Assembly: GCA_020831965.1 (NCBI GenBank)
Contig: JAFIFP010000013.1
Coordinates: 33,431 to 97,430, forward strand
Reading direction: 5' to 3'
From: Idiomarina sp.
GTDB taxonomy: Bacteria; Pseudomonadota; Gammaproteobacteria; Enterobacterales; Alteromonadaceae
DNA: 64,000 nt
Shown piece by piece: positions 1 through 64,000 of the stretch (its first letter is position 1; each line of letters starts with the position of its first letter). The notes below the pieces were generated by a model. That model saw only the letters and a program-made list of their open reading frames with translations, searched no databases and had not been told where the DNA came from. Both the position numbers and the translations under genes were made by a program.

Positions 1-28
1 CGCTCACCAAGTGAGACGATGAACGAAT

Positions 29-1393
29 TTATAAGCCTTCTTTAATTGCTATCGCTTGCGGGTAACCTTGCGCAACCGCACGTTCGAGCAGCTGGCGACC
101 CATATTACGATCCGCTTCGCGCTCTGCCCGAGTGATCAGCACAACGGCGCGCCAGGTTAGTGCAAAGGCATCTTCCTGATCAACCAAGTAGGCCATCCAC
201 TCCGGATGCGACAGCGCTAACTGACGCTGTGCGGCACGCTCACCATTGGTCGCTGCTTGCTCTAGCCAATACAAGCTCGTCCACGTAATCGGCCAATTCT
301 TGAATGAGATGAGCTGATCGGGATGATCTGGATGTACGCGATAAGCACCTGGTTGCAAGCCTTCAACGTTGGCAAAATTAAACTGCTCGATGCGCTCAGT
401 TCGCGATGTACGTTCACTGTCACTCAATCGGCTCGCACCCGATAGATTTACTTCCTGCAAATCAAGATGCTCATCAACCACAATGGTTGCTGGCGGTAGC
501 CAAGCACCTAACGGAATACGATCACCCTCAACGTCGGCCACGCTAGGTGGACGAATTTCAACATAGTCAGTCACGAGCATACGCGGCATGCCGTCACCCA
601 CAAAAGTGCTTAACTTATCTGCGAGCTCTAATTGCGCATTCACGTTTCCGCGCAGGGCTAATTCCCAATCACGGTCTTGAATTGATTGAATAACTTTCGC
701 ACGGTCGCTTTCAACAAAGCCAAGTGTCACAGACTGTAACGAACCACGAGGACCTTCCGTTGCGCGCCAGCCTTCTAATGTGCGGCGAATCTCTTCATCA
801 AAAGGAATATGCTCGCTATTCGGTGAATCTACTGCAACCACATCACCTGCGCGGTTCACCACATAGATATAAGGCGCAACCATGACGTTCTCAGAGCCGT
901 CTAGTTCTTCATATTCAACTGGGCGCTCTGGGCGAGTTCTGCTTTGCCATTCCAGCTCCTGAGTTGGCAATAACCGCACCGGCTCTTCTGCAGGCTCAAA
1001 TGGCGTGGTTTGAATCCACTGATTTGCCATGACTCGCTGATAAATTTCCCGCGCCTGAACCTGCTCTTCTTCTGTGAGATCCAGATCGATATTCGCAAGC
1101 GCGTCACCGACACCGGTGTGACCGAGTGACTCCGCAACATAGAGATAACCAAGCGTATGCGCCGGACTTTGTGGAACGCCGTTACCAGAGTAATGCAGAA
1201 CTGCTAAGTTCATTGCAGCGACTGAGTTACCTATGGGTAAGAGGCTCTCGAAGATTTGCGCCGCCTGCGAAACGTTGCCGTTGCGATATTCAATAAAGGC
1301 ACGCTCGAGGGTGTTGGCTGAACTCGTAAATGACACGAGCAAGGCCGCAAAAATACAGCTCCCCAAACGGAGCTTTGACATAATTCTTTTCAT
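29..1393 (-). CDS. Secreted Sel1/TPR-repeat protein, function unknown
   Basis: 454 aa with an N-terminal signal peptide (hydrophobic run at about residues 10-25 ending in SSA). Residues 28-120 look like Sel1/TPR repeats: alternating small and aromatic residues around AAQIFESLLP and AAMNLAVLHYSGNGV. The C-terminal 90 residues return to the same repeat style (WLEQAATNGERAAQRQLAL, LLERAVAQGYPQA). The central 250 residues match no family I recognise and are rich in short beta-like segments. Sel1 repeats usually scaffold periplasmic or envelope protein complexes, so a periplasmic interaction role is inferred. It is divergent from the patatin gene, with a 242-bp intergenic region containing a long inverted repeat. 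The start at 1393 has a GGAT-like ribosome-binding site; ATG 1381 is an alternative. The gene stands alone on its strand. Confidence 0.75.
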   Translation of the reverse strand: MKRIMSKLRLGSCIFAALLVSFTSSANTLERAFIEYRNGNVSQAAQIFESLLPIGNSVAAMNLAVLHYSGNGVPQSPAHTLGYLYVAESLGHTGVGDALANIDLDLTEEEQVQAREIYQRVMANQWIQTTPFEPAEEPVRLLPTQELEWQSRTRPERPVEYEELDGSENVMVAPYIYVVNRAGDVVAVDSPNSEHIPFDEEIRRTLEGWRATEGPRGSLQSVTLGFVESDRAKVIQSIQDRDWELALRGNVNAQLELADKLSTFVGDGMPRMLVTDYVEIRPPSVADVEGDRIPLGAWLPPATIVVDEHLDLQEVNLSGASRLSDSERTSRTERIEQFNFANVEGLQPGAYRVHPDHPDQLISFKNWPITWTSLYWLEQAATNGERAAQRQLALSHPEWMAYLVDQEDAFALTWRAVVLITRAEREADRNMGRQLLERAVAQGYPQAIAIKEGL

Positions 1394-1516
1394 GAAAAAT
1401 CCAGATTCCTAAAACAACTGTCGAGCATTTCGACCCCTCACTATACACAGGGTTCCGCTTGAATATAAAGAGTCAGCGCTGTTTAGTTGTTATCGTTCAT
1501 TACGGGAAATGTAAAC

Positions 1517-1547
1517 CCAAGCTCAAACTACTCACAATTGAGCTTGG
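1517..1547. promoter_or_regulatory. 10-bp perfect inverted repeat in a divergent promoter region
   Basis: CCAAGCTCAA (1517-1526) and TTGAGCTTGG (1538-1547) are perfect inverted arms separated by 11 bp. They lie between the divergent Sel1-repeat gene and the patatin gene. No T-run follows on either strand, so it is not a simple intrinsic terminator. It could be an operator for a dimeric regulator or a leader-RNA hairpin; the sequence alone does not decide. Confidence 0.4.
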
Positions 1548-1635
1548 CGTTGATGCTTCATTAGCCAATAAATTTAGCCCCCATGAATTTCCTAGGGTAA
1601 AGTGAAAGCACACATGGAGCCGCAGCAACGTCATT

Positions 1636-3858
1636 ATGATTAATAGCCTGAGAGTGTTTTTCTTCCTACTGCTTACCGGTGCATTGACGACTCATGCATA
1701 CGCGAAAACTGTTGAACCACTGGATCGCCCCAAGGTTGGGTTGGTGCTTGGTGGCGGCGGTGCAAAAGGCCTGGCGCATATTGGTGTACTGCAACGGCTC
1801 GAGGAATTACAGATACCTATCAACCTTGTGGTGGGTACGAGTATGGGTGCCATCGCTGGTGGTCTATATGCACAAGGTAACTCACCCGATGAGCTCGCGG
1901 AGCTTGTCCTAACCGTCGATTGGCAAAACCTCTTCACCGACGAGCCACCACGTTCATTTCGAGGGTTTCGACGCAAAGAAGAAGATCGCGTATTCCCTGT
2001 CCAGTTTTCCGTTGGCTTCAATCGGGGCGAATTCAACTTCCCGAGCGGTATTATTCAAGGGCAACGACTGATGCCGGTGCTACGGGAACGCTCATTAAAT
2101 CGTCCTGACCTAATGTCTTTTGACGACTACGCACTACCCTTTCGCGCGACAGCCGTCGATATTGAAACCGGTGAGCTTGTTATTCTAGATGAGGGCGACA
2201 TTGCCTTAGCAATGCGCGCAAGCATGGCTATTCCAGGAATTTTTTCACCAGTGAAGTTAAACGACCGTTACTTAGTCGACGGTGGGATGGTAAACAATTT
2301 GCCGATTGATCTTGCCATTCAAATGGGCGCCGACATTGTGATTGTGGTGGATGTGGGAGATGACTTTCCCGGCATTGATGAGCTGAACGGCCCACTCGCG
2401 CTAATGGAGCAAGCTATTAACCTAATGATTCGACGCAGCTCACGCCAGCAAGTCGCGCTGCTGCGAGAGCAGGATATTCATTTAGTTCCAGATTTACTTG
2501 CCGCCGAGGTTACCGCCGCAGACTTTGGTAAAGCACGTGCTGCCATAGATGCAGGTTACCAAGCTGCCGATTCGGCAAGCGCAGCGATATTGCGAACAGT
2601 GACCCCTCTTGATGACATCGAGTGGCAAACGCACATTGCTCGCGTTCGTCACCAACGCAGAGCATATACACCCATGTGGTATCGGATTTATAACGAATCT
2701 AAGATTCCTGACGAAATGCTTTGGGCAAACATGTCGAGCGGCCCCGGCGAGCAGTTCAGTGCCACAGCCCTCAACACCGATATTGAGCGCATTTACGGAC
2801 TAGGCTACTTCGAACAAGTCGACTACCAAGTGGTTTGGAGTGACGACGAAGCGGGGGTTGAAATTCGTGCTCTACCGCGTTCTTGGGGCCCGAATTACCT
2901 GAGTTTCGGTTTAACCCTTGAAGAAAACTTTGATACCCAATCGAACTACCGGGCCGCCGTAAGCTACTTACGAACAGAAGTGAACAACTATGGGGCCGAG
3001 TTTCAAACCGACTTACAAATAGGCAATGAACCCTTCGTGCGGGCACAGTATTGGCAACCGCTGCGTCGAGATGCTCGTGCATACACTAACGTACGGGCGC
3101 TAGTCGGCAGTTCTAACGTCAACCTATTTGATGACGGTCGACAAGTCTCACGCTATCGAATTAACCAGCAGCAAATTGGTTTTGACCTCGGCTTCCAATG
3201 GCAACATCGAGCCGATCTGCGACTGCGCTTTGACTTTGGTGTAGGTCAGGCGACTGCGCGGATCCGTAATCCGGAATTTCCAGATCGCTTCGACTTTACG
3301 CAAGCAAAGGTCGGCCTACAGGCCACTTACGACACCATTGATAGCGTCTATCTGCCGAAAGACGGGGTGCTATTTAGCGGTCAGTATGAAACGAGTGAAC
3401 GTGGTGTAGGTGCGGACGTAGCATTTCATCGTATTCATCTGCACTATCTGGGCGCACAGACCACTGGTAATCATACTTGGGTCAGAGGCTTTCGAGTACA
3501 AAGCACGCTTTCGGGCGAGAGCCCAGTTTATGATGCACCAGCATTGGGTGGCTTCATGAACCTCTCCGGCTATGAGCGGAACGAATTGACGGGGCAGCAC
3601 CTTTTGTTTGGTCAACTTGCGTACTTGCGAAGACTCAGTGCGAGTCGCCAATTTGGCAGCATGCCCGTTTACTTGGGCGGCTCCTTTGAAGTTGGACAAG
3701 TGTGGGATAGCTCAAGCTCCGTGCAAGCTGATGATCTGATTTACTCAGGCTCACTCCTCTCTGTGATCACGACGCCATTTGGAGCACTGTATATTGGCTT
3801 AAGTCATTCGAGTGAAAACAGGACGGGCGGCTATCTTGCCGTGGGCCGCCCATTTTAA
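1636..3858 (+). CDS. Patatin-like phospholipase with C-terminal beta-barrel (type Vd, PlpD-like)
   Basis: 740 aa. A signal peptide (residues 1-23) is followed by a patatin domain with the oxyanion-hole glycines GGGG (39-42), the nucleophile elbow GTSMG (67-71, Ser69) and the catalytic-dyad motif DGG (Asp215). Residues about 330-415 look like one POTRA-like domain, and the last 320 residues form a BamA/Omp85-type 16-strand barrel with many alternating aromatic residues ending in GRPF. This is the architecture of the PlpD type Vd autotransporters, where the barrel carries the lipase to the cell surface. Length matches PlpD (about 730 aa). Lipase or phospholipase A activity at the outer membrane is therefore inferred; whether the patatin domain is released cannot be seen. 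Its stop overlaps the stop of the convergent yeiH-type gene. Confidence 0.9.
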   Translation: MINSLRVFFFLLLTGALTTHAYAKTVEPLDRPKVGLVLGGGGAKGLAHIGVLQRLEELQIPINLVVGTSMGAIAGGLYAQGNSPDELAELVLTVDWQNLFTDEPPRSFRGFRRKEEDRVFPVQFSVGFNRGEFNFPSGIIQGQRLMPVLRERSLNRPDLMSFDDYALPFRATAVDIETGELVILDEGDIALAMRASMAIPGIFSPVKLNDRYLVDGGMVNNLPIDLAIQMGADIVIVVDVGDDFPGIDELNGPLALMEQAINLMIRRSSRQQVALLREQDIHLVPDLLAAEVTAADFGKARAAIDAGYQAADSASAAILRTVTPLDDIEWQTHIARVRHQRRAYTPMWYRIYNESKIPDEMLWANMSSGPGEQFSATALNTDIERIYGLGYFEQVDYQVVWSDDEAGVEIRALPRSWGPNYLSFGLTLEENFDTQSNYRAAVSYLRTEVNNYGAEFQTDLQIGNEPFVRAQYWQPLRRDARAYTNVRALVGSSNVNLFDDGRQVSRYRINQQQIGFDLGFQWQHRADLRLRFDFGVGQATARIRNPEFPDRFDFTQAKVGLQATYDTIDSVYLPKDGVLFSGQYETSERGVGADVAFHRIHLHYLGAQTTGNHTWVRGFRVQSTLSGESPVYDAPALGGFMNLSGYERNELTGQHLLFGQLAYLRRLSASRQFGSMPVYLGGSFEVGQVWDSSSSVQADDLIYSGSLLSVITTPFGALYIGLSHSSENRTGGYLAVGRPF

Positions 3859-4826
3859 CTCGGCGTGAGCTGATAAACGTAAGCAAGGGTGCCGCCCCCA
3901 ACGACCAACCAGAGCACAACCGCGAATAACATTGGGCGCCAACCCGCGTTTTTTAGCATGCGAAGCGACAAGCTTGCACCAATCAAGTAGAGGCAAAGTA
4001 CTAACAGCGCCTTGGCGGCGGCAAAGATTACACTGTAGATTTCAGCACCTGCCGGCACGAACTCGGCACAAAGCATCGCCACCACGTAAAGCACTATAAA
4101 TACCGGCACTTTTGGAATAGCGAAACGCCCTTCACTGCGATTCCGCAATGACATGACCACCACCATCAACAACACGAGCGGTACAATAAATAGTGCGCGC
4201 GTGAGTTTTAATGGCGTTGCAACAGCAAGCGCCTCCTCGCCATACACCTGTGCAGCTGCGACGACCGAAGAGGTATCATGAATCGCAAGCGCCGCCCACA
4301 CACCAAATTGATATTGAGTTAGTCCCAACCCATCCCCAATCAACGGGAATACCCACAGCGCGAATGCATTGAGAACAAATACAATCCCCAAAGCGACGCC
4401 GATTTGTTCTGCCTTAGCCTGAATTGCAGGTGCCAGCGCCGCGATAGCACTCCCCCCACAAATAGCAGTGCCAACACTCAGTAATTGCCCGGTGGGACGC
4501 TCGAGCCCAAGAAGGCGAGCAAGCAAGGCACCTAAAATGAGCGCTCCAAGAATCACGGCCAACAACGCCGGAAGGTTCACCAAGCTTGCATTCCAAGCAA
4601 CACTTAACTGCATGCCAAAGCCAAGTCCAACAATGGCAACAGCCAAGGTGAGCTTCACCAGCCGCTGAATATCAATATGACCTGGCACCCAACCAATGAT
4701 CGCAAAAACCATTCCAAGCAACAGCGCAACGGGTGCCGAAATCAAGGGAGTTAGACAAATTAACCCTATGAAAACAAAAAGAATATGTTTGATTGAAACC
4801 ACTTCTGTTGCTCGTGGTGTAGACAT
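3855..4826 (-). CDS. YeiH-family putative sulfate exporter/transporter
   Basis: 323 aa integral membrane protein with about 10 hydrophobic segments and the family signatures GTAICGGSAIAA (near residue 125) and AIHDTSSVVAA (near 187). These belong to the UPF0324/YeiH family (PSE transporters; a role in export of sulfate-like anions has been proposed). The start at 4826 is preferred over 4832 because AGGA lies six bases upstream of it, while the upstream ATG directly abuts that site. The gene has no LysR-type neighbour, unlike E. coli yeiH-yeiE. Its stop TAA lies inside a shared TTAA with the patatin stop. Substrate is not determined by the sequence. Confidence 0.85.
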   Translation of the reverse strand: MSTPRATEVVSIKHILFVFIGLICLTPLISAPVALLLGMVFAIIGWVPGHIDIQRLVKLTLAVAIVGLGFGMQLSVAWNASLVNLPALLAVILGALILGALLARLLGLERPTGQLLSVGTAICGGSAIAALAPAIQAKAEQIGVALGIVFVLNAFALWVFPLIGDGLGLTQYQFGVWAALAIHDTSSVVAAAQVYGEEALAVATPLKLTRALFIVPLVLLMVVVMSLRNRSEGRFAIPKVPVFIVLYVVAMLCAEFVPAGAEIYSVIFAAAKALLVLCLYLIGASLSLRMLKNAGWRPMLFAVVLWLVVGGGTLAYVYQLTPS

Positions 4827-4945
4827 TGGCATTCCTTAAAGACAGACCGGTATGTGTGTTAATGAAACGTAAAGAGAGAAAGGAAATACATCCTTTTACT
4901 GATTACTTTGCGTACACACTGATACTTAACAAGAGGAGTATAACC

Positions 4946-5473
4946 ATGAAGAACGCAATGTTAAAAACTACACTCGCTACTTTCGTCGCCGCAGCTTTTT
5001 CAGTCACCGCATTGGCCCATAACCATAACAGTGACCGCAGCAGCTACGGTGATGACAAGCAAGACATCGTGAGCATCGCCGTTGGTGATGAGCGCTTCTC
5101 AACTTTAGTGACCGCACTCGAAACCGCAGGCCTCACTGAAGCGCTAGACCTCAACGGTAGTTACACTTTGTTCGCGCCGACCAATGAAGCCTTTGCAGCT
5201 TTGCCCGAAGGTACCTTAGAGTCTTTGCTGGCTTATGAAAACCGTGATCAGCTCGTCGCAATTTTGACCTATCACGTTGTACCAGATGCATTGAGCAGCG
5301 ATGCAGTGACCCGTGACACAGTGTCAGTCACTACCCTGCAAGGCGACGATGTACGGCTACGTGTTAGCTATGGCAATGTTCGCGTAAATGACGCAACTGT
5401 GACAGACGCAGACATTGAAGCTAGCAACGGCATAATTCACGTGATTGACCAAGTTATCATCCCAGGTCAATAA
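4946..5473 (+). CDS. Secreted fasciclin (FAS1) domain protein
   Basis: 175 aa. A signal peptide ending in ALA-H (about residue 22) is followed by one FAS1 domain. It carries the typical blocks: DIVSIAVGDERFSTLVTALE, then YTLFAPTNEAFAALPEGT (FAS1 H1 motif) and the C-terminal block ASNGIIHVIDQVIIPG. FAS1 domains mediate adhesion or protein-protein contact, and small secreted versions are common in marine bacteria. The start at 4946 is set by the strong AAGAGGAG ribosome-binding site and the signal peptide; the open frame extends 40 codons upstream but that stretch is not protein-like. A strong terminator follows, so the gene is monocistronic. The ligand is unknown. Confidence 0.9.
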   Translation: MKNAMLKTTLATFVAAAFSVTALAHNHNSDRSSYGDDKQDIVSIAVGDERFSTLVTALETAGLTEALDLNGSYTLFAPTNEAFAALPEGTLESLLAYENRDQLVAILTYHVVPDALSSDAVTRDTVSVTTLQGDDVRLRVSYGNVRVNDATVTDADIEASNGIIHVIDQVIIPGQ

Positions 5474-5497
5474 AACACTCGTACTGATATATTACCT

Positions 5498-5526
5498 AAA
5501 CCAGCGGCCTTGCCGCTGGTTTTCTA
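5498..5526 (+). terminator. Intrinsic terminator after the fasciclin gene
   Basis: A perfect 10-bp stem AAACCAGCGG/CCGCTGGTTT with a 5-nt loop is followed by TTTCTAT. The A residues on its left side mean it may also stop transcripts arriving from the convergent GDT1-type gene. Confidence 0.85.
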
Positions 5527-5543
5527 TATCTCAATGAAACTTA

Positions 5544-6110
5544 TCACCACACGCCTGCAGCATTGAGTAGCAACCAAATACCAAGAATCAGAAACAGCGC
5601 AGAAGCCACTCGCTTGATTCCGACAATAGGGAGCCGTTCTGCAAAGCGATGACCCAACCAAACCGCAGGGGTTGTCACCAGCAAAATACCTAGGGTTGCG
5701 CCCAGTACAACAGGCAGAAATGACTGATAGGAACCAGCCAAAGTGATCACCACCAATTGAGTTTTGTCGGCCATTTCAAGGACAAAAAACGAAACAGCAG
5801 TAGCGATAAATAGGTTACGACGCGAAAGGTTTTCTTTCACTGACTCATCCTCAGGAATGAGGACCCAGCCCGCCATAATTAAAAAGATGATACCAACAAC
5901 CCAGTGATGCCAATCGTTAGCGAGCAAGTCGAAGAACCAAATCCCGAACACGGCAGACAATGCCTGATTCACGAACAGCCCCAGGGCCATCCCCCAGAAT
6001 ATCGTCCAAGGCTGTCGATAACGTAACCCGAGTAATAGTGCTAAAAATAGGGAACGGTCGCCTATTTCAGCGATTCCTACAGTGACCAGTGAAACCCAAA
6101 ATGCTTCCAT
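5544..6110 (-). CDS. TMEM165/GDT1 (UPF0016) family Mn2+ exporter
   Basis: 188 aa, six predicted membrane segments in two repeats. The family motif E-x-G-D-(K/R)-(T/S) appears as AEIGDRS (residues 14-20) and again in variant form as LEMADKT (near 110), where the usual Gly is Ala. Bacterial members (MneA type) export manganese, and eukaryotic GDT1 moves Mn2+/Ca2+. The Arg in the first motif is a conservative change. The gene faces the fasciclin gene across a terminator. Immediately upstream, the Shine-Dalgarno sequence is buried in a hairpin (see separate entry), which suggests translational control. No yybP-ykoY manganese riboswitch consensus was seen in the leader. Confidence 0.88.
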   Translation of the reverse strand: MEAFWVSLVTVGIAEIGDRSLFLALLLGLRYRQPWTIFWGMALGLFVNQALSAVFGIWFFDLLANDWHHWVVGIIFLIMAGWVLIPEDESVKENLSRRNLFIATAVSFFVLEMADKTQLVVITLAGSYQSFLPVVLGATLGILLVTTPAVWLGHRFAERLPIVGIKRVASALFLILGIWLLLNAAGVW

Positions 6111-6113
6111 GAC

Positions 6114-6137
6114 ATCCCCTCAATGAAGCGGGGATTC
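6114..6137 (-). promoter_or_regulatory. Hairpin occluding the Shine-Dalgarno of the GDT1-type gene
   Basis: On the minus strand ATCCCC and GGGGAT form a 6-bp stem with a 10-nt loop immediately before the start codon at 6110. The 3' arm contains the GAGGGG ribosome-binding site, so folding would mask translation initiation. Regulation by temperature, a metal or a protein is possible but untested. Confidence 0.45.
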
Positions 6138-6326
6138 TAAGCCTTATACCTTGAACACTCAACCAATCATCACCTCTGTTTAAAAGGCCAAAAGTTGAAA
6201 TCATGCGTAACTCTCAAGAGTAAGAAATGTTTTTATATCATTGGTGAACTCAGAACAGTCTCTAGCCATTGTAGTTTTGAACGGACAGGTTAGTATTAGA
6301 GCAGACGACAGATTGGGAGTTATGAC

Positions 6327-6860
6327 ATGCGTGTACTCATTTCGGGATTACTCACAGCGAACCTTCTATGCCTTTCCAATTCGGTCATGGCGAGTGACGA
6401 TAATCTCCATACGCTTGGCGTTGTCTCGACGGCCACTGTCGTGGATTACGGTAATGGCGAAGACTCTGCTGCTGGCTTCGGTATCAACTATCAACGTTTA
6501 CTTGCCCGTTACCCACATTTTGATGTGGCCGGTGCTGTCACCTATGCGGACATGACACACATTAACCTTTCGCAACTCAAGGTCCGTAACTTGGATGGTA
6601 ATCTATTCATTGGCCGAAACCTCCACCGACATGGGCTGCATTACTTTGCGGGCGCCGGATTATTTACCGAAACTTGGTCAAGTAGTGGCAGTTCGCGTAG
6701 CTACAATGGCGCACAACTCTTGGCTGGTGTGGGCTACAACTTTGAGCGAATTTCCGTACAAGGCTGGTTTAGCATTCGTGACGCCTCTGCTTATGCGCTC
6801 AGCGGCTCAGAACCGAACAGCGTCGGCTACGGTGTATTCGCCGTCAGTTACCGCTTTTAA
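6327..6860 (+). CDS. Small outer-membrane beta-barrel-like protein, unknown function
   Basis: 177 aa with a signal peptide (cleavage near NSVMA-SDD, residue 22). The mature part is rich in Gly, Ser and aromatics in alternating strands (GAGLFTETW, LLAGVGYNFE) and ends in SYRF, a C-terminal aromatic typical of proteins assembled by the BAM complex. The size fits an eight-stranded OmpW/OmpX-like barrel, but I do not recognise a named family. It has its own GGGAG ribosome-binding site and no operon partner on its strand. Confidence 0.7.
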   Translation: MRVLISGLLTANLLCLSNSVMASDDNLHTLGVVSTATVVDYGNGEDSAAGFGINYQRLLARYPHFDVAGAVTYADMTHINLSQLKVRNLDGNLFIGRNLHRHGLHYFAGAGLFTETWSSSGSSRSYNGAQLLAGVGYNFERISVQGWFSIRDASAYALSGSEPNSVGYGVFAVSYRF

Positions 6861-6880
6861 ATTAGTCTGACTGGGCGCTC

Positions 6881-7228
6881 CTAAGGGCGGTCTGTGCCAC
6901 ATTGCCAGCACAACTCGAAGCTTCCTCCGTTGAGCTCGCCACAGGCAGAACACTGCCACTCGTCCGGTGTCGCAGTTTCATAATGGTGCAGGATGTCACG
7001 AGCTTGCGCTCGCTGCTCAGCAGGCACGAAAATACGAGTAATTAAGGCATCGACGGGTACCTCACCCAGGGCCCCCGCCATTCCGGGACCTCGAAGTCCA
7101 GCCTCTAATCCCGCGCTTTGCAGGAGCCCAACCAACATATTGGCTTCCATAGGGTTGGAGGCGGCATAAGCTTCAATCCACTCGGGGCGAGCGATAGGGA
7201 AATTTTGATTGGAAATTTGATTGGACAT
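6881..7228 (-). CDS. DUF2007 domain protein with C-terminal zinc ribbon
   Basis: 115 aa. Residues 14-80 match the DUF2007 (putative signal-transducing protein) pattern: EAYAASNPMEANMLVGLLQSAG, a central Gly/Pro loop and a terminal IFVPAEQRAQARDIL helix. The C-terminus adds a zinc ribbon with two CxxC pairs (CSAC at about 95-98, CWQC near 108-111). The start at 7228 has a GGAG ribosome-binding site; an upstream extension of 25 codons in the same frame lacks one and is not conserved-looking. DUF2007 proteins are small cytosolic proteins of unproven function. The gene is divergent from the SDR gene. Confidence 0.8.
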   Translation of the reverse strand: MSNQISNQNFPIARPEWIEAYAASNPMEANMLVGLLQSAGLEAGLRGPGMAGALGEVPVDALITRIFVPAEQRAQARDILHHYETATPDEWQCSACGELNGGSFELCWQCGTDRP

Positions 7229-7324
7229 AAGCACTCCAAGACAACTCAAGCTACAGCATAGCACTCTGTTCATTCGATGCCGACTCACGTATAACTTAAG
7301 CAACTGTTTTCGATGGAATTCATA

Positions 7325-8149
7325 ATGACTGACACACAGAACTCAAACACTTTACGGGTATTTATTACCGGTGGCGCACAAGGCTTAGGCTTTGCTTTAG
7401 CACAACATTACGTAAAGATGGAAGCGAAGGTCTGCATCGCAGACATTGATGACGCGCAGGGCATCAAATCACTTGAGCAGTTACAAGCCCACGCTCCGGA
7501 ATCCCGCTATTTACATTGTGATGTTCGTCAAGCCGACGATCTACACACTGCTGCTGCAACCCTCAAAGCAGAATGGGGTGGTATCGATGTGGTGGTGAAC
7601 AATGCAGGTGTAGCACAGGTCGGCGCGATCGAGGATGTTACAGAAGCCGATTGGCAATGGATTATTGATATCAACTTGATGGGTGTCGTACGCGGCTGCC
7701 ACGCTTTTGTACCGATGATGAAGGCACAACAAAGCGGCACTATTATCAACGTTGCTTCGATGGCAGGCTTACTCGATGTACCCATGATGTCTGCCTATAA
7801 CAGCACCAAGGCCGCCGTCGTATCCCTCTCTGAAACGCTACACAATGAGCTTGCTGATGACGGAATTCATGTTAGCGTCGTATGTCCGTCTTTCTTTCGG
7901 ACTAACCTAGGTAGTTCAATGCGTACCACGGTTCCAGGTATGCACAACACCTTAGATAAACTCATGAGCAAAAGTGACCTCAATGCAGAAGACGTCGCTG
8001 CCTTTATTGTGAGTGCGTCTGAGAAAGGCCACTTCTATCTTTTACCTCACTCTCGCGGGCGCAGAATTTGGACACTTAAACGCTGGCTTCCTCGCGCTTG
8101 GTATAGCGCAATGATTCGCAAGCAATCGCGCGGATTACGCAAAAAATAA
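7325..8149 (+). CDS. Short-chain dehydrogenase/reductase
   Basis: 274 aa classical SDR. It has the nucleotide-binding motif TGGAQGLG near residue 15, the structural NNAG (near 93), a catalytic Ser in the NVASMAG strand (near 143) and the YNSTK active-site pair (near 155-159). An acidic residue at the end of beta-2 (IADID) suggests NAD(H) rather than NADP(H) preference. The substrate cannot be read from the sequence. ATG 7325 is preferred over 7313 because GGAA sits at the right spacing before it. The basic C-terminus (RRIWTLKRWLPRAW...RKQSRGLRKK) is unusual and may be membrane-associated. No operon partner. Confidence 0.88.
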   Translation: MTDTQNSNTLRVFITGGAQGLGFALAQHYVKMEAKVCIADIDDAQGIKSLEQLQAHAPESRYLHCDVRQADDLHTAAATLKAEWGGIDVVVNNAGVAQVGAIEDVTEADWQWIIDINLMGVVRGCHAFVPMMKAQQSGTIINVASMAGLLDVPMMSAYNSTKAAVVSLSETLHNELADDGIHVSVVCPSFFRTNLGSSMRTTVPGMHNTLDKLMSKSDLNAEDVAAFIVSASEKGHFYLLPHSRGRRIWTLKRWLPRAWYSAMIRKQSRGLRKK

Positions 8150-8228
8150 CGAATATTTTCATAAACCGCGCCAGACGGTAGGTTCTATGAGGTAAAAAAG
8201 AACATTTCATGACACAGGTCAAACTTTT

Positions 8229-8264
8229 TTTAGGTAGGTTGTGTTGTAATAGACTGTACCTAAA
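8229..8264. promoter_or_regulatory. 8-bp inverted repeat upstream of the LuxR-type regulator
   Basis: TTTAGGTA (8229-8236) and TACCTAAA (8257-8264) are perfect inverted arms 20 bp apart, 85 bp before the regulator start. Possible uses are an operator (including self-binding by the LuxR-type protein) or a leader hairpin. There is no T-run after it. Confidence 0.35.
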
Positions 8265-8278
8265 TTAACGGATATTTT

Positions 8279-8352
8279 ATGACCAGCAGTCACACAGTGT
8301 TGTATCACGACCCGTGAGCAAATTATTGCTGATCGCCATCCGGAGCTCATGA
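8279..8352 (+). other. Two 12-codon mini-ORFs chained to the LuxR-type gene by 4-bp overlaps
   Basis: ATG 8279 opens 12 codons ending at TGA 8315-8317. GTG 8314 overlaps that stop (GTGA) and opens 12 codons ending at TGA 8350-8352, which overlaps the regulator ATG 8349 (ATGA). In the regulator's own frame the stretch 8283-8348 is also open and its last residues (IIADRHPEL) look protein-like. The alternatives are a translationally coupled leader-peptide chain, or a longer original N-terminus damaged by frameshifts or sequencing errors. Confidence 0.35.
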
Positions 8353-8894
8353 ATTCTAGTGTTTTGTCGATGCGCCCACTTGAAGAAGCGCGCACCCGTG
8401 TCCAGCAACCCGTGTTGGTTGTTACACAATCGCCCGAACAGTCATTGCACTTCGAGGACATTCAGGAACTGGGGCAAGCCGCAGTGATGCCTGAACTTGT
8501 GCTCGTGAGTTGCTTTCGGAACTACACCCCTATTCATCCCCTGATTCAAGCTGGCTTCCGTCACTTCATTGATATCAATGAGGACACTCAAACCATTGCT
8601 GAGAAGGTATCGCTGACAAGTAAGGGTGGCGTTGTTATCTGCCCTCGTGTTCAACAATGGCTTGTAGACGGTCTACAAACCTTTGCGCGGCGAAAAGCAA
8701 AGCAAATGGATATGCTGACCTCGCGTGAAAAGCAGGTGATTTCGTCACTCGCCAAGGGACACAGCAATCGCACGATCGCTCGTGAGCTTGGCATGGCTGA
8801 GACCACTGCAAAAGTGCATGTAAAACATATTTTGAAAAAGCTCGACATGACATCTCGGCTTGAAGCGACCGCGTGGTTTCTTCGTAACAATTAA
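8349..8894 (+). CDS. LuxR-family (CsgD/NarL-type) transcriptional regulator
   Basis: 181 aa. The C-terminal 65 residues are a LuxR helix-turn-helix: MLTSREKQVISSLAKGHSN, then RTIARELGMAETTAKVHVKHILKKL, with the usual E, V and K positions for DNA contact. The N-terminal 115 residues look like a degenerate receiver domain (beta strands QPVLVVTQ and ELVLVSC, with no clear phospho-acceptor Asp), as in CsgD. The first ATG may be internal: the frame is open upstream to 8283 and the region carries two overlapping mini-ORFs. It faces the acyltransferase gene tail to tail with 16 bp between. The target genes are unknown. Confidence 0.8.
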   Translation: MNSSVLSMRPLEEARTRVQQPVLVVTQSPEQSLHFEDIQELGQAAVMPELVLVSCFRNYTPIHPLIQAGFRHFIDINEDTQTIAEKVSLTSKGGVVICPRVQQWLVDGLQTFARRKAKQMDMLTSREKQVISSLAKGHSNRTIARELGMAETTAKVHVKHILKKLDMTSRLEATAWFLRNN

Positions 8895-8910
8895 GTTCTG
8901 ACGGCAACCA

Positions 8911-9972
8911 CTACTTTGAGCTCTCGTCGGCAACAGCGAGAGCTCTTTGTGTTTCTAAGCCCATCGCCCAAATCACAGGCTGTGATTGCTGTACTGCAGC
9001 AAAGTCGGACTTACTCCATATTGCTCGCCACCCCATTGGAATCAACGTTTGCGCGACGGCGCCACCCATGGTTGTGCCGGGCCCAAGTAATATCAAAACA
9101 TCGGGCGCAAACTCTCGGACGGCGACTCGCACAGCGGCACTGAAGTCATAGGTTTCTGTCACTTGGTGCCCCAGCGTGTAGTCTCTCAAGGCCGAAGCCT
9201 GCGTCCCTTTGGGAGACCAAATCCTTCCCGTACCGTCAACGAGCGGAAGTTCTGGTGCCGAAAACTCGTTCACGGAAAAGTAATCGAAACCTCGTTGACT
9301 TGCCGCTTGCATCAGTGGCGTATGAAACGCATTGTGTCCCGGGAGCACGAGGGGAAACTTGTCCTCTACTTTTGGTAATGCGGCTTGCGCGCGTTGAATT
9401 GCCTGATGACTTCCCGCCAAAACCACGTAGCCGCCAAACACAATTGATCGATGAAGACGCTGCGCTTCTGCAACTGGCTCAGCGAGCAGCGCTTGAACTC
9501 GTGCAATGTGTTCAACCGACGGGCGCCATTGTTCGTCGACCAACGGATAGATCAGTTGTCCGCCAAGGTCTTCGCCACTCGTTAGCTTCGCCATTTGGGT
9601 TACAAGTTCAAGCCCTTGCTCCGGAGTTATGGCGCCGGCACAAGCCAAAGCCGTATACCAACCCATGCTATTTCCAGTCACGGCCACAACGTCGAGCGAC
9701 TCTGTATTGAGAGCTTGATAGTCCAAAAAGGAACAGGAGTAGATTAAGGGGGCAGCGTTGAGAGCTTCGAGATGCTCCCGCGATTTGAAGAGTGGAGCAG
9801 TATCGAGCGCGGTTAAGCTTGTCAGCCCAACGCTTTGCCGAGTCTGATCAAATCTGCTTAGCAATTCGGAGGCCTGATGTGACTGGTGATAGTGCGTCAA
9901 ATAGCCAAGCTCCTGACGGTTATAGGTGCCCCGTCCAGGACAAATAACCACGGCGCGACGCTTTTGGGTCAT
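8911..9972 (-). CDS. Acyltransferase-domain protein (FabD malonyltransferase-like)
   Basis: 353 aa. It has the acyltransferase nucleophile elbow GNSMGW (Ser near residue 102) and the catalytic-His region GHNAFHTPLM (near 211-218), as in malonyl-CoA:ACP transacylases. It lacks the canonical FabD N-terminus (PGQGSQ is here CPGRGTY) and is about 40 aa longer than FabD. Its start overlaps the stop of the upstream E1 gene by 4 bp, so the two are probably translated together. That coupling to a 2-oxoacid dehydrogenase E1 and a glutaryl-CoA dehydrogenase points to acyl-group handling in a degradative or biosynthetic side pathway rather than to housekeeping fatty-acid synthesis. Substrate unknown. 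Confidence 0.75.
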   Translation of the reverse strand: MTQKRRAVVICPGRGTYNRQELGYLTHYHQSHQASELLSRFDQTRQSVGLTSLTALDTAPLFKSREHLEALNAAPLIYSCSFLDYQALNTESLDVVAVTGNSMGWYTALACAGAITPEQGLELVTQMAKLTSGEDLGGQLIYPLVDEQWRPSVEHIARVQALLAEPVAEAQRLHRSIVFGGYVVLAGSHQAIQRAQAALPKVEDKFPLVLPGHNAFHTPLMQAASQRGFDYFSVNEFSAPELPLVDGTGRIWSPKGTQASALRDYTLGHQVTETYDFSAAVRVAVREFAPDVLILLGPGTTMGGAVAQTLIPMGWRAIWSKSDFAAVQQSQPVIWAMGLETQRALAVADESSK

Positions 9973-12164
9973 GATCTTTGCTCCCGCAACTGCATTGCTG
10001 CTCGCACAATCTGCTCGACACTGGGTAATACATGATAGGCGGCCTTGGCGAGCGGAATAAAGCTATCTTCTGCCGTAATACGGCTCATGCGTCCGGTGTA
10101 GTTTGACTCGAATAAGCGCGTGATGAGCTCCTCCGACACTGAGCCTGTATTGCGACACTCGTCGACGATCAGCACCCTGTCGCAGCCGGATATCGCTTGC
10201 AATAAGCTTTCCATTGGTAATGGATGCAGCCAGTTCAAGTCAACCACACGCACCTTGACACCTGCTTGTGCTAATTGCTGTTTGGCCTGACAGGATAAGT
10301 AGTAGCCATTACCATATGAAACAATGGCAATGTCGCTCCCTTCGCCGGTAACCGTAACCTCTCCAAATGCAATGCGTTCGTTCGGATCGGGATAGTCACA
10401 AAGCCAGCCATTATCTCCAGGCTCCATGAGATCTTTCGCGTTGTAGAGGGCAATAGGTTCAAGAAACACCACTACGCGCTTTTGCTCGTGGGCCAAACGT
10501 ACGGCCTCTCGCATGAGTTTCGCGCCACTCGCACCGTTCGATGGGCATATCAGTACTAGGCCGGGAATATCTCTAAACACAGCGAAGCTGTTGTCGTTGT
10601 GGAAGTGACCACCGAAACCTTTCTGATAGGCCAATCCAGCAATACGTATCACCATAGGATTGTTAAACTGCGCAGAACTGAAAAACTGAAGTGTTGCGGC
10701 TTCACCTCGAATCTGGTCTTCAGCATTGTGGACATAGGCCAAGAACTGAATCTCTGGCATGGGCAGCAGACCGTTATGCGCGGCCCCAATGGCAACGCCC
10801 AAAATACTCTGTTCGTCCAGTAACGTATTAATCACACGGTTCGGCCCGAAGCTTTGCTGCAAACGATTGGTGACTCCGTATACACCACCTTTCTTCGCAA
10901 TGTCTTCCCCCATCATCACAATCTCTGGGTACTGATGCATCAAGTCATGCAACGCCCAATTCAGGAGCTTACTGAGTGTTTGTGGTTTGCCTAAGTTGTG
11001 CTTTTCATGATTGAACAACTGGGTACGAACAACGCCTGTGGCGGCCTTTGGTATGGGTAACGGCGGATGCTCTGGCGCAATGTGGGCCATCACAGCCGTG
11101 GCATCTGGGAGTTTAGGACGACCAATGGCTTCACGGCCGACGGCTTGGATACGTTGGTAGAGCGCATCCATATGCGCGCGCATTTCATCCGGCGACGCGA
11201 TACCCAAAACATTAAGCAGTGCGAGACTGAACCGCAAGGGATCATGTGCCTCATTATGTGCAATCTGCTCTTTCGTTAAATAGGTTAATTCTGCATCTGA
11301 ACCGGCATGCCCATACAAACGCACACAATGCATATGCAAGAACACGGGTTTGCGGCGTTTACGAGCAATCCGCTCAGCCTCCTTTGCCGCACGAAACACA
11401 TCAAGCAGATCGCGGCCGTTGCAAGCCACATAGTGCAACCCAGGACGCTGACTGAATCCAGCTTCAATCCAGCGCTTAGGTGTTGCAGTACTAATACCGA
11501 TGCCATTGTCTTCGCAGATATAAACCATAGGTACTGGAATACTTTGAAAGGAGGCCCAACAGGCGGCATTTATGGCCCCCTGCGTGGTGCTATGATTTGC
11601 TGATGCATCGCCAAAACTACACAAAACCACACTATCTACTGGCACCTTGCCAGGACGCGTTAAGCGCCGAGCCAGATCGATGCTATAGGCCATCCCGTTC
11701 GCTTTCGGGAGATGCGAGCCGATGGTACTGGTTTGCGGTGGTACAAATAACTCGTGGCTACCCAACACTTTGTGACGCCCAGAAGAGATAGGATCGTCTG
11801 CACTTGCAGCAAAGCTGAGAAGCATGTCGTGGATCGGGGTCGTGCCAGGGTGCTGACGTTGTCGCTGTATGAAGAACGCACCTGAGCGGTAATGAAGAAA
11901 TGCCATATCAGTCGTGCGAAAGGCTGCCGCAATGGCCGCGTTGCCCTCATGACCAGCCGAGCCGATAGTGTAGAAACTTTCCCCAGCGGCTTGCAGTTCG
12001 CGACTATGAACATCGAGTAACCGACTCGTACATTGCGTGTCGACCCAGTCAAATAGTTGCTGCGAAGTGAGCCCAAGTGCTTCGAGTGTTGTCGATGGCG
12101 TGAATTCAGGCAGCGCACGGTCGAATAGACTCGCGCGCAAACGCTCATACAAGGTCATTGCCAT
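9969..12164 (-). CDS. Fused alpha/beta E1 component of a 2-oxoacid dehydrogenase
   Basis: 731 aa. Residues about 60-340 are an E1-alpha domain with the thiamine-diphosphate motif (FGDAS...N, CSFGDASANHSTTQGA) and the HCVRLYGHAGSD loop. Residues about 390-731 are an E1-beta transketolase-type domain (MMGEDIAKKGGVYGVT, LLDEQSILGVAIGAA, IVDECRNTGSVSEELI). Branched-chain and pyruvate E1 enzymes usually have these on two chains; single-chain fusions occur in some bacteria. No lipoyl E2 or E3 gene is nearby, so the partner must be encoded elsewhere. The next gene upstream is gcdH, 6 bp away, which makes 2-oxoadipate (giving glutaryl-CoA) a reasonable but unproven substrate. Confidence 0.82.
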   Translation of the reverse strand: MAMTLYERLRASLFDRALPEFTPSTTLEALGLTSQQLFDWVDTQCTSRLLDVHSRELQAAGESFYTIGSAGHEGNAAIAAAFRTTDMAFLHYRSGAFFIQRQRQHPGTTPIHDMLLSFAASADDPISSGRHKVLGSHELFVPPQTSTIGSHLPKANGMAYSIDLARRLTRPGKVPVDSVVLCSFGDASANHSTTQGAINAACWASFQSIPVPMVYICEDNGIGISTATPKRWIEAGFSQRPGLHYVACNGRDLLDVFRAAKEAERIARKRRKPVFLHMHCVRLYGHAGSDAELTYLTKEQIAHNEAHDPLRFSLALLNVLGIASPDEMRAHMDALYQRIQAVGREAIGRPKLPDATAVMAHIAPEHPPLPIPKAATGVVRTQLFNHEKHNLGKPQTLSKLLNWALHDLMHQYPEIVMMGEDIAKKGGVYGVTNRLQQSFGPNRVINTLLDEQSILGVAIGAAHNGLLPMPEIQFLAYVHNAEDQIRGEAATLQFFSSAQFNNPMVIRIAGLAYQKGFGGHFHNDNSFAVFRDIPGLVLICPSNGASGAKLMREAVRLAHEQKRVVVFLEPIALYNAKDLMEPGDNGWLCDYPDPNERIAFGEVTVTGEGSDIAIVSYGNGYYLSCQAKQQLAQAGVKVRVVDLNWLHPLPMESLLQAISGCDRVLIVDECRNTGSVSEELITRLFESNYTGRMSRITAEDSFIPLAKAAYHVLPSVEQIVRAAMQLREQRS

Positions 12165-12170
12165 AATAGC

Positions 12171-13352
12171 CTAGCCGCCAAACGCTGCGATATCCGTTTG
12201 AGCGCGCCCCAAGATCAACGCATGGATATCATGTGTTCCTTCATAGGTGTTCACCGCTTCAAGATTCATAACATGGCGAATCACATGGTATTCGTCAGCA
12301 ATTCCGTTGCCACCATGCATGTCACGCGCAACCCTTGCAATATCCAGAGCCTTACCACAACTGTTCCGCTTAATCAGACTAATAGTTTCTGGCGCTAAAG
12401 TACCCTCGTCTGCCATGCGTCCTGCCTGCAACGCACCCAGTAGACCTAAGCTAATCTCGGTTTGCATATCAGCGAGCTTTTTCTGAATCAATTGATTGGC
12501 CGCCAGTGGCCTGCCAAACTGAGTCCGATCTAAAGTGTATTGTCGCGCCGCATACCAACAGAACTCGGCTGCACCCAATGCGCCCCAAGCAATCCCGTAC
12601 CGCGCCTTATTCAAGCAGCTGAACGGCCCCTTCAATCCTTGGATATCGGGGAACATGTTAGCGTCTGGAACAAACACGCGGTCCATGACAATTTCGCCTG
12701 TAATCGATGCTCTAAGGCTAAATTTACCGTCAATCTTAGGCGCACTTAAGCCTTCCATGCCTCGCTCTAGCACAAACCCACGAATCACGCCGTCGAGCTT
12801 CGCCCACACAACGAATACGTCGGCGATCGGGCTATTGGTAATCCACATCTTGGAGCCAGTGAGGAGAAAGCCACCATCGACTTTTTCCGCGCGAGTCTTC
12901 ATGCCGGCCGGGTCGGAGCCAGCATCGGGTTCCGTTAAGCCGAAGCAACCTACCCACTCGCCGGACGCAAGCTTAGGCAGATATTTCTTACGCTGTTCAT
13001 CCGTGCCAAAAGTGAAGATGGGGTACATCACTAATGAGCTTTGCACGCTCATTGCACTGCGATACCCACTATCAACACGTTCTACTTCACGAGCGATCAG
13101 GCCGTAACATACATGGTTCACGCCTGCCCCACCGAACTCCTCTGGAATAGTTGCGCCGAGCAGACCCAGTTCTCCCATTTCGTTCATGATTTCACGATCG
13201 AAATGCTCATTTCGATTGGCCATCAACACTCGAGTTTGTAAGTTTTCTTGGCAGTAGGCATGCGCGGAGTCACGGATCATGCGTTCCTCATCGGTAAGCA
13301 TGTCACTCATTAGGAACGGGTCTTGCCAATTAAATGAAGGGCGCTTGCTCAT
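12171..13352 (-). CDS. gcdH: Glutaryl-CoA dehydrogenase
   Basis: 393 aa acyl-CoA dehydrogenase of the glutaryl-CoA type. It oxidises and decarboxylates glutaryl-CoA to crotonyl-CoA using FAD, in lysine and tryptophan degradation. Family marks: [12 protein letters not shown] (near residue 140, FAD/substrate loop), [10 protein letters not shown] (near 167) and the catalytic-Glu segment [17 protein letters not shown] near the C-terminus, which is the typical GcdH form. An Arg in the [10 protein letters not shown] segment is the expected glutarate-binding region. The AGAGG ribosome-binding site fits the start at 13352. It leads a three-gene minus-strand operon with the fused E1 and the acyltransferase-like gene. 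Confidence 0.93.
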
Positions 13353-13457
13353 GTGAACCTCTGAATAGGGGGCGGCTGTCTGAAAAACATTCGATGCTCA
13401 CCACTATATCCAGAATCCGGCAGGATTTCATACCCGCAAACGGTATTTTTCGTACAA

Positions 13458-14174
13458 CTATTCGCCGTCACTTCCCGCATTGGGGTCGCGGCGTACCAGA
13501 ATCATCTGCACATCGGTAGAGTCGTTTGAGTGCATCGTTACGTAGGTATAATCGCGTGGATTGAACCAACCACTTTCACGCATTTGCATGTGAAGGTCAC
13601 GTCCCAGGGTCGCGCCTGAATAATCACCTCGGTTCAAAGTAATACGGCAAGTCACCGTGCGGCAATCAACGTTCTGAACCAATACGCCGCTAATAGGTGT
13701 ATCGCCACGGAAAATATTCCGAATGTTCATATCCATTTCATAGGCCCAGTCAGCATCGATGTCCTCACTCGCGAGGACATCGTCGATATTATCTAGATCA
13801 ATCGGGCTCACGCGACCGAGTGCCCGACGTGCGGGTGTCGACGCTTGGTTCGTCGCATTCGACTCGCTCCGTTCAGCTTCCCGGCGTAACACCACAAAGT
13901 CTTGCTCCAGCTCCGCGATCACTTCATCTTGGCTCTCGATAAGCGCCATTAACTCGGCATTAGCTTGCGTCAATAGCTCGACTTGTTGCAGTAAGTCTTC
14001 GTCAGTATAACTACCAATTTGCGCTTGGACAGGACGAATGGATGATTCAACAACCGGGGACTCTTGGACAACTGGCACGCTAATAAAGACTGGCTCGGAA
14101 GAGCGTACTTGCAACCACGCAAACAACAAAGCGAGAATGACACCTAGGTAGACCACGTGTAGTAGCTTTGACAT
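13458..14174 (-). CDS. Membrane-anchored coiled-coil protein, function unknown
   Basis: 238 aa, not recognised. One N-terminal membrane segment (residues 5-23) is followed by a Val/Pro/Ser linker, a coiled coil (about 55-105; LLQQVELLTQANAELMALIESQDEVIAELEQ pattern of heptads), a Ser/Thr/Arg linker and a C-terminal domain of about 100 residues. That domain has two cysteines three residues apart (DCRTVTC) and an RNIFRG...SGVLVQNV core. The topology suggests an inner-membrane anchor with a periplasmic coiled coil and a small globular head. It lies between gcdH and the OmpA-family gene with its own GAGG ribosome-binding site. An envelope function is inferred from topology only. Confidence 0.65.
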   Translation of the reverse strand: MSKLLHVVYLGVILALLFAWLQVRSSEPVFISVPVVQESPVVESSIRPVQAQIGSYTDEDLLQQVELLTQANAELMALIESQDEVIAELEQDFVVLRREAERSESNATNQASTPARRALGRVSPIDLDNIDDVLASEDIDADWAYEMDMNIRNIFRGDTPISGVLVQNVDCRTVTCRITLNRGDYSGATLGRDLHMQMRESGWFNPRDYTYVTMHSNDSTDVQMILVRRDPNAGSDGE

Positions 14175-14272
14175 GTTTTCCTCAATCTCGAATCAACCTT
14201 GGTTTTGACTATACCCTGCGGCCTGAGTTCGTGCCAGCAAGGCCTTCTTAGAGTCATACTTTATGCAATAAA

Positions 14273-14294
14273 AAAGGGACCCTAGGGTCCCTTT
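14273..14294 (-). terminator. Intrinsic terminator after the OmpA-family gene
   Basis: A perfect 22-bp palindrome: stem AAAGGGACCC/GGGTCCCTTT around TA. On the minus strand it continues into a run of T residues (TTTTTTATT), 21 bp after the OmpA-family stop. Confidence 0.9.
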
Positions 14295-14315
14295 CTTTAA
14301 GACTAATCGCTTCGA

Positions 14316-15515
14316 TTAGTTGCGAGCTGGTACACGCTCAGTCACAGTAACAGTCGCTTCGATACGACGGTTGCGAGCGTTCGCGTCTAACGTGATGCGA
14401 TTCACAACTGGGCGGTTCATACCGTGACCCACAGTAGTGATGCGGTTAGACTCGATACCGAACTGGTTAACCAGAATGTCTGCAACAGCTTGTGCACGAC
14501 GCTCTGACAAACGCTGGTTGTACTCAGCAGGACCGATTAAGTCAGTGTGACCTTCAATCAGAATATCTAACTCTGGGTACACGCCAACTAAAACAGCGAG
14601 TTGCTGAATGTAGTCATAGTAACGGTCTGGAACGCGCGCTGAGTCAAAGCCGAAGGTTACACGTAAGTGATGAACCTGTGACTGCTCTTCGTAAACGCTA
14701 CAACCGCGCTCGTCAACAGCATGGCCGCGTGGAGTGTTAGGGCACACGTCACGGTAATCTGGAACGCCATCGCCGTCAGAGTCAGTAGTACGGTCAACAT
14801 TTACCAATGCTGCACGAATTTGCGGATTCAACTCTTCGTCTGAACGCCAAGCGCGCGTAGTATCGCGGCGAGTTGTGTCAGTGCCATCAGCACGTGTCGT
14901 TGTAGTGGTGTCTGAGTCACGGCGTGCTGCAATTGCTTCACGACGCGCTTCTTCTTCCGCAGAACCGCGAATTTGAGCCAACGCTGAACCGCCTTCACCG
15001 AAGCTCATGTGTAAGCCACCGATGATAGCGTGATCTTGGAAGCCACCACCCGACTGCAATGCATACTCAACAGACCAAGAAAGGTTGTCACGAATTACTT
15101 GGCGGTATCCGGCAGTACCACGGATCATCCGGTTTTCAAAAGCGCCAACTTTCGTTGCACTTAAACCTGGACCTGCGTAAAACCCATTACCGAAACGGTA
15201 AAGAGCATCAACACCGATTACACGACCACTTGCACTTGAGCTGCTACCATCGATGTCGGCTTTAATATAGTCAAAGTACGAGCGTACTGACCAATGGTCC
15301 GTGATTGGAACATTCAATTGAAGACCAGGAGTGAAGTTTTTGAACCCACTGCTGATCGGTCCCTGATTTGTAATGCGATCGCTGTCAATGTTGTACAAAC
15401 CCAGGCGCAGTCCAACCGAGAGTTCCTCGTTATCAATGGACGCCAGTGCTTGAGGGCTGACTGCCATGACACCTGCCAGCAGCGCAGGCAGCGTAAAACG
15501 GGCAGATTTCATCAT
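14316..15515 (-). CDS. OmpA-family outer-membrane protein with TSP3-type calcium repeat
   Basis: 399 aa. A signal peptide (ends QALA, about residue 25) is followed by an N-terminal eight-strand barrel (to about residue 180) and an unusual linker rich in Thr, Arg and Asp (RRDSDTTTTTRADGTDTTRR, about 196-215). A thrombospondin type-3-like DSDGDGVPDYRD calcium motif (about 247-258) follows. The C-terminal OmpA domain binds peptidoglycan (FGFDSARVP, then LIEGHTDLIGPAEYNQRLSERRA, with the conserved Asp and Arg). The role is to tether the outer membrane to the wall. The start at 15515 has an AAGGAAG ribosome-binding site. The 265-bp upstream region is A+T-rich and has no other gene, as expected for a strongly expressed porin leader. 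Confidence 0.92.
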   Translation of the reverse strand: MMKSARFTLPALLAGVMAVSPQALASIDNEELSVGLRLGLYNIDSDRITNQGPISSGFKNFTPGLQLNVPITDHWSVRSYFDYIKADIDGSSSSASGRVIGVDALYRFGNGFYAGPGLSATKVGAFENRMIRGTAGYRQVIRDNLSWSVEYALQSGGGFQDHAIIGGLHMSFGEGGSALAQIRGSAEEEARREAIAARRDSDTTTTTRADGTDTTRRDTTRAWRSDEELNPQIRAALVNVDRTTDSDGDGVPDYRDVCPNTPRGHAVDERGCSVYEEQSQVHHLRVTFGFDSARVPDRYYDYIQQLAVLVGVYPELDILIEGHTDLIGPAEYNQRLSERRAQAVADILVNQFGIESNRITTVGHGMNRPVVNRITLDANARNRRIEATVTVTERVPARN

Positions 15516-15780
15516 ATTGATCTTCCTTTTTATTTCAATTGTTCCGCGGACCCCGGCCTGGGGTTTAACATTATTCTAAACGCACGCTTTGTAAAAAAAT
15601 CGGCGTTCCGCATTTTTAACCGTTACAAGATAGCAAGACTTTCGTCGCTTGCCAATGTTAACGACGCGTAAACGGCGCAGACTCAGCGCTTAATTTTTCC
15701 ACAACTCATATTGTAGACATGTCGCACCACAAGCTAAAGCTTATTTTATAAAAAAAATGTAACTATTTAGTGTTTTATCA

Positions 15781-16320
15781 TTAATTTTGTGCAAATTTCG
15801 GTTCTGCCGGAGGCATCTGCGGCAAAATCTCCGCGACTCGGGCTTCGACACGCTCATATAACTTCCGTCGCAGACCAAGTAAAAATACCGCTTCAGCGAC
15901 CACAAAAAGTGGCCCTATTGCTAGTCCCATCAGATCGTCGACAAAAGCTGGCTTTCTTCCTTCAAAGAAGTGACCAACAAACTGAAACACCCAACCAATC
16001 ACAAAGAACGCAATGCCACATACAAACCAAGCGGTGGTCGATAACTCAGCGAACCACTGACCACCGAGCACTGCTAGCGCAAGTAAAATTGCCATCAAGA
16101 CCCCAAACATGAGGTCTAACAGGAAATAAAAGACAACCGCGAGCAGTACGACAATAATTGCAGGGGACACAACAAAACCCGAAAATTCCCACGCTGGTTT
16201 TGATAACAACACAAGAATTCCAAATACAATAAGTGGAATACCAACAAAGTGGGTCAGCACATTGCGGCGGTCACGATGGTAACACGAATACTGAGCAAGA
16301 TGTTCGACGATTGATTTCAT
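15781..16320 (-). CDS. Mpo1/DUF962-family membrane protein
   Basis: 179 aa with four hydrophobic segments. Residues 12-30 (CYHRDRRNVLTHFVGIPLI) and 110-120 (QFVGHFFEGRKPAF) carry the conserved His pairs of the Mpo1 family. The yeast member is an Fe2+-dependent dioxygenase acting on 2-hydroxy fatty acids. Bacterial homologues (often called YGL010w-like) are of unknown substrate. The His motifs are intact, so an iron-dependent lipid-modifying activity is plausible by family, not proven here. It is a single gene between the OmpA-family gene and cpdB. Confidence 0.85.
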   Translation of the reverse strand: MKSIVEHLAQYSCYHRDRRNVLTHFVGIPLIVFGILVLLSKPAWEFSGFVVSPAIIVVLLAVVFYFLLDLMFGVLMAILLALAVLGGQWFAELSTTAWFVCGIAFFVIGWVFQFVGHFFEGRKPAFVDDLMGLAIGPLFVVAEAVFLLGLRRKLYERVEARVAEILPQMPPAEPKFAQN

Positions 16321-16390
16321 GAGTCTTCGGCTGAATTCAGTTTCAAAGTTATCTTCCCCTAGAATAGCACCGAGATTTCAAGTCACAACG

Positions 16391-18364
16391 TTAATTTAAC
16401 GCCGAAGTTGTCCAAAAATAAGTTCGGAAGCCGCGCTCGTAAATTTCACCACGACTCAATCCGGGGATATTGCGGCTCTCTTCAGTCGCTGCCGCCTGAT
16501 CACTCGAGTGCACCAATACCACCACTCCCTGGGGCAGTTGCAAACGCCAACTCAATTCTCGCTCTACCGGAATAATTCCTGATTCTCCACTCGCCTGTGC
16601 GAGGGCATAGTCGGCGATAACCTGGCGGACTTCGTCTTGCCCCACATACACAGTCGCAGACCCGTCCAGCGCCGGGAAACCGCCACCACCGGCGGCCCGA
16701 TAATTATTGGTCACCACCAGAAAGCGCTGCTCGTCAGTTACGCGCTGCCCCGCATAACGAAGATCACGCACGCGCCGGCTGTCAGGGTTGATGAGTTCTC
16801 CCCCACTGCGATAACGGGGTGCTTGGGTAGGGTCAAACGCATAAGTAACACCAGACATGACATCGAAGTTGTAACTCGGATATCTGGTCAATAGTGGCTG
16901 AGGCTCAGCAAGATTCGGGTCGATCACACGAAATGCAAGTGCAGACATTTCAAGCCACTCGCGCAATTGCGCCCCGGTCACTTCCACTACTTGTACTGTA
17001 TTAGGGTAGACATAGAGGTCCGCTAAGTTGCCAAGCGTAACCAAACCCGGTGCAATATCCGTATAGTCGTTGGGGCCTTGTGAACCATTGCGAAACGGGG
17101 CAGCGGCGGACAAAATCGGAAGCCCCTCGGGTAACTCGCCTTGCGCCTGCAGCTGTTGCCCAAACCAGACTTGCGCCGCATTAATCACGGCCGTCGATGT
17201 ATCGGGCCATAACCGCGCGAAATAACTATTAATGCTCGACTCAACGCGCGCCAAGGGCTCGTTCAACATCGTTAAGGTTGCTTCCTGCTCCGCACTTAAG
17301 AGTTGCACGATCTCGGGGTCATAAGCCTCAGTGATCTCCCGAACCTCTACGTGACTTTGCGAAACCCGCCAACGACTCCGCTCTCGAATGAGCGTGAGGT
17401 CGATAATGCCCAAATGATTGCCCCAGTAACCCGGCTGTACTGCCGGAACTCCGTGGACCAGACCGCGCTCAGAATCTACACCAGGAAGGTCATTGTAAGA
17501 CGGGTCTCCCGGAAACACGCGGTGTTGATGACCAAATAGAATAGCGTCAATACCCGGCACTCTTGCCAGTTGTAACGTGGCCTGCTCCGCAAATTTGGGA
17601 TAGCGCGGATGTGCATTCAAACCTGAGTGCGGAATTGCGACCACAATATCAGCACCTTCGTCCCGCATTTTAGGCACAAAATGCTGCGCAGCGGCAACGA
17701 TATCGCGCACATAGACACGCTCGCTAAGGTGCATGGCATCCCAGCGCATAATCTGTGGTGGAAGAAAGCCAATCACGCCCACTCGAATTAAATGATGCTC
17801 GCCATACTGATCAACGAAGTCCCGTTCGAGGATGACATAAGGAGGAACTAGCGGATTATGCCAACCTTCAGTTCGCTTCCCTGCTTGTTCCGGACTGTCC
17901 GCATAGAAAACATTCGCACTCACATATGGAAATTCCGCGCCAGCAATCGTGGCTTTCATGAAGTCCAAACCGAAATTAAACTCATGATTTCCAAGATTCG
18001 CGGCGTCGTAGTTTAAGTGATTCAGCGCGCGCATAATGGGGTGCGTGTTGTTAGCGAGGTAGTCAGTGCCGCCCCGCGCCGCCCAATCACCCATTGCGCT
18101 ACCTTGGATTAAATCACCGTTATCGAAAAGCAAATGATTCGGCTGCTCGGCGCGTGCTTCAAGAATTAGCACCGCAGTATGCGCAAGGCCATGTGCTGAG
18201 GTCGGCTGCTGACGAAAATAGTCATAGCCAAGCATGTAGGCATGCAGATCGGTTGTTTCCATGAGCCGGACCTGCACTTCCGCGGGCGCTTTTTCAGCAC
18301 TCCGGCCGCAAGCCACTAACATCACTCCAACCCATAGCCACAGGATCCAACGACACTTAATCAC
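16391..18364 (-). CDS. cpdB: 2',3'-cyclic-nucleotide 2'-phosphodiesterase/3'-nucleotidase
   Basis: 657 aa. GTG start with GAGGAG six bases upstream. Lipobox LVAC at about residues 16-19, so a lipoprotein, unlike the soluble periplasmic E. coli enzyme. The N-terminal metallophosphoesterase domain shows ETTDLHAYM (metal-binding DxH), FDNGDLIQGS, NLGNHEFNFG and HSGLNAH/GHQHRVFPG. The C-terminal 5'-nucleotidase domain holds the substrate-stacking YPSYNFDVMSGVTYAFDP region and NNYRAAGGGGFP. It hydrolyses 2',3'-cyclic NMPs and 3'-nucleotides for nucleotide scavenging in the envelope. It has no operon partner. Confidence 0.93.
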   Translation of the reverse strand: MIKCRWILWLWVGVMLVACGRSAEKAPAEVQVRLMETTDLHAYMLGYDYFRQQPTSAHGLAHTAVLILEARAEQPNHLLFDNGDLIQGSAMGDWAARGGTDYLANNTHPIMRALNHLNYDAANLGNHEFNFGLDFMKATIAGAEFPYVSANVFYADSPEQAGKRTEGWHNPLVPPYVILERDFVDQYGEHHLIRVGVIGFLPPQIMRWDAMHLSERVYVRDIVAAAQHFVPKMRDEGADIVVAIPHSGLNAHPRYPKFAEQATLQLARVPGIDAILFGHQHRVFPGDPSYNDLPGVDSERGLVHGVPAVQPGYWGNHLGIIDLTLIRERSRWRVSQSHVEVREITEAYDPEIVQLLSAEQEATLTMLNEPLARVESSINSYFARLWPDTSTAVINAAQVWFGQQLQAQGELPEGLPILSAAAPFRNGSQGPNDYTDIAPGLVTLGNLADLYVYPNTVQVVEVTGAQLREWLEMSALAFRVIDPNLAEPQPLLTRYPSYNFDVMSGVTYAFDPTQAPRYRSGGELINPDSRRVRDLRYAGQRVTDEQRFLVVTNNYRAAGGGGFPALDGSATVYVGQDEVRQVIADYALAQASGESGIIPVERELSWRLQLPQGVVVLVHSSDQAAATEESRNIPGLSRGEIYERGFRTYFWTTSALN

Positions 18365-18416
18365 ACAACGCTCCTCGACTTCGATTGTTCATTTTGCTTA
18401 TTTAAAAATAGTGTAG

Positions 18417-19268
18417 CTATTCACTCACTAAATGCTGCACTAGATGTACGGCAGGATCACCCACACGCTCAGCCCAAGGCTGCATAAGCTCAGTGAGCTG
18501 AGCGTCAAGCTGCCAAGGCGGATTCATAATTAACATGCCAGAACCATACATGCCCCACTCACCTTCACGAGCCTTGTACCGCCATTCACTTTGCAAAATA
18601 GGTGCGGCAATTTCTTCCTGAAGCTGACTCAGCAGTCTTTGATGCTTATCCGTGGGTAGCAATGGGTACCACAACAACACTAGGGCATGGCGACATTTCT
18701 TATGAATATCCACCACGGTATTAGCGACCGCTTCATACTCTGATAACTGCTCATAGGGAGGATCGATAAGAACTAGCAAACGTGGCGTTCGAGGCGGCAG
18801 TTGCTTGACGACTCCTGCTAAGCCATCACCATAAATAACATGTCCGGTCGTCGCCTCGCCAAGCTGCTCAAGCACCGAATGTTCGCCCGGGTGCAATTCA
18901 AATACCGTATGGCGATCTTGGGGACGACGAAGATCCGCAATCCACTTCGGCGAACCTGGATAAAAACGTAACGAATCCGCATTAAGGTCATGGTCATGCA
19001 ACCGATCTAAGGTGGCAAAGAAAGTATCCCAAGCATCACCTTTAAGTTCATCCCGTTGTGCCACCACTCGTTGCACCCCCTCAACAAACTCCTGCTTCTT
19101 TAATGCTTGGGCATCGGTAAGGTCGTAATGCCCCTTCCCTGCATGAGTGTCAAAAAAGTGAATGCCACTGTCTTTTTTCAGCAGATATTGGCTGACGGCT
19201 AACAGAACAAGATGTTTGTGCACATCGGCGGGATTGCCAGCGTGATAACCATGTTGGTAACTCAGCAT
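18417..19268 (-). CDS. rlmJ: 23S rRNA (adenine2030-N6)-methyltransferase
   Basis: 283 aa. RlmJ opens with MLSYQHGYHAGNPADVHKH, which is typical of the family, so the start is placed at 19268 and not at the longer in-frame extension. The family marks include FDTHAGKG near residue 40 (S-adenosylmethionine loop) and the catalytic LIDPPYE (DPPY-type motif, near 160). It methylates A2030 of 23S rRNA in the cytosol. It is divergent from the DUF389 gene. Length matches the E. coli protein (280 aa). Confidence 0.93.
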   Translation of the reverse strand: MLSYQHGYHAGNPADVHKHLVLLAVSQYLLKKDSGIHFFDTHAGKGHYDLTDAQALKKQEFVEGVQRVVAQRDELKGDAWDTFFATLDRLHDHDLNADSLRFYPGSPKWIADLRRPQDRHTVFELHPGEHSVLEQLGEATTGHVIYGDGLAGVVKQLPPRTPRLLVLIDPPYEQLSEYEAVANTVVDIHKKCRHALVLLWYPLLPTDKHQRLLSQLQEEIAAPILQSEWRYKAREGEWGMYGSGMLIMNPPWQLDAQLTELMQPWAERVGDPAVHLVQHLVSE

Positions 19269-19401
19269 AGGGTCGTGATCACCTCGATAAATAATGTGTA
19301 AAGAGTACCTTATTTTCTGATTCGTTGTCCTCATAAGGCGGCTAATATAAGCTGAAGCTTCTGCTAATTAATGTCGCACGCTATCGAGGCAAGGAAGAAT
19401 T

Positions 19402-21333
19402 ATGGCATTTGTCAAAAAGGCCCTTGTAGTTTACCCCGCAGATCAGTTTCCACTACTTGAACGCATTCACAGCTTCGCGTTAACGCACGACATTGAATTG
19501 GTGGATATCGAAGAGAGCGAATTTCTGGAACGTCCAGGTCATTACTCAGACCAAGCCGATCATGTTGTCGCCCTTGTGACCGACCAAACCGCGGCCCGCT
19601 ACATCGACTTAGGCAAAACACTCAATTTTTCGCTTGGCTTTGTGCCTTTGGTGAGTGGTGGTCCATTGTCGGCTTGGTTCAAACTTCCGCAGGAAACCGA
19701 CGCGGCTATCCGGCTCGCACTCGAGGATGACCCAGAAGCTATCGACGTATTGCGGTGCAATAACGAAGTTGTGATTGGCATGCTTACGGTCGGCGAAACA
19801 CCTTTTCTTAATCAACGTAGCTCCACCTATTTGCGCCGAGAGCAGTCTCCCTTACGTTTTGTTCTGTACTGGCTCACGCTGCTTTGGTTCAGCATTCGGA
19901 ACTTAGTAAAAATTAAAGTTCAGCCGGTCACGCTCACGACTGACAAAAAAGAAATTAAAACCGCTATTACGGGCTTAGTCGCGATTGAAAACGACGTGTC
20001 TTGCGCTGCGGCACGACTCCTCGACACCAGCATTTCCGTGCAAGACAACCGTGTTTCCGTCGTTGTGATTTCACCAAAGTCTATTGTTCAGTATCTTGCG
20101 TTTCTGTTAACAACGCTGCGTCGCCGAGCCAGTCAAAGCAAGCTGCCTACGGCGATTAGTTATATTAAAACACGACGCCTGCAGATCACGGCGCGCCAAC
20201 CTTTGAAGTTCTATGTGGATGGTCGGCCCCGTAAAGCAGAAACGATTGAATTAGAGCTCTACCCTCAAGCCGTGCGCATTAACATGAGCGATACGTATCA
20301 CGAGCGGCACGAAGCAAAAGATGACAACAAAGATACAATGAAGATTGAGCATTTGCCGCAGTCTGCTGAGCGCGTCGCGATGATTGCCAAGCACCTTCCG
20401 TTCTTTACTCATGCGCTTGAAGACGATTTCCGCGAGTTGTTTTTACAAGTGCGCGACAGCGCAGCGGCTCATCCGCATTATCTCGCTCTAATGGTGCTTA
20501 GTTCCGTCGTTGCTACCTTAGGTTTGTTCTTAAGCAGTGCGGCGGTGATTATCGGGGCTATGGTGCTGGCTCCATTAATGGCTCCGATCATTGCCATCGC
20601 CATGGGCCTGTTGCGCAGCGACCGCGGTATTACCTTGCAGAGCCTAAGGACGATCGCTATCGGTGTCGCACTGGGTCTGCTCACTTCTGCGTTCCTCGCG
20701 ATTCTGGTACCTGTTAAAGAAATCACACCGGAAATTGCAGGCCGACTGCAACCCACGCTCTTAGACCTCGGTGTTGCGATTGCCTGCGGTATTGCCGGCG
20801 CTTACGCCTATGCCCGTGCTAGTGTGATGCGCAGCTTGCCGGGTGTTGCTATTGCCGTTGCTCTCGTGCCACCGCTATGCGTTGCAGGTATCGGCGTCGG
20901 CTGGGGCAGTTTAACCATGGTGACAGGTGCAGGCTTGCTCCTGCTGACCAACTTAGTCGGTATTTCAGGTGCCGCAGTGCTCACCTTCCTCGCTCTCGGC
21001 TATGCACCAGTCAAACGGGCTGGCAAAGGACTTGCCGTAACGGGTGGCTTGATTGCACTCATCGCGATTCCTCTGGCATTCGCCTTTGCGACCATTTATC
21101 AGAATTGGCACATTGAAAGAGAAACCTCACAACAGCAGTTTGTGCTGGCGCAATATCCGGTGCAACTCATAAACATTCAGGTGCAGGTGCGCCAGCGCAC
21201 CATTTACCTAAGTGCCGATAGTGTTGGCTCAGCGCCACTCACCCATGACCAAATGCTTGAACTCAAACAACAACTCGAAGGTCGCTGGGACCGCCCCGTG
21301 GTGCTCGACATCGGCTTCCGGCACCGATTGTAA
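19402..21333 (+). CDS. DUF389 (TIGR00341) membrane protein with degenerate lipid-kinase-like N-terminus
   Basis: 643 aa. The C-terminal half (about 350-560) is a DUF389 domain: six or so membrane segments with AAVIIGAMVLAPLMAPIIAIAMGLL and VALVPPLCVAGIGVGWG signatures. The N-terminal 300 residues resemble the diacylglycerol-kinase/YegS fold: LGFVPLVSGGPLSAWFKLP (79-97) aligns in style with the LPLGTxNDFA nucleotide loop, and LKFYVDGRPRKAETIELELYPQAVRI (268-293) resembles the C-terminal sandwich (FxVDGE...). The key GTxN residues are missing (SGGP), so kinase activity is unlikely. The role is unknown; the fusion suggests a lipid- or nucleotide-sensing cytosolic domain on a membrane protein. 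AAGGAAG precedes the start. Confidence 0.78.
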   Translation: MAFVKKALVVYPADQFPLLERIHSFALTHDIELVDIEESEFLERPGHYSDQADHVVALVTDQTAARYIDLGKTLNFSLGFVPLVSGGPLSAWFKLPQETDAAIRLALEDDPEAIDVLRCNNEVVIGMLTVGETPFLNQRSSTYLRREQSPLRFVLYWLTLLWFSIRNLVKIKVQPVTLTTDKKEIKTAITGLVAIENDVSCAAARLLDTSISVQDNRVSVVVISPKSIVQYLAFLLTTLRRRASQSKLPTAISYIKTRRLQITARQPLKFYVDGRPRKAETIELELYPQAVRINMSDTYHERHEAKDDNKDTMKIEHLPQSAERVAMIAKHLPFFTHALEDDFRELFLQVRDSAAAHPHYLALMVLSSVVATLGLFLSSAAVIIGAMVLAPLMAPIIAIAMGLLRSDRGITLQSLRTIAIGVALGLLTSAFLAILVPVKEITPEIAGRLQPTLLDLGVAIACGIAGAYAYARASVMRSLPGVAIAVALVPPLCVAGIGVGWGSLTMVTGAGLLLLTNLVGISGAAVLTFLALGYAPVKRAGKGLAVTGGLIALIAIPLAFAFATIYQNWHIERETSQQQFVLAQYPVQLINIQVQVRQRTIYLSADSVGSAPLTHDQMLELKQQLEGRWDRPVVLDIGFRHRL

Positions 21334-21435
21334 ACACCTGTGCAAGCGGTCAATGAACCAGAGTCATTGAGCCACAAGCCCGCGAGTGCTATTTTATCTG
21401 GCTATTGTTATTTTGCCTTCTTGAGGAGAATGAAT

Positions 21436-23601
21436 ATGCGTCTTACCCTTATTGCCGCAGCGGTGGGTATGGCTGTCACCCTGAGCGCCTGTAGCGACTA
21501 CGAAAGCCAAGTCGTTGATCCGAACGCCCAAGACCAAGTCATTCAGTTAAGTGCAGACAACCCGTTTTTTGCACCAAGCTCACTGCAATATGAAGCACCC
21601 GACTTTAACGCAATTCGCGACGAACACTACGGCCCTGCATTTGAAGCGGGGATGTCGCAGCAAGCCGCAGAAGTGCGTGCCATCGCTAACAATCCTGAAG
21701 CGCCATCATTCGACAATACTATTGTTGCGATGGAGCGAAGCGGCGAATTACTTGGCCGCGTACAAAGTGTTTTCTTTGCCATGGCGTCTTCCACGAGCAA
21801 CGAAGCGATTCGTGAACTGCAAGCCGACCTTGCACCAAAACTTACCTCTCACCGCGATGATATTTATCTGAACAAACGTTTGTTCGACCGCGTGAACACT
21901 ATCTATCAAAATCGCGACGGCTTGAATCGCGATCCTGAGTCTAAGCGCTTAGTTGAGGTATATCACGAGCGCTTTATTCGCGCCGGTGCCAACCTTACCG
22001 ATGAGCAAATGGCGCAGATTCGTGCATTGAATGAAGAAGAATCGGCTTTAACCACTGAGTTCCAACGCAACGTTCTGCAAGACAGCCAAGATCGCGCACC
22101 AGTTTTCTCTTCAGCTGAAGAGCTGGACGGACTCGACAGTGCAACAATTCGCAATGCGGCACGCCGCGCTGAAGAACGTGGCTTAACGGGGCAATATGTA
22201 CTGAGCCTAGTCAATACGACGCGCCAGCCGGCTCTTGCCCAGCTGACCAACCGTGAATCGCGTCGTAAAGTCTGGGAAGCTTCTGCCTACCGTGGCTTAG
22301 GTCGTGATGGCGGTATTGATAACCGGCCAATTATTGCGCGGCTCGCACAGCTACGTGCAGAACGTGCCGCCATTCTGGGCTACGACAGCTTTGGTCATTA
22401 CGCACTCGAAACGCAGATGATTGGCACACCTGAACGCGCTCGCGACATGTTAGTCGACATGCTCCCTGCAGTGAAAGATCAGGTGGAACGCGAAGCGTCA
22501 CGTTTGCGGGAAAAAATGGCAAGCATGGGCGCAGATCACGAAATTATGCCTTGGGATTGGGAGTTCTATGCCGCGCTCGTACGTGCTGCAGACTTCGATT
22601 TAGACCAAAGTGAAGTGAATCAGTATTTCGAATACAACCGCGTTCTGCACGACGCTGTGTTTTATGCCATGGAACGCTTATACGGCACTACCTTCCAAGC
22701 GCGAGACGATATCCCGCCCTATCATCCAGACGTCGAAGTCTACGAGGTATTCGATAAAGACGGCTCAAGCCTCGGCTTGTTCTATGCCGACTATTTTGCC
22801 CGCGAAGGCAAGCGTGGTGGTGCATGGATGGGCGCATTTGTTAGCCAGTCCCATCTCGAGAGCACACGGCCCGTGGTATACAACGTTATGAATATTCCGA
22901 AAGCACCAGATGGTGAACCTACCCTCATCAGCTGGGGCAACGTTACTACCATGTTGCATGAAATGGGTCATGGTGTGCACGGCCTGTTCTCGGATGTGCG
23001 TTATCCAAGCTTGGCAGGCACTGCCGTTCCTCGCGATTTTGTGGAGTCTCCTTCAACATTCCATGAAGACTTCGCGAAGGATCCACAAATTCTTGCGAAT
23101 TATGCGAAGCACTATCAAACCGGTGAGCCCATTCCTGCAGCTCTGCTAGAACGAGTCATGGCTGCGATGAGCTTCAATCAAGGTTTCGACACACTGGAGT
23201 ACATCGCCGCGTCATTGCTTGACCTTGAATGGCATGGTCTGAGTGCTGGCACAGAACTGCAAGATGTAGAGGCCTTCGAAGCTGCCGCACTTGAAAAATA
23301 TGGGGTGGATTTAACAGCCGTGCCACCACGGTATAAGTCAGGTATTTTCTCGCACATTTTCTCGGGTGGTTATGCTTCAGCGTACTACGCCTACATGTGG
23401 TCAGATATGCTTGCGGCCGATGCTTTTGCCCATGTTATGGCCCATGGCGGGATTGATGGTGAGATGGCACAACATTACCGCGACACCATTTTGTCTCGCG
23501 GTGGCACCAAAGAAGCCATGGAGCTCTATTTGGACTTCCGTGGTCAGGAGCCTGACACCCGTCACCTGCTGATTCGTCGCGGACTGTTGCAGGAAGAGTA
23601 A
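21436..23601 (+). CDS. M3-family metallopeptidase lipoprotein (Dcp/oligopeptidase type)
   Basis: 721 aa. ATG 21436 is chosen because GAGGAG lies seven bases before it; the resulting N-terminus is a lipoprotein signal (lipobox LSAC at about residues 15-18). Zinc motif HEMGH at 508-512 (H508, E509, H512) with the third ligand expected in the FVESPSTFHEDF segment downstream. The family includes peptidyl-dipeptidase Dcp and oligopeptidase A. A lipid anchor puts it on the inner or outer membrane facing the periplasm or surface, fitting peptide digestion during growth on protein. It has its own terminator and is followed by two more lipoprotein hydrolases on the same strand. Confidence 0.9.
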   Translation: MRLTLIAAAVGMAVTLSACSDYESQVVDPNAQDQVIQLSADNPFFAPSSLQYEAPDFNAIRDEHYGPAFEAGMSQQAAEVRAIANNPEAPSFDNTIVAMERSGELLGRVQSVFFAMASSTSNEAIRELQADLAPKLTSHRDDIYLNKRLFDRVNTIYQNRDGLNRDPESKRLVEVYHERFIRAGANLTDEQMAQIRALNEEESALTTEFQRNVLQDSQDRAPVFSSAEELDGLDSATIRNAARRAEERGLTGQYVLSLVNTTRQPALAQLTNRESRRKVWEASAYRGLGRDGGIDNRPIIARLAQLRAERAAILGYDSFGHYALETQMIGTPERARDMLVDMLPAVKDQVEREASRLREKMASMGADHEIMPWDWEFYAALVRAADFDLDQSEVNQYFEYNRVLHDAVFYAMERLYGTTFQARDDIPPYHPDVEVYEVFDKDGSSLGLFYADYFAREGKRGGAWMGAFVSQSHLESTRPVVYNVMNIPKAPDGEPTLISWGNVTTMLHEMGHGVHGLFSDVRYPSLAGTAVPRDFVESPSTFHEDFAKDPQILANYAKHYQTGEPIPAALLERVMAAMSFNQGFDTLEYIAASLLDLEWHGLSAGTELQDVEAFEAAALEKYGVDLTAVPPRYKSGIFSHIFSGGYASAYYAYMWSDMLAADAFAHVMAHGGIDGEMAQHYRDTILSRGGTKEAMELYLDFRGQEPDTRHLLIRRGLLQEE

Positions 23602-23628
23602 GCTGCAACACTTGCCCAGTAGAACAGA

Positions 23629-23655
23629 AGGGCGGAATTCATTCCGCTCTTTTTT
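23629..23655 (+). terminator. Intrinsic terminator after the M3 peptidase gene
   Basis: A 10-bp stem AGGGCGGAAT/ATTCCGCTCT (one G-U pair) with a 2-nt centre runs into TTTTTTATT. Confidence 0.88.
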
Positions 23656-23699
23656 ATTGTCGTCACTTTATACTGCCCAGACCCAACGCGAAGGATGTC

Positions 23700-25274
23700 A
23701 TGATGAAAAGACAGCTACTGCTTCCGATTACCGCGCTTCTCATGCTCGGATGTACTTCAGAGAAAGCCTATAGCGACACACCTGAACCGGAAATTCTTAG
23801 CGGCCTCTCCGCGCAAATTGAAGCCGAAATGAAGGATTGGCATATTCCCGGTATGGCGGTCGCCGTCGTCCACCAAGACGAAATTATTTTTGCCCGCGGC
23901 TTCGGAGTCTTGGGTCTTAACAATCCTCAGCCAGTCAATGCAGACACGTTATTTGGCGTTGCCTCAACATCAAAGTCTATGACTGCTGCAACCCTTGCGA
24001 TGTTGGTTGATCAGGGCAAGGTGAATTGGGACGACCGTGTCGTTGATCATCTCCCCTGGTTTGAATTGAGCGACCCTTGGGTCACACGGGAAGTCCGCAT
24101 TAAAGATCTGTTGATTCACCGCGTAGGCGTGGGTCGCATGACCGGGAATCGTATTCAATTTATGCCAACAGCGACCCGAGAGATGGTGATTCGCAGCATG
24201 CGCTATCACGAATTTGAACAGCCCTTCCGTTCAGCCTATGTCTATAGCAACGTCATGTACTCGGTGGTCGGTGAAATTGTTGCGGCTGTGAGCGGCCAAT
24301 CTTGGGACGACTTTATGGCCGAACACCTGTTTCGCCCGTTAAACATGACTCGTTCTAACACCTCCATTACACAATTTAATCCCGGCGATAACAACATCTC
24401 AGACCCTCACCAGTGGATTGACGGTGAAGTGGTCACTATTGAACGCCGTAATTTCGACAACGTGGGGCCCTCGGCATCGGTGAACACCTCGGTTCGCGAT
24501 ATGGCTCAGTGGATCCGCCTGCAGTTGGGTGAACCGGGTGTTTATCAAGGCGAGCGCTTACTTAGTGAACGGGTCATGCGGGATATGCACCACCCGCATA
24601 TTGCCACCGGTCGAGCAAACCGCGAAGCCACGGTGAATGCTTATGGCTATGGTTGGCAACTTGGCAACTATCAAGGTTTTGCCACTAGCCGGCATGGTGG
24701 TGCAACAGACGGATTCAACACCCAGAAAGTCCTTGTTCCCGAACTTGACCTGGGCATTGTGGTGGTCACCAATACCTTTAGTAACTACGGCGGAGCGGTG
24801 GTCAATACTATTATCGACCGCATTGCGGAATTGGAACCTCGCGATTGGCATAGCGAGATGCTTGAGAGCTACCAAACGCGCTACGACCAAGTGATGGCGG
24901 AACGCGAAGCAATCCATGATGCCCGACAAACGGATGCGCCCTCTAGCTTTACTGCAGAGCAGTTAACTGGACACTACACACACCCGCAATATGGCACCGC
25001 TCGTGTCACAGTTGAGGACGATGGCGCACTTACGTTAGCCTTTTGGGATGACGGTGTATCGACCCTTAGGTTGGAGCACTGGCATTACGATACATGGCGA
25101 GCGCATTGGCATAATCGCGCGCAACGTGAAAAATTCATTCACTTTACAAAGGGTCGTGACGGCGAGCCTGCAGCCCTCGAAGTGACTTGGACATTGCGGC
25201 CTGCTCTACTACAAGTTGGCATTTACCCCACACCTTACTACCGCAACACGCAGTTTCTTCGCGTCGAAGAGTAA
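23700..25274 (+). CDS. Serine hydrolase lipoprotein, class C beta-lactamase/DD-peptidase fold
   Basis: 524 aa. Signal peptide with lipobox LMLGC (about 14-18). The beta-lactamase-related domain has S89-T-S-K92 (SxxK), Y182-S-N184 (YxN) and the third-box equivalent HGG (RHGGATDGF). The C-terminal 110 residues form a DUF3471-like beta domain. This combination is found in esterases and D-amino-acid or peptide hydrolases rather than in true antibiotic beta-lactamases. Resistance should not be assumed. ATG 23700 and ATG 23703 both fit the AAGGA site. The gene lies between terminators, so it is monocistronic. Confidence 0.86.
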   Translation: MMKRQLLLPITALLMLGCTSEKAYSDTPEPEILSGLSAQIEAEMKDWHIPGMAVAVVHQDEIIFARGFGVLGLNNPQPVNADTLFGVASTSKSMTAATLAMLVDQGKVNWDDRVVDHLPWFELSDPWVTREVRIKDLLIHRVGVGRMTGNRIQFMPTATREMVIRSMRYHEFEQPFRSAYVYSNVMYSVVGEIVAAVSGQSWDDFMAEHLFRPLNMTRSNTSITQFNPGDNNISDPHQWIDGEVVTIERRNFDNVGPSASVNTSVRDMAQWIRLQLGEPGVYQGERLLSERVMRDMHHPHIATGRANREATVNAYGYGWQLGNYQGFATSRHGGATDGFNTQKVLVPELDLGIVVVTNTFSNYGGAVVNTIIDRIAELEPRDWHSEMLESYQTRYDQVMAEREAIHDARQTDAPSSFTAEQLTGHYTHPQYGTARVTVEDDGALTLAFWDDGVSTLRLEHWHYDTWRAHWHNRAQREKFIHFTKGRDGEPAALEVTWTLRPALLQVGIYPTPYYRNTQFLRVEE

Positions 25275-25283
25275 GCTCCATGC

Positions 25284-25308
25284 AACCTGCGGCGTTTTGC
25301 CGCAGGTT
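25284..25308 (+). terminator. Hairpin after the serine hydrolase gene (weak terminator)
   Basis: A perfect 10-bp stem AACCTGCGGC/GCCGCAGGTT with a GTTTT loop sits 9 bp after the stop. No clear T-run follows (CATCTCATT), so it may be a weak terminator or an mRNA 3'-end stabiliser. Confidence 0.5.
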
Positions 25309-25405
25309 CATCTCATTACAGGTTTGACCAGATAGGTATTTGCGCCAATACTCATAGCGCAACTATTTGCGTATTCACTAAAAAATAACCACAAGGTTCA
25401 TTCAT

Positions 25406-27979
25406 ATGAATAATACGAAGTACTCATTACGCTCTTCGCTGCGGTTGGGTGTTCTTGCCTCTGCCAGCGTATTTGCGCTGACCGGCTGCTTGAGCAGCTC
25501 CAGCAGCACCGATGAAGAGCCGGGTGGTGTGACTCCACCGCCACCGCGTCAACCCGTTTCCGTCACTACATTCGCTCCCGGCGAAGTGAGTGCTAACATT
25601 CGCCGCACAGACTATGGCGTGCCTTTTATTACTTCTGACAGTCTTGAGGGTATCGCCTTCGGAACTGCATACGCCTTTGCCGAAGACAACATATGCGTAC
25701 TTGCCGATCAGATTGTTCGTTTTAACTCTGAACGCTCGCGCTTTTTTGGACCAGATGCCGTGCTCGGCTCCGGCGACAATGGCAACGTCATCAATGACTT
25801 CACCTATAAAGCATTGAGACTCCGTGAGCGTGCCGAAGATAACCTCGACTCTCTCACTGAAAATACGCGCGCGTCCTTACAAGGATACGCCGCTGGCTAC
25901 AACGCCTATCTGGCGGACACCGGCGTCGACAATATTGCGCTGCCTTGCGCAGGTATGCCCCATGTTCGCCCAATTACTGAAGTGGACATGCTCACCTATG
26001 CCCTAGGTGTCGCACTGCTGCCAGGTGCCGCGAACTTCCTGCAACCGCTCTTTATTGCAGTACCACCGGGTGAAAGCTTTAACCCAATGCCTGTGATGCC
26101 AACCGGCGATGGCGCTTTCGAAATGAATATTGATCTGGCCAGCATTGATGTGCCCGACCCAAATCCTGAAGAGCTTGGCTCTAACGGCTGGGCTCTTGGT
26201 TCCGAATTAACGGAAAATGGCCAAGGTATGCTCTTAGCCAACCCACATTTCCCGCATGTTGGAAATCAGCGGTTTTGGCGTTTCGGCGTAGAGATTCCGG
26301 GCGAAATGAAAGTGGTCGGTGGTTCATTATCCGGTATGCCTGGTCCTGTGAATATCGGCTTTAACGAGAATGTCGCTTGGACTCATACCTTCTCCACCGC
26401 AGAACGTTTTGTGGTGTATCAACTCGAGCTCGATACCAGCGATGAAAGCGGTCTGACCTACCTTGTTGATGGTGATGAGCGCCAAATGACAGCGCGCACC
26501 CATCGCATAACCGTTGCCACTGGCCCGGGCACTAGCATTGAGCTTGAGCGCACTTTCTATGAAAGCAGCTTCGGTCCGATGATGAGTATTCCCGGACAAT
26601 TCCAATGGGGTATGAACTTCCAAGGCCAAACCTCGGCTTTTGCGCTTTATGACGCAAACTTGCCAAACTTCGACATTGTTGATCATTGGCTCGCATTGAA
26701 TGTCGCGCGTGATATTGATGACGTTGAAGACATTATGGAGCGCTACACTGGGATCATCTTTAACAACATCATGGCTGCTGACCGTTTCGGCGACACCTTC
26801 TTCATGGACGGTTCAAGCGTTCCTGACTTAGCGCCAGAAGCACTTGAGCGCATTCGTACCGACCCGGTACTGGTTGCAGTTCGAGTGGATGCACCTTTTA
26901 CGCTCGTACCAGGTAATCGCTCTGTATATATGTCTCGCGGAACCGTGCCTGCGGACCGTGCCCCACGGTTACGCCGTACTGATTTTGTGCAAAACTCAAA
27001 TGACAGTTACTGGCTAACCAACCCCGCAAGTCCGTTGGTTACTTCAGACTACTTCGGTACTGTCACTGGCAATAATGGTGAAGCGCCGGATTACACCTTG
27101 TTTGGTCGCTTTAACAACCAACAAAGTTGGCGTTCACGTATGGGTCAGCAGAAACTTACTGAACTCAGCGGCGCAACGCTGACTGAAGTTGAAGAGCAAC
27201 TACTCAGCAACCGAGCCTATCTGGCGGAAGCTGTGCTTGATGACCTGATTACTCACTGTAGTGCTCGTGGCGATACACCAGTGACCACCGCAAACGGTGC
27301 GGTCGACCTGTCTGCAGGTTGTGCAGCATTGGCCCAGTGGGACGCTCGCATGAACCAAGACAGCGTTGGTGCAGTGGTGTTCCGCGAGTTTGCTCAGCGC
27401 TTCGCAACGAACCCACAATGGCAAGTTCCATTCGATCGGAACAATCCAACTACGACGCCGAATACGCTGAACCCAAATGACACTGTGTTGCAGCAGCTTG
27501 CGCAAGCAATTCAAACTATCGAGGCTGCTGGCTTTGCGGTCGATGCTCCACTCGGTGACGTGCAATTTGTTGAGCGCAGCAATCCCGATGGTAGCCCCAG
27601 TGGCAACCGTTTACCCTGGGGTGGCGCAAACAATATCGAAGGCGGCTTTAATGTCTTCCGTTCGCAAGGCGCAGATGACGGTACCTTGCTGCCACGCCAC
27701 CGCTACGCGACCCTACCTGGCTCTCAGTTGAGTGAGCAGGGTTATCACATTACCAGCGGTTCAAGCTGGATGTTTGTGATGCGCTTCACCGACGAAGGTC
27801 CAGAAGGTCGTGGACTGCTGACTTATTCGCAGTCTTCGGACATTTTCTCGCCACACTTCCTCGACCAAACCGAGTTCTATTCGCAACAACCGCGTTTAGC
27901 GCCGATTCGTTTCCAGGAAGCGGATATCGAAGAGAATACCATCCGTAGCTATACCGTTGGTGCAAGTAACGACGACTAA
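25406..27979 (+). CDS. Penicillin acylase family (Ntn-hydrolase) lipoprotein
   Basis: 857 aa. Lipoprotein signal (lipobox LTGC, about 25-28) and a Ser-rich tether. The proenzyme splits at the junction ELG-SNGW: Ser259 would become the N-terminal nucleophile of the beta chain, as in penicillin G acylase, cephalosporin acylase and AHL acylases such as PvdQ. The alpha segment holds RTDYGVPFI...GTAYAFAEDN, and the beta chain has NPHFP and the FNENVAWTHTFS strand. The substrate (N-acyl-homoserine lactone, acyl amino acid or amide) cannot be told from the sequence. The lipid anchor suggests surface or periplasmic action on external amides. A strong terminator follows. Confidence 0.88.
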   Translation: MNNTKYSLRSSLRLGVLASASVFALTGCLSSSSSTDEEPGGVTPPPPRQPVSVTTFAPGEVSANIRRTDYGVPFITSDSLEGIAFGTAYAFAEDNICVLADQIVRFNSERSRFFGPDAVLGSGDNGNVINDFTYKALRLRERAEDNLDSLTENTRASLQGYAAGYNAYLADTGVDNIALPCAGMPHVRPITEVDMLTYALGVALLPGAANFLQPLFIAVPPGESFNPMPVMPTGDGAFEMNIDLASIDVPDPNPEELGSNGWALGSELTENGQGMLLANPHFPHVGNQRFWRFGVEIPGEMKVVGGSLSGMPGPVNIGFNENVAWTHTFSTAERFVVYQLELDTSDESGLTYLVDGDERQMTARTHRITVATGPGTSIELERTFYESSFGPMMSIPGQFQWGMNFQGQTSAFALYDANLPNFDIVDHWLALNVARDIDDVEDIMERYTGIIFNNIMAADRFGDTFFMDGSSVPDLAPEALERIRTDPVLVAVRVDAPFTLVPGNRSVYMSRGTVPADRAPRLRRTDFVQNSNDSYWLTNPASPLVTSDYFGTVTGNNGEAPDYTLFGRFNNQQSWRSRMGQQKLTELSGATLTEVEEQLLSNRAYLAEAVLDDLITHCSARGDTPVTTANGAVDLSAGCAALAQWDARMNQDSVGAVVFREFAQRFATNPQWQVPFDRNNPTTTPNTLNPNDTVLQQLAQAIQTIEAAGFAVDAPLGDVQFVERSNPDGSPSGNRLPWGGANNIEGGFNVFRSQGADDGTLLPRHRYATLPGSQLSEQGYHITSGSSWMFVMRFTDEGPEGRGLLTYSQSSDIFSPHFLDQTEFYSQQPRLAPIRFQEADIEENTIRSYTVGASNDD

Positions 27980-28001
27980 CTACGGCTAAAGTTGCAGACC
28001 C

Positions 28002-28027
28002 AAGCCGGCCTCAGGGCCGGCTTTTTT
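28002..28027 (+). terminator. Intrinsic terminator after the acylase gene
   Basis: A 9-bp stem AAGCCGGCC/GGCCGGCTT with a TCAG loop is followed by TTTTTATG, 22 bp after the stop. Confidence 0.9.
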
Positions 28028-28068
28028 ATGCTAACTTGGGCTTAATATGTCTCAAGGAATAAGCAACT

Positions 28069-28638
28069 ATGTCCGCTGCACTCATTCGTGAACATCAAAG
28101 CTTCGTATTAGTGATCGACATTCAAGCGCGACTCGCACCCGCGATCAATCAACATCAAGAGGTGATTCGCCGGAATCAGTGGTTGCTCGGTATTGCCGAC
28201 GAGCTCGCAATTCCTATTTGGTACACCGAACAATACCCCAAAGGCCTAGGTCATACGGTAGACGCCTTAATGACGTGGCAAACACCCACTAATACCCTTG
28301 AGAAATCGCATTTTAGTGCTTGGGACGAACCCAGCATTCGCACACACTTAAGCGAACAAACAGGGCAACGCCGTCAGGTCATACTCACTGGCACTGAAGC
28401 ACATGTTTGCGTGCTACAGACCGCTCTGGGTCTGTTGGCTGATGATTGGCAAGTGTTTGTGGTTGCCGACGCCGTAGGATCGCGCCGAGCTGATGACAAA
28501 GCCATAGCGCTTCAGCGTCTGCGTGATGCCGGCGCGGTGATTGTAACTTCGGAGATGGTGGCGTTCGAATGGCTGAATGACAGTGCGACTGACCGGTTCA
28601 AGTCGATCAGTCGCAACTTCTTTCGTGCACCTGTCTAG
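28069..28638 (+). CDS. Isochorismatase-family cysteine hydrolase
   Basis: 189 aa, cytosolic. The catalytic triad of the family is visible: Asp in LVIDIQARL (near residue 17), Lys in LEKSHFSAW (near 84) and Cys in GTEAHVCVLQT (near 115). This is the YcaC/nicotinamidase-like group; many members hydrolyse amides, and the exact substrate is unknown. No signal peptide, unlike the three lipoprotein hydrolases before it. The stop TAG is shared with the convergent amidohydrolase gene through the palindrome CTAG (28635-28638), so there is no space between the two genes. Confidence 0.85.
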   Translation: MSAALIREHQSFVLVIDIQARLAPAINQHQEVIRRNQWLLGIADELAIPIWYTEQYPKGLGHTVDALMTWQTPTNTLEKSHFSAWDEPSIRTHLSEQTGQRRQVILTGTEAHVCVLQTALGLLADDWQVFVVADAVGSRRADDKAIALQRLRDAGAVIVTSEMVAFEWLNDSATDRFKSISRNFFRAPV

Positions 28639-29957
28639 TTGTTATAAGCGGCTTCAATTTCTGCAAGGCGCGCATCAATATCCGCGCGACTCAAGTAGCG
28701 TCCGCGTACCATCACGCCTTCCGGTCGACTTAGGTATTCGAGAGACTCTAACGGATTACCATTGAGTAACAATAAATCCGCTCGCGCCCCAGGCGTAATC
28801 GTGCCAAAAGTATCTTTGTCGGCGAAATACGCGCCCGTTGCCGCTGTCCCGCTATAAATAATATCGTAAGGTTTCATGCCTGCGGCAGCCATCAACCTGA
28901 CTTCTCGTGGCACCGATAGGCCAGGCACGCTGTATAACTGCGGCGCATCTGTACCAAAGAGAATGGTCACGCCTTCTTCATAGAACGTGCGCAGTAAACG
29001 CTGGCGATTTTCGGCATGCAAAGCCGCGGTATCGCCGGTATAAAATGGTGAGCGCGGGTTCGAGAGAAAGTTCGACCAACCATCTCTAATTTGTTGTGGT
29101 AGGTAACGCAACTCGGGATAGGCCTGCAGCGCATCCGGGTCTGCTGCCCCAATTATAGTTTCCCAGACCGCTTGCGTGGGCACTACAGCAACGTTGTGTG
29201 CACGGGTGAACTGGGCCATTTCACGCAACGCTTCATCACTGACCCGGCTGTCCATACCGCCAAGTGCAGCCATGTAGCCATCAAGGTGATCAATAGTGCG
29301 AATGCCTTGCACTATGGCATGATGGACACCCACCTCGCTCGGCACATGGCCCGCGAAGTCAATGCTCTGTTCCTTCGCTTCTTGAGCTATCACTTGGAAC
29401 TCGGCAAGGGAGAGTCCCGGATGAATCTTGAGTAAGTCCCAACCCGCCTCGGCCTGCTCCTGCACCCGACTCCGTGCAGACGCGGTAGAGTCAATACTAT
29501 TGCCACTAAAGCTTGGCCCCGCCAAATACAAGGTCGGACCCAAACGCTCGCCATTGCGACTATCGTCGCGTAAACGCAATTGGTGTGGATACCCCAGCAT
29601 TCCTCGCACAGTGGTGACGCCACCGGCAAGATAGAGGAATAGAACGTCATCAAGGTAACGCTCCGGCAGGCCTTGAAACGGTGTCATGGGAGGCACATGA
29701 CCATGCATTTCGGTTAAACCAGGAATCACAAATTTCCCGCGCCCATCAATGCGAGTTGCGCCTTGTGGTGCACGCACATCTCGCGCCGGACCGATCCGAA
29801 CGATTCGATCACCTTCGATAATAATCGTTTGATTCTCGTACAAGTAAGCATCATGCATGGGCAGCACGCTCACGCGCTCAATCGCTATCACCTGCCCAAA
29901 TGCCGACTGCATCGACCCCAGAAGCATCAACAGTACAGCAGAAATAAAAACACGCAT
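28635..29957 (-). CDS. Secreted metal-dependent amidohydrolase
   Basis: 440 aa. Start at 29957 chosen for the GGAGAG site seven bases before it; a TTG-initiated extension of five codons is not needed. Signal peptide ends near SAFG. Amidohydrolase-superfamily metal sites: HGHVP (after LTEMHG, near residue 80), FAGHVPS, TIDHLDG and the late Asp in LFGTDAPQ. A composite beta-sandwich at both ends (VSVLPMHDAYLYENQ and GARADLLLLNGNPL) is typical of imidazolonepropionase/prolidase-like members. It is secreted, so dipeptide or cyclic-amide hydrolysis in the periplasm is plausible. It is related in style to the second amidohydrolase at 39.1 kb. Confidence 0.88.
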   Translation of the reverse strand: MRVFISAVLLMLLGSMQSAFGQVIAIERVSVLPMHDAYLYENQTIIIEGDRIVRIGPARDVRAPQGATRIDGRGKFVIPGLTEMHGHVPPMTPFQGLPERYLDDVLFLYLAGGVTTVRGMLGYPHQLRLRDDSRNGERLGPTLYLAGPSFSGNSIDSTASARSRVQEQAEAGWDLLKIHPGLSLAEFQVIAQEAKEQSIDFAGHVPSEVGVHHAIVQGIRTIDHLDGYMAALGGMDSRVSDEALREMAQFTRAHNVAVVPTQAVWETIIGAADPDALQAYPELRYLPQQIRDGWSNFLSNPRSPFYTGDTAALHAENRQRLLRTFYEEGVTILFGTDAPQLYSVPGLSVPREVRLMAAAGMKPYDIIYSGTAATGAYFADKDTFGTITPGARADLLLLNGNPLESLEYLSRPEGVMVRGRYLSRADIDARLAEIEAAYNN

Positions 29958-30037
29958 GTTATTACTCTCCAACGATGACCAATTTAGTCATGAGTATAGA
30001 CGCTCTGCGGTAAGTCACGGAGAGACGGCTCAGCCAA

Positions 30038-30886
30038 CTATTTCGCCCCATCTTGTTCACGAACCTGCTGTTGTACAAGACGTTTCGTATCCGCCAACTC
30101 ATGTTCCATACGTTCCATATGTGCACGAATCCACTTCAGATCACCTGCCTCTCCCTGATCGTGCTCCGCGTCATAAGCTGCACTCTCCTTTTGCATCACT
30201 TCCAGCACGATGCCAATCATCATATTGAGGAAAATAAACGCGCTAAAGAAAATAAAGCTCACATAGTAAATCCACGATAACGGATAGACCTCCATGGTTT
30301 CATACATGATGGATGTCCAACTCTCGAAAGTCGCGATGCGGAAAAGTGTGAGCATAGCCGTTGCAATATTCTCCCAATAGAAGGGATTCACCTCACGGAA
30401 AATAAAACTGCCCACAGCCCCGTAAATATAGAAAATAATGAACATAAACAAAGCGACATAAGCCATGCGTGGCAGTGCTTTAAGAAACGCATTCATTAAC
30501 ATGCGTAACTCCGGCACCATCGACACTAGTCGCAACACCCGAAACACTCTGAGCAGGCGCGCAAGCAACACGGTTTCACTGCTTTCTACAGGGATCAGGC
30601 TCGCCACCACTATGACGAAATCGAACACGTTCCAGCCCGAACGAAAGAAATCACGAATGCGCCGCTCGGCCATCATGCGAATGATGATTTCGGTCACAAA
30701 AAACACCGTCACCGCCCAGTCCAGCACATTCATGACTTGGGTAAAACGGGTTGTTTCCTCGTAGGTTTTAGCTCCCACCATCAGTGCTGAGAAGACAATA
30801 ATGGCGATAACCACGGTTTCGAAAATCCGATTACTACGCAGGGAGATGAACCAATGCTGCCACTGGTAAAGGTCACTTCTTTCCAT
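30038..30886 (-). CDS. Bacterial voltage-gated sodium channel (BacNaV type)
   Basis: 282 aa, six-segment ion-transport protein. S4 has four arginines at every third position (R110, R113, R116, R119 in ARLLRVFRVLRL). The pore loop has the selectivity filter TFESWTS (186-192), very close to TLESWAS of NaChBac, which predicts Na+ selectivity. S6 is followed by an acidic neck and a C-terminal coiled coil (KWIRAHMERMEHELADTKRLV), the tetramer-assembly domain of this family. Length matches NaChBac (274 aa). The Phe in place of Leu in the filter is unusual. It is divergent from the mrp Na+/H+ antiporter operon; the joint role in sodium cycling is inference. Confidence 0.92.
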   Translation of the reverse strand: MERSDLYQWQHWFISLRSNRIFETVVIAIIVFSALMVGAKTYEETTRFTQVMNVLDWAVTVFFVTEIIIRMMAERRIRDFFRSGWNVFDFVIVVASLIPVESSETVLLARLLRVFRVLRLVSMVPELRMLMNAFLKALPRMAYVALFMFIIFYIYGAVGSFIFREVNPFYWENIATAMLTLFRIATFESWTSIMYETMEVYPLSWIYYVSFIFFSAFIFLNMMIGIVLEVMQKESAAYDAEHDQGEAGDLKWIRAHMERMEHELADTKRLVQQQVREQDGAK

Positions 30887-31080
30887 ATACCACTCAATTC
30901 GATGAGAAACTGCTTCACTAAATGGGTGTAACTTACCCGAATTTCAACGTGGAAGGTGATCTATCGAGCCTGTCAACACTGGTAAGGGCTAGATTTTTCG
31001 TTACAATGATTCCATTCATAGCGTTCGCATAGTTTGCAAAACACTACCGCGATCCGTAACTTATGCTAGATTATAGCGGT

Positions 31081-31103
31081 TACCGATAGGCAGTTGTTCG
31101 GTA
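31081..31103. promoter_or_regulatory. Inverted repeat in the mrp leader region
   Basis: TACCGA (31081-31086) and TCGGTA (31098-31103) are perfect arms with an 11-bp spacer, 40 bp before mrpA in the 257-bp divergent region shared with the sodium-channel gene. The rest of that region shows no gene. It may be an operator or a leader hairpin; no promoter is clear enough to call. Confidence 0.3.
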
Positions 31104-31143
31104 TTGCCGGACCACTTGCTGATTGCACTGAAGAGGATTGACG

Positions 31144-33657
31144 ATGCAACTTGCCGTTCTGGTGATTTTTCTTGCTGCCATTTTAACGCCCTGGATTTAC
31201 GGGCAAAGTAAAACGCGGGCAGCCCAGGTGCTAGCCATTGTTCCCGCCTTACTCACCCTGTGGTTTGCCTCACACATTCCGGCGATCGCGGATGGCAACA
31301 TTCTGATCCACGAATACCACTGGATTCCGGGACTCGACATTTCCTTCACCATGGTCCTAGACGGCCTGTCGCTGCTGTTTGCACTGCTCATCTGTGGCAT
31401 TGGTACCTTTATCGTGCTTTATGCCGGAGCGTACCTAAAGGGACATGAAAACCTCGGGCGTTTCCTCGTAATTTTAATGTCATTCATGGGCTCGATGCTC
31501 GGACTGGTATTGTCCGACAACCTGATTACGCTCTTCGTATTCTGGGAACTCACCAGTATTACCTCCTATTTGCTCATTGGCTTTAATCACCAGAGCGCCG
31601 AAGCTCGCAAAGCGGCATTGCAGGGGTTGATTGTTACTGTAGGTGGCGGTCTCGCCCTCTTGGCAGGCTTGGTCCTACTCGCCAGCGCGAGCGGTAGCTA
31701 TTCGCTACAAGAAATATTCAATAGCAATACCATGCTCACTGAGCACCCACTGTATGTGGGTATGTTGATTTGTTTACTGCTTGGCGCCTTTACCAAGTCA
31801 GCTCAGTTCCCCTTCCACTTCTGGTTACCCAATGCCATGGCGGCGCCAACGCCTGTGAGTGCTTACTTACACTCGGCAACCATGGTAAAAGCCGGTATCT
31901 ATTTACTAGCTCGGTTGCAACCTGAGCTGGGCGGCACCGAATTGTGGATGTTGGTTCTCACTAGCTTTGGCGCCTTCACCATGTTTACCGGTGCCTTTAT
32001 GGCTATCCGCAGCACCGATCTGAAAAAGCTCTTGGCTTACTCAACCGTGATGGCGCTCGGAACATTAACGCTGCTGTTAGGAATCGGTACTGAGCTAGCC
32101 ATGATCGCCTTCGCAGCCTACTTGCTGGCTCACTCGCTCTATAAAGGCGCGCTATTTATGCTCGCTGGCATTGTCGACCATGAAGCGGGCTCACGGAACG
32201 TGAATGAGCTCGGCGGTTTACGCAAGCTACTTCCGGTCACGGCAATCTGTACCGCGATTGCCGCATTGTCGCTGGCAGGTATTCCGCCGCTCTTTGGTTT
32301 TGTGGCAAAAGAGCTGTTGTTGGAATCACTCATTGAAGGCCCAACGGGCTACATTGTGTTCGCATTAGTTATGGCCTCCGCGGTTCTGGTCGTTGCAGTG
32401 GCCGCTATTGTTGCAATTAGGCCTTTCTACGGTGCCTTTCAAGCACCCAAGGACGCGGGCGAAATTCATGAGCCGCCAAAGGGTATGCTGGCAGGCCCTA
32501 TCGTACTGGCCGGCTTGTCGTTGATTGCCGGCCTACTACCCTTCTGGGTGGGCGACTTCATTACCTTCCCAGCGTCCGAAGCGGTGCATGGAGGCCGACT
32601 AGACGGCTATCTAGCGCTTTGGCATGGACTCAACTTGCCCTTGTTGCTGTCTGTTATCAGTATCGGTTTAGGTATCTTGGTGTATCGTTCTTGGGACGGT
32701 ATTCGAGAGCGCTTGCAGGTTCTCAACCCCATCATTGTCCGAGGGCCTGAATCTGGCTATTTCCGGTTCATGGACGGAATCGTCTGGCTAGCAGAATGGC
32801 AAACCCGTCACTTACAGAACGGTTCGATACGTAACTACCTCCGCACCATCATTTTAGTGTTCGTGGCAATTACGGGGTACACGCTACTCGTGCGTTATCA
32901 GATTCACTGGAACTGGGACATTAACCCGGCTTTTCATGAGCTAGTCGCCGTGTCGATTCTTGTGACCGGAGCAGCCGCAGCTTGTTTAACTCATTCGCGT
33001 CTCGGTGCGGTGGCTGCCATGGGTGTTGTCGGGTTCTCTATCGCCTTTATTTTCATCCTGTTTAGTGCGCCAGATTTGAGTATTACGCAAATTCTGGTTG
33101 AAACACTAACCGTGATTCTGTTGGTACTCGTGCTGTTTAGGCTGCCCAGCTTCTCGAATATCTCTACCACCTCGGAGCGCATTCGTGATGCCATTGTGGC
33201 ATTGCTTACCGGCTTGCTGATGACGCTCCTCGTCATGATTACCATCGACATTCAGCTGTTTGCGCCAATTTCGGATTACATGATCGAAAATAGCGCACCA
33301 CTGGCATACGGTCGCAATATCGTGAACGTAATTTTGGTGGACTTCCGAGCGCTCGATACCTTAGGCGAAATATTCGTCTTAGCACTCGCAGCTATGGGCG
33401 TGTACGCCATGATTAAGTTCAATCCAAGCACTGCGCCTGGCTCTAACCATTTCGCAGGAACTTTAATTCTGCCGCCGAAAGAGGTACCGGAAGAAGATAT
33501 TGTTCACTCGCTTGAGGAAATTCATCAGAAAATGCTTGAGCAACAGAAAATTCTAGAAGCCGAGCCGGCGGACCAAGAAGTTCCTGAAGAACACGTCGAA
33601 GCCGAGCAGGAGAAACGCAAAGGTAACGATACCCCTGACTCGAAGGAGGACCGCTAA
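31144..33657 (+). CDS. mrpA: Multisubunit Na+/H+ antiporter subunit A
   Basis: 837 aa. GAGGA six bases before ATG 31144 sets the start; an in-frame TTG two codons earlier is unlikely. The N-terminal about 500 residues resemble NuoL with the proton-channel LFVFWELTSITSYLLIGF (Glu of TM5) and SAQFPFHFWLPNAMAAPTPVSAYLHSATMVKAG signatures. The last membrane segments correspond to the MrpA-specific C-terminal domain (VILVDFRALDTLGEIFVL). An acidic, Glu/Gln-rich cytosolic tail of about 60 residues follows, longer than in most homologues. It is the first gene of a seven-gene operon (A to G in order) that exchanges Na+ for H+ and supports salt and alkali tolerance. Confidence 0.95.
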   Translation: MQLAVLVIFLAAILTPWIYGQSKTRAAQVLAIVPALLTLWFASHIPAIADGNILIHEYHWIPGLDISFTMVLDGLSLLFALLICGIGTFIVLYAGAYLKGHENLGRFLVILMSFMGSMLGLVLSDNLITLFVFWELTSITSYLLIGFNHQSAEARKAALQGLIVTVGGGLALLAGLVLLASASGSYSLQEIFNSNTMLTEHPLYVGMLICLLLGAFTKSAQFPFHFWLPNAMAAPTPVSAYLHSATMVKAGIYLLARLQPELGGTELWMLVLTSFGAFTMFTGAFMAIRSTDLKKLLAYSTVMALGTLTLLLGIGTELAMIAFAAYLLAHSLYKGALFMLAGIVDHEAGSRNVNELGGLRKLLPVTAICTAIAALSLAGIPPLFGFVAKELLLESLIEGPTGYIVFALVMASAVLVVAVAAIVAIRPFYGAFQAPKDAGEIHEPPKGMLAGPIVLAGLSLIAGLLPFWVGDFITFPASEAVHGGRLDGYLALWHGLNLPLLLSVISIGLGILVYRSWDGIRERLQVLNPIIVRGPESGYFRFMDGIVWLAEWQTRHLQNGSIRNYLRTIILVFVAITGYTLLVRYQIHWNWDINPAFHELVAVSILVTGAAAACLTHSRLGAVAAMGVVGFSIAFIFILFSAPDLSITQILVETLTVILLVLVLFRLPSFSNISTTSERIRDAIVALLTGLLMTLLVMITIDIQLFAPISDYMIENSAPLAYGRNIVNVILVDFRALDTLGEIFVLALAAMGVYAMIKFNPSTAPGSNHFAGTLILPPKEVPEEDIVHSLEEIHQKMLEQQKILEAEPADQEVPEEHVEAEQEKRKGNDTPDSKEDR

Positions 33658-33658
33658 C

Positions 33659-34090
33659 ATGATGAAGCCAGGCACAATCATACTGTACACGGCTGCGCGC
33701 TACATCGTGCCTTTGCAGCTGTTGTTCTCCATATTCCTGCTACTGCGCGGGCATGACGAGCCGGGTGGTGGCTTTATCGCTGGTCTAGTGGCCTCGGGTG
33801 CCATGGCGCTCTACCTCTTTACCTTTGGCGCAACGGTCACGCGTGACTTATTGCGGGTAGACCCAAGAAACCTGATTGGCGCAGGACTCTTTTTCGGGAT
33901 GATTTCAATTTTTCCAGCACTGTTGAATGGTGAGCCTTTCTTTACTGCGCAGTGGTGGCCCATACCACTGCCTGGTGGTGGTGAATTGAAATTGTCGACT
34001 CCCCTCATTTTCGATATCGGTGTGTATCTCACCGTATTCGGATCGGTCATGCTGATGCTTATCGCATTGACTGAAACAGAAGAACGGTAA
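33659..34090 (+). CDS. mrpB: Na+/H+ antiporter subunit B
   Basis: 143 aa with four membrane segments and the MrpB signature RGHDEPGGGFIAGLVASGAMALYLF near residue 28. The start at 33659 has AAGGAGGA eight bases upstream, overlapping the end of mrpA. It is one of the two small subunits that pack against the MrpA C-terminal domain. Its presence as a separate gene marks a group 1 (seven-subunit) operon rather than the fused A' type. Confidence 0.95.
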   Translation: MMKPGTIILYTAARYIVPLQLLFSIFLLLRGHDEPGGGFIAGLVASGAMALYLFTFGATVTRDLLRVDPRNLIGAGLFFGMISIFPALLNGEPFFTAQWWPIPLPGGGELKLSTPLIFDIGVYLTVFGSVMLMLIALTETEER

Positions 34091-34102
34091 CAAGGAGACG
34101 TC

Positions 34103-34450
34103 ATGGAACCGATAATGGCCATAGTCGTTGGTCTGCTATATGCCGCTGCTGTATACATGATGCTGCGCCGCAGTATCGTGAAACTCGTCATTGGACTCAT
34201 GCTGCTGTCCAATGCAGCAAATTTACTTATTTTTACTTCTGCGGGTATTACCCGAGGTGCGCCGCCCCTCATTCCTGAGGGCATGCTAAGTCCTGATGGT
34301 GTCGTGGCGGATCCATTGCCACAAGCATTGATTCTTACCGCCATCGTTATTGCCTTTGGTGTGTTGGCTTTTGCGGTCGTACTCATTCATCGCGCCTACA
34401 ACATTATCCATACGGACAACCTTGATCACATGAAGGATACGGACACGTGA
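34103..34450 (+). CDS. mrpC: Na+/H+ antiporter subunit C (NuoK-like)
   Basis: 115 aa, three membrane segments. The NuoK-like core is [27 protein letters not shown], followed by [21 protein letters not shown]. The conserved Glu of NuoK TM2 is replaced, as is usual in MrpC. AAGGAGACG precedes the start. Its stop is overlapped by the GTG start of mrpD, so the two are translationally coupled. Confidence 0.95.
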
Positions 34451-35955
34451 GTTCATTCGTCGCTTTACCTATCGTCATTCCGTTGATTACGGGGACGCTA
34501 TGTCTAATGACGTGGCGTTCGAACATTATGCAGCGGATCCTCTCTATGACCGGCGCGGTCGCGCTATTAATCAGTTCAATTATTTTGCTGATGGCAGTGC
34601 GAGCTGAAGGTCACGTCGTGATCTACATGGGTAATTGGGTCGCGCCATACGGCATCACCCTCGTTGCCGACATGCTGAGCGCCATTATGGTGGTGTTGAC
34701 GGGCATGATGGCCGTTGCGGTCGCCATTTACTCGTTGTCCTCCGCATCCGAGGCGCACGAACGCTTCGGCTATTATCCGCTGATGCACTTGTTGCTTGCC
34801 GGTGTTGCGGGGTCATTTCTGACGGGCGACATCTTTAACCTGTACGTTTGGTTTGAAGTCATGCTCATCGCCTCCTTTGGCTTACTGGTGCTTGGTGGCG
34901 AGCGGGCGCAAATGGAAGGGGCGGTGAAATACGTCACTTTAAACTTGCTGTCGTCCGCGATTTTCCTCAGTGCTATCGGCTTGCTTTATGGCTTAGTTGG
35001 CACCTTGAACATGGCCGACATCGCCGTAAAACTGGGAGAAGCTGAGAATACCGGATTAATTGACGTCATCGCGGTGATGTTCCTGGTTGCCTTCGGAATC
35101 AAGGCCGCGGCTTTCCCACTCTTCTTCTGGCTGCCAGCGTCCTATCATACAGGGCCAGTGGCTGTGTCAGCATTGTTTGCTGGACTCTTAACGAAAGTGG
35201 GTGTGTACGCGCTATTTCGGGTCTTCACCTTAATGTTCAATCAGAATCCAGACTTCACTCATGAACTCTTACTCTGGTTGGCCGCATTCACCATGCTTAC
35301 GGGTGTTTTGGGTGCTGCCGCACAGTTTGAGTTTCGTCGTATTCTGTCGTTTCATATTGTCAGCCAGATCGGTTACATGATGCTGGGATTGGCGTTATAT
35401 ACGCCACTCGCCATTGTGGGTGGCGTGTTCTACATCATGCATCACATTATTGTGAAGACGAATCTGTTCTTGATCAGCGGGATCACCCACCGACTCTTGG
35501 GTACATATGACCTCAAAAAGCTCGGTGGTATTTACAAGTCGCGGCCGGTATTAAGTATTCTGTTCTTAATTCCCGCATTGTCGCTCGCAGGGTTGCCGCC
35601 ATTGTCTGGCTTCTTTGCCAAATTTATCGTGATTCGTGCAGGTATCGAAGCGGGGGCCTACGTGGTCACCGGTGTTGCGCTGCTCGTGGGTCTATTGACG
35701 CTGTACTCCATGATTAAAATTTGGGCCGAAGCGTTTTGGAAGCCCTTACCGGCGAAGACAGACGGTACGGTGTTAAGTGAAGGCAAAACCTCAATGCCAC
35801 TCGCGATACTCTATATCCCGGTGATTTTACTGGCTGCTTGTACCTTATTTATCGGTCTCAATGGCCAGCCGATTTATGAGCTTGCCGAGTTCTCCGCGGC
35901 CCAGTTAATGAATCCGCAGGCATACATTGAAGCGGTGTTAGGAGGCAGACCATGA
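34447..35955 (+). CDS. mrpD: Na+/H+ antiporter subunit D (NuoN/NuoM-like)
   Basis: 502 aa, about 14 membrane segments, a second proton-pumping subunit. Signatures: [23 protein letters not shown] (TM5 Glu), [40 protein letters not shown] and [16 protein letters not shown]. The start is GTG inside the mrpC stop (GTGA). The fold is shared with NuoL/M/N but the operon context is clearly Mrp. Its end overlaps the start of mrpE by 4 bp. Confidence 0.95.
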
Positions 35956-36425
35956 TGGCATTTATGTGGAACCTGTTATTAGCGCTGTTTTGGGTGCTAC
36001 TTACAGGGAATATCGGAGGCTACAATCTCCTGCTCGGCTTCTTAGTGGGTTATATGGTGCTTGCCCTAATGCAACGCCAAATCCCTATTCTAAAAGGCTA
36101 TACCAGCAGAATTCCGCGGCTGATCAGGTTTGTGTTCTTTTTCATTAAAGAGCTTGTCACTGCGAACCTAACCGTTGCATTCGATATTGTCACCCCCGTT
36201 TGGCACATGAAACCCGGTGTGATTGCGATGCCACTGGAAGCCAAAACTGAAGTGGAAATTACCATGGTGGCAAACTTAATCTCGATGACACCGGGAACAC
36301 TGAGCCTAGACGTGTCTGACGACCGTCGAGTCCTTTTTATTCATGCCATGTTCCTGGACAACGAACAGGAATTACGCGATAGCCTGAAATATATGGAGCG
36401 TCGCGTGCTGGAAATTTTGCGCTAA
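35952..36425 (+). CDS. mrpE: Na+/H+ antiporter subunit E
   Basis: 157 aa. Two or three N-terminal membrane segments are followed by a cytosolic domain with the family block [27 protein letters not shown] (near residue 100). GGAGG six bases before ATG 35952. MrpE is needed for assembly and stability of the antiporter in other species. Overlaps mrpD by 4 bp. Confidence 0.94.
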
Positions 36426-36443
36426 GCGCGTACAGGAGGACAT

Positions 36444-36713
36444 GTGCAAATTGTATTTTTCATTACTTTCGGTGTTCTGAGTTTGGCGATGATTCTTATC
36501 GTGATTCGCCTGCTCATCGGCCCAACCCTGCCAGACCGAGTCGTCGCACTTGAACTACTTGCTTCTGTCATTGTTGCACTGACCGGCACGTACGCCATAG
36601 TGACTGACCGCTCGAGTTTTATTGATGTTGCCATTGTTGCGGCGCTCACTGCTTTCCTTGCAGCCATCGGGTTTGCTCGCTTCCTAGAACGTGGAGGTCC
36701 GCGCGATGATTGA
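36444..36713 (+). CDS. mrpF: Na+/H+ antiporter subunit F
   Basis: 89 aa, three membrane segments with the family block RLLIGPTLPDRVVALELLASVIVALTG. It starts with GTG at 36444; the ATG at 36442 is out of frame. AGGAGGA lies just upstream. The conserved Asp in LPDR is present. Its end is overlapped by mrpG. Confidence 0.94.
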   Translation: MQIVFFITFGVLSLAMILIVIRLLIGPTLPDRVVALELLASVIVALTGTYAIVTDRSSFIDVAIVAALTAFLAAIGFARFLERGGPRDD

Positions 36714-37155
36714 TTGGATTATTGGTTTCCTCATGCTGAGCAGTGCGGTCTTTACACTGCTTGCTGCGATTGGAATTCTGCGTTTACCCGACCTCCTGAC
36801 CCGTATGCACGCCAGTACGAAAGCCGGGGCCTTGGGTATTGCCTTAATGATGCTCGCGGCTGCCATCTATTTTGCTGATCTTGTCGTGGCGGCAAAAGCA
36901 CTCGCAGTTATTTTGTTTATCTTCATGACGGCACCGATAGCGGCTCATGCAATCGGTCGTGCAGGCTATTTCGTTGGTGTGCCCATTTGGGACAAAACGG
37001 TCAAAGATGAGTTGGCGCATCGCTACGATAACGACACTCACCGTTTACGAAGTGGTTTAGAAACAGAAGAAGAATTGCAGTCCAGTACACAAATCCGCGA
37101 CGATAAGCCGCGGATTCGAGTCACAGCAAAAGTGAAGAAAAAGACCGAAGAATAG
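36706..37155 (+). CDS. mrpG: Na+/H+ antiporter subunit G
   Basis: 149 aa. Three membrane segments with the MrpG core GILRLPDLLTRMHASTKAGALGIALMMLA. GGAGG eight bases before ATG 36706; the start overlaps the mrpF stop by 8 bp. The last 55 residues are a charged hydrophilic tail ending in lysines (VTAKVKKKTEE), an extension compared with many MrpG proteins (about 100-120 aa). Last gene of the operon; the convergent cysK gene follows 9 bp later, with no clear terminator between. Confidence 0.94.
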   Translation: MIDWIIGFLMLSSAVFTLLAAIGILRLPDLLTRMHASTKAGALGIALMMLAAAIYFADLVVAAKALAVILFIFMTAPIAAHAIGRAGYFVGVPIWDKTVKDELAHRYDNDTHRLRSGLETEEELQSSTQIRDDKPRIRVTAKVKKKTEE

Positions 37156-37164
37156 ACCTTTCTT

Positions 37165-38127
37165 TTAAGGTTCCAGTTCTTCCTCGGTAAACATGCCTTG
37201 AAACAGTGGAGTGCTTAAATAGCGCTCCGCTGAACTCGGCAAAATTACAACAATTGATTTCCCTTCATAACCTGGTTCTGCTGCAATCCGCGCTGCCACT
37301 ACAACTGCTGCCCCCGTCGAAATACCGGCAAGAATACCTTCTTCGCGCATGAGGCGGTGTGCCATCGCCATCGCATCATCGTTGCTGACTGTCATTGCGC
37401 GTGATACCAAACTTAAATCGAGATTGCCAGCCACAAAGCCTGGCCCAATACCCTGAATTTTGTGTGGAGAAGGCGTCAACTCTTGGCCCGCTAACGTCTG
37501 CGAGATCACAGGTGAATCGACTGGCTCTACAGCAACCGCTTCAATGGGTGTTCCTTGCTTCGCAAAATAACGCGCTACCCCGGTAATAGTGCCCCCGGTT
37601 CCCACACCCGCAACAAACACATCGGGGGGTCCGCCGAGCGCCGCTTCAATCTCGGGGCCTGTCGTTGTTTCATGAATCTTCGGGTTTGCTGGGTTATCAA
37701 ATTGACGCAACATCACATACTGGTCTGGATTCTGCGCGACTATTTCATCTGCTCGCGCCAATGCGCCATTCATACCTAGCTCGGCAGGCGTCAACTCGAG
37801 GTGAGCCCCCAAAGCTTTCAACAGTTTACGCCGCTCAAGACTCATGGACCGCGGCATCGTCAGGGTTAATTGATAGCCACGCGCAGCAGCAACGTAAGCA
37901 AGTGCAATTCCCGTATTACCTGACGTCGCTTCAATTATGGTTTTGCCAGGAGTTAACACGCCACGTTCTTCGGCGTCCCAAATCATCGCAGCCCCAAGCC
38001 GACATTTCACGCTACCCGAAGGATTGCGGCTCTCCATTTTAAGCATGACATTATTGGGTGCAACGCGATTCAACCGCACCATCGGGGTATTGCCAATACT
38101 CAACGAGTTATCTGCATAAATCTGCAT
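37165..38127 (-). CDS. cysK: Cysteine synthase A (O-acetylserine sulfhydrylase)
   Basis: 320 aa PLP enzyme making cysteine from O-acetylserine and sulfide. The Schiff-base Lys is in NPSGSVKCR (K41), the substrate loop is [13 protein letters not shown] (near 68) and the phosphate loop [11 protein letters not shown] (near 177). The N-terminus [18 protein letters not shown] and the length match CysK of E. coli closely, rather than CysM. It lies just downstream of cysE on the same strand (22 bp gap), so enzyme and donor-forming partner are co-transcribed; the two form the cysteine synthase complex in other bacteria. Confidence 0.95.
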
Positions 38128-38149
38128 GCTTAATCCTTACTGCTTAGGG

Positions 38150-38962
38150 CTAAATTTGTGGGTCAAAACGATCCATAGCTTTCTGGCGTGACTCTGCCGC
38201 TTGTTTTTCAGCTGCCACAAAGTCCTCATCTTCGAGCTCAATCGGTGGAAGCTCCGAGCACACATCTCCACCCATGCGATTCACTGCCGTACAAAGCTCA
38301 TGTAATCGCTCGTCCATTACATGCACATGATCCAACATGCGGCCAATGGCTGTCGCAACCGGGTCGGGGTTATCTGCGGCAATGGCGTACGCATCGAAAC
38401 CATATTTCTGGGCTATTTCGGCACGCTTTTCACGAGTTTGCTGATCTCCCGCCGGGGTGACAATACGTCCTGGAATACCGGTTACCGTAGCGCCTGCAGG
38501 AACATCCTTCACCACCACCGCATTTGAGCCGATCCGGCCATTATTGTGTACCGTGATAGGCCCAAGAACCTTAGCGCCAGCACCAATAACAACGCCATCG
38601 CAGAGTGTCGGATGTCGTTTTCCTGCTTTCCAACTGATACCGCCCAAAGTTACACCATGGTAGAGCGTACAGTCGTCGCCAATTTCTGCTGTTTCACCGA
38701 TCACGACACCCATGCCATGATCGATAAAAAAGCGGCGGCCAATTTTTGCACCCGGATGAATTTCGACGCCAGTGAGCCAACGGGCAATGGTCGAAATAAA
38801 TCGAGCAAGCCAACGTAGGCGCCATTTCCACAAGCGATGACTCAACCGATGAATCCAGATGGCATGGAGTCCTGGATAGTTGGTTAACACCTCAAAAAAG
38901 TGTCGGGCGGCTGGATCGCGCGCATACACACTGGCGATGTCTTCTCGAATTCCTCGAAACAT
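38150..38962 (-). CDS. cysE: Serine O-acetyltransferase
   Basis: 270 aa, left-handed beta-helix acetyltransferase. The N-terminal helical part ([25 protein letters not shown]) leads to the hexapeptide repeats ([43 protein letters not shown]) with catalytic Asp-His in FIDHGMG. It acetylates serine from acetyl-CoA, the first committed step to cysteine. The C-terminus (about 190-270) is longer than in the short EpsP-like forms but lacks the usual CysK-binding GI/I end. It leads the cysE-cysK pair. The ribosome-binding site is weak (AGGAT 12 bp away). Confidence 0.93.
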
Positions 38963-39123
38963 ATCAGTTTTTTATCCTGAGCATCTGCTATATGGTAACC
39001 GTAGACTTCATTACTTTAGCAGACAGTATACCGATCATAAGGTAGTGCGGTGAAGCCTTGTCCATGAAACAAACATGGGCATGGGGTTTTCCGGACGATT
39101 TGACGACTTAGCAGGAGGTAACA

Positions 39124-40419
39124 GTGTTCCGTTTACTTACAATAATAGCGATGGTGATGGCCCTTGGTCTGAGCCCACAGGTAGTCGCAGACTCTAATGT
39201 CACCTTAATTCACGCCGGCACACTCATCGATGGCACGAGTAGTGAGCCGCAGCAGCGTGTAACGATTCGCATTGAAAATCAGCGCATTGTGTCAATTCAG
39301 TCGGGGTTCCAACGAGCAGGCCAAGGTGAACGCGTTATCGACTTCCGTAACGGCACTATCATGCCTGGTTTTATGGACATGCACACGCACCTTACCTCTC
39401 AGCTTGGCGCCGGCTCATACATGCACCGCTTCACTCATAGTCCAGCAGATGTCGCACTGCGCGCCGCACACTTCGCTGAACTGACGTTAATGGCTGGCTT
39501 TACAACCGTGCGTGACCTTGGTGATAGCTTCTCTGCCAGCATTGCGTTACGTAATGCTGTTAATCAGGGGCTTGTCATTGGCCCGCGAATTTATACTGCG
39601 GGTAAATCCCTTGCGACCACTGGTGGACACGCCGATCCAACCAACGGTGTCCGCCCCGGCTTATTTGACTCACCTACACCTGCTGACGGCGTCCTGAATG
39701 GCCCCTATCAAGCGCGTCAAGCGGTGCGTGCTCGTTATCAAGAAGGTGCGAACTTAATTAAGCTAACGGCCACTGGTGGCGTTTTGAGTATGGCGGCGAG
39801 CGGTGACAATCCACAGTTCATGATGGATGAGCTCGAAGCCGTTGTAGAAACTGCACGCGATTACAACATGAAAGTTGCTGTTCATGCGCATGGTAAAGAT
39901 GGAATGATTCGTGCCATACGCGCAGGTGTCGACTCCATTGAGCACGGTACCTACATGGATGACGAGGTATTCGCTTTAATGCGCGAGCATGGCACTTGGT
40001 TTGTGCCAACCATTACGGCAGGAAAGTCGGTAGCGGAACGCGCAGAAATCGACGGTTTCTTTCCAGAACAAGTGCGGCCAAAAGCGCGTGAAATTGGTCC
40101 GTTGATTCAAGGTACCTTCGGTCGCGCCTACGCTGCTGGCGTGAAGATTGCCTTCGGGACGGACTCTGGGGTCTATGACCATGGCGAGAACGCGCGTGAA
40201 TTTGTTTACATGGTAGAAGCTGGCATGCCGCCTCTCGAGGCCATACGCTCAGCCACTGCTAATGCAGCGGAACTGCTCGGTGTCGCCGACGAGCTCGGCA
40301 CTATTGAACCAGGCAAACTTGCTGACTTAGTGGGAGTTCGCGGGAATCCGCTAGACGATATCAGTCTGCTTCGTACCATGAATTTTGTCATGAAAGACGG
40401 CGTTATTTACCCCCAGTAA
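39124..40419 (+). CDS. Secreted metal-dependent amidohydrolase (prolidase/carboxypeptidase-like)
   Basis: 431 aa. GTG start with GGAGG upstream; the signal peptide ends near VVAD. Metal motifs: MDMHTHL (near residue 88), Lys in [11 protein letters not shown] (near 212, carbamylated Lys), [18 protein letters not shown] and the late Asp in [12 protein letters not shown]. This pattern is typical of the Xaa-Pro dipeptidase/Xaa-Arg carboxypeptidase group of the amidohydrolase superfamily. It acts in the periplasm on small peptides or N-acyl amino acids. It is paralogous in style to the enzyme at 28.6 kb. A strong terminator follows immediately. Confidence 0.9.
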
Positions 40420-40424
40420 GCAAA

Positions 40425-40460
40425 AAAGCGCATGACCAGACGGTCGTGCGCTTTCTTTAC
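40425..40460 (+). terminator. Intrinsic terminator after the amidohydrolase gene
   Basis: A 13-bp stem AAAGCGCATGACC/GGTCGTGCGCTTT (one G-U pair) with an AGAC loop, then CTTTAC. The left A-run makes it usable by the convergent DUF2489 gene as well. Confidence 0.9.
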
Positions 40461-40472
40461 TACATTCCAACC

Positions 40473-40943
40473 TTATGCTTTTTCCGCGCGAATCCAAATT
40501 AGTAATTTCGCCACATCGGTTTGAATTGCGTCGTTCATTTCCACTTCCATCGCCTCGCGTTCTAAGTCCATTTTCCGAATTTCTTTTTTCGGGAATTGCT
40601 TGCGCGCAGCATGAGTCGGCATGTGTTTGATCTTTTCATGCATGGCGTGAATTGCTGGATACGCTTCCGCGAATTGATAGCTTTCCGCATCTGGCAAATT
40701 CTCAAGTAAAACAGCGAGTCGAATACAACCTTCGGAGAGTGGACACTGCTCTTGCTGCATCGCCAAAGAGATGGTTGCAATACTCTCGTGCAAGTAATTT
40801 AAGCGTTTTGCTTCGCCTGTGCGCTGTTCGGTACGTTGCTTGTGTAATTTCGAAAGCAACATTCCCGCATACACGCTTAATCCGATAATGACCGCAATCC
40901 CGATCAGGCCTAAGACTATCCACAACACAGGCCATTCACTCAT
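40473..40943 (-). CDS. DUF2489-family membrane-anchored protein
   Basis: 156 aa. One N-terminal membrane segment (residues 7-30) and a cytosolic helical domain with CPLSEGCIRLAVLLENLPDAESYQFAEAYPAIHAMHEKIKHMP, the core of DUF2489. This family is typically encoded next to yihI in gammaproteobacteria; here the two overlap by 4 bp (ATGA). Function unknown. The genetic coupling suggests a link to ribosome assembly, as YihI acts on the GTPase Der. Confidence 0.88.
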   Translation of the reverse strand: MSEWPVLWIVLGLIGIAVIIGLSVYAGMLLSKLHKQRTEQRTGEAKRLNYLHESIATISLAMQQEQCPLSEGCIRLAVLLENLPDAESYQFAEAYPAIHAMHEKIKHMPTHAARKQFPKKEIRKMDLEREAMEVEMNDAIQTDVAKLLIWIRAEKA

Positions 40944-41428
40944 TCGTCTTCGTCCTCTGCGTCTACATCAATACCAAGGGCTGCAACCAACTCCTGATAG
41001 CGGTTCAGTTTTTTATCCACCCAGGCTTGGTCATCAGCGTCGAGCGTTTCGCCATTCTCAATCTGGTCGAGTAAGTCCTGAAGTACTTCGTTCTCTTCTA
41101 GAGATTGCAGCTCATCAAGCATGGCTTCATTCAGGTCTTCGACTGGCTGTATCTCTTGTTTACGAACTTCGGCGACCGCAGGATCCTTACTAGGTAAATT
41201 TAATGGTACGGGTTTCTTACTCCCCTTTCGCGGATCTTGATTTGCGTGCGTACCTGAAGACTGTCCAGCCTGCGCGGCCATGCGCGGATCAATGGAGTGC
41301 CGACTACCGGGAGCGCGGCCCTTCGTTTTGTGGGGACGTTTAGGCTCAGCATCACGTTGGCGCTCTTCTTTCGGTGCCGAACGTTGTGCTAAAGGGCCAT
41401 TCTTACGGGTTTTCTTAAGGCGCGTCAT
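40940..41428 (-). CDS. yihI: Der GTPase-activating protein
   Basis: 162 aa. Start placed at 41428 because the family begins MTRLKKTRK; the longer in-frame extension runs into non-coding sequence. A highly basic, low-complexity N-terminal half (KKTRKNGPLAQRSAPKEERQRDAEPKRPHKTKGR) is followed by an acidic C-terminal half (LDELQSLEENEVLQDLLDQIENGETLDADDQAWVDKKLNRY), the charge split typical of YihI. It stimulates GTP hydrolysis by Der (EngA) in late 50S assembly. Upstream on the same strand lies a structured RNA, the same order as csrC and yihI in E. coli. Confidence 0.92.
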   Translation of the reverse strand: MTRLKKTRKNGPLAQRSAPKEERQRDAEPKRPHKTKGRAPGSRHSIDPRMAAQAGQSSGTHANQDPRKGSKKPVPLNLPSKDPAVAEVRKQEIQPVEDLNEAMLDELQSLEENEVLQDLLDQIENGETLDADDQAWVDKKLNRYQELVAALGIDVDAEDEDE

Positions 41429-41502
41429 ACAGCTCCAACAAGGTGAAATTTCAATCAATAAACACCTATAGGATAACTGATTTCGGAGAAAAACGGCAGG
41501 CA

Positions 41503-41855
41503 ATAAAAAAGGCGATGCAAGCATCGCCCCTGAAATCCTTTGGCTACCAGCGAACTGGAACCTACGGTTGTCGCTTAATTGGCTCTCGCCTTATCGTTGT
41601 TATTATTATCCGGTCTCCCGACTTGCAGATCATCCTGCAGTGATCTCCGCCTCTTTTTCTCAGTTACCTTTAAACTTAGGTAACTACTTGTTCTCGGCGG
41701 TAGATTCTTAATGACGCTGCCTTTCATACACACTGAATGCATTTTCGTATACAACCAGCAGCGCAATATTTTTATTATTATTTTCAATACCTTCCTGGCA
41801 TTATTTTTCGTCTTAATTCTTTACGTACTGCATTCGTACGTATTTTCCTCCCACG
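41503..41855 (-). ncRNA. Candidate CsrB/CsrC-like small regulatory RNA
   Basis: The minus strand of this gene-free stretch folds into a series of perfect hairpins: TACGTAC/GTACGTA (41822-41842), CGCTGC/GCAGCG (41715-41763), CCGCC/GGCGG (41647-41700) enclosing TTACCT/AGGTAA, AGATCA/TGATCT, GGC-GAGA-GCC, and GGTTCCAG-TTCG-CTGG-T-AGCC. It ends in an intrinsic terminator. Eight GGA motifs lie on this strand (five within 41536-41648), including CAGGAUG in a hairpin loop and GGGA in another; GGA in loops is the CsrA-binding signature. It sits directly upstream of yihI in the same orientation, as csrC does in E. coli. The 5' end and promoter are not resolved. The alternative is an unrelated sRNA. 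Open frames here use rare Arg codons (AGA, AGG) and do not look coding. Confidence 0.6.
41505..41528 (-). terminator. Intrinsic terminator of the candidate sRNA
   Basis: On the minus strand GGCGATGC and GCATCGCC form an 8-bp perfect stem with a 2-nt centre, followed by TTTTTTATT. No minus-strand protein gene ends just before it, which supports a non-coding transcript. Confidence 0.9.
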
Positions 41856-42260
41856 AGCGGAGCGATAATTCTTATCACTTGTGTGCCTTACCGATTAACC
41901 AAAATAACAACCCAATTAAATCCCAATTTCTTAACAGCGTTTACGTTTTTATTATGATGCTGTTAGTTTACTTGGAAATGCTTACCTGATACTTTCTCTT
42001 CAGGTTTTGGTTATCATAATCGGCTGGCAACTCGCCACACATCTCGTGTTAATGGCAATAGATTACGTGATCGATCGAAGATAGCAAGTACTTTTTTCGC
42101 TCTGATCATGTATTTTTTATGACCGCCGCGTTAAGTTTCGTTTACATAGAAGCATAACAAAACAGATAACGACCGACGCCGAAGTCCACAAATATCAACC
42201 TCATAAAATGATATAGTCAGAAAACCAATTATTTCGCTAACGAGACTTAAAGGACAACTT
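41856..42260. other. A+T-rich gene-free stretch
   Basis: No credible gene. The stretch is A+T-rich. It contains the short dyad GATAAgaaTTATC (41864-41876, minus strand) and should hold the promoter of the candidate sRNA (minus strand) and that of the DUF885 gene (plus strand; TATAGT near 42212 is a possible -10). No terminator and no long repeat were seen. An apparent 92-codon plus-strand frame (41711-41989) overlaps the sRNA and is dominated by A+T-driven hydrophobic residues. Confidence 0.5.
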
Positions 42261-44003
42261 ATGCGTTACCTCATCGGACTTTTCAGTCTTATGCTGTTAA
42301 GCGCGTGTGCCAGCGCGCCTTCCCCTATGTACACAGTCGATCAGCAATTCGACTCTATCGCTAATGAAGTCATGGACTTCGAAGCCAACGAAAGACGAGG
42401 CGATCCTGAGCACCCCGCCCGTCTTTTTGACATTTCACCGGCTGCACTTGAGCGCCGCTACGAAGTTCGCCAAGGGTTTTATGCTCAACTCGACGCAATT
42501 GAGACCGATCGGCTATCCGCCGAGAACCAGATTAACCGCGATATGCTGATGTACGGCCTGCGGAATAATATCTCGAACTACCGCTACAACATGCATCTGA
42601 CCCCACTCACCAACGAAACGGGCCCTCACAATCAGATCGCGCGTACCGTAGGTAATGCGCGAATTCGCAATCAAGAGGATGCCACGCTCTACGTGGAACG
42701 CTTGAAGCAGATCCCAGATTACTTTGCGCAACAGATGGCGTACATGCGGGAAGGTATTGCGTTGGGAATTACCCAGCCCGCCGTGGTATTGCGCGGCATG
42801 CCTGACAGCATTGGCGCTTATGTCACGATGGATCCCTCGGATAGCGTGTTCTATGCACCGGTTCAAGCTGCACGGCAGCATCTATCTGCAGAAGCCATGC
42901 AAACCCTTGACCTTGATGTACAAACCGTCATTAGCACTTATGTAAATCCTGCTTTCTTAGAGTTTCAGGACTTTATGGTGGACGAGTATATCCCTAACGC
43001 TCGTCAGGCTATTGCCGCCATTGACCTACCGAACGGTGAGGCATTTTATGCCGATCGCGTGCGTCACTACACCACGACGGATCTAACGGCCGAGGAAATT
43101 CACGCCATTGGTCTTCGCGAAGTTCGCCGCATTCGTGCAGAAATGGATGAAGTCATCGCCGAAACAGGTTTCGAAGGCAGTTTTGCAGAGTTTATCGAAT
43201 ATCTGCGGACTGACCCCAAATTCTATGCAACAACCGAAGAAGAGTTGTTAAAAGAAGCCGCTTGGATAGCGAAACGGGCCGATGCGGCTTTGCCAAGATT
43301 GTTTGGACGTTTACCTCGGACTCCTTATGGTGTCGCCCCTGTACCTGCTGAAATCGCGCCCACCTACACGACCGGTCGCTACCTGTCTTCAAGCGCTGAC
43401 GACGAACCCGGCTACTACTGGGTCAACACCTACGCTCTCGATCGTCGCCCGCTTTATGAGCTTGAAGCACTGACCCTGCATGAAGGTGTGCCCGGGCACC
43501 ACCTGCAAATCGCACTCGCACAAGAAATGGAAGACGTGCCATCGTATCGCCGAACAACCTACATTTCGGCATTTGGTGAAGGCTGGGGCTTGTATGCGGA
43601 ATATCTCGGACTTGAAGCGGGCTTCTACCAAGACCCCTACAGCAACTTTGGCCGCCTAACCTATGAGATGTGGCGTGCGGCGCGGCTTGTTGTAGATACC
43701 GGCATGCATACCATGGGCTGGAGTCGTGACCGGGCAGTGGCCTTCCTTGCCAACAACACCGCCTTATCTATGCATAATGTGAACACTGAGATTGACCGCT
43801 ACATCAGCTGGCCAGCTCAAGCGCTATCTTACAAACTAGGTGTTTTACTCATTAAAGATCTGCGAGCTGAAGCAGAGGCGGCACTCGGTAGCCGTTTTGA
43901 TGTTCGAGAGTTTCACGATGAAGTGCTCAAAAATGGAAGTATTCCGTTGGCGACACTAGAACAGCAGATTCGCGATTACATCGCCCGCAAGCAAGCCGAA
44001 TAG
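42261..44003 (+). CDS. DUF885-family metallopeptidase-like lipoprotein
   Basis: 580 aa. Lipobox LLSAC at about residues 12-16. The zinc-peptidase-like motif HEGVPGHH begins at H407-E408, with the downstream FGEGWGLYAEYLGLE block that supplies further ligands in this family. Many DUF885 members are predicted peptidases. It would be anchored in the envelope, facing outward, like the three lipoprotein hydrolases at 21-28 kb, fitting a protein-feeding lifestyle. It lies between the sRNA region and a strong bidirectional terminator, so it is a single-gene unit. Substrate unknown. Confidence 0.87.
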   Translation: MRYLIGLFSLMLLSACASAPSPMYTVDQQFDSIANEVMDFEANERRGDPEHPARLFDISPAALERRYEVRQGFYAQLDAIETDRLSAENQINRDMLMYGLRNNISNYRYNMHLTPLTNETGPHNQIARTVGNARIRNQEDATLYVERLKQIPDYFAQQMAYMREGIALGITQPAVVLRGMPDSIGAYVTMDPSDSVFYAPVQAARQHLSAEAMQTLDLDVQTVISTYVNPAFLEFQDFMVDEYIPNARQAIAAIDLPNGEAFYADRVRHYTTTDLTAEEIHAIGLREVRRIRAEMDEVIAETGFEGSFAEFIEYLRTDPKFYATTEEELLKEAAWIAKRADAALPRLFGRLPRTPYGVAPVPAEIAPTYTTGRYLSSSADDEPGYYWVNTYALDRRPLYELEALTLHEGVPGHHLQIALAQEMEDVPSYRRTTYISAFGEGWGLYAEYLGLEAGFYQDPYSNFGRLTYEMWRAARLVVDTGMHTMGWSRDRAVAFLANNTALSMHNVNTEIDRYISWPAQALSYKLGVLLIKDLRAEAEAALGSRFDVREFHDEVLKNGSIPLATLEQQIRDYIARKQAE

Positions 44004-44032
44004 CTTTGCGCAATTGACCAGAACTCACGATC

Positions 44033-44065
44033 AAAAAAGGGCGCTCATGATGAGCGCCCTTCTTC
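44033..44065. terminator. Bidirectional intrinsic terminator
   Basis: An 11-bp stem AAGGGCGCTCA/TGAGCGCCCTT with a TGA centre, A-run on the left and T-rich sequence on the right. It serves both the DUF885 gene and the convergent cytochrome c4 gene. Confidence 0.92.
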
Positions 44066-44084
44066 TATCTATCACGCGAACCGC

Positions 44085-44732
44085 TTAGTACAAGCCGTTA
44101 ATGTACTGAGACAGAATCTCAATATCGCGGTCTGTTAAGCGAACAGCGATGTCACGCATCATTCCACTTGGGTCATTTGCCCGCTCACCGCTACGGAAAG
44201 CACGTAGCTGCTCCGCAGTGTATTGAGCGTGTTGACCGCTCAGCAATGGGAACGCTGCCAAGCTCATACCGTTACCACGAGGACCATGGCACGCCGCACA
44301 AGCGGTAATACCACGATCTACGTCACCACCTAGAAACAAGCGCTGAGCCTCTGCAATAATCTCTTCTGGTGCGCTACCCACTTCATTCTCTTGGGCTGCA
44401 TAGAACGCGGCTAAGTCCATCATGTCTTGGTCAGTCAGGTTAGCTACCTGATCAGCCATCAGCATGTTGTAACGACCACGCTCGCCATTCGTTTCCACGC
44501 CCGTCCGATAATCTACGAGCTGTTTAAATAGGTAGCGCTGCCCTTGCCCTGCAATATTAGGGAAGTCGCCAACTGGACTATTACCAGTTGGACCATGGCA
44601 GGCGGCACAAGTCTGAGACTTTTGCTGACCCGCTTCTGGGTCACCTACCAGGCGTTCGACAGTTTCAGCGGCTACAACTGACGCTTGGCCTGCGAAAAAT
44701 ACCATACCAAGTAAAATCGCGATTTTTTTCAT
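44085..44732 (-). CDS. Cytochrome c4 (diheme)
   Basis: 215 aa. Start at 44732 (MKKIAILLG) with an AGAAGAGA ribosome-binding region; the six-codon extension upstream adds nothing. Signal peptide to about residue 23. Two CAACH heme-binding motifs, about 95 residues apart, plus the two distal Met ligands in YNMLMADQ- and GMMRDIA-like segments: the two-domain cytochrome c4 layout. A periplasmic electron carrier to cytochrome oxidases (cbb3 type in related bacteria). It is divergent from engB, the same neighbourhood as in many gammaproteobacteria. Confidence 0.93.
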   Translation of the reverse strand: MKKIAILLGMVFFAGQASVVAAETVERLVGDPEAGQQKSQTCAACHGPTGNSPVGDFPNIAGQGQRYLFKQLVDYRTGVETNGERGRYNMLMADQVANLTDQDMMDLAAFYAAQENEVGSAPEEIIAEAQRLFLGGDVDRGITACAACHGPRGNGMSLAAFPLLSGQHAQYTAEQLRAFRSGERANDPSGMMRDIAVRLTDRDIEILSQYINGLY

Positions 44733-44915
44733 GATTTCTCTTCTCTGCATTCGGTCGGGTAAAAACCCGGAACATCAAGTCGCTCTGCAAAATACCGATG
44801 TTATTTTACACGAAACTCAAGCGGATGAAACGCCTCTTTGATCACCAGAGTTGGCGCTTACCCCGATATCCGTCATAATGTGCAGCGTTCCCGCAGTAAG
44901 TTCAGGACATTCAGC

Positions 44916-45560
44916 ATGACATCTAGCACGTTAGAGCCCGTAAAGTTTCAACAAGCGCACTTTGTCACAAGCGCCCCAAGTATCCGCCACCTATCTGCGG
45001 ATGAGGGCCTTGAAGTAGCCTTTGCCGGTCGCTCAAACGCGGGAAAATCCAGTGCACTCAATACGCTAACGCGGCAGAACAGCCTCGCTCGTACTAGTAA
45101 AACTCCTGGACGTACCCAACAGATCAATATTTTTGGCCTCGATCAACAACGTCGCTTAGTCGACTTACCCGGGTATGGCTTCGCAAAAGTCCCAATTGCC
45201 ATGAAAGAAGCTTGGCAGAAGTCTTTGTCTGAGTATTTACAGCAACGTAAGTGCTTACGAGGCTTAGTGGTACTAATGGATATTCGTCATCCATTTCGCG
45301 ATGCGGACCAAGAGCTCATTCATTGGGCAGTCGCAAGTAACATTCCAGTGCTTGCGGTGCTCACAAAGGCCGACAAGCTAAAAAGCGGCGCACGCAAGGA
45401 AACGATGATGAAAGCCCAAGAAGCGGTCCCAGCTTTTGGTGGCGACGTTGAAGTGATTGCGTTCTCCAGCCTTAAGAAAACGGGCTTACCTGATCTCGAA
45501 CGAGTTCTTCAGAATTGGTTTGCAGCCCCACTTGTTGGCGATGCCAACAGCGATGACTGA
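44916..45560 (+). CDS. engB: Ribosome-biogenesis GTPase EngB (YihA/YsxC)
   Basis: 214 aa. Start at 44916 gives the normal family length; the longer in-frame ORF begins in the intergenic region. GTPase motifs: G1 GRSNAGKSS (near residue 38), G2 Thr in SKTPGRTQ, G3 DLPGYG (near 84) and G4 TKAD (near 152). It is an essential 50S assembly factor. Its stop overlaps the start of the EamA gene (ATGACTGA). Confidence 0.95.
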
Positions 45561-46473
45561 GCAATACCCACTCCTCACTTGGGCTAAACTTTTTCTCCTC
45601 GCACTCGTTTGGGGCAGTAGCTTTTGGCTAATTAAACAAGGCCTAACAACCTTTACTCCGGTGGAAGTAGCTGCGGTTCGTTTGGCTGCAGCGGCAGCAA
45701 TTCTAGCTCCCTTTGCTCTGTTGCGCATTCGCCGCGTTAAGCGGCATCAGTGGCCTGTGCTTCTGTCCGTGGGTATGACCGGAAGCTTGTTGCCAGCCTT
45801 CCTATTTGCGTTGGCGCAAACTCAAATTGACAGCGGTGTGACCGGCGCGCTTAACGCACTGACACCATTGTTTACCCTCATTATTGGCGCTTTTATCTTC
45901 AAACAAGCGGTAACAAAGCGCACTGCCCTCGGCCTCTTTGTGGGTTTCACTGGCACGCTGCTATTGGTACTCATGAATGCAAGCGGCGCGCTGACACTTA
46001 ATGGTTATGCGCTGTTTGTGGTCATCGCAACCTTCTGCTACGGCGTCAATGTGAACCTCATCAAAACCTATCTGCCTGACCAAAGTCCGCTAACCATCAC
46101 AGGCGTCTCGCTACTCTTGGTGCTACCGGTCGCCATTTGGTATTTGCTAGGTCCAGGGGAAGTTGGGGCGCAATTAATCTCGCCCGAAGCCTGGGCATCA
46201 TTAATTGCCGTAATCGTGCTTGGTGTCGTGGGCACCGCACTGGCACTTATTTTGTTTAATCACTTGGTGCAAGTGGCCAGCACGGTGTTCGCAAGCTCGG
46301 TGACGTACTTAATTCCACTCGTTGCAATGTTGCTCGGAACTCTTGATGGCGAATTGATTGGTCGCTATCAGGTGATGGGAATGGGATTAATTTTGCTGGG
46401 CGTGTGGCTCGCCAATCGGAAAGCCCCCTCGCCGACTGACGCGATTCGAGCACAGGTAGAACGAGACACCTGA
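45553..46473 (+). CDS. EamA/DMT-family transporter
   Basis: 306 aa, ten membrane segments in two EamA repeats ([29 protein letters not shown] at the start of repeat 1; [30 protein letters not shown] in repeat 2). Family members export metabolites or amino acids; the substrate is unknown. The start at 45553 overlaps the engB stop; ATG 45541 is an in-frame alternative. Both lack a strong ribosome-binding site, so coupling to engB translation is likely. The gene is inserted between engB and polA, where E. coli has Spot 42 RNA. Confidence 0.88.
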
Positions 46474-46488
46474 ACGAGAGCGAGGCAG

Positions 46489-49269
46489 TTAATGTGCCTC
46501 GTCCCAGTTCTCACCCACACCGGCTTCAGCGATTAAGGGCACATCCAATTGCGCCGCCGCTTCCATCACCCTGCACAACTCCGCCACATGGCTATCCAAG
46601 CAATCTTCGCGAATTTCAAATACCAATTCATCGTGTACCTGCATGGTCATGTACACTTCACCCGATCCGGGCTCCGTATGCAGCCATTCATTCACGTCGA
46701 TCATGGCCTTTTTCATAATATCGGCTGCTGATCCCTGCATAGGCGCGTTAATCGCAGCGCGTTCTGCTGCCTTTCTGCGCCCGGCGTGACGTGCTTTGAT
46801 CTCAGGCAGGTAAAGCCGACGCCCAAATAGCGTCTCAACATAGCCATGTTCAGCAGCCTGCTTCCGCGTTCGCTCCATATAGCCGAGGACGCCTGGGAAA
46901 CGCTCGAAGTAGATATCCATGTAGAGCTGCGCATCTTTCTGCGCAATGCCCAGCTGGCGCGCTAGGCCAAATGCAGACATGCCATAGATTAGACCGAAGT
47001 TGACGGCCTTGGCTCGCCGTCGCTGCTCGTCGGTGACGCTCTCAAGCGAGGCGCCAAACACCTCGGCCGCCGTCGCACGGTGAATATCGCGTCCTCGTGC
47101 AAAGGCCTCAAGTAATCCTTCCGATTGGGACAGATGTGCCATGATGCGCAGTTCAATTTGACTGTAATCGATAGCAACTACCTTATAACCTTCTGGTGCA
47201 ATAAAAGCTTGGCGCACCCGGCGACCTTCAGCATTGCGAATCGGAATGTTTTGTAAGTTAGGGTCGCTTGACGACAAGCGCCCCGTCGCAGTGACCGCTT
47301 GATGATATGAGGTGTGAATTCGACCCGACCGCCCATTTACCATGCGTGGAAGCTTATCGGTATAGGTGGATTTCAGTTTTGCCATGCCTCGGTGACGTAA
47401 AATGAGATCTGGCAAAGGGTAATCAAGTGCCAACTCTTGGAGTACGTCTTCGGCCGTTGAAGGAGCTCCTTTGGGCGTTTTCTTCTTCACCGGTATGCCC
47501 AACTGCTCGAAGAGAATATGCTGGAGTTGCTTTGGCGAATTCAAGTTAAAAGGTTCGCCCGCAATGGCAAAGGACTCTTGCTCAATTTCTTTCAGCGAAA
47601 TCTCAAGCTCTTGGCTTTGTTTGGCTAATCGGTCCGCTTGGATCAATACGCCCCGGCGCTCCATCATGCCTAGAATTGGCACTAAGGGGATCTCGAGTTC
47701 GGTAAGTACCGACTTCAAGCCCTTATGTTCAGACACTTTCGGCCAAAGTACTTCATGCAAACGCAGTGTCACATCCGCGTCTTCTGCGGCGTAAGCAGCC
47801 GCATCGGCGATAGGCACTTCATCAAAGCGCTTTTGCTTCGTACCCTTACCCGCGACCGCTTCATAACTAATGGGTTTATGGCCCAAGTAGGTGAGACTTA
47901 AGGTGTCCATGTCGTGACGCGAACTGACACTATTGAGCACGTAACTAGCGAGCATGGTGTCATTCAAAATGCCACGAAGACGAATATCGTAGTTCCGCAA
48001 CACATGGAGGTCATACTTAAGATTCTGACCAATCTTCTTGGGTTCATGATCTTCAAAAAGCGGTTTGAGTGTTGCTAGCACAAAGTCACGATCGAGCTGC
48101 TTCGGGCCGTCCAAATCTTGATGTGCCACGGGAATATAGCAAGCGTCGCCAGGCCCGGTCGCGAAGGACAAACCGACTAACTCTGCATTCATATAATTCA
48201 GGCTGGTGGTTTCCGTATCAAAAGCATAGTACGGCGCTTTGTTGAGCCGACTCAGCCAGTTCTGCAACTGCTCTTCGGTGGTAACAACTTCATAGTGCTC
48301 AGTATCAATCGTCGATTGTGGCGCGTCTTCAGCCACTGCAGCACGCTCATCAGAAGTATCGGCTGCATGTTCAGGGGCGTCACTCCCTTGCTCAAGCAGT
48401 TCAGCAAGCCAACGACGGAACTCACACTTCTTATACAGTGCAATCAGCGCTTCATGATCAGCGGGCTGCACATGCAATTGATCAGGTTTCAGCTCCATGC
48501 TCACATCGAGCTTAATGGTCGCCAGCTCACGCGACAGCTTGAGCTGTTCCACATTATCGCGGATTTTCTGAGGTAAGGTTTTAGCTCCTCGGAAGTCGAG
48601 TGTTGCCACTTGGTCGGGGTCAGCTAACATTGCATCGATACTGCCCACACCTGCGAGTAGCTTCTGCGCGGTTTTCTCGCCCACACCCGGTAATCCAGGG
48701 ATATTGTCTGAGCTATCTCCCATAAGCGCCAAGAAGTCGATAATTTGCTCCGGACGTACCCCAAATTTATCCATCACTGAGTCATGGCGCAGCACCGTGT
48801 CGGTCATGGTGTTCATCAGCGTGACATGATCATCGACAAGTTGAGCCATGTCCTTGTCACCCGTGCTGATCAAGGTGTGACGGCCCTCTGCCGAAGCTTG
48901 CACCGCCAGTGTCCCAATGACATCATCGGCTTCAACACCATCAATCACCACAAGCGGAAGACCCATTGCTCGAATAATGTCGTGCAAGGGTTCAATTTGT
49001 TCGCGCAAATCATCCGGCATCGGTGGCCGATTCGCTTTATATTCGGCATAGAGGTCGTTTCGGAAGGTCTTCCCCTTTGCGTCAAACACCACGGCCATGT
49101 GAGTCGGTTTGAACTTGCTCATCAAACTTCTGAGCATATTCACCACACCATAAATGGCACCCGTCGGCTCACCCGCAGAATTGGTTAAATGAGGCGGCGC
49201 ATGATAGGCACGAAACAAATAAGAGGAGCCGTCGACAAGGATAAAAGGTTGCTTTGGGAGCTCGGTCAT
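46489..49269 (-). CDS. polA: DNA polymerase I
   Basis: 926 aa. Start at 49269 gives [24 protein letters not shown], the normal PolA N-terminus; a seven-residue extension in frame is not needed. The 5' nuclease domain (1-300) has the acidic metal sites ([35 protein letters not shown]). The 3'-5' exonuclease domain (about 320-510) keeps FDTETTSL, so proofreading looks intact. The polymerase domain has motif [15 protein letters not shown], motif [22 protein letters not shown] and motif [11 protein letters not shown]. It works in repair and Okazaki-fragment processing. A perfect DnaA box lies 94 bp upstream of the start. Confidence 0.97.
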
Positions 49270-49362
49270 AACGTATCCAGACAGAATCAATCACTAAAGA
49301 CGTAGCATGCCACATGTGGCTCAAATGCACCACGAGGAAGGACTTGTAAGGGGCTGAAAAAC

Positions 49363-49371
49363 TGTGGATAA
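49363..49371. promoter_or_regulatory. DnaA box upstream of polA
   Basis: TGTGGATAA is the exact reverse complement of the consensus DnaA box TTATCCACA. It lies 94 bp before the polA start. DnaA has been reported to stimulate polA expression in E. coli, so a regulatory site is plausible. A single box does not make an origin. Confidence 0.55.
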
Positions 49372-49393
49372 GTCTGTGAATTAAAGATCTATT

Positions 49394-49620
49394 CTGCCGT
49401 GAGTCAGAGCGATTCTGACAGCAGCATCAACTAGATAAGTTGTTGTAATTACGGGATAAAACAGAATATTCCCGGAAAGCTTTGTTATGTTTTTATGCTC
49501 GGTGCCGGCTGTGGAAACTCTTGCGGATTTTGTTATTCTTAAACCCATGAGGTGGGTTTCAACCGGTGGAACAGAGTACCATAACCACAGCCGCGATCCA
49601 GTCCCGATCGTTATTTTTTT
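49394..49620 (+). ncRNA. Candidate structured RNA or leader upstream of elbB
   Basis: This 377-bp divergent region between polA and elbB contains dense nested inverted repeats. Hairpin 1: GTCAGA/TCTGAC (49403-49419) inside CTGC/GCAG. Hairpin 2: CGGGA/TCCCG (49453-49475). A nested fold: CGGCTGTGG/CCACAGCCG (49506-49514 with 49585-49593), then ACTCT/AGAGT, then CGG/CCG, around AAACCCA-TGAGG-TGGGTTT (49541-49559). A weaker hairpin CGATC/GATCG (49595-49610) leads into TTATTTTTTT on the plus strand, a terminator-like end 48 bp before the elbB start. It could be a trans-acting sRNA or an elbB leader/attenuator. No family was recognised, and no clear promoter was found. Confidence 0.45.
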
Positions 49621-49668
49621 AACAATTTTTTGATAGTTTTTTCGCTGTTTTTAGAAGAGGTTTTTATT

Positions 49669-50322
49669 ATGAAAAAAATTGCCGTTTTATTAAGTGGTTG
49701 CGGAGTCTTCGATGGAAGTGAAATTTACGAGACCGTCATCACCTTGCTCGCCGTTGAACGAAATGGAGCGACCTATCAATGCTTCGCTCCTGCGATCGAT
49801 CAATTGCATGTGATCGATCATACCGCTGGAGAAGCCACCACAGAAAAACGCAATGTCCTCGTTGAGGCGGCTCGATTGGCTCGCGGCGAAATTAAACCCT
49901 GCGCGGAACTGAACGTTAACGAATTTGATGCCCTGCTGATTCCTGGCGGCTTTGGTGCGGCGAAGAACTTCTCTGATTTTGCTGTGAATGGACAGCAAGC
50001 CAAGGTTGAGCCCTCGGTACTCGAATTCTGTAAAGCATTTGCCAGTGCCAAGAAACCTGCTGGGTATATGTGTATCGCCCCCAATTTACTGCCTTTCGTG
50101 TATGGCCAGGGCGTACGTTTAACTATTGGTAATGACAAGGAGACGGCACAGGCGTTGGAAGCATTGGGCGCGGTCCATGTAAATTGCGCCGTTGACGATA
50201 TCGTCATCGACGAGCCGAACAACCTTGTAACCACGCCGGCATACATGCTTGCGACCCGCATAAATGAAGCGGCCACCGGCATCGAAATGCTGGTGGCCGA
50301 AGTCATTCGTCGTTGTGAGTAA
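49669..50322 (+). CDS. elbB: DJ-1/PfpI-family glyoxalase ElbB
   Basis: 217 aa. Start at 49669 (MKKIAVLLSGCGVFDGSEIYE) with AGAGG upstream; this matches ElbB length. The nucleophile-elbow Cys is in AGYMCIAP (near residue 138) and the conserved Glu/Cys region IPGGFGAAKNFSDFA is near 100. E. coli ElbB shows glyoxalase III-like activity and affects isoprenoid production. The start is preceded by a long structured leader. No operon partner. Confidence 0.93.
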   Translation: MKKIAVLLSGCGVFDGSEIYETVITLLAVERNGATYQCFAPAIDQLHVIDHTAGEATTEKRNVLVEAARLARGEIKPCAELNVNEFDALLIPGGFGAAKNFSDFAVNGQQAKVEPSVLEFCKAFASAKKPAGYMCIAPNLLPFVYGQGVRLTIGNDKETAQALEALGAVHVNCAVDDIVIDEPNNLVTTPAYMLATRINEAATGIEMLVAEVIRRCE

Positions 50323-50356
50323 CCGCTCGACTGGCAACTCACGCAAAGCCAAAGGT

Positions 50357-51601
50357 TTACAGACCAGCGGGTAAGTCTTCTAACACTTGCCCGTTCAAGG
50401 TGACTTGTTCGTTCTGATATTCCAAGACCCAAGGGAGTGGGTCTGCTGAAATACTCGACAAGAACACTTGCGCCAGCATCGGCAACTCCTGAATGTCTAC
50501 ACGCACAGCGAACGAGTTAAACCACTGAGCTATGGCTTCGTCAAACGGACCTTCCGGCATGTCCTCAGTGGCTCTGAGGGTCAAGGAGGTGCGCAAAGTA
50601 CCAATATCGTCCACGCGCGCGTGTAGGTCGTCAATGTTGAAGTAAAGGTCGCGCGTTAACATTTGACGGGTCAACGGCTCAAGTTGCTCGTTCAAACCCG
50701 CGAGCCAAGCATCCAAAGATTCTGCATCCTCGACATTCGGCATGCCACTGAACGCTTCTTGATGCTGCTTTTGAATGCTCTGTATCACCGACGCATCAAC
50801 GCCACCAGCAGTCATACGCGTACTCATATCGCCATTCACTAACGCACTGCGAATATGAGGTAAGTCCAGGGTCATCTCGCTCGTCAGGCGTTCATTCTCT
50901 CGCACCACAGTGGCGGTGGTACTGCGCACATTCTTAACCTCGGCGGCTAGATCTGGAATTTTCAAGCTAGCTAACTCGAATAACAGGTGTTGCTCTTCGA
51001 CCTCGCGTTGCCCTCGATACTGATTCGTAGCACGCATAATGAGACCTTCCATGCTCAGCTGCTCACCGGCATCGCTATACACACGAATGTTCGGAAGGTT
51101 GAATTCCAAATGTTCCTGATCCCCAGCAAACACTGAAGTGATAGTCACGCGCTCAGACTGCAACGAAACGCCATCGTACTCAAAGTCTTGAGCCTTAATG
51201 GAGGTGGTAAATGTCGCGCCACGCAGACTCACAATGCCTTCAATCTCAACTTCTTCGGCCATGCGATTCAAAATCTCTTCATGATCACCGGAAAACGCGA
51301 GATCCATTTCAACACGGGATCGCAAAAATCCATGTCGAAAGACAATGTTCTGCTCAAGGCTCATATCAGGCTCGAAAACATCTGGAATACCCAGCAACAT
51401 GCGCGTGCTAATCACAGCTTCTGACTTGAACATTCCCTGCGATTTCCACTCCAAGGAAGAAGTTAGCATCGGAAAACCGTCGATATTTGCGTTCTCAATC
51501 AGCTCTTCAGTAAAGGAGTGCACTTGGCGGCTGGTTTGTGAAACGCCGATACCCCAAGCAACTAATGCAACGACAACACCGCCGATAATGATCTTCTTCA
51601 T
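50357..51601 (-). CDS. DUF945 (YdgA-like) protein
   Basis: 414 aa. One N-terminal membrane segment (residues 3-20) is followed by a long beta-rich soluble domain. The N-terminal block SLEWKSQGMFKSEAVI and the repeat-like beta stretches are typical of DUF945/YdgA. The protein is expected to be anchored in the inner membrane and face the periplasm. Function is unknown. It lies 16 bp after the TetR gene on the same strand, so the two may be co-transcribed, and it may be a target of that regulator. Confidence 0.85.
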   Translation of the reverse strand: MKKIIIGGVVVALVAWGIGVSQTSRQVHSFTEELIENANIDGFPMLTSSLEWKSQGMFKSEAVISTRMLLGIPDVFEPDMSLEQNIVFRHGFLRSRVEMDLAFSGDHEEILNRMAEEVEIEGIVSLRGATFTTSIKAQDFEYDGVSLQSERVTITSVFAGDQEHLEFNLPNIRVYSDAGEQLSMEGLIMRATNQYRGQREVEEQHLLFELASLKIPDLAAEVKNVRSTTATVVRENERLTSEMTLDLPHIRSALVNGDMSTRMTAGGVDASVIQSIQKQHQEAFSGMPNVEDAESLDAWLAGLNEQLEPLTRQMLTRDLYFNIDDLHARVDDIGTLRTSLTLRATEDMPEGPFDEAIAQWFNSFAVRVDIQELPMLAQVFLSSISADPLPWVLEYQNEQVTLNGQVLEDLPAGL

Positions 51602-51617
51602 TCTATTTCCTTATATA

Positions 51618-52382
51618 TTAACGATTTGGCGGACGCTGAAACCAACGTTGCAGCACCCCACTTTTTTGCGGTTCATCCGTGTCCCGAATGAAAAAACCAC
51701 CCCAGAGCTGCATCAAGCCTTGTTGCGCCATGGGTAAAAACTCCGGCTGCAAACCACTTAATCCAGGCCCTTTGAGCAAAGACTTAATACTTACTGGCGG
51801 ATTGGACACTTGCCATGTCCCAAGCAAATAAGCATATGTTTGTATCAAAAGACGTTGTGCTTCGTCCACTGTTGATTCTGAAAAGCCGGCCGTTTGCACG
51901 ATAGCACGAGCCGTTGCACGGTAATCTTGTGCAAGCTTGGTTTTATGCGATAACAAATCTTTCTTATCAATATGCGGCTCAAGTTGCAGGTGCCCTAAGC
52001 TCACTAACATCCATAAGTGTGGAAGCTTTTTTTGATAACACATCAAGGCGTCCAGCACCCCATCACGTGCGTCACCACGAATAAACCGAAGGTGTTGCCG
52101 AATTTCACTCAGCCACTCATGTAACTGACTTTCGAGCAACGACATATAAATGGCTTCTTTACTGTCGAAGTATATGTAGGCCGTTCCTTTGGCAACACCC
52201 GCCTTCGCCGCAATAGCGCTAACCGTTGGCAAGGTGCCCTGGCGTGAGAGTAACAACTCGAGCGCGGCATCTAACAAGCTCTCGCGGCGTAAATCTTTCT
52301 CTTTCGCTGTCCGTGCGCGCTTTTTGCCATTTAGGGCGCTATCTGTGTTCAGCTGTTCCACGGTAACCGACCTCTCATTCAT
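51618..52382 (-). CDS. TetR/AcrR-family transcriptional regulator
   Basis: 254 aa with the ATG 52382 start; a GTG start four codons earlier is also possible, and neither has an ideal ribosome-binding site. Residues about 32-78 hold the TetR helix-turn-helix: RRESLLDAALELLLSRQG, then PTVSAIAAKAGVAKGTAYIYFDSKEAIY. The ligand domain is unlike any I recognise, so the inducer is unknown. Neighbours on the same strand are the SLC13-type transporter upstream and DUF945 downstream, which are candidate targets. Confidence 0.9.
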   Translation of the reverse strand: MNERSVTVEQLNTDSALNGKKRARTAKEKDLRRESLLDAALELLLSRQGTLPTVSAIAAKAGVAKGTAYIYFDSKEAIYMSLLESQLHEWLSEIRQHLRFIRGDARDGVLDALMCYQKKLPHLWMLVSLGHLQLEPHIDKKDLLSHKTKLAQDYRATARAIVQTAGFSESTVDEAQRLLIQTYAYLLGTWQVSNPPVSIKSLLKGPGLSGLQPEFLPMAQQGLMQLWGGFFIRDTDEPQKSGVLQRWFQRPPNR

Positions 52383-52399
52383 TCCTACATTCACTCAAT

Positions 52400-54394
52400 T
52401 TACAAAGGCCATACGATTGGCAAGAGTACCAAGGCGATGGCAATAACAATCACCTCAAGTGGTAACCCTAGTTTCCAATAATCACCAAACCTAAACCCAC
52501 CAGGTCCCAAAATTAGCGTGTTATTCTGGTGTCCAATGGGCGTCAAAAAGGCACATGACGCCCCTACCGCGACGCCCATCAGATAGGCGTCAGGATTTAC
52601 ACCCAACTGCTGAGCCGCACTTAATGCTATAGGACACATGACGGCGGCAGTCGCCGCATTATTCATAAAGTCAGACAAGGTCATGGACAATATGAGAATG
52701 AGCGCCAATGCAATTAGAGTATGCCCTTGGGCGACATATTCCAATAAGCCATTTGCTAACCAGTCGGCAGCGCCAGTAGTGGACATGGCTCCCGCAACAG
52801 GAATGAGCGCCGCTAGCAACACCACGACAGACCAATCGATACTCTCGTAGACTTGCCGCAATGGCAGCAAGCGCAAAGCCATAATTGCGACGACGCCAGC
52901 ACCAAAGGATAACGCAGCAGGCATCAAACCAAAGGCCGCACCACCCACTGCAAACAACATGATCAAGGTTGCCAATAGTGCACGACGGCGACTCGGCACT
53001 CGAATTGTGCGCTCGGCAAGCGGCAAACAGCCAAAGTTTGATGCAAAGCTTGCCAGCCGGTCTGGCTCGCCTTGCATGAGTATGACATCCCCCGCGGCGA
53101 TTTTAGTTCTGCGTAACCGCTCAATGGACTGCTTACCACCCCGAGAAATCGCCAACAAGTTTAAGCCATGTCGCGAGCGTAACTTGAGATCCTGTGCGGT
53201 CTGCCCCACCAATCGGGCGTCCGGTAAAACAACCATTTCAACGAGAACAATTTCACTGCTGTCCGACCCGCGAGGCGTTTCTTTTTGTTCCTGTGAAGGG
53301 TCTTTCATGCCAACTTGAAGGCCCCGTAAGGTACGATCACTCGATACGGTCACCCGCCGGTCAAACCATTTACCACCAAACTTGCGCACAGCTTCTGTCG
53401 GCTCAGGCTGCGGTGATGAAGCGCTGCTGTGCTCAGCCCCTCCTTCCGCAAGAGGCTCAACCGACTTCACTTCGCAGAGTTCACTCTCGTCTTCTTTTGC
53501 TGGTCGTACATTTTCGAGTAGACGCAATCCTATCGCTTGCAGCATTTGACTCAGATTCTCAGGCTCAGCCTCGATCATGAGTAAATCACCCGCCTGTAAT
53601 TTCTTATTCCAATGGGGAGTAATGACTCGTTCTCCCTCTCGCACCATGCCGAGTAACTGTGCGTCGGAATCTTCCAGCGCTTTCTCCAGCTCCCAAATAG
53701 TCAGGCCTTCTGCTTTACCCCCTTGCACTACGCGTACTTCAGTTAAGTAGCGCCCAGTGTCGAAGCTATCGGCATCTACTCGCTCTCGCACGGGAACTAA
53801 GCGCCAACCCACTGCTGCGAGGAACAATACCCCGCCCAGTGCGACGGCGGCACCGACTGGAGTAAAGGAAAACATACCAAAGCTTTGTTCGGCATACTCA
53901 GACCGAAAACCGGCAACAATCAAGTTAGGTGGCGTTCCGATCAACGTGGTCATGCCGCCAAGAATGGCACCAAAGGCGACAGGCATCAGCACTTGGCCTG
54001 GAGCGATGCCAAGCCGACTCGCCAGTTGAATGGCAACAGGCATCAATAGCGCCATTGCGCCCACATTATTCATAAATGCAGACATGACCGCCGCCAAACC
54101 TGTTAATGCAGCAATCGTTAGGGTGGGACTACCCTTTTTGGGTGCTAGCCGATGCGCGACCACATCAATTGCCCCCGTACTTTGCAAACTAAAGCTCAGA
54201 ACCAGTACACAGGCCACGGTAATAACAGCCGGATGACTAAAACCATCGAAAGCCACATCGGTCGGTACCACACCCACAAGAACGCAGGCACCTAGGGACA
54301 GTAACGCCACGACATCATGGCGCCATCGCCCCCAAATAAAGAAGACCACAGTAAAAAACAGAACTGCGAGAATTAATCCTTGTGGCAATGTCAT
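52400..54394 (-). CDS. SLC13-type permease with two RCK-C (TrkA-C) domains
   Basis: 664 aa. About 11 membrane segments split into two blocks. The signature SFMNNVGAMALLMPVAIQLASRLGIAPGQVLMPVAFGAILGGMTTLIGTPPN is in the first half and MNNAATAAVMCPIALSAAQQLG in the second. The cytosolic loop between them (about 195-455) has two RCK-C domains (residues about 208-290 and 375-450) joined by an acidic/Ser-rich linker (about 295-370), longer than in most homologues. Members move anions such as sulfate or dicarboxylates; the RCK-C domains suggest gating by a bound ligand. The start overlaps the aroE stop by 4 bp (ATGA). Confidence 0.88.
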   Translation of the reverse strand: MTLPQGLILAVLFFTVVFFIWGRWRHDVVALLSLGACVLVGVVPTDVAFDGFSHPAVITVACVLVLSFSLQSTGAIDVVAHRLAPKKGSPTLTIAALTGLAAVMSAFMNNVGAMALLMPVAIQLASRLGIAPGQVLMPVAFGAILGGMTTLIGTPPNLIVAGFRSEYAEQSFGMFSFTPVGAAVALGGVLFLAAVGWRLVPVRERVDADSFDTGRYLTEVRVVQGGKAEGLTIWELEKALEDSDAQLLGMVREGERVITPHWNKKLQAGDLLMIEAEPENLSQMLQAIGLRLLENVRPAKEDESELCEVKSVEPLAEGGAEHSSASSPQPEPTEAVRKFGGKWFDRRVTVSSDRTLRGLQVGMKDPSQEQKETPRGSDSSEIVLVEMVVLPDARLVGQTAQDLKLRSRHGLNLLAISRGGKQSIERLRRTKIAAGDVILMQGEPDRLASFASNFGCLPLAERTIRVPSRRRALLATLIMLFAVGGAAFGLMPAALSFGAGVVAIMALRLLPLRQVYESIDWSVVVLLAALIPVAGAMSTTGAADWLANGLLEYVAQGHTLIALALILILSMTLSDFMNNAATAAVMCPIALSAAQQLGVNPDAYLMGVAVGASCAFLTPIGHQNNTLILGPGGFRFGDYWKLGLPLEVIVIAIALVLLPIVWPL

Positions 54395-55227
54395 GAGTCA
54401 CTCCATTGACCAAGTTGCAGCCTCAGTTGCTGTGTCACGGTAGTGATATCAGGCGACACGCCAGTCCATAGCCGAAAGCTTTCAGCGGCTTGACCCACAA
54501 GCATGCCGAGTCCGTCTTCAACCTGGCATTGATACCCCAGTGCCCACTGCATGAAATGGGTCGCTTTATCGCCATAAACCATGTCGTAACATAAGGGCTT
54601 GCAGCGCAAAACTCGGTCTGGCAACTGCGGGCGCTCAGACGTGAGGCCCGTTGCAGTGGCATTAATCACAACATCAAAGTCGCTATTTGGCATTGAGGTC
54701 AATGCGCCAGCAGATAAGTTCCAGGTGGGCTGACGCTGCAAAAAATGCTGAACTAGCGCTTCTGCCCGCTCCGGAGTACGATTCACTACATGCACTGACG
54801 CGATACCCGCACGCATCAGAGGCCCGACAACCCCCCGGGCGGCACCACCGGCACCCACTAATAGAACGCGCGCTCCGGCCAGCGCACCTCGCAGCCGCAG
54901 AAGATCATGGACTAAACCTAAGCCATCGGTGTTCGCACCGTTCCATGTCCCATTTTTTAGGATCAACGTATTCAAGGCACCTGCTTCTTGAGCTTCGGTA
55001 CTGAGATCATCAGCGAGGTCAAGGGAGACTTGCTTTAATGGCAGAGTGATATTCGCTCCCACTCCGCCCTCGTCTGCAAATTGCTGGAATCGTTCCCGCA
55101 GTCCCGCGGGGGATGCTAGAATACGCAGGTACTCGACACGCAGCCCGGCTTGCTCTCCAAACGCATGATGAATTTGAGGAGACAAACTGTGGCGAATTGG
55201 ATCTCCAAAAACAGCTAATTTAATCAT
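54391..55227 (-). CDS. aroE: Shikimate dehydrogenase
   Basis: 278 aa. It reduces 3-dehydroshikimate with NADPH in aromatic amino-acid synthesis. Family marks: GDPIRHSLSPQIHH (substrate Ser pair, near 8-21), GANITLPLKQ with the catalytic Lys (near 65) and NTDGLGLVHDL (near 100). The nucleotide loop is GAGGAARGV (near 126). The start codon at 55225-55227 shares its CATG with the divergent truncated-hemoglobin start, so there is no intergenic region between the two. Followed by the transporter with a 4-bp overlap. Confidence 0.96.
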   Translation of the reverse strand: MIKLAVFGDPIRHSLSPQIHHAFGEQAGLRVEYLRILASPAGLRERFQQFADEGGVGANITLPLKQVSLDLADDLSTEAQEAGALNTLILKNGTWNGANTDGLGLVHDLLRLRGALAGARVLLVGAGGAARGVVGPLMRAGIASVHVVNRTPERAEALVQHFLQRQPTWNLSAGALTSMPNSDFDVVINATATGLTSERPQLPDRVLRCKPLCYDMVYGDKATHFMQWALGYQCQVEDGLGMLVGQAAESFRLWTGVSPDITTVTQQLRLQLGQWSDS

Positions 55228-55657
55228 GTGGTCTCGTTTATTTAATCGCTCATCGAATCATACAACTCAAGCCGAACCCACAACACCCTATGAACAGCTA
55301 GGTGGCGAGGCAGCCGTGCGTGCAATGGCGGAACGCTTCTACGATATTATGAGCACAGATCAGAGTGTAGATGAACTCCTAGCACTACATCCACTCCCTT
55401 TAACCACAGTGCGTCAGAAATTCTTCGAGTTTTTGAGTGGTTGGCTCGGGGGCCCTGCGTTGTTCGAGGAAAAATATGGCCACCCCAGACTGCGTGCTCG
55501 GCATTTGCCTTTTAAGATTGATACGAAGATGCGCGATCAATGGTTACATTGCATGTACCAAGTACTAGAGGAACAAGTTGAAGATCAAACCTTGCGCCAT
55601 ACGCTACGCCAACGCTTTACTGCATTGGCGCACCATATGATTAATCAGGGAGATTAA
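55226..55657 (+). CDS. Truncated hemoglobin (group II)
   Basis: 143 aa 2/2 globin. The family N-terminal block TTPYEQLGGEAAVRAMAERFYDIM is preceded by 18 extra residues. The proximal His is in the HPRLRARHLPF segment, with LSGWLGGPALFEEKYG before it (the Trp-Gly signature of group II). A heme protein binding O2 or NO, probably involved in detoxification or oxygen handling. No other start codon exists between 55226 and the conserved core. That start shares CATG with aroE and has no visible ribosome-binding site; its stop shares TTAA with the convergent gene, so the whole unit has no private flanking DNA. Confidence 0.9.
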   Translation: MWSRLFNRSSNHTTQAEPTTPYEQLGGEAAVRAMAERFYDIMSTDQSVDELLALHPLPLTTVRQKFFEFLSGWLGGPALFEEKYGHPRLRARHLPFKIDTKMRDQWLHCMYQVLEEQVEDQTLRHTLRQRFTALAHHMINQGD

Positions 55658-56307
55658 GCTTTACTTTGCTTCGCGCGAATCCGCTCAATGCGACCTTTAA
55701 ACCCGGTTTGGGTTTTATCATCAAGGCCAAAGCCAAGGGCTTTTTCACACACCTCAATGGCTTCATCAAAGCGGCCGTCTTCTAGCAACAAATTCGCATA
55801 GTTTTGAAAGGTCAAAACTTGTGGTAACTTGCCACCGTTCGACTTCTTCAACGGCTTCGCAATAGCTTCAAATTCGGCAATGTGCTGGGCTGAAAAGTAG
55901 TCACAAACGGAACGGTATAGTGGGTCTTTGCGTTTCTTGTAGGCACTTTCCGTGACATTCTGGAAGTGCCGGTGGCGGACCAATGAGTCCTGTTCGCTAG
56001 CTAAAGCGAGAGCTGATTCCTGCAGTTCCTCGGGAACGTCAGGTGACGCAACGTCACCTTCAACCGCAGCTTTGGTTGCATTCACCACTTGCTTGGCTTC
56101 TTGCTTCACCGCTTCAGTCGTGTGCTTTGCTGCCGATTTCACTTCAGCGACAGCTTCCTTCGCTTTCACTTGTGTCTGCTTGGTATTATCAACTGCTTGT
56201 GACTTTGCCTCGACCGCGGCCTGGTCTATTTTCGGGCCTTGCGTACGACGAATAACTAATACTGCGATAATTGCCACAACCACGACAATGAGAAAAAAGG
56301 TGCTCAT
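55654..56307 (-). CDS. Membrane-anchored protein with amphipathic stalk and TPR-like C-terminus
   Basis: 217 aa, not assigned to a family. One N-terminal membrane segment (residues 3-19) is followed by an Ala/Lys/Glu/Val-rich helical stretch (about 30-88) with an apolipoprotein-like heptad feel and a short acidic linker. The C-terminal 100 residues look like a TPR-type fold (LPQVLTFQNYANLLLEDGRFDEAIEVCEKALGFGL). Possible envelope scaffold or stress protein. It lies between the convergent globin gene and hemF upstream, and is probably not in the hemF operon because a 75-bp gap separates them. Confidence 0.7.
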   Translation of the reverse strand: MSTFFLIVVVVAIIAVLVIRRTQGPKIDQAAVEAKSQAVDNTKQTQVKAKEAVAEVKSAAKHTTEAVKQEAKQVVNATKAAVEGDVASPDVPEELQESALALASEQDSLVRHRHFQNVTESAYKKRKDPLYRSVCDYFSAQHIAEFEAIAKPLKKSNGGKLPQVLTFQNYANLLLEDGRFDEAIEVCEKALGFGLDDKTQTGFKGRIERIRAKQSKA

Positions 56308-56381
56308 GATTCATGTCCCGTCTGAATTTTAATCAGATGCAGCTTAATACGTTCCACTCCAACTGACAACTTATGGGCGGT

Positions 56382-57874
<1,493 letters not shown>

Positions 57875-57903
57875 GCGAACCTCAGGGCTAATTTGCGGCC
57901 ACA

Positions 57904-58464
57904 TTATATCGACTCACGACGATACCCGCATTCTTTTTGTGGACATTTCACCTGCTCGCGACCATGGTGCCGATGCTTTGTGAGTACTCCCCATCCACAC
58001 GAAGGACAGGTTTCCGCCACAGGCTCTTCATTTAACGAGTACTTGCACTTCGGATAGGTATCGCAGGCATAAAAGGATTTACCATAGCGGCTTGTGCGCA
58101 ATACCAAATGCCCTTTCTTACAGGCAGGACATTCAGGCGCCTGCTCTTCCGCAGGAGCATTGGGGTCAACCATATAGTGACAGGTTGGAAAGGCGCTACA
58201 ACCAACAAAGAAACCATAGCGGCCTTTCTTCAAAAGTAACGAAGACTGACATTCAGGGCAGTACTGACCCGGAAGCTCCTGTGGTTCGAACTCAACCGCC
58301 TCATGCAAAGAGCGGGTGTAGTCACAGGTGGGGTAAGCAGAACATCCCCAGAATGAATTCTTTCCGATATGGCGAATAAGAAGCTTGGCCCCGCATTTTG
58401 GGCAAGGCTCAGCGTGTTCAGACAGGTTCCGGTTCATTCCCGGAAATAATTCACGGTCACTCAT
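57904..58464 (-). CDS. yrdD: YrdD-type protein with topoisomerase I-like zinc fingers
   Basis: 186 aa. Four C4 zinc-finger repeats of the topoisomerase I C-terminal type: CPKCGAKLL...GCSAYPTC, CPECQSSLL...GCSAFPTC, CPACKKGHL...ACDTYPKC and CPSCGWG...CPQKEC. These match E. coli YrdD in order and spacing. It has no topoisomerase catalytic domain. Start at 58464 has an AGGTG site; a TTG four codons upstream is unlikely. Probably binds single-stranded nucleic acid; the role is unknown. It sits between smg and tsaC in the operon. Confidence 0.92.
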   Translation of the reverse strand: MSDRELFPGMNRNLSEHAEPCPKCGAKLLIRHIGKNSFWGCSAYPTCDYTRSLHEAVEFEPQELPGQYCPECQSSLLLKKGRYGFFVGCSAFPTCHYMVDPNAPAEEQAPECPACKKGHLVLRTSRYGKSFYACDTYPKCKYSLNEEPVAETCPSCGWGVLTKHRHHGREQVKCPQKECGYRRESI

Positions 58465-58476
58465 GGGCACCTGCAA

Positions 58477-58953
58477 TTAATGCATGGGACCCTCAGGTTC
58501 CTCGAAGAGCAGCTCTTCCATCCGTGTGTAGGCGTCTTCGTGCCCTGGTACGTTAAACAATACCATCAGCACCACCCACTTTAAGTCATCCAACATAAAC
58601 TGTGGTGTGTCGAGCTCCATAACGCGGTCGATAACCATCTCCCGAGTTGTGAAATCAAGCACCCCGATATTCTCCAAGTTCAGCAAAAATCCACGGCATC
58701 CTGTATCCAAACGCGCCACTTCTTCCGGCGTGTACGCGCGGAATGAAGCGATAGGAGCTGCTTGAATCAGGTACGGTTTCTCTTGGCTGTCTTGCAGATC
58801 GGCTAAACGCTCTAGCCATGCTAACGCCTTACTGATCTCCTGTTGGTGGAAACCGGCTCGGGTTAACTCATCGGTCAGTTCATCGTGGTCGACGACGACT
58901 TCCATTTCCGAATGGATATAGTTCTCAAATAAATACATGAGGATGTCGAACAT
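58477..58953 (-). CDS. smg: Smg protein (DUF494)
   Basis: 158 aa, acidic. The DUF494 core [15 protein letters not shown] (start) and the later [38 protein letters not shown] are present. Usually encoded beside dprA; the function is unproven (proposed to help DprA). GGAGGT lies eight bases before the start; the dprA stop is 6 bp upstream. Confidence 0.94.
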
Positions 58954-58959
58954 AGTGCA

Positions 58960-60042
58960 TTACCTCCTCAATCTGACATAACCGCCAGGAACTGCCTTAA
59001 TCCATCCATCGAGTTCAAGACCTAGCAACTCGTTCATCACTTGTGCAACGGACATCTCACTACGTTGCACAACGACTTCAAACGGAGTGGTCTCAAAGCC
59101 TACGTTAGCTAACATTTCAGGCTTTGCCAACCCTGTTGGAAAGATTTCCTGTTGTGTCATTTCTTGGGTGTCGGTGACGCCACCCAAACTCAATGCACAC
59201 TCATCCAATATATCGGCCGCACAAGTCACTAATTTAGCGCCGTGCTGAATTAGCCAATTGCAGCCACGCCCACCTTGATCGTGGGGGGCCGCTGGGAGCG
59301 CATAAACATCTCGCCCCTGCTCCATGGCCAGCCGAGCGGTGATTAATGAGCCGCTGCGCATAACCGCTGCAACCACGAATACACCCATACTTACACCGCT
59401 TATTATACGGTTTCGCAACGGAAAATGTTCAGTTTTCGCAGCAGTCCCGGGCGGATATTCGCTAACCATCAGTCCATACTCACGAATTTCTGCCGCCAGT
59501 CGCTGCGCTCTGGGCGGATAACAGCGGTCAATACCACATCCCAATATCGCAACAGTGCCACCCTGTACCGCTAATGCACCACGGTGGGCCGCACTATCAA
59601 TACCCATTGCCATGCCACTCGTAATCACTAAACCAGAGCGAGCCAGCTCCTGCGCAAAGGACTCGGCATAGCTAATTGCCGTCGTTGAAGCGTTTCGACT
59701 GCCTACAATAGCAACCTGAGGTTTGGCGAGAAGCTCCTGACGACCGTCTAAAAACAATCCCCATATTGGCGGGTCACACTCGCCGAGCACTGTCGGTAGG
59801 TCCGGCATACCCCGCACCCACCACTGATGCTGATCACTTTCTGCGAGCCAGTACTCGGTTGCATTTAACACTGCATTGGTAACTGGTTCGAGTTGTTTGC
59901 GCCAGACCTTCGGCACCTCTTCAAATGGCTCACGCCAGTCGCGAGGTTCCTCCCCTTGCCAATAGTTTGCGATACCCCGTTTAATTTTGGCAGGCGCAAA
60001 ATGCCAACTGAGCCAATCTCGAATACTTTCGCGCTCCCACAT
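58960..60042 (-). CDS. dprA: DNA-processing protein DprA (Smf)
   Basis: 360 aa. Start at 60042 with AGGAGG five bases upstream; the longer ORF adds a 27-residue tail that is not family-like. The Rossmann-type core (about 100-300) has SGMAMGIDSAAHRGAL, VAILGCGIDRCYP and the SLITARLAMEQGRDVYALP region, and the C-terminal winged-helix (about 300-360) is MSVAQVMNELLGLELDGWIKAVPGGYVRL. It loads RecA on incoming single-stranded DNA in natural transformation. Divergent from def with a 140-bp promoter region; the first gene of its operon. Confidence 0.95.
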   Translation of the reverse strand: MWERESIRDWLSWHFAPAKIKRGIANYWQGEEPRDWREPFEEVPKVWRKQLEPVTNAVLNATEYWLAESDQHQWWVRGMPDLPTVLGECDPPIWGLFLDGRQELLAKPQVAIVGSRNASTTAISYAESFAQELARSGLVITSGMAMGIDSAAHRGALAVQGGTVAILGCGIDRCYPPRAQRLAAEIREYGLMVSEYPPGTAAKTEHFPLRNRIISGVSMGVFVVAAVMRSGSLITARLAMEQGRDVYALPAAPHDQGGRGCNWLIQHGAKLVTCAADILDECALSLGGVTDTQEMTQQEIFPTGLAKPEMLANVGFETTPFEVVVQRSEMSVAQVMNELLGLELDGWIKAVPGGYVRLRR

Positions 60043-60182
60043 CCGTGCCTCCTTTCTAACGAGTAAAACGACGAACAAAACGATAGAAGCAATCGAACAC
60101 AAGCCCAACCTAGCGACTGTCATTTCAGCGTTTAACCCGTTAAAATAAGGAAAGAGTTTGTCATCAGAGGAATCATGTATCC

Positions 60183-60698
60183 ATGGCAGTCATGACCATT
60201 TTGCAATACCCAGACGAGCGGCTTCGCACGAAGGCTGAGCCCGTGGCTCAGGTGGACGACGCCCTGCGTGCAATCATTGATGACATGTTTGAAACCATGT
60301 ATAGCGCCCAAGGCGTTGGTTTAGCCGCGACTCAGGTCGATGTGCATAAACGTTTATTCATCGCAGATTGCAGTGAAAACCAAGACGAGCCACTGGTATT
60401 TATTAATCCGGAAATCGTTGAGGAAGATGGCCTATTTGAGAACGAGGAAGGTTGCTTAAGCTTCCCAGGGGTCTACACCAAGGTAGAGCGTGCCGGTACG
60501 GTGAAAGTGAAGGCACTTGACCGTGACGGCAAGGAATTTATCCTCGAAGCCGATGGCTTGCTCGCTATTTGTATTCAACATGAGCTCGACCACCTTAACG
60601 GTAAACTGTTCGTTGACTACTTATCGCCCTTAAAGCGTGACCGGATCCGCAAAAAGCTTGAGAAAGAAGCCCGTCTCGCCGCTCGCGCTCCTGCGTAA
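60183..60698 (+). CDS. def: Peptide deformylase
   Basis: 171 aa. The three family motifs are intact: GVGLAATQ (44-51), EEGCLS (88-93; metal ligand Cys91) and HELDH (133-137; ligands His133 and His137, base Glu134). It removes the formyl group from new proteins. Position and neighbours (def-fmt-rsmB-trkA) match the standard gammaproteobacterial operon divergent from dprA. Confidence 0.97.
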
Positions 60699-60722
60699 GG
60701 CGACCTCAACAAGGATATTTCG

Positions 60723-61673
60723 GTGCGAATAGTTTTTGCCGGTACCCCTGAATTTGCCGCTACCCATTTAACGGCCATCCTCGAAGATGGCCGTTTTCAA
60801 GTAGTTGCCGTATACACTCAGCCTGATCGCCCCGCAGGGCGCGGTAAAAAGCTGCAACCTTCCGCCGTCAAACAGATAGCGCTTGCTCATGACATTCCGG
60901 TTGAACAACCGGAGAACTTCAAGTCGCCAGCGAGTCAAGCCAGCTTAGCGGCTTATCAAGCGGACGTTATGGTGGTAGTGGCTTATGGTTTACTTCTCCC
61001 CAAAACTATACTTGAGCTCCCCAAACTCGGCTGTATTAATGTCCACGGTTCGCTCCTGCCACGTTGGCGTGGTGCTGCACCTATTCAACGTGCAATTTGG
61101 GCTGGAGATACCCACACGGGCGTCACCATCATGCAAATGGATGAAGGCCTCGACACTGGCCCTATGCTGCTGAAGCAAGAAATCCAAATCGACCCCACCG
61201 AAACGTCGGCGAGTCTCTATGCACGGCTTGCAACACTTGGTCCGCAGGCACTATTGAAGGTCCTTGCAGAGCTACAATCAGGCGCTTCAAAAGCGGAAGT
61301 TCAGAACAACGACGAGGCCACCTACGCCAAGAAGCTCTCGAAAGAAGAAGCGCAAATTGATTGGCAGCAACCCGCTGCATTTATTGAGCGCTGTGTTCGA
61401 GCGTTCAACCCATGGCCCGGAACCCAGTTCAATGCGCGTGATCAGGTTTTCAAACTCTGGCAAGCCGACGTTGTGCGCGGTCACCAGCGAGCTGCCGCCG
61501 GCACTATTCTCGCGGCAGACAAGCACGGCATTGTTATTCAGTGTGGGCAAGATGCACTTTGTATGCGCCTCATTCAGCCGCAAGGTAAGAAACCGATGAC
61601 CATTCAAGATCTGCTGAATGGTCGGGCAGACTTGTTCCCTCAAGGTCAGTTGTTGGATTCTCATCATGGCTAA
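60723..61673 (+). CDS. fmt: Methionyl-tRNA formyltransferase
   Basis: 316 aa, GTG start after a short spacer. N-terminal [12 protein letters not shown]; the formyltransferase signature [19 protein letters not shown] near 108; catalytic Asp in the [17 protein letters not shown] block. The C-terminal OB-like domain for tRNA binding is full length. It formylates initiator Met-tRNA and works with Def. Its stop overlaps the rsmB start (ATGGCTAA). Confidence 0.97.
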
Positions 61674-62958
61674 ACCCGCAGTGGTTCGCGCTGTTGCCGC
61701 ACAAACACTGCAGCAAGTTCTTCAGCATGGGCGCTCGTTAAGTGCAGCCCTACCGCAAACAACACAGGCGCTCGGGCCAAGCGAACGGAGCTGGGTACAA
61801 GCGTTGTGCTATGAAGTCATGCGCGAGTTGCCGAGTTATGAATGGCTGATTCAACAGCTACTCGATAAGCCGCTGAAAGCGAAAGTACGCATTATTCATT
61901 ACTTAATCATGGTCGGCCTGTGCCAACTCCGAACCATGCGCACGGCAGAGCATGCGGCTATTGGTGAAACTGTTGAAGCCGCACTCGTGCTCAAGCAAAA
62001 AGCCATGAAGGGCTTAGTGAATGGTGTTCTGCGTAACTATCAGCGTCAGCAAGAAGTATTAGAGCAGCAGCTTGAACACGCCTTGGCCGGTAAGCGTTAC
62101 TTCCCCCGTTGGTTGCAAGACGCGATTACCGCCGCTTATCCCGACCAAGCCGAGACCATTCTTCACGCCAGCCAGAGCAAAGGCCCCATGTGGTTGCGGG
62201 TCAATGCAAAGCATATGACCGGCGAACGTTATCTCGAATTATTGCGCCAGCAAAGCCTAGACGCCATTGGTCACGAACATCTTCCTCAAGCATTGCGGTT
62301 AACGCAGCCCTGCGACGTGAATCTACTTCCAGGCTTCGCCGAGGGCATGGTGTCTGTGCAAGACATTAGCGCTCAATGGTGTGGCCACTACTTGGCACCA
62401 ACCGCGGGCATGCGCGTACTCGACGCCTGCGCCGCACCGGGCGGGAAAAGCGCGCTATTACTCGAGCAATTCCCTGACATTACTCTCGATGCTTTGGACT
62501 TTGATGCAGAACGGTTGACGCGCGTGCATGACAATTTAGCCCGCCTTCGGCTTGACGCCGAGGTGATTCATGGCGATGCAGCGAAGCCAGAGAGCTGGTG
62601 GTCAAAGAAGCCTTACGACGCTATTTTATTGGATGCACCTTGTTCGGCTACGGGCGTGATTCGCCGCCACCCGGATATTAAATGGTTGCGCCGTGCTGAT
62701 GACATTCCCACACTCGTGGCCCTACAGGCGGAGATTCTGGATGCGCAATGGTCACTGCTCAAGCCTGGCGGCATCTTAGTTTATGCCACTTGCTCACTCC
62801 TCCCCGCTGAGAATAGTCAACAAGTCGCTGCATTTATGGCGCGCCATGCCGACGCGGAAGCAACCAACCGATTACCTGTTGAAGGGCGTCAAATTCTGCC
62901 TGGGGAAGATGAAGGCGATGGTTTCTATTATGCTGTACTCAGAAAAGCGGTATGCTGA
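61666..62958 (+). CDS. rsmB: 16S rRNA (cytosine967-C5)-methyltransferase
   Basis: 430 aa. Start at 61666 ([15 protein letters not shown]) overlapping the fmt stop; the 16-codon upstream extension lies in fmt. The N-terminal NusB-like domain (1-140) is followed by the Rossmann methyltransferase domain with [15 protein letters not shown] (SAM loop, near 262), [18 protein letters not shown] (first catalytic Cys, near 328) and [12 protein letters not shown] (second Cys, near 382). Both catalytic cysteines of the RsmB/Nop2 type are present. Also called sun. Confidence 0.96.
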
Positions 62959-63002
62959 ACAGATAGCACGCAATTTTGTTGCAGGGATCTTAAGATACGT
63001 CC

Positions 63003-64000
63003 ATGAAAATAATTATTATTGGAGCCGGTCAAGTCGGCGCAACACTCGCAGAAAGCTTGGTTTCAGGTCGAAATGAAATTACTGTCATCGACCAGAATCG
63101 CGCCCTTCTCGACGAGCTTCAGGATAAATACGACCTCAACGTAGTCCTTGGCAATGGCGCTCACCCCGACGTTCTGAAACACGCAGGCGCAGACGATGCC
63201 GAATTGCTCGTTGCGGTAAGTAGCACCGATGAAGTCAACATGCTCGCCTGTCAGGTGGCGCACAGCATGTTTAAAGTATTCCGCAAAATCGCTCGAATTC
63301 GAGCGCCCGAGTATATTCGCCACAAAGACGTTCTCTTTCACAAAGACCAAATGCCGGTAGACCACATTATTGCTCCCGAGCAACTCGTGACCGCGTATAT
63401 CAAGCGCCTTATCGATTACCCTGGCGCATTGCAGGTCATCGAGTTTGCAGAAGGCAAGGTCAGTTTAGTGGGAGTGAAGGCTTATTATGGTGGCAAGTTG
63501 GTAGGCCATGCGATCTCGACCTTGCGCGAGCATATTCCCAACATCGACACCCGGGTTGCCGCAATTTTCCGCCAAGGTCATGCCATACGCCCCTTAGGAA
63601 CCACCATTATCGAAGCCGACGACGAAGTGTTTTTCGTGGCCGATACCCGCCATATTCGCGCGGTCATGGAAGAACTCCAGCCCCTCGAAGAGCGGTATAA
63701 GCGTGTGATGATTGTCGGCGGCGGCCATATCGGTGCTGGCCTTGCGCGCGAGCTCGAAGGCAATAGTCGCGTAAAACTTGTTGAGCTAAGTCATCATCGC
63801 GCTGAAGAGCTCAGTGCAGAATTAGAAAACACCCTCGTGCTTCAAGGTGACGCCGCCGATCAGCGCCTGCTCAGTGAGGAGCGGATTGAAGAGATCGACT
63901 TGTTTATCGCCGTTACCAATGATGATGAAGCAAACATCATGTCTGCCATGCTTGCCAAGCGCATGGGTGCCAAGAAAACGATGGTCCTAATTCAGCGCAC
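63003..64000 (+). CDS. trkA: Trk system potassium uptake protein TrkA (partial, runs off the window)
   Basis: 332 codons are visible; the gene continues past the end of the window. N-terminal RCK domain with [19 protein letters not shown] (NAD-binding GxGxxG, near residue 8) and Asp in TVIDQN. A TrkA-C-like stretch (about 130-220) precedes a second RCK domain that starts [19 protein letters not shown] (near 236). TrkA is the cytosolic regulator of the TrkH/G K+ channel. A full-length protein would be about 458 aa, so roughly 125 residues are missing. Confidence 0.95.

Follow-up and report, generated by a model that had tools for sequence, protein, structure and literature searches.

The yihI locus and its predicted RNA

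The window analyzed here is a stretch of 64,000 nucleotides from a 2.67 Mb Idiomarina genome. Within it, the region between a DUF885 gene and yihI folds strongly and then ends in an intrinsic terminator on the minus strand. The minus-strand genes on the yihI side are yihI itself and a DUF2489 gene. Among the named genomes found, Aliidiomarina celeris encodes the nearest YihI, at 46% identity. An initial annotation had placed a GGA-rich RNA of CsrB/CsrC type just upstream of yihI on the minus strand, and the Pfam assignment of the neighboring gene confirms this placement (Table 1). The fold of 388 nt of minus strand has a z-score of -4.9, and none of 100 shuffles is equally good. The number of helices in the minimum-energy fold is comparable to the seven hairpins claimed earlier. 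The UUCG- and GNRA-capped stems described in the initial annotation are both present (CCAG-UUCG-CUGG and CGG-GAGA-CCG), as are its eight GGA (counted by eye within 41503-41855) and its intrinsic terminator, with 10 pairs (G-U allowed) and an end at ~41505. The motif CAGGAUG, described as lying in a loop, does sit in a hairpin, but the first G of its GGA is paired in the minimum-energy fold. The open frames had been judged not to encode protein, and the comparison agrees. For the 70-aa frame at 41575-41787, a Pfam search at E 0.001 gave no match. A coding reading of the region was rejected, as no frames are conserved across relatives and many insertions and deletions separate them (both by eye).

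The relatives comprise a genus set of 17 genomes, including the window genome (G000), which together with A. celeris provide 18 genus copies. Further genomes come from the surrounding family (f1, presumably Alteromonadaceae) and from more distant lineages, among them the csrC-like control G050, which is presumably enteric. A loose promoter pattern, TTGnnn-N16-TAnnnT, occurs at the corresponding place in 14 of the 18 genus copies. The same pattern is found in G065 and G067, which represent two other genera, and in seven of the eight GGA-rich family relatives tried; it was not found in G050. The window sequence itself is a weak sigma-70 match that is absent from the consensus-scan list. With the promoter placed by comparison, the predicted unit measures about 550 nt instead of 353 nt, and the probable start of the RNA moves to near 42053, some 200 nt upstream of the end given in the initial annotation. 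Farther upstream, TTAACG followed by an A-rich ATAA stretch recurs (42100-42160 in the window and in several genus copies, by eye), which could possibly be a new operator.

Table 1. Positions of features at the yihI locus and of the residual uvrY gene in the window genome
Feature	Position	Strand	Basis
Predicted non-coding RNA, ~550 nt, at the csrC position upstream of yihI	41505..42053	-	Promoter pattern and terminator recurrent in genus; fold z -4.9 over 388 nt
Putative promoter TTGCTA-N16-TAATCT	42060..42087	-	Loose pattern recurrent in relatives; weak sigma-70 consensus
Intrinsic terminator (GGCGATGC..GCATCGCC and T-run)	41505..41531	-	Terminator prediction
UUCG-capped stem	41546..41557	-	Sequence and minimum-energy fold; sequence not conserved in relatives
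GCGACAA, conserved start of 3' module	41568..41574	-	17/18 genus copies
A-rich (AAN)n linker	41591..41609	-	Sequence
Stem, near-symmetric purine internal loop (GAGAACAAG / GAGAAAAAG) and inner stem-loop	41647..41700	-	13/13 group-B copies
AGGA hairpin (AAUGCC-AGGAA-GGUAUU), candidate CsrA site	41786..41802	-	Fold and comparison of copies
Pair of adjacent GGA (GGGAGGA), perhaps the partner of the hairpin GGA in a displaced position	41846..41851	-	Sequence; GGA 17-18 nt from the hairpin GGA in 15 other copies
yihI (Der GTPase activator family)	40943..41428	-	Pfam PF04220 YihI, E 1e-32
DUF885 gene, flanking the RNA region opposite yihI	42261-44003	+	
Residual uvrC-linked UvrY of the window genome	L161 1483-2157 (G000:C14)		HTH, no detectable receiver; likewise L182-L187

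Conserved elements and covariation

In 17/17 genus genomes and in A. celeris, a relative of the RNA immediately precedes yihI on the same strand. DNA similarity searches in the genus relatives recovered only the terminator of this RNA, and the other matches were short A-rich stretches elsewhere. Beyond the terminator, an alignment of the 3' modules yielded no common consensus; in that alignment the terminators of G002 and G016 are incomplete. The GCGACAA element is altered in one genus copy (G006) and takes the form UGACAA in G065 and G067. AAN runs of 12-21 nt occur, as a raw count, in 16 of the 18 genus copies. The genus is divided here into groups A and B by the presence or absence of csrB at tadA, with A. 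celeris placed in group B by its internal loop. Group A forms one clade in the YihI tree (98/94). Group B is not shown as one, and G065 and G067 stand beside part of it.

A GCC-AGGA-GGC hairpin is present in 15 of the 18 genus copies and in G065, giving 16 copies. It is absent from G012, G015 and G016, and also from G067, whose likeness to the genus copies rests on the 3' module and the promoter. The stem varies in sequence among the 15 non-window copies, with one pair found as CG, TA, AT, GC or TG and another as CG or TA; the window copy is left out of these counts because its loop is one base longer. Upstream of the hairpin stands a second GGA, at a GGA-to-GGA spacing of 18 nt in 13/16 copies and 17 nt in 2/16. 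The window copy is the sole exception, since another stem-loop intervenes. The bipartite arrangement of GGA and AGGA hairpin at 17-18 nt is thereby present in 14/18 genus copies and in G065. The accessible text of PMC7652899 gives a CsrA bridging range of 10-63 nt between sites with an optimum above 18 nt. The observed spacing falls inside this range and near the optimum.

A second structured element characterizes group B. All 13 group-B copies contain a module in which a near-symmetric internal loop, GAKAAAAAG-like on both strands, separates an outer from an inner helix. Canonical pairs fill 62/65 cells of the outer helix, with both-side changes at all five positions, and 50/52 cells of the inner. 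These counts rest on manually designated motifs and use the location where the outer helix forms the most pairs and whichever of two inner registers pairs better (locations in G003 and G006 were set by hand). The loop sequence varies little across these copies, while the flanking stems change sequence yet still pair. The motif is absent from all five group-A copies. The initial annotation had named covariation in relatives beside yihI as a check, and the group-B stem provides strong covariation for a structured RNA.

The Csr circuit in the genus

Csr RNAs are textbook protein-sponge RNAs driven by BarA-UvrY. The yihI-side RNA departs from this picture in its GGA content. Within the 420 nt ending at the terminator, the window copy has 9 GGA where dinucleotide shuffles average 8.5 (z 0.2). 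Enrichment is absent from all 15 genus copies measured (z -1.4 to 0.7). GGA statistics cover 15/18 genus copies and 21/50 family genomes, as the terminator finder failed or the region was too short elsewhere. The csrC-like control G050, with 13 GGA, reaches a z of only 1.3 in the same test, which is not sharp given this control. In the window copy, GGA have a mean unpaired probability of 0.44 compared to 0.43 for all bases, and 5/9 are at 0.5 or above. The earlier description of the RNA as GGA-rich is not upheld by these counts. As to display in loops, the conserved AGGA hairpin stands beside window GGA that are not preferentially unpaired.

The input side of the circuit appears altered as well. 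UvrY above the cut-off is found in 0/17 genus genomes and in 16/17 other genomes of the family, the remaining one (G027) having UvrY split in two pieces. Among 36 further genomes, 34 have UvrY above the cut-off, and the exceptions are G065 and G067, the two other genera in which a related RNA was seen (a bipartite element in G065, the 3' module and promoter in G067). In the genus, the seven uvrC-linked UvrY proteins examined have no Pfam receiver at E 1 and have kept the HTH; two of two controls gave receiver matches at E 4e-31 and 1e-29. The YihI tree unites the genus, G065 and G067 in one group (99/96) and also draws the distant G050, on a long branch, within it. This grouping points to a probable single origin of the UvrY loss and the RNA form, so that their coincidence would count as one observation. 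GacA is listed as present in Idiomarina in the accessible part of PMC7366521. All 17 genus genomes encode a hybrid kinase that resembles BarA but scores under the family cut-off. Here and below, the identities of alaS, guaA, uvrC, tadA and NhaC-like genes were read by eye from the sequence.

CsrA itself is encoded twice in the window genome. The main copy is 62 aa long, and a second, diverged CsrA is located away from it (L226 1532-1714, G000:C14), perhaps on a mobile element. A GGA-rich stretch on the plus strand of the same genome (~2300-2400 of L161) runs divergently from the residual uvrY and is possibly a further Csr-type RNA or a leader.

A CsrB-type RNA distinguishes the two groups of the genus. 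Five group-A genomes carry a GGA-dense RNA of this type with 12-14 GGA, ~180-234 nt upstream of tadA (L188-L192). Rfam RF00018 missed three of these five, so that absence by this model alone is weak evidence; the model has no match in the window genome at E 10. No such RNA lies upstream of tadA in the 12 group-B genomes. In 11 of them the upstream gene ends within ~80 nt of tadA (by eye), and G016 has palindromic repeats instead. Repeated palindromic elements with a CAACGCATTGCGTTGG-like sequence occur both there and upstream of yihI in G012. A search with a covariance model of the group-A csrB turned up no convincing copy in group B, G065 or G067 (best 19.2 bits, in group B). Because the model was trained on the five group-A sequences, it necessarily detects them; diverged copies may escape it, and no more than 150 candidates were scored in each genome. 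Reading the absence of csrB at tadA in group B as a loss gains no support from other CsrB loci. No tadA was found within the 1.5 kb flanks of 30 CsrB loci of relatives, which supports no direction of change; group B may have lost csrB, or group A may have gained or moved it. The CsrB match in G013, located where a peptidase-like gene ends, was considered spurious, and those of G006 are fragments of 26-34 nt. Tandem runs of several CsrB matches were observed in G041 (five at C1:4533806-4536939) and in G034 (C1:68227-70096 and 595028-595758).

Ancestry, present role and known systems

Covariance models give thin support for orthology with known Csr RNAs. The Rfam scan of the window gave no match, and the Csr/Rsm models applied to 41300-42050 gave no Csr match at E 10, so that the model search suggested in the initial annotation (CsrB, CsrC, RsmY, RsmZ) came out negative. 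The CsrC model does match exactly at the RNA in 3 of the 18 genus loci, all in group A, with 30.0, 23.5 and 21.0 bits (E 3e-5 to 0.03), values below the gathering threshold of 61 bits. Among 20 family loci upstream of yihI, no Csr family was found at E 0.1 and the scan returned two weak matches, BjrC68 and AbsR28. Many family genomes have long intergenic stretches upstream of yihI on the same strand with 8-16 GGA, and GGA enrichment there reaches z 2.0-3.9 in 14 of the 21 genomes measured. Some have little room, such as G022 with 63 nt, as measured from ORFs of at least 100 codons; spurious ORFs disturb this measure, for instance in G008.

The UvrY operator separates the genus from some of these relatives. 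According to the accessible text of PMC4682653, the csrC operator of E. coli is TGTGAGACATTGCCGATA. This type of operator is found with 0-2 mismatches in 12/49 family genomes and in 3/5 others (two f16 genomes of another family and G050), and all 18 genus copies have at least 5 mismatches. In 200 composition shuffles of one sequence, 3 or fewer mismatches arise in 1%. The window copy has at best 5 mismatches to the csrC-type operator and 4 to the symmetric form of the box, in agreement with the earlier statement that no clear UvrY/GacA box is present. A symmetric box with 2 mismatches occurs in G002 and G004, about the chance level (7.5% of shuffles per sequence).

Given the GGA-rich and operator-bearing relatives beside yihI and the three CsrC matches, the RNA is most likely a derived, positional orthologue of csrC. 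The csrC-like arrangement noted in the initial annotation thus gains support from the relatives, with 12/49 carrying the operator and 7/8 sharing the promoter spacing. The same relatives and matches suggest a csrC locus beside yihI that antedates both the enteric bacteria and the split between them and this family, in line with the earlier proposal that csrC is older than usually thought. The assignment of the window RNA to the CsrB/CsrC type fares less evenly. Its site and probably its ancestry stand, but its GGA are at chance level, no Rfam model matches in the window and the operator is missing. The accessible literature on Csr RNAs and CsrA, which was covered in part, contained no account of a yihI-side RNA in Idiomarina or Aliidiomarina.

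With few of the usual protein-binding sites and the usual switch lost, the RNA probably works in a changed way. We hold with moderate confidence that it is a csrC descendant uncoupled from BarA-UvrY that still titrates CsrA, engaging one to few dimers, and that it may be the sole Csr-type RNA of group B. A csrC-type RNA would already have occupied the site upstream of yihI in the time before this family diverged from the enteric bacteria. The lineage of the genus would then have lost its input, as both the receiver of the uvrC-linked UvrY and the csrC-type operator of the RNA disappeared. What the RNA would have retained is a promoter and a terminator, together with a single bipartite CsrA-type site (a GGA and the AGGA hairpin) in the majority of copies. 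Expression might proceed from its own promoter without input from BarA-UvrY. Through the bipartite element, each RNA could bind one to few CsrA dimers, compared to many for CsrB. In group B, where no csrB was detected, the yihI-side RNA would perhaps be the only such RNA, and the internal-loop module suggests an additional partner there. The sequences themselves show the locus, the structure, the covariation, the GGA counts and the absence of the operator, of a receiver (seven genomes) and of csrB at tadA in group B; the direction of these changes, transcription, CsrA binding and expression uncoupled from BarA-UvrY are what we infer from comparing genomes. Weighing against this reading are, in the window copy, GGA at chance level and no GGA 17-18 nt from that of the hairpin, along with the copies that lack the hairpin, the thin support from covariance models, the BarA-like kinase still encoded throughout the genus, the family genomes with little room upstream of yihI, and the listing of GacA for Idiomarina.

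A csrC descendant that has left the CsrA system altogether appears rather unlikely, though GGA at chance level would fit it. A new protein or RNA partner would then read the GAKAAAAAG loop, perhaps as a homodimer given the near-identical sequence on both strands, or the A-rich (AAN)n linkers, perhaps as an Hfq-like ligand. Hfq binds ARN repeats. The near-constant loop between varying stems in 13/13 group-B copies points toward such a partner, as do, on raw counts, the AAN runs of most genus copies. The loop motif is, however, missing from the five group-A copies, and the bipartite AGGA/GGA element kept in 14/18 genus copies and G065 is hard to explain without CsrA. A combination of both readings is unlikely in our judgment, and we offer it as speculation. 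An ancient CsrA sponge could have outlived its activating circuit and been refitted with a repeated GAKAAAAAG internal loop recruiting a new partner, probably a dimer. In this way a sponge would have become a scaffold or adaptor that links CsrA with another regulator.

Since the RNA immediately precedes yihI on its strand in 17/17 genus genomes and A. celeris, it could also be a regulatory leader or attenuator of yihI instead of a free RNA. This is improbable, given the terminator between RNA and gene, the gap of 76-199 nt from T-run to yihI in the 15 genus copies measured, the TATCCTATAG-like -10 seen there by eye in several copies, and the csrC-type operator at the same spot in GGA-rich relatives. 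The canonical CsrB/CsrC sponge with many GGA sites, as envisaged in the initial annotation, is very improbable for this RNA. Nine GGA where 8.5 are expected, a lack of enrichment across the 15 genus copies, no Rfam Csr match in the window, no csrC-type operator and no canonical UvrY in the genus all argue against it, despite the csrC site and strand, the sub-threshold CsrC matches in three relatives, the 8 GGA in the annotated span and the modest score of G050 (z 1.3). We thus favor the CsrA-titrating csrC descendant described above.

The genomes compared here form a natural series, from GGA-rich RNAs with an operator in relatives, through a GGA-poor RNA alongside csrB in group A, to group B, where the RNA is likewise GGA-poor and no csrB was found. 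UvrY without a detectable receiver accompanies the GGA-poor RNAs in the seven genomes examined. The series makes it testable how a sponge RNA changes after the loss of its switch and how few GGA suffice. It also suggests that the Rfam models miss such yihI-side RNAs.

Among known systems, the putative csrC of Shewanella oneidensis is a comparable GGA-poor Csr candidate. In the accessible text of PMC3171408, it is described as transcribed, with four GGA motifs, and not dependent on BarA/UvrY. It lies between mutM and SO_4727 and not beside yihI, and nothing indicates that the two RNAs are homologous. RsmY and RsmZ, the few-site CsrA/RsmA antagonists of pseudomonads, resemble the RNA studied here in the few CsrA-type sites proposed for it. 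No Csr/Rsm model matches the window RNA. CsrB (RF00018) represents the functional class proposed for the yihI-side RNA, and group A additionally has a GGA-dense RNA of that type; the tadA-side RNA is, however, another locus, and the window genome has no RF00018 match. CsrC (RF00084) of E. coli and Salmonella shares the position upstream of yihI and the strand. The 5' GGA hairpin and the GGCGA..UCGCC terminator of its model align with the three matching genus copies, and its type of UvrY operator is common to some family relatives of the RNA. The yihI-side RNA differs from CsrC in its predicted length, about twice as great (550 nt against a model of 255 positions), in its chance-level GGA, in the missing csrC-type operator and in the covarying internal-loop module of group B. 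The yihI-side RNA is thus probably a derived and rewired CsrC descendant, for which the earlier CsrC idea was probably right on the origin and wrong on the present form.
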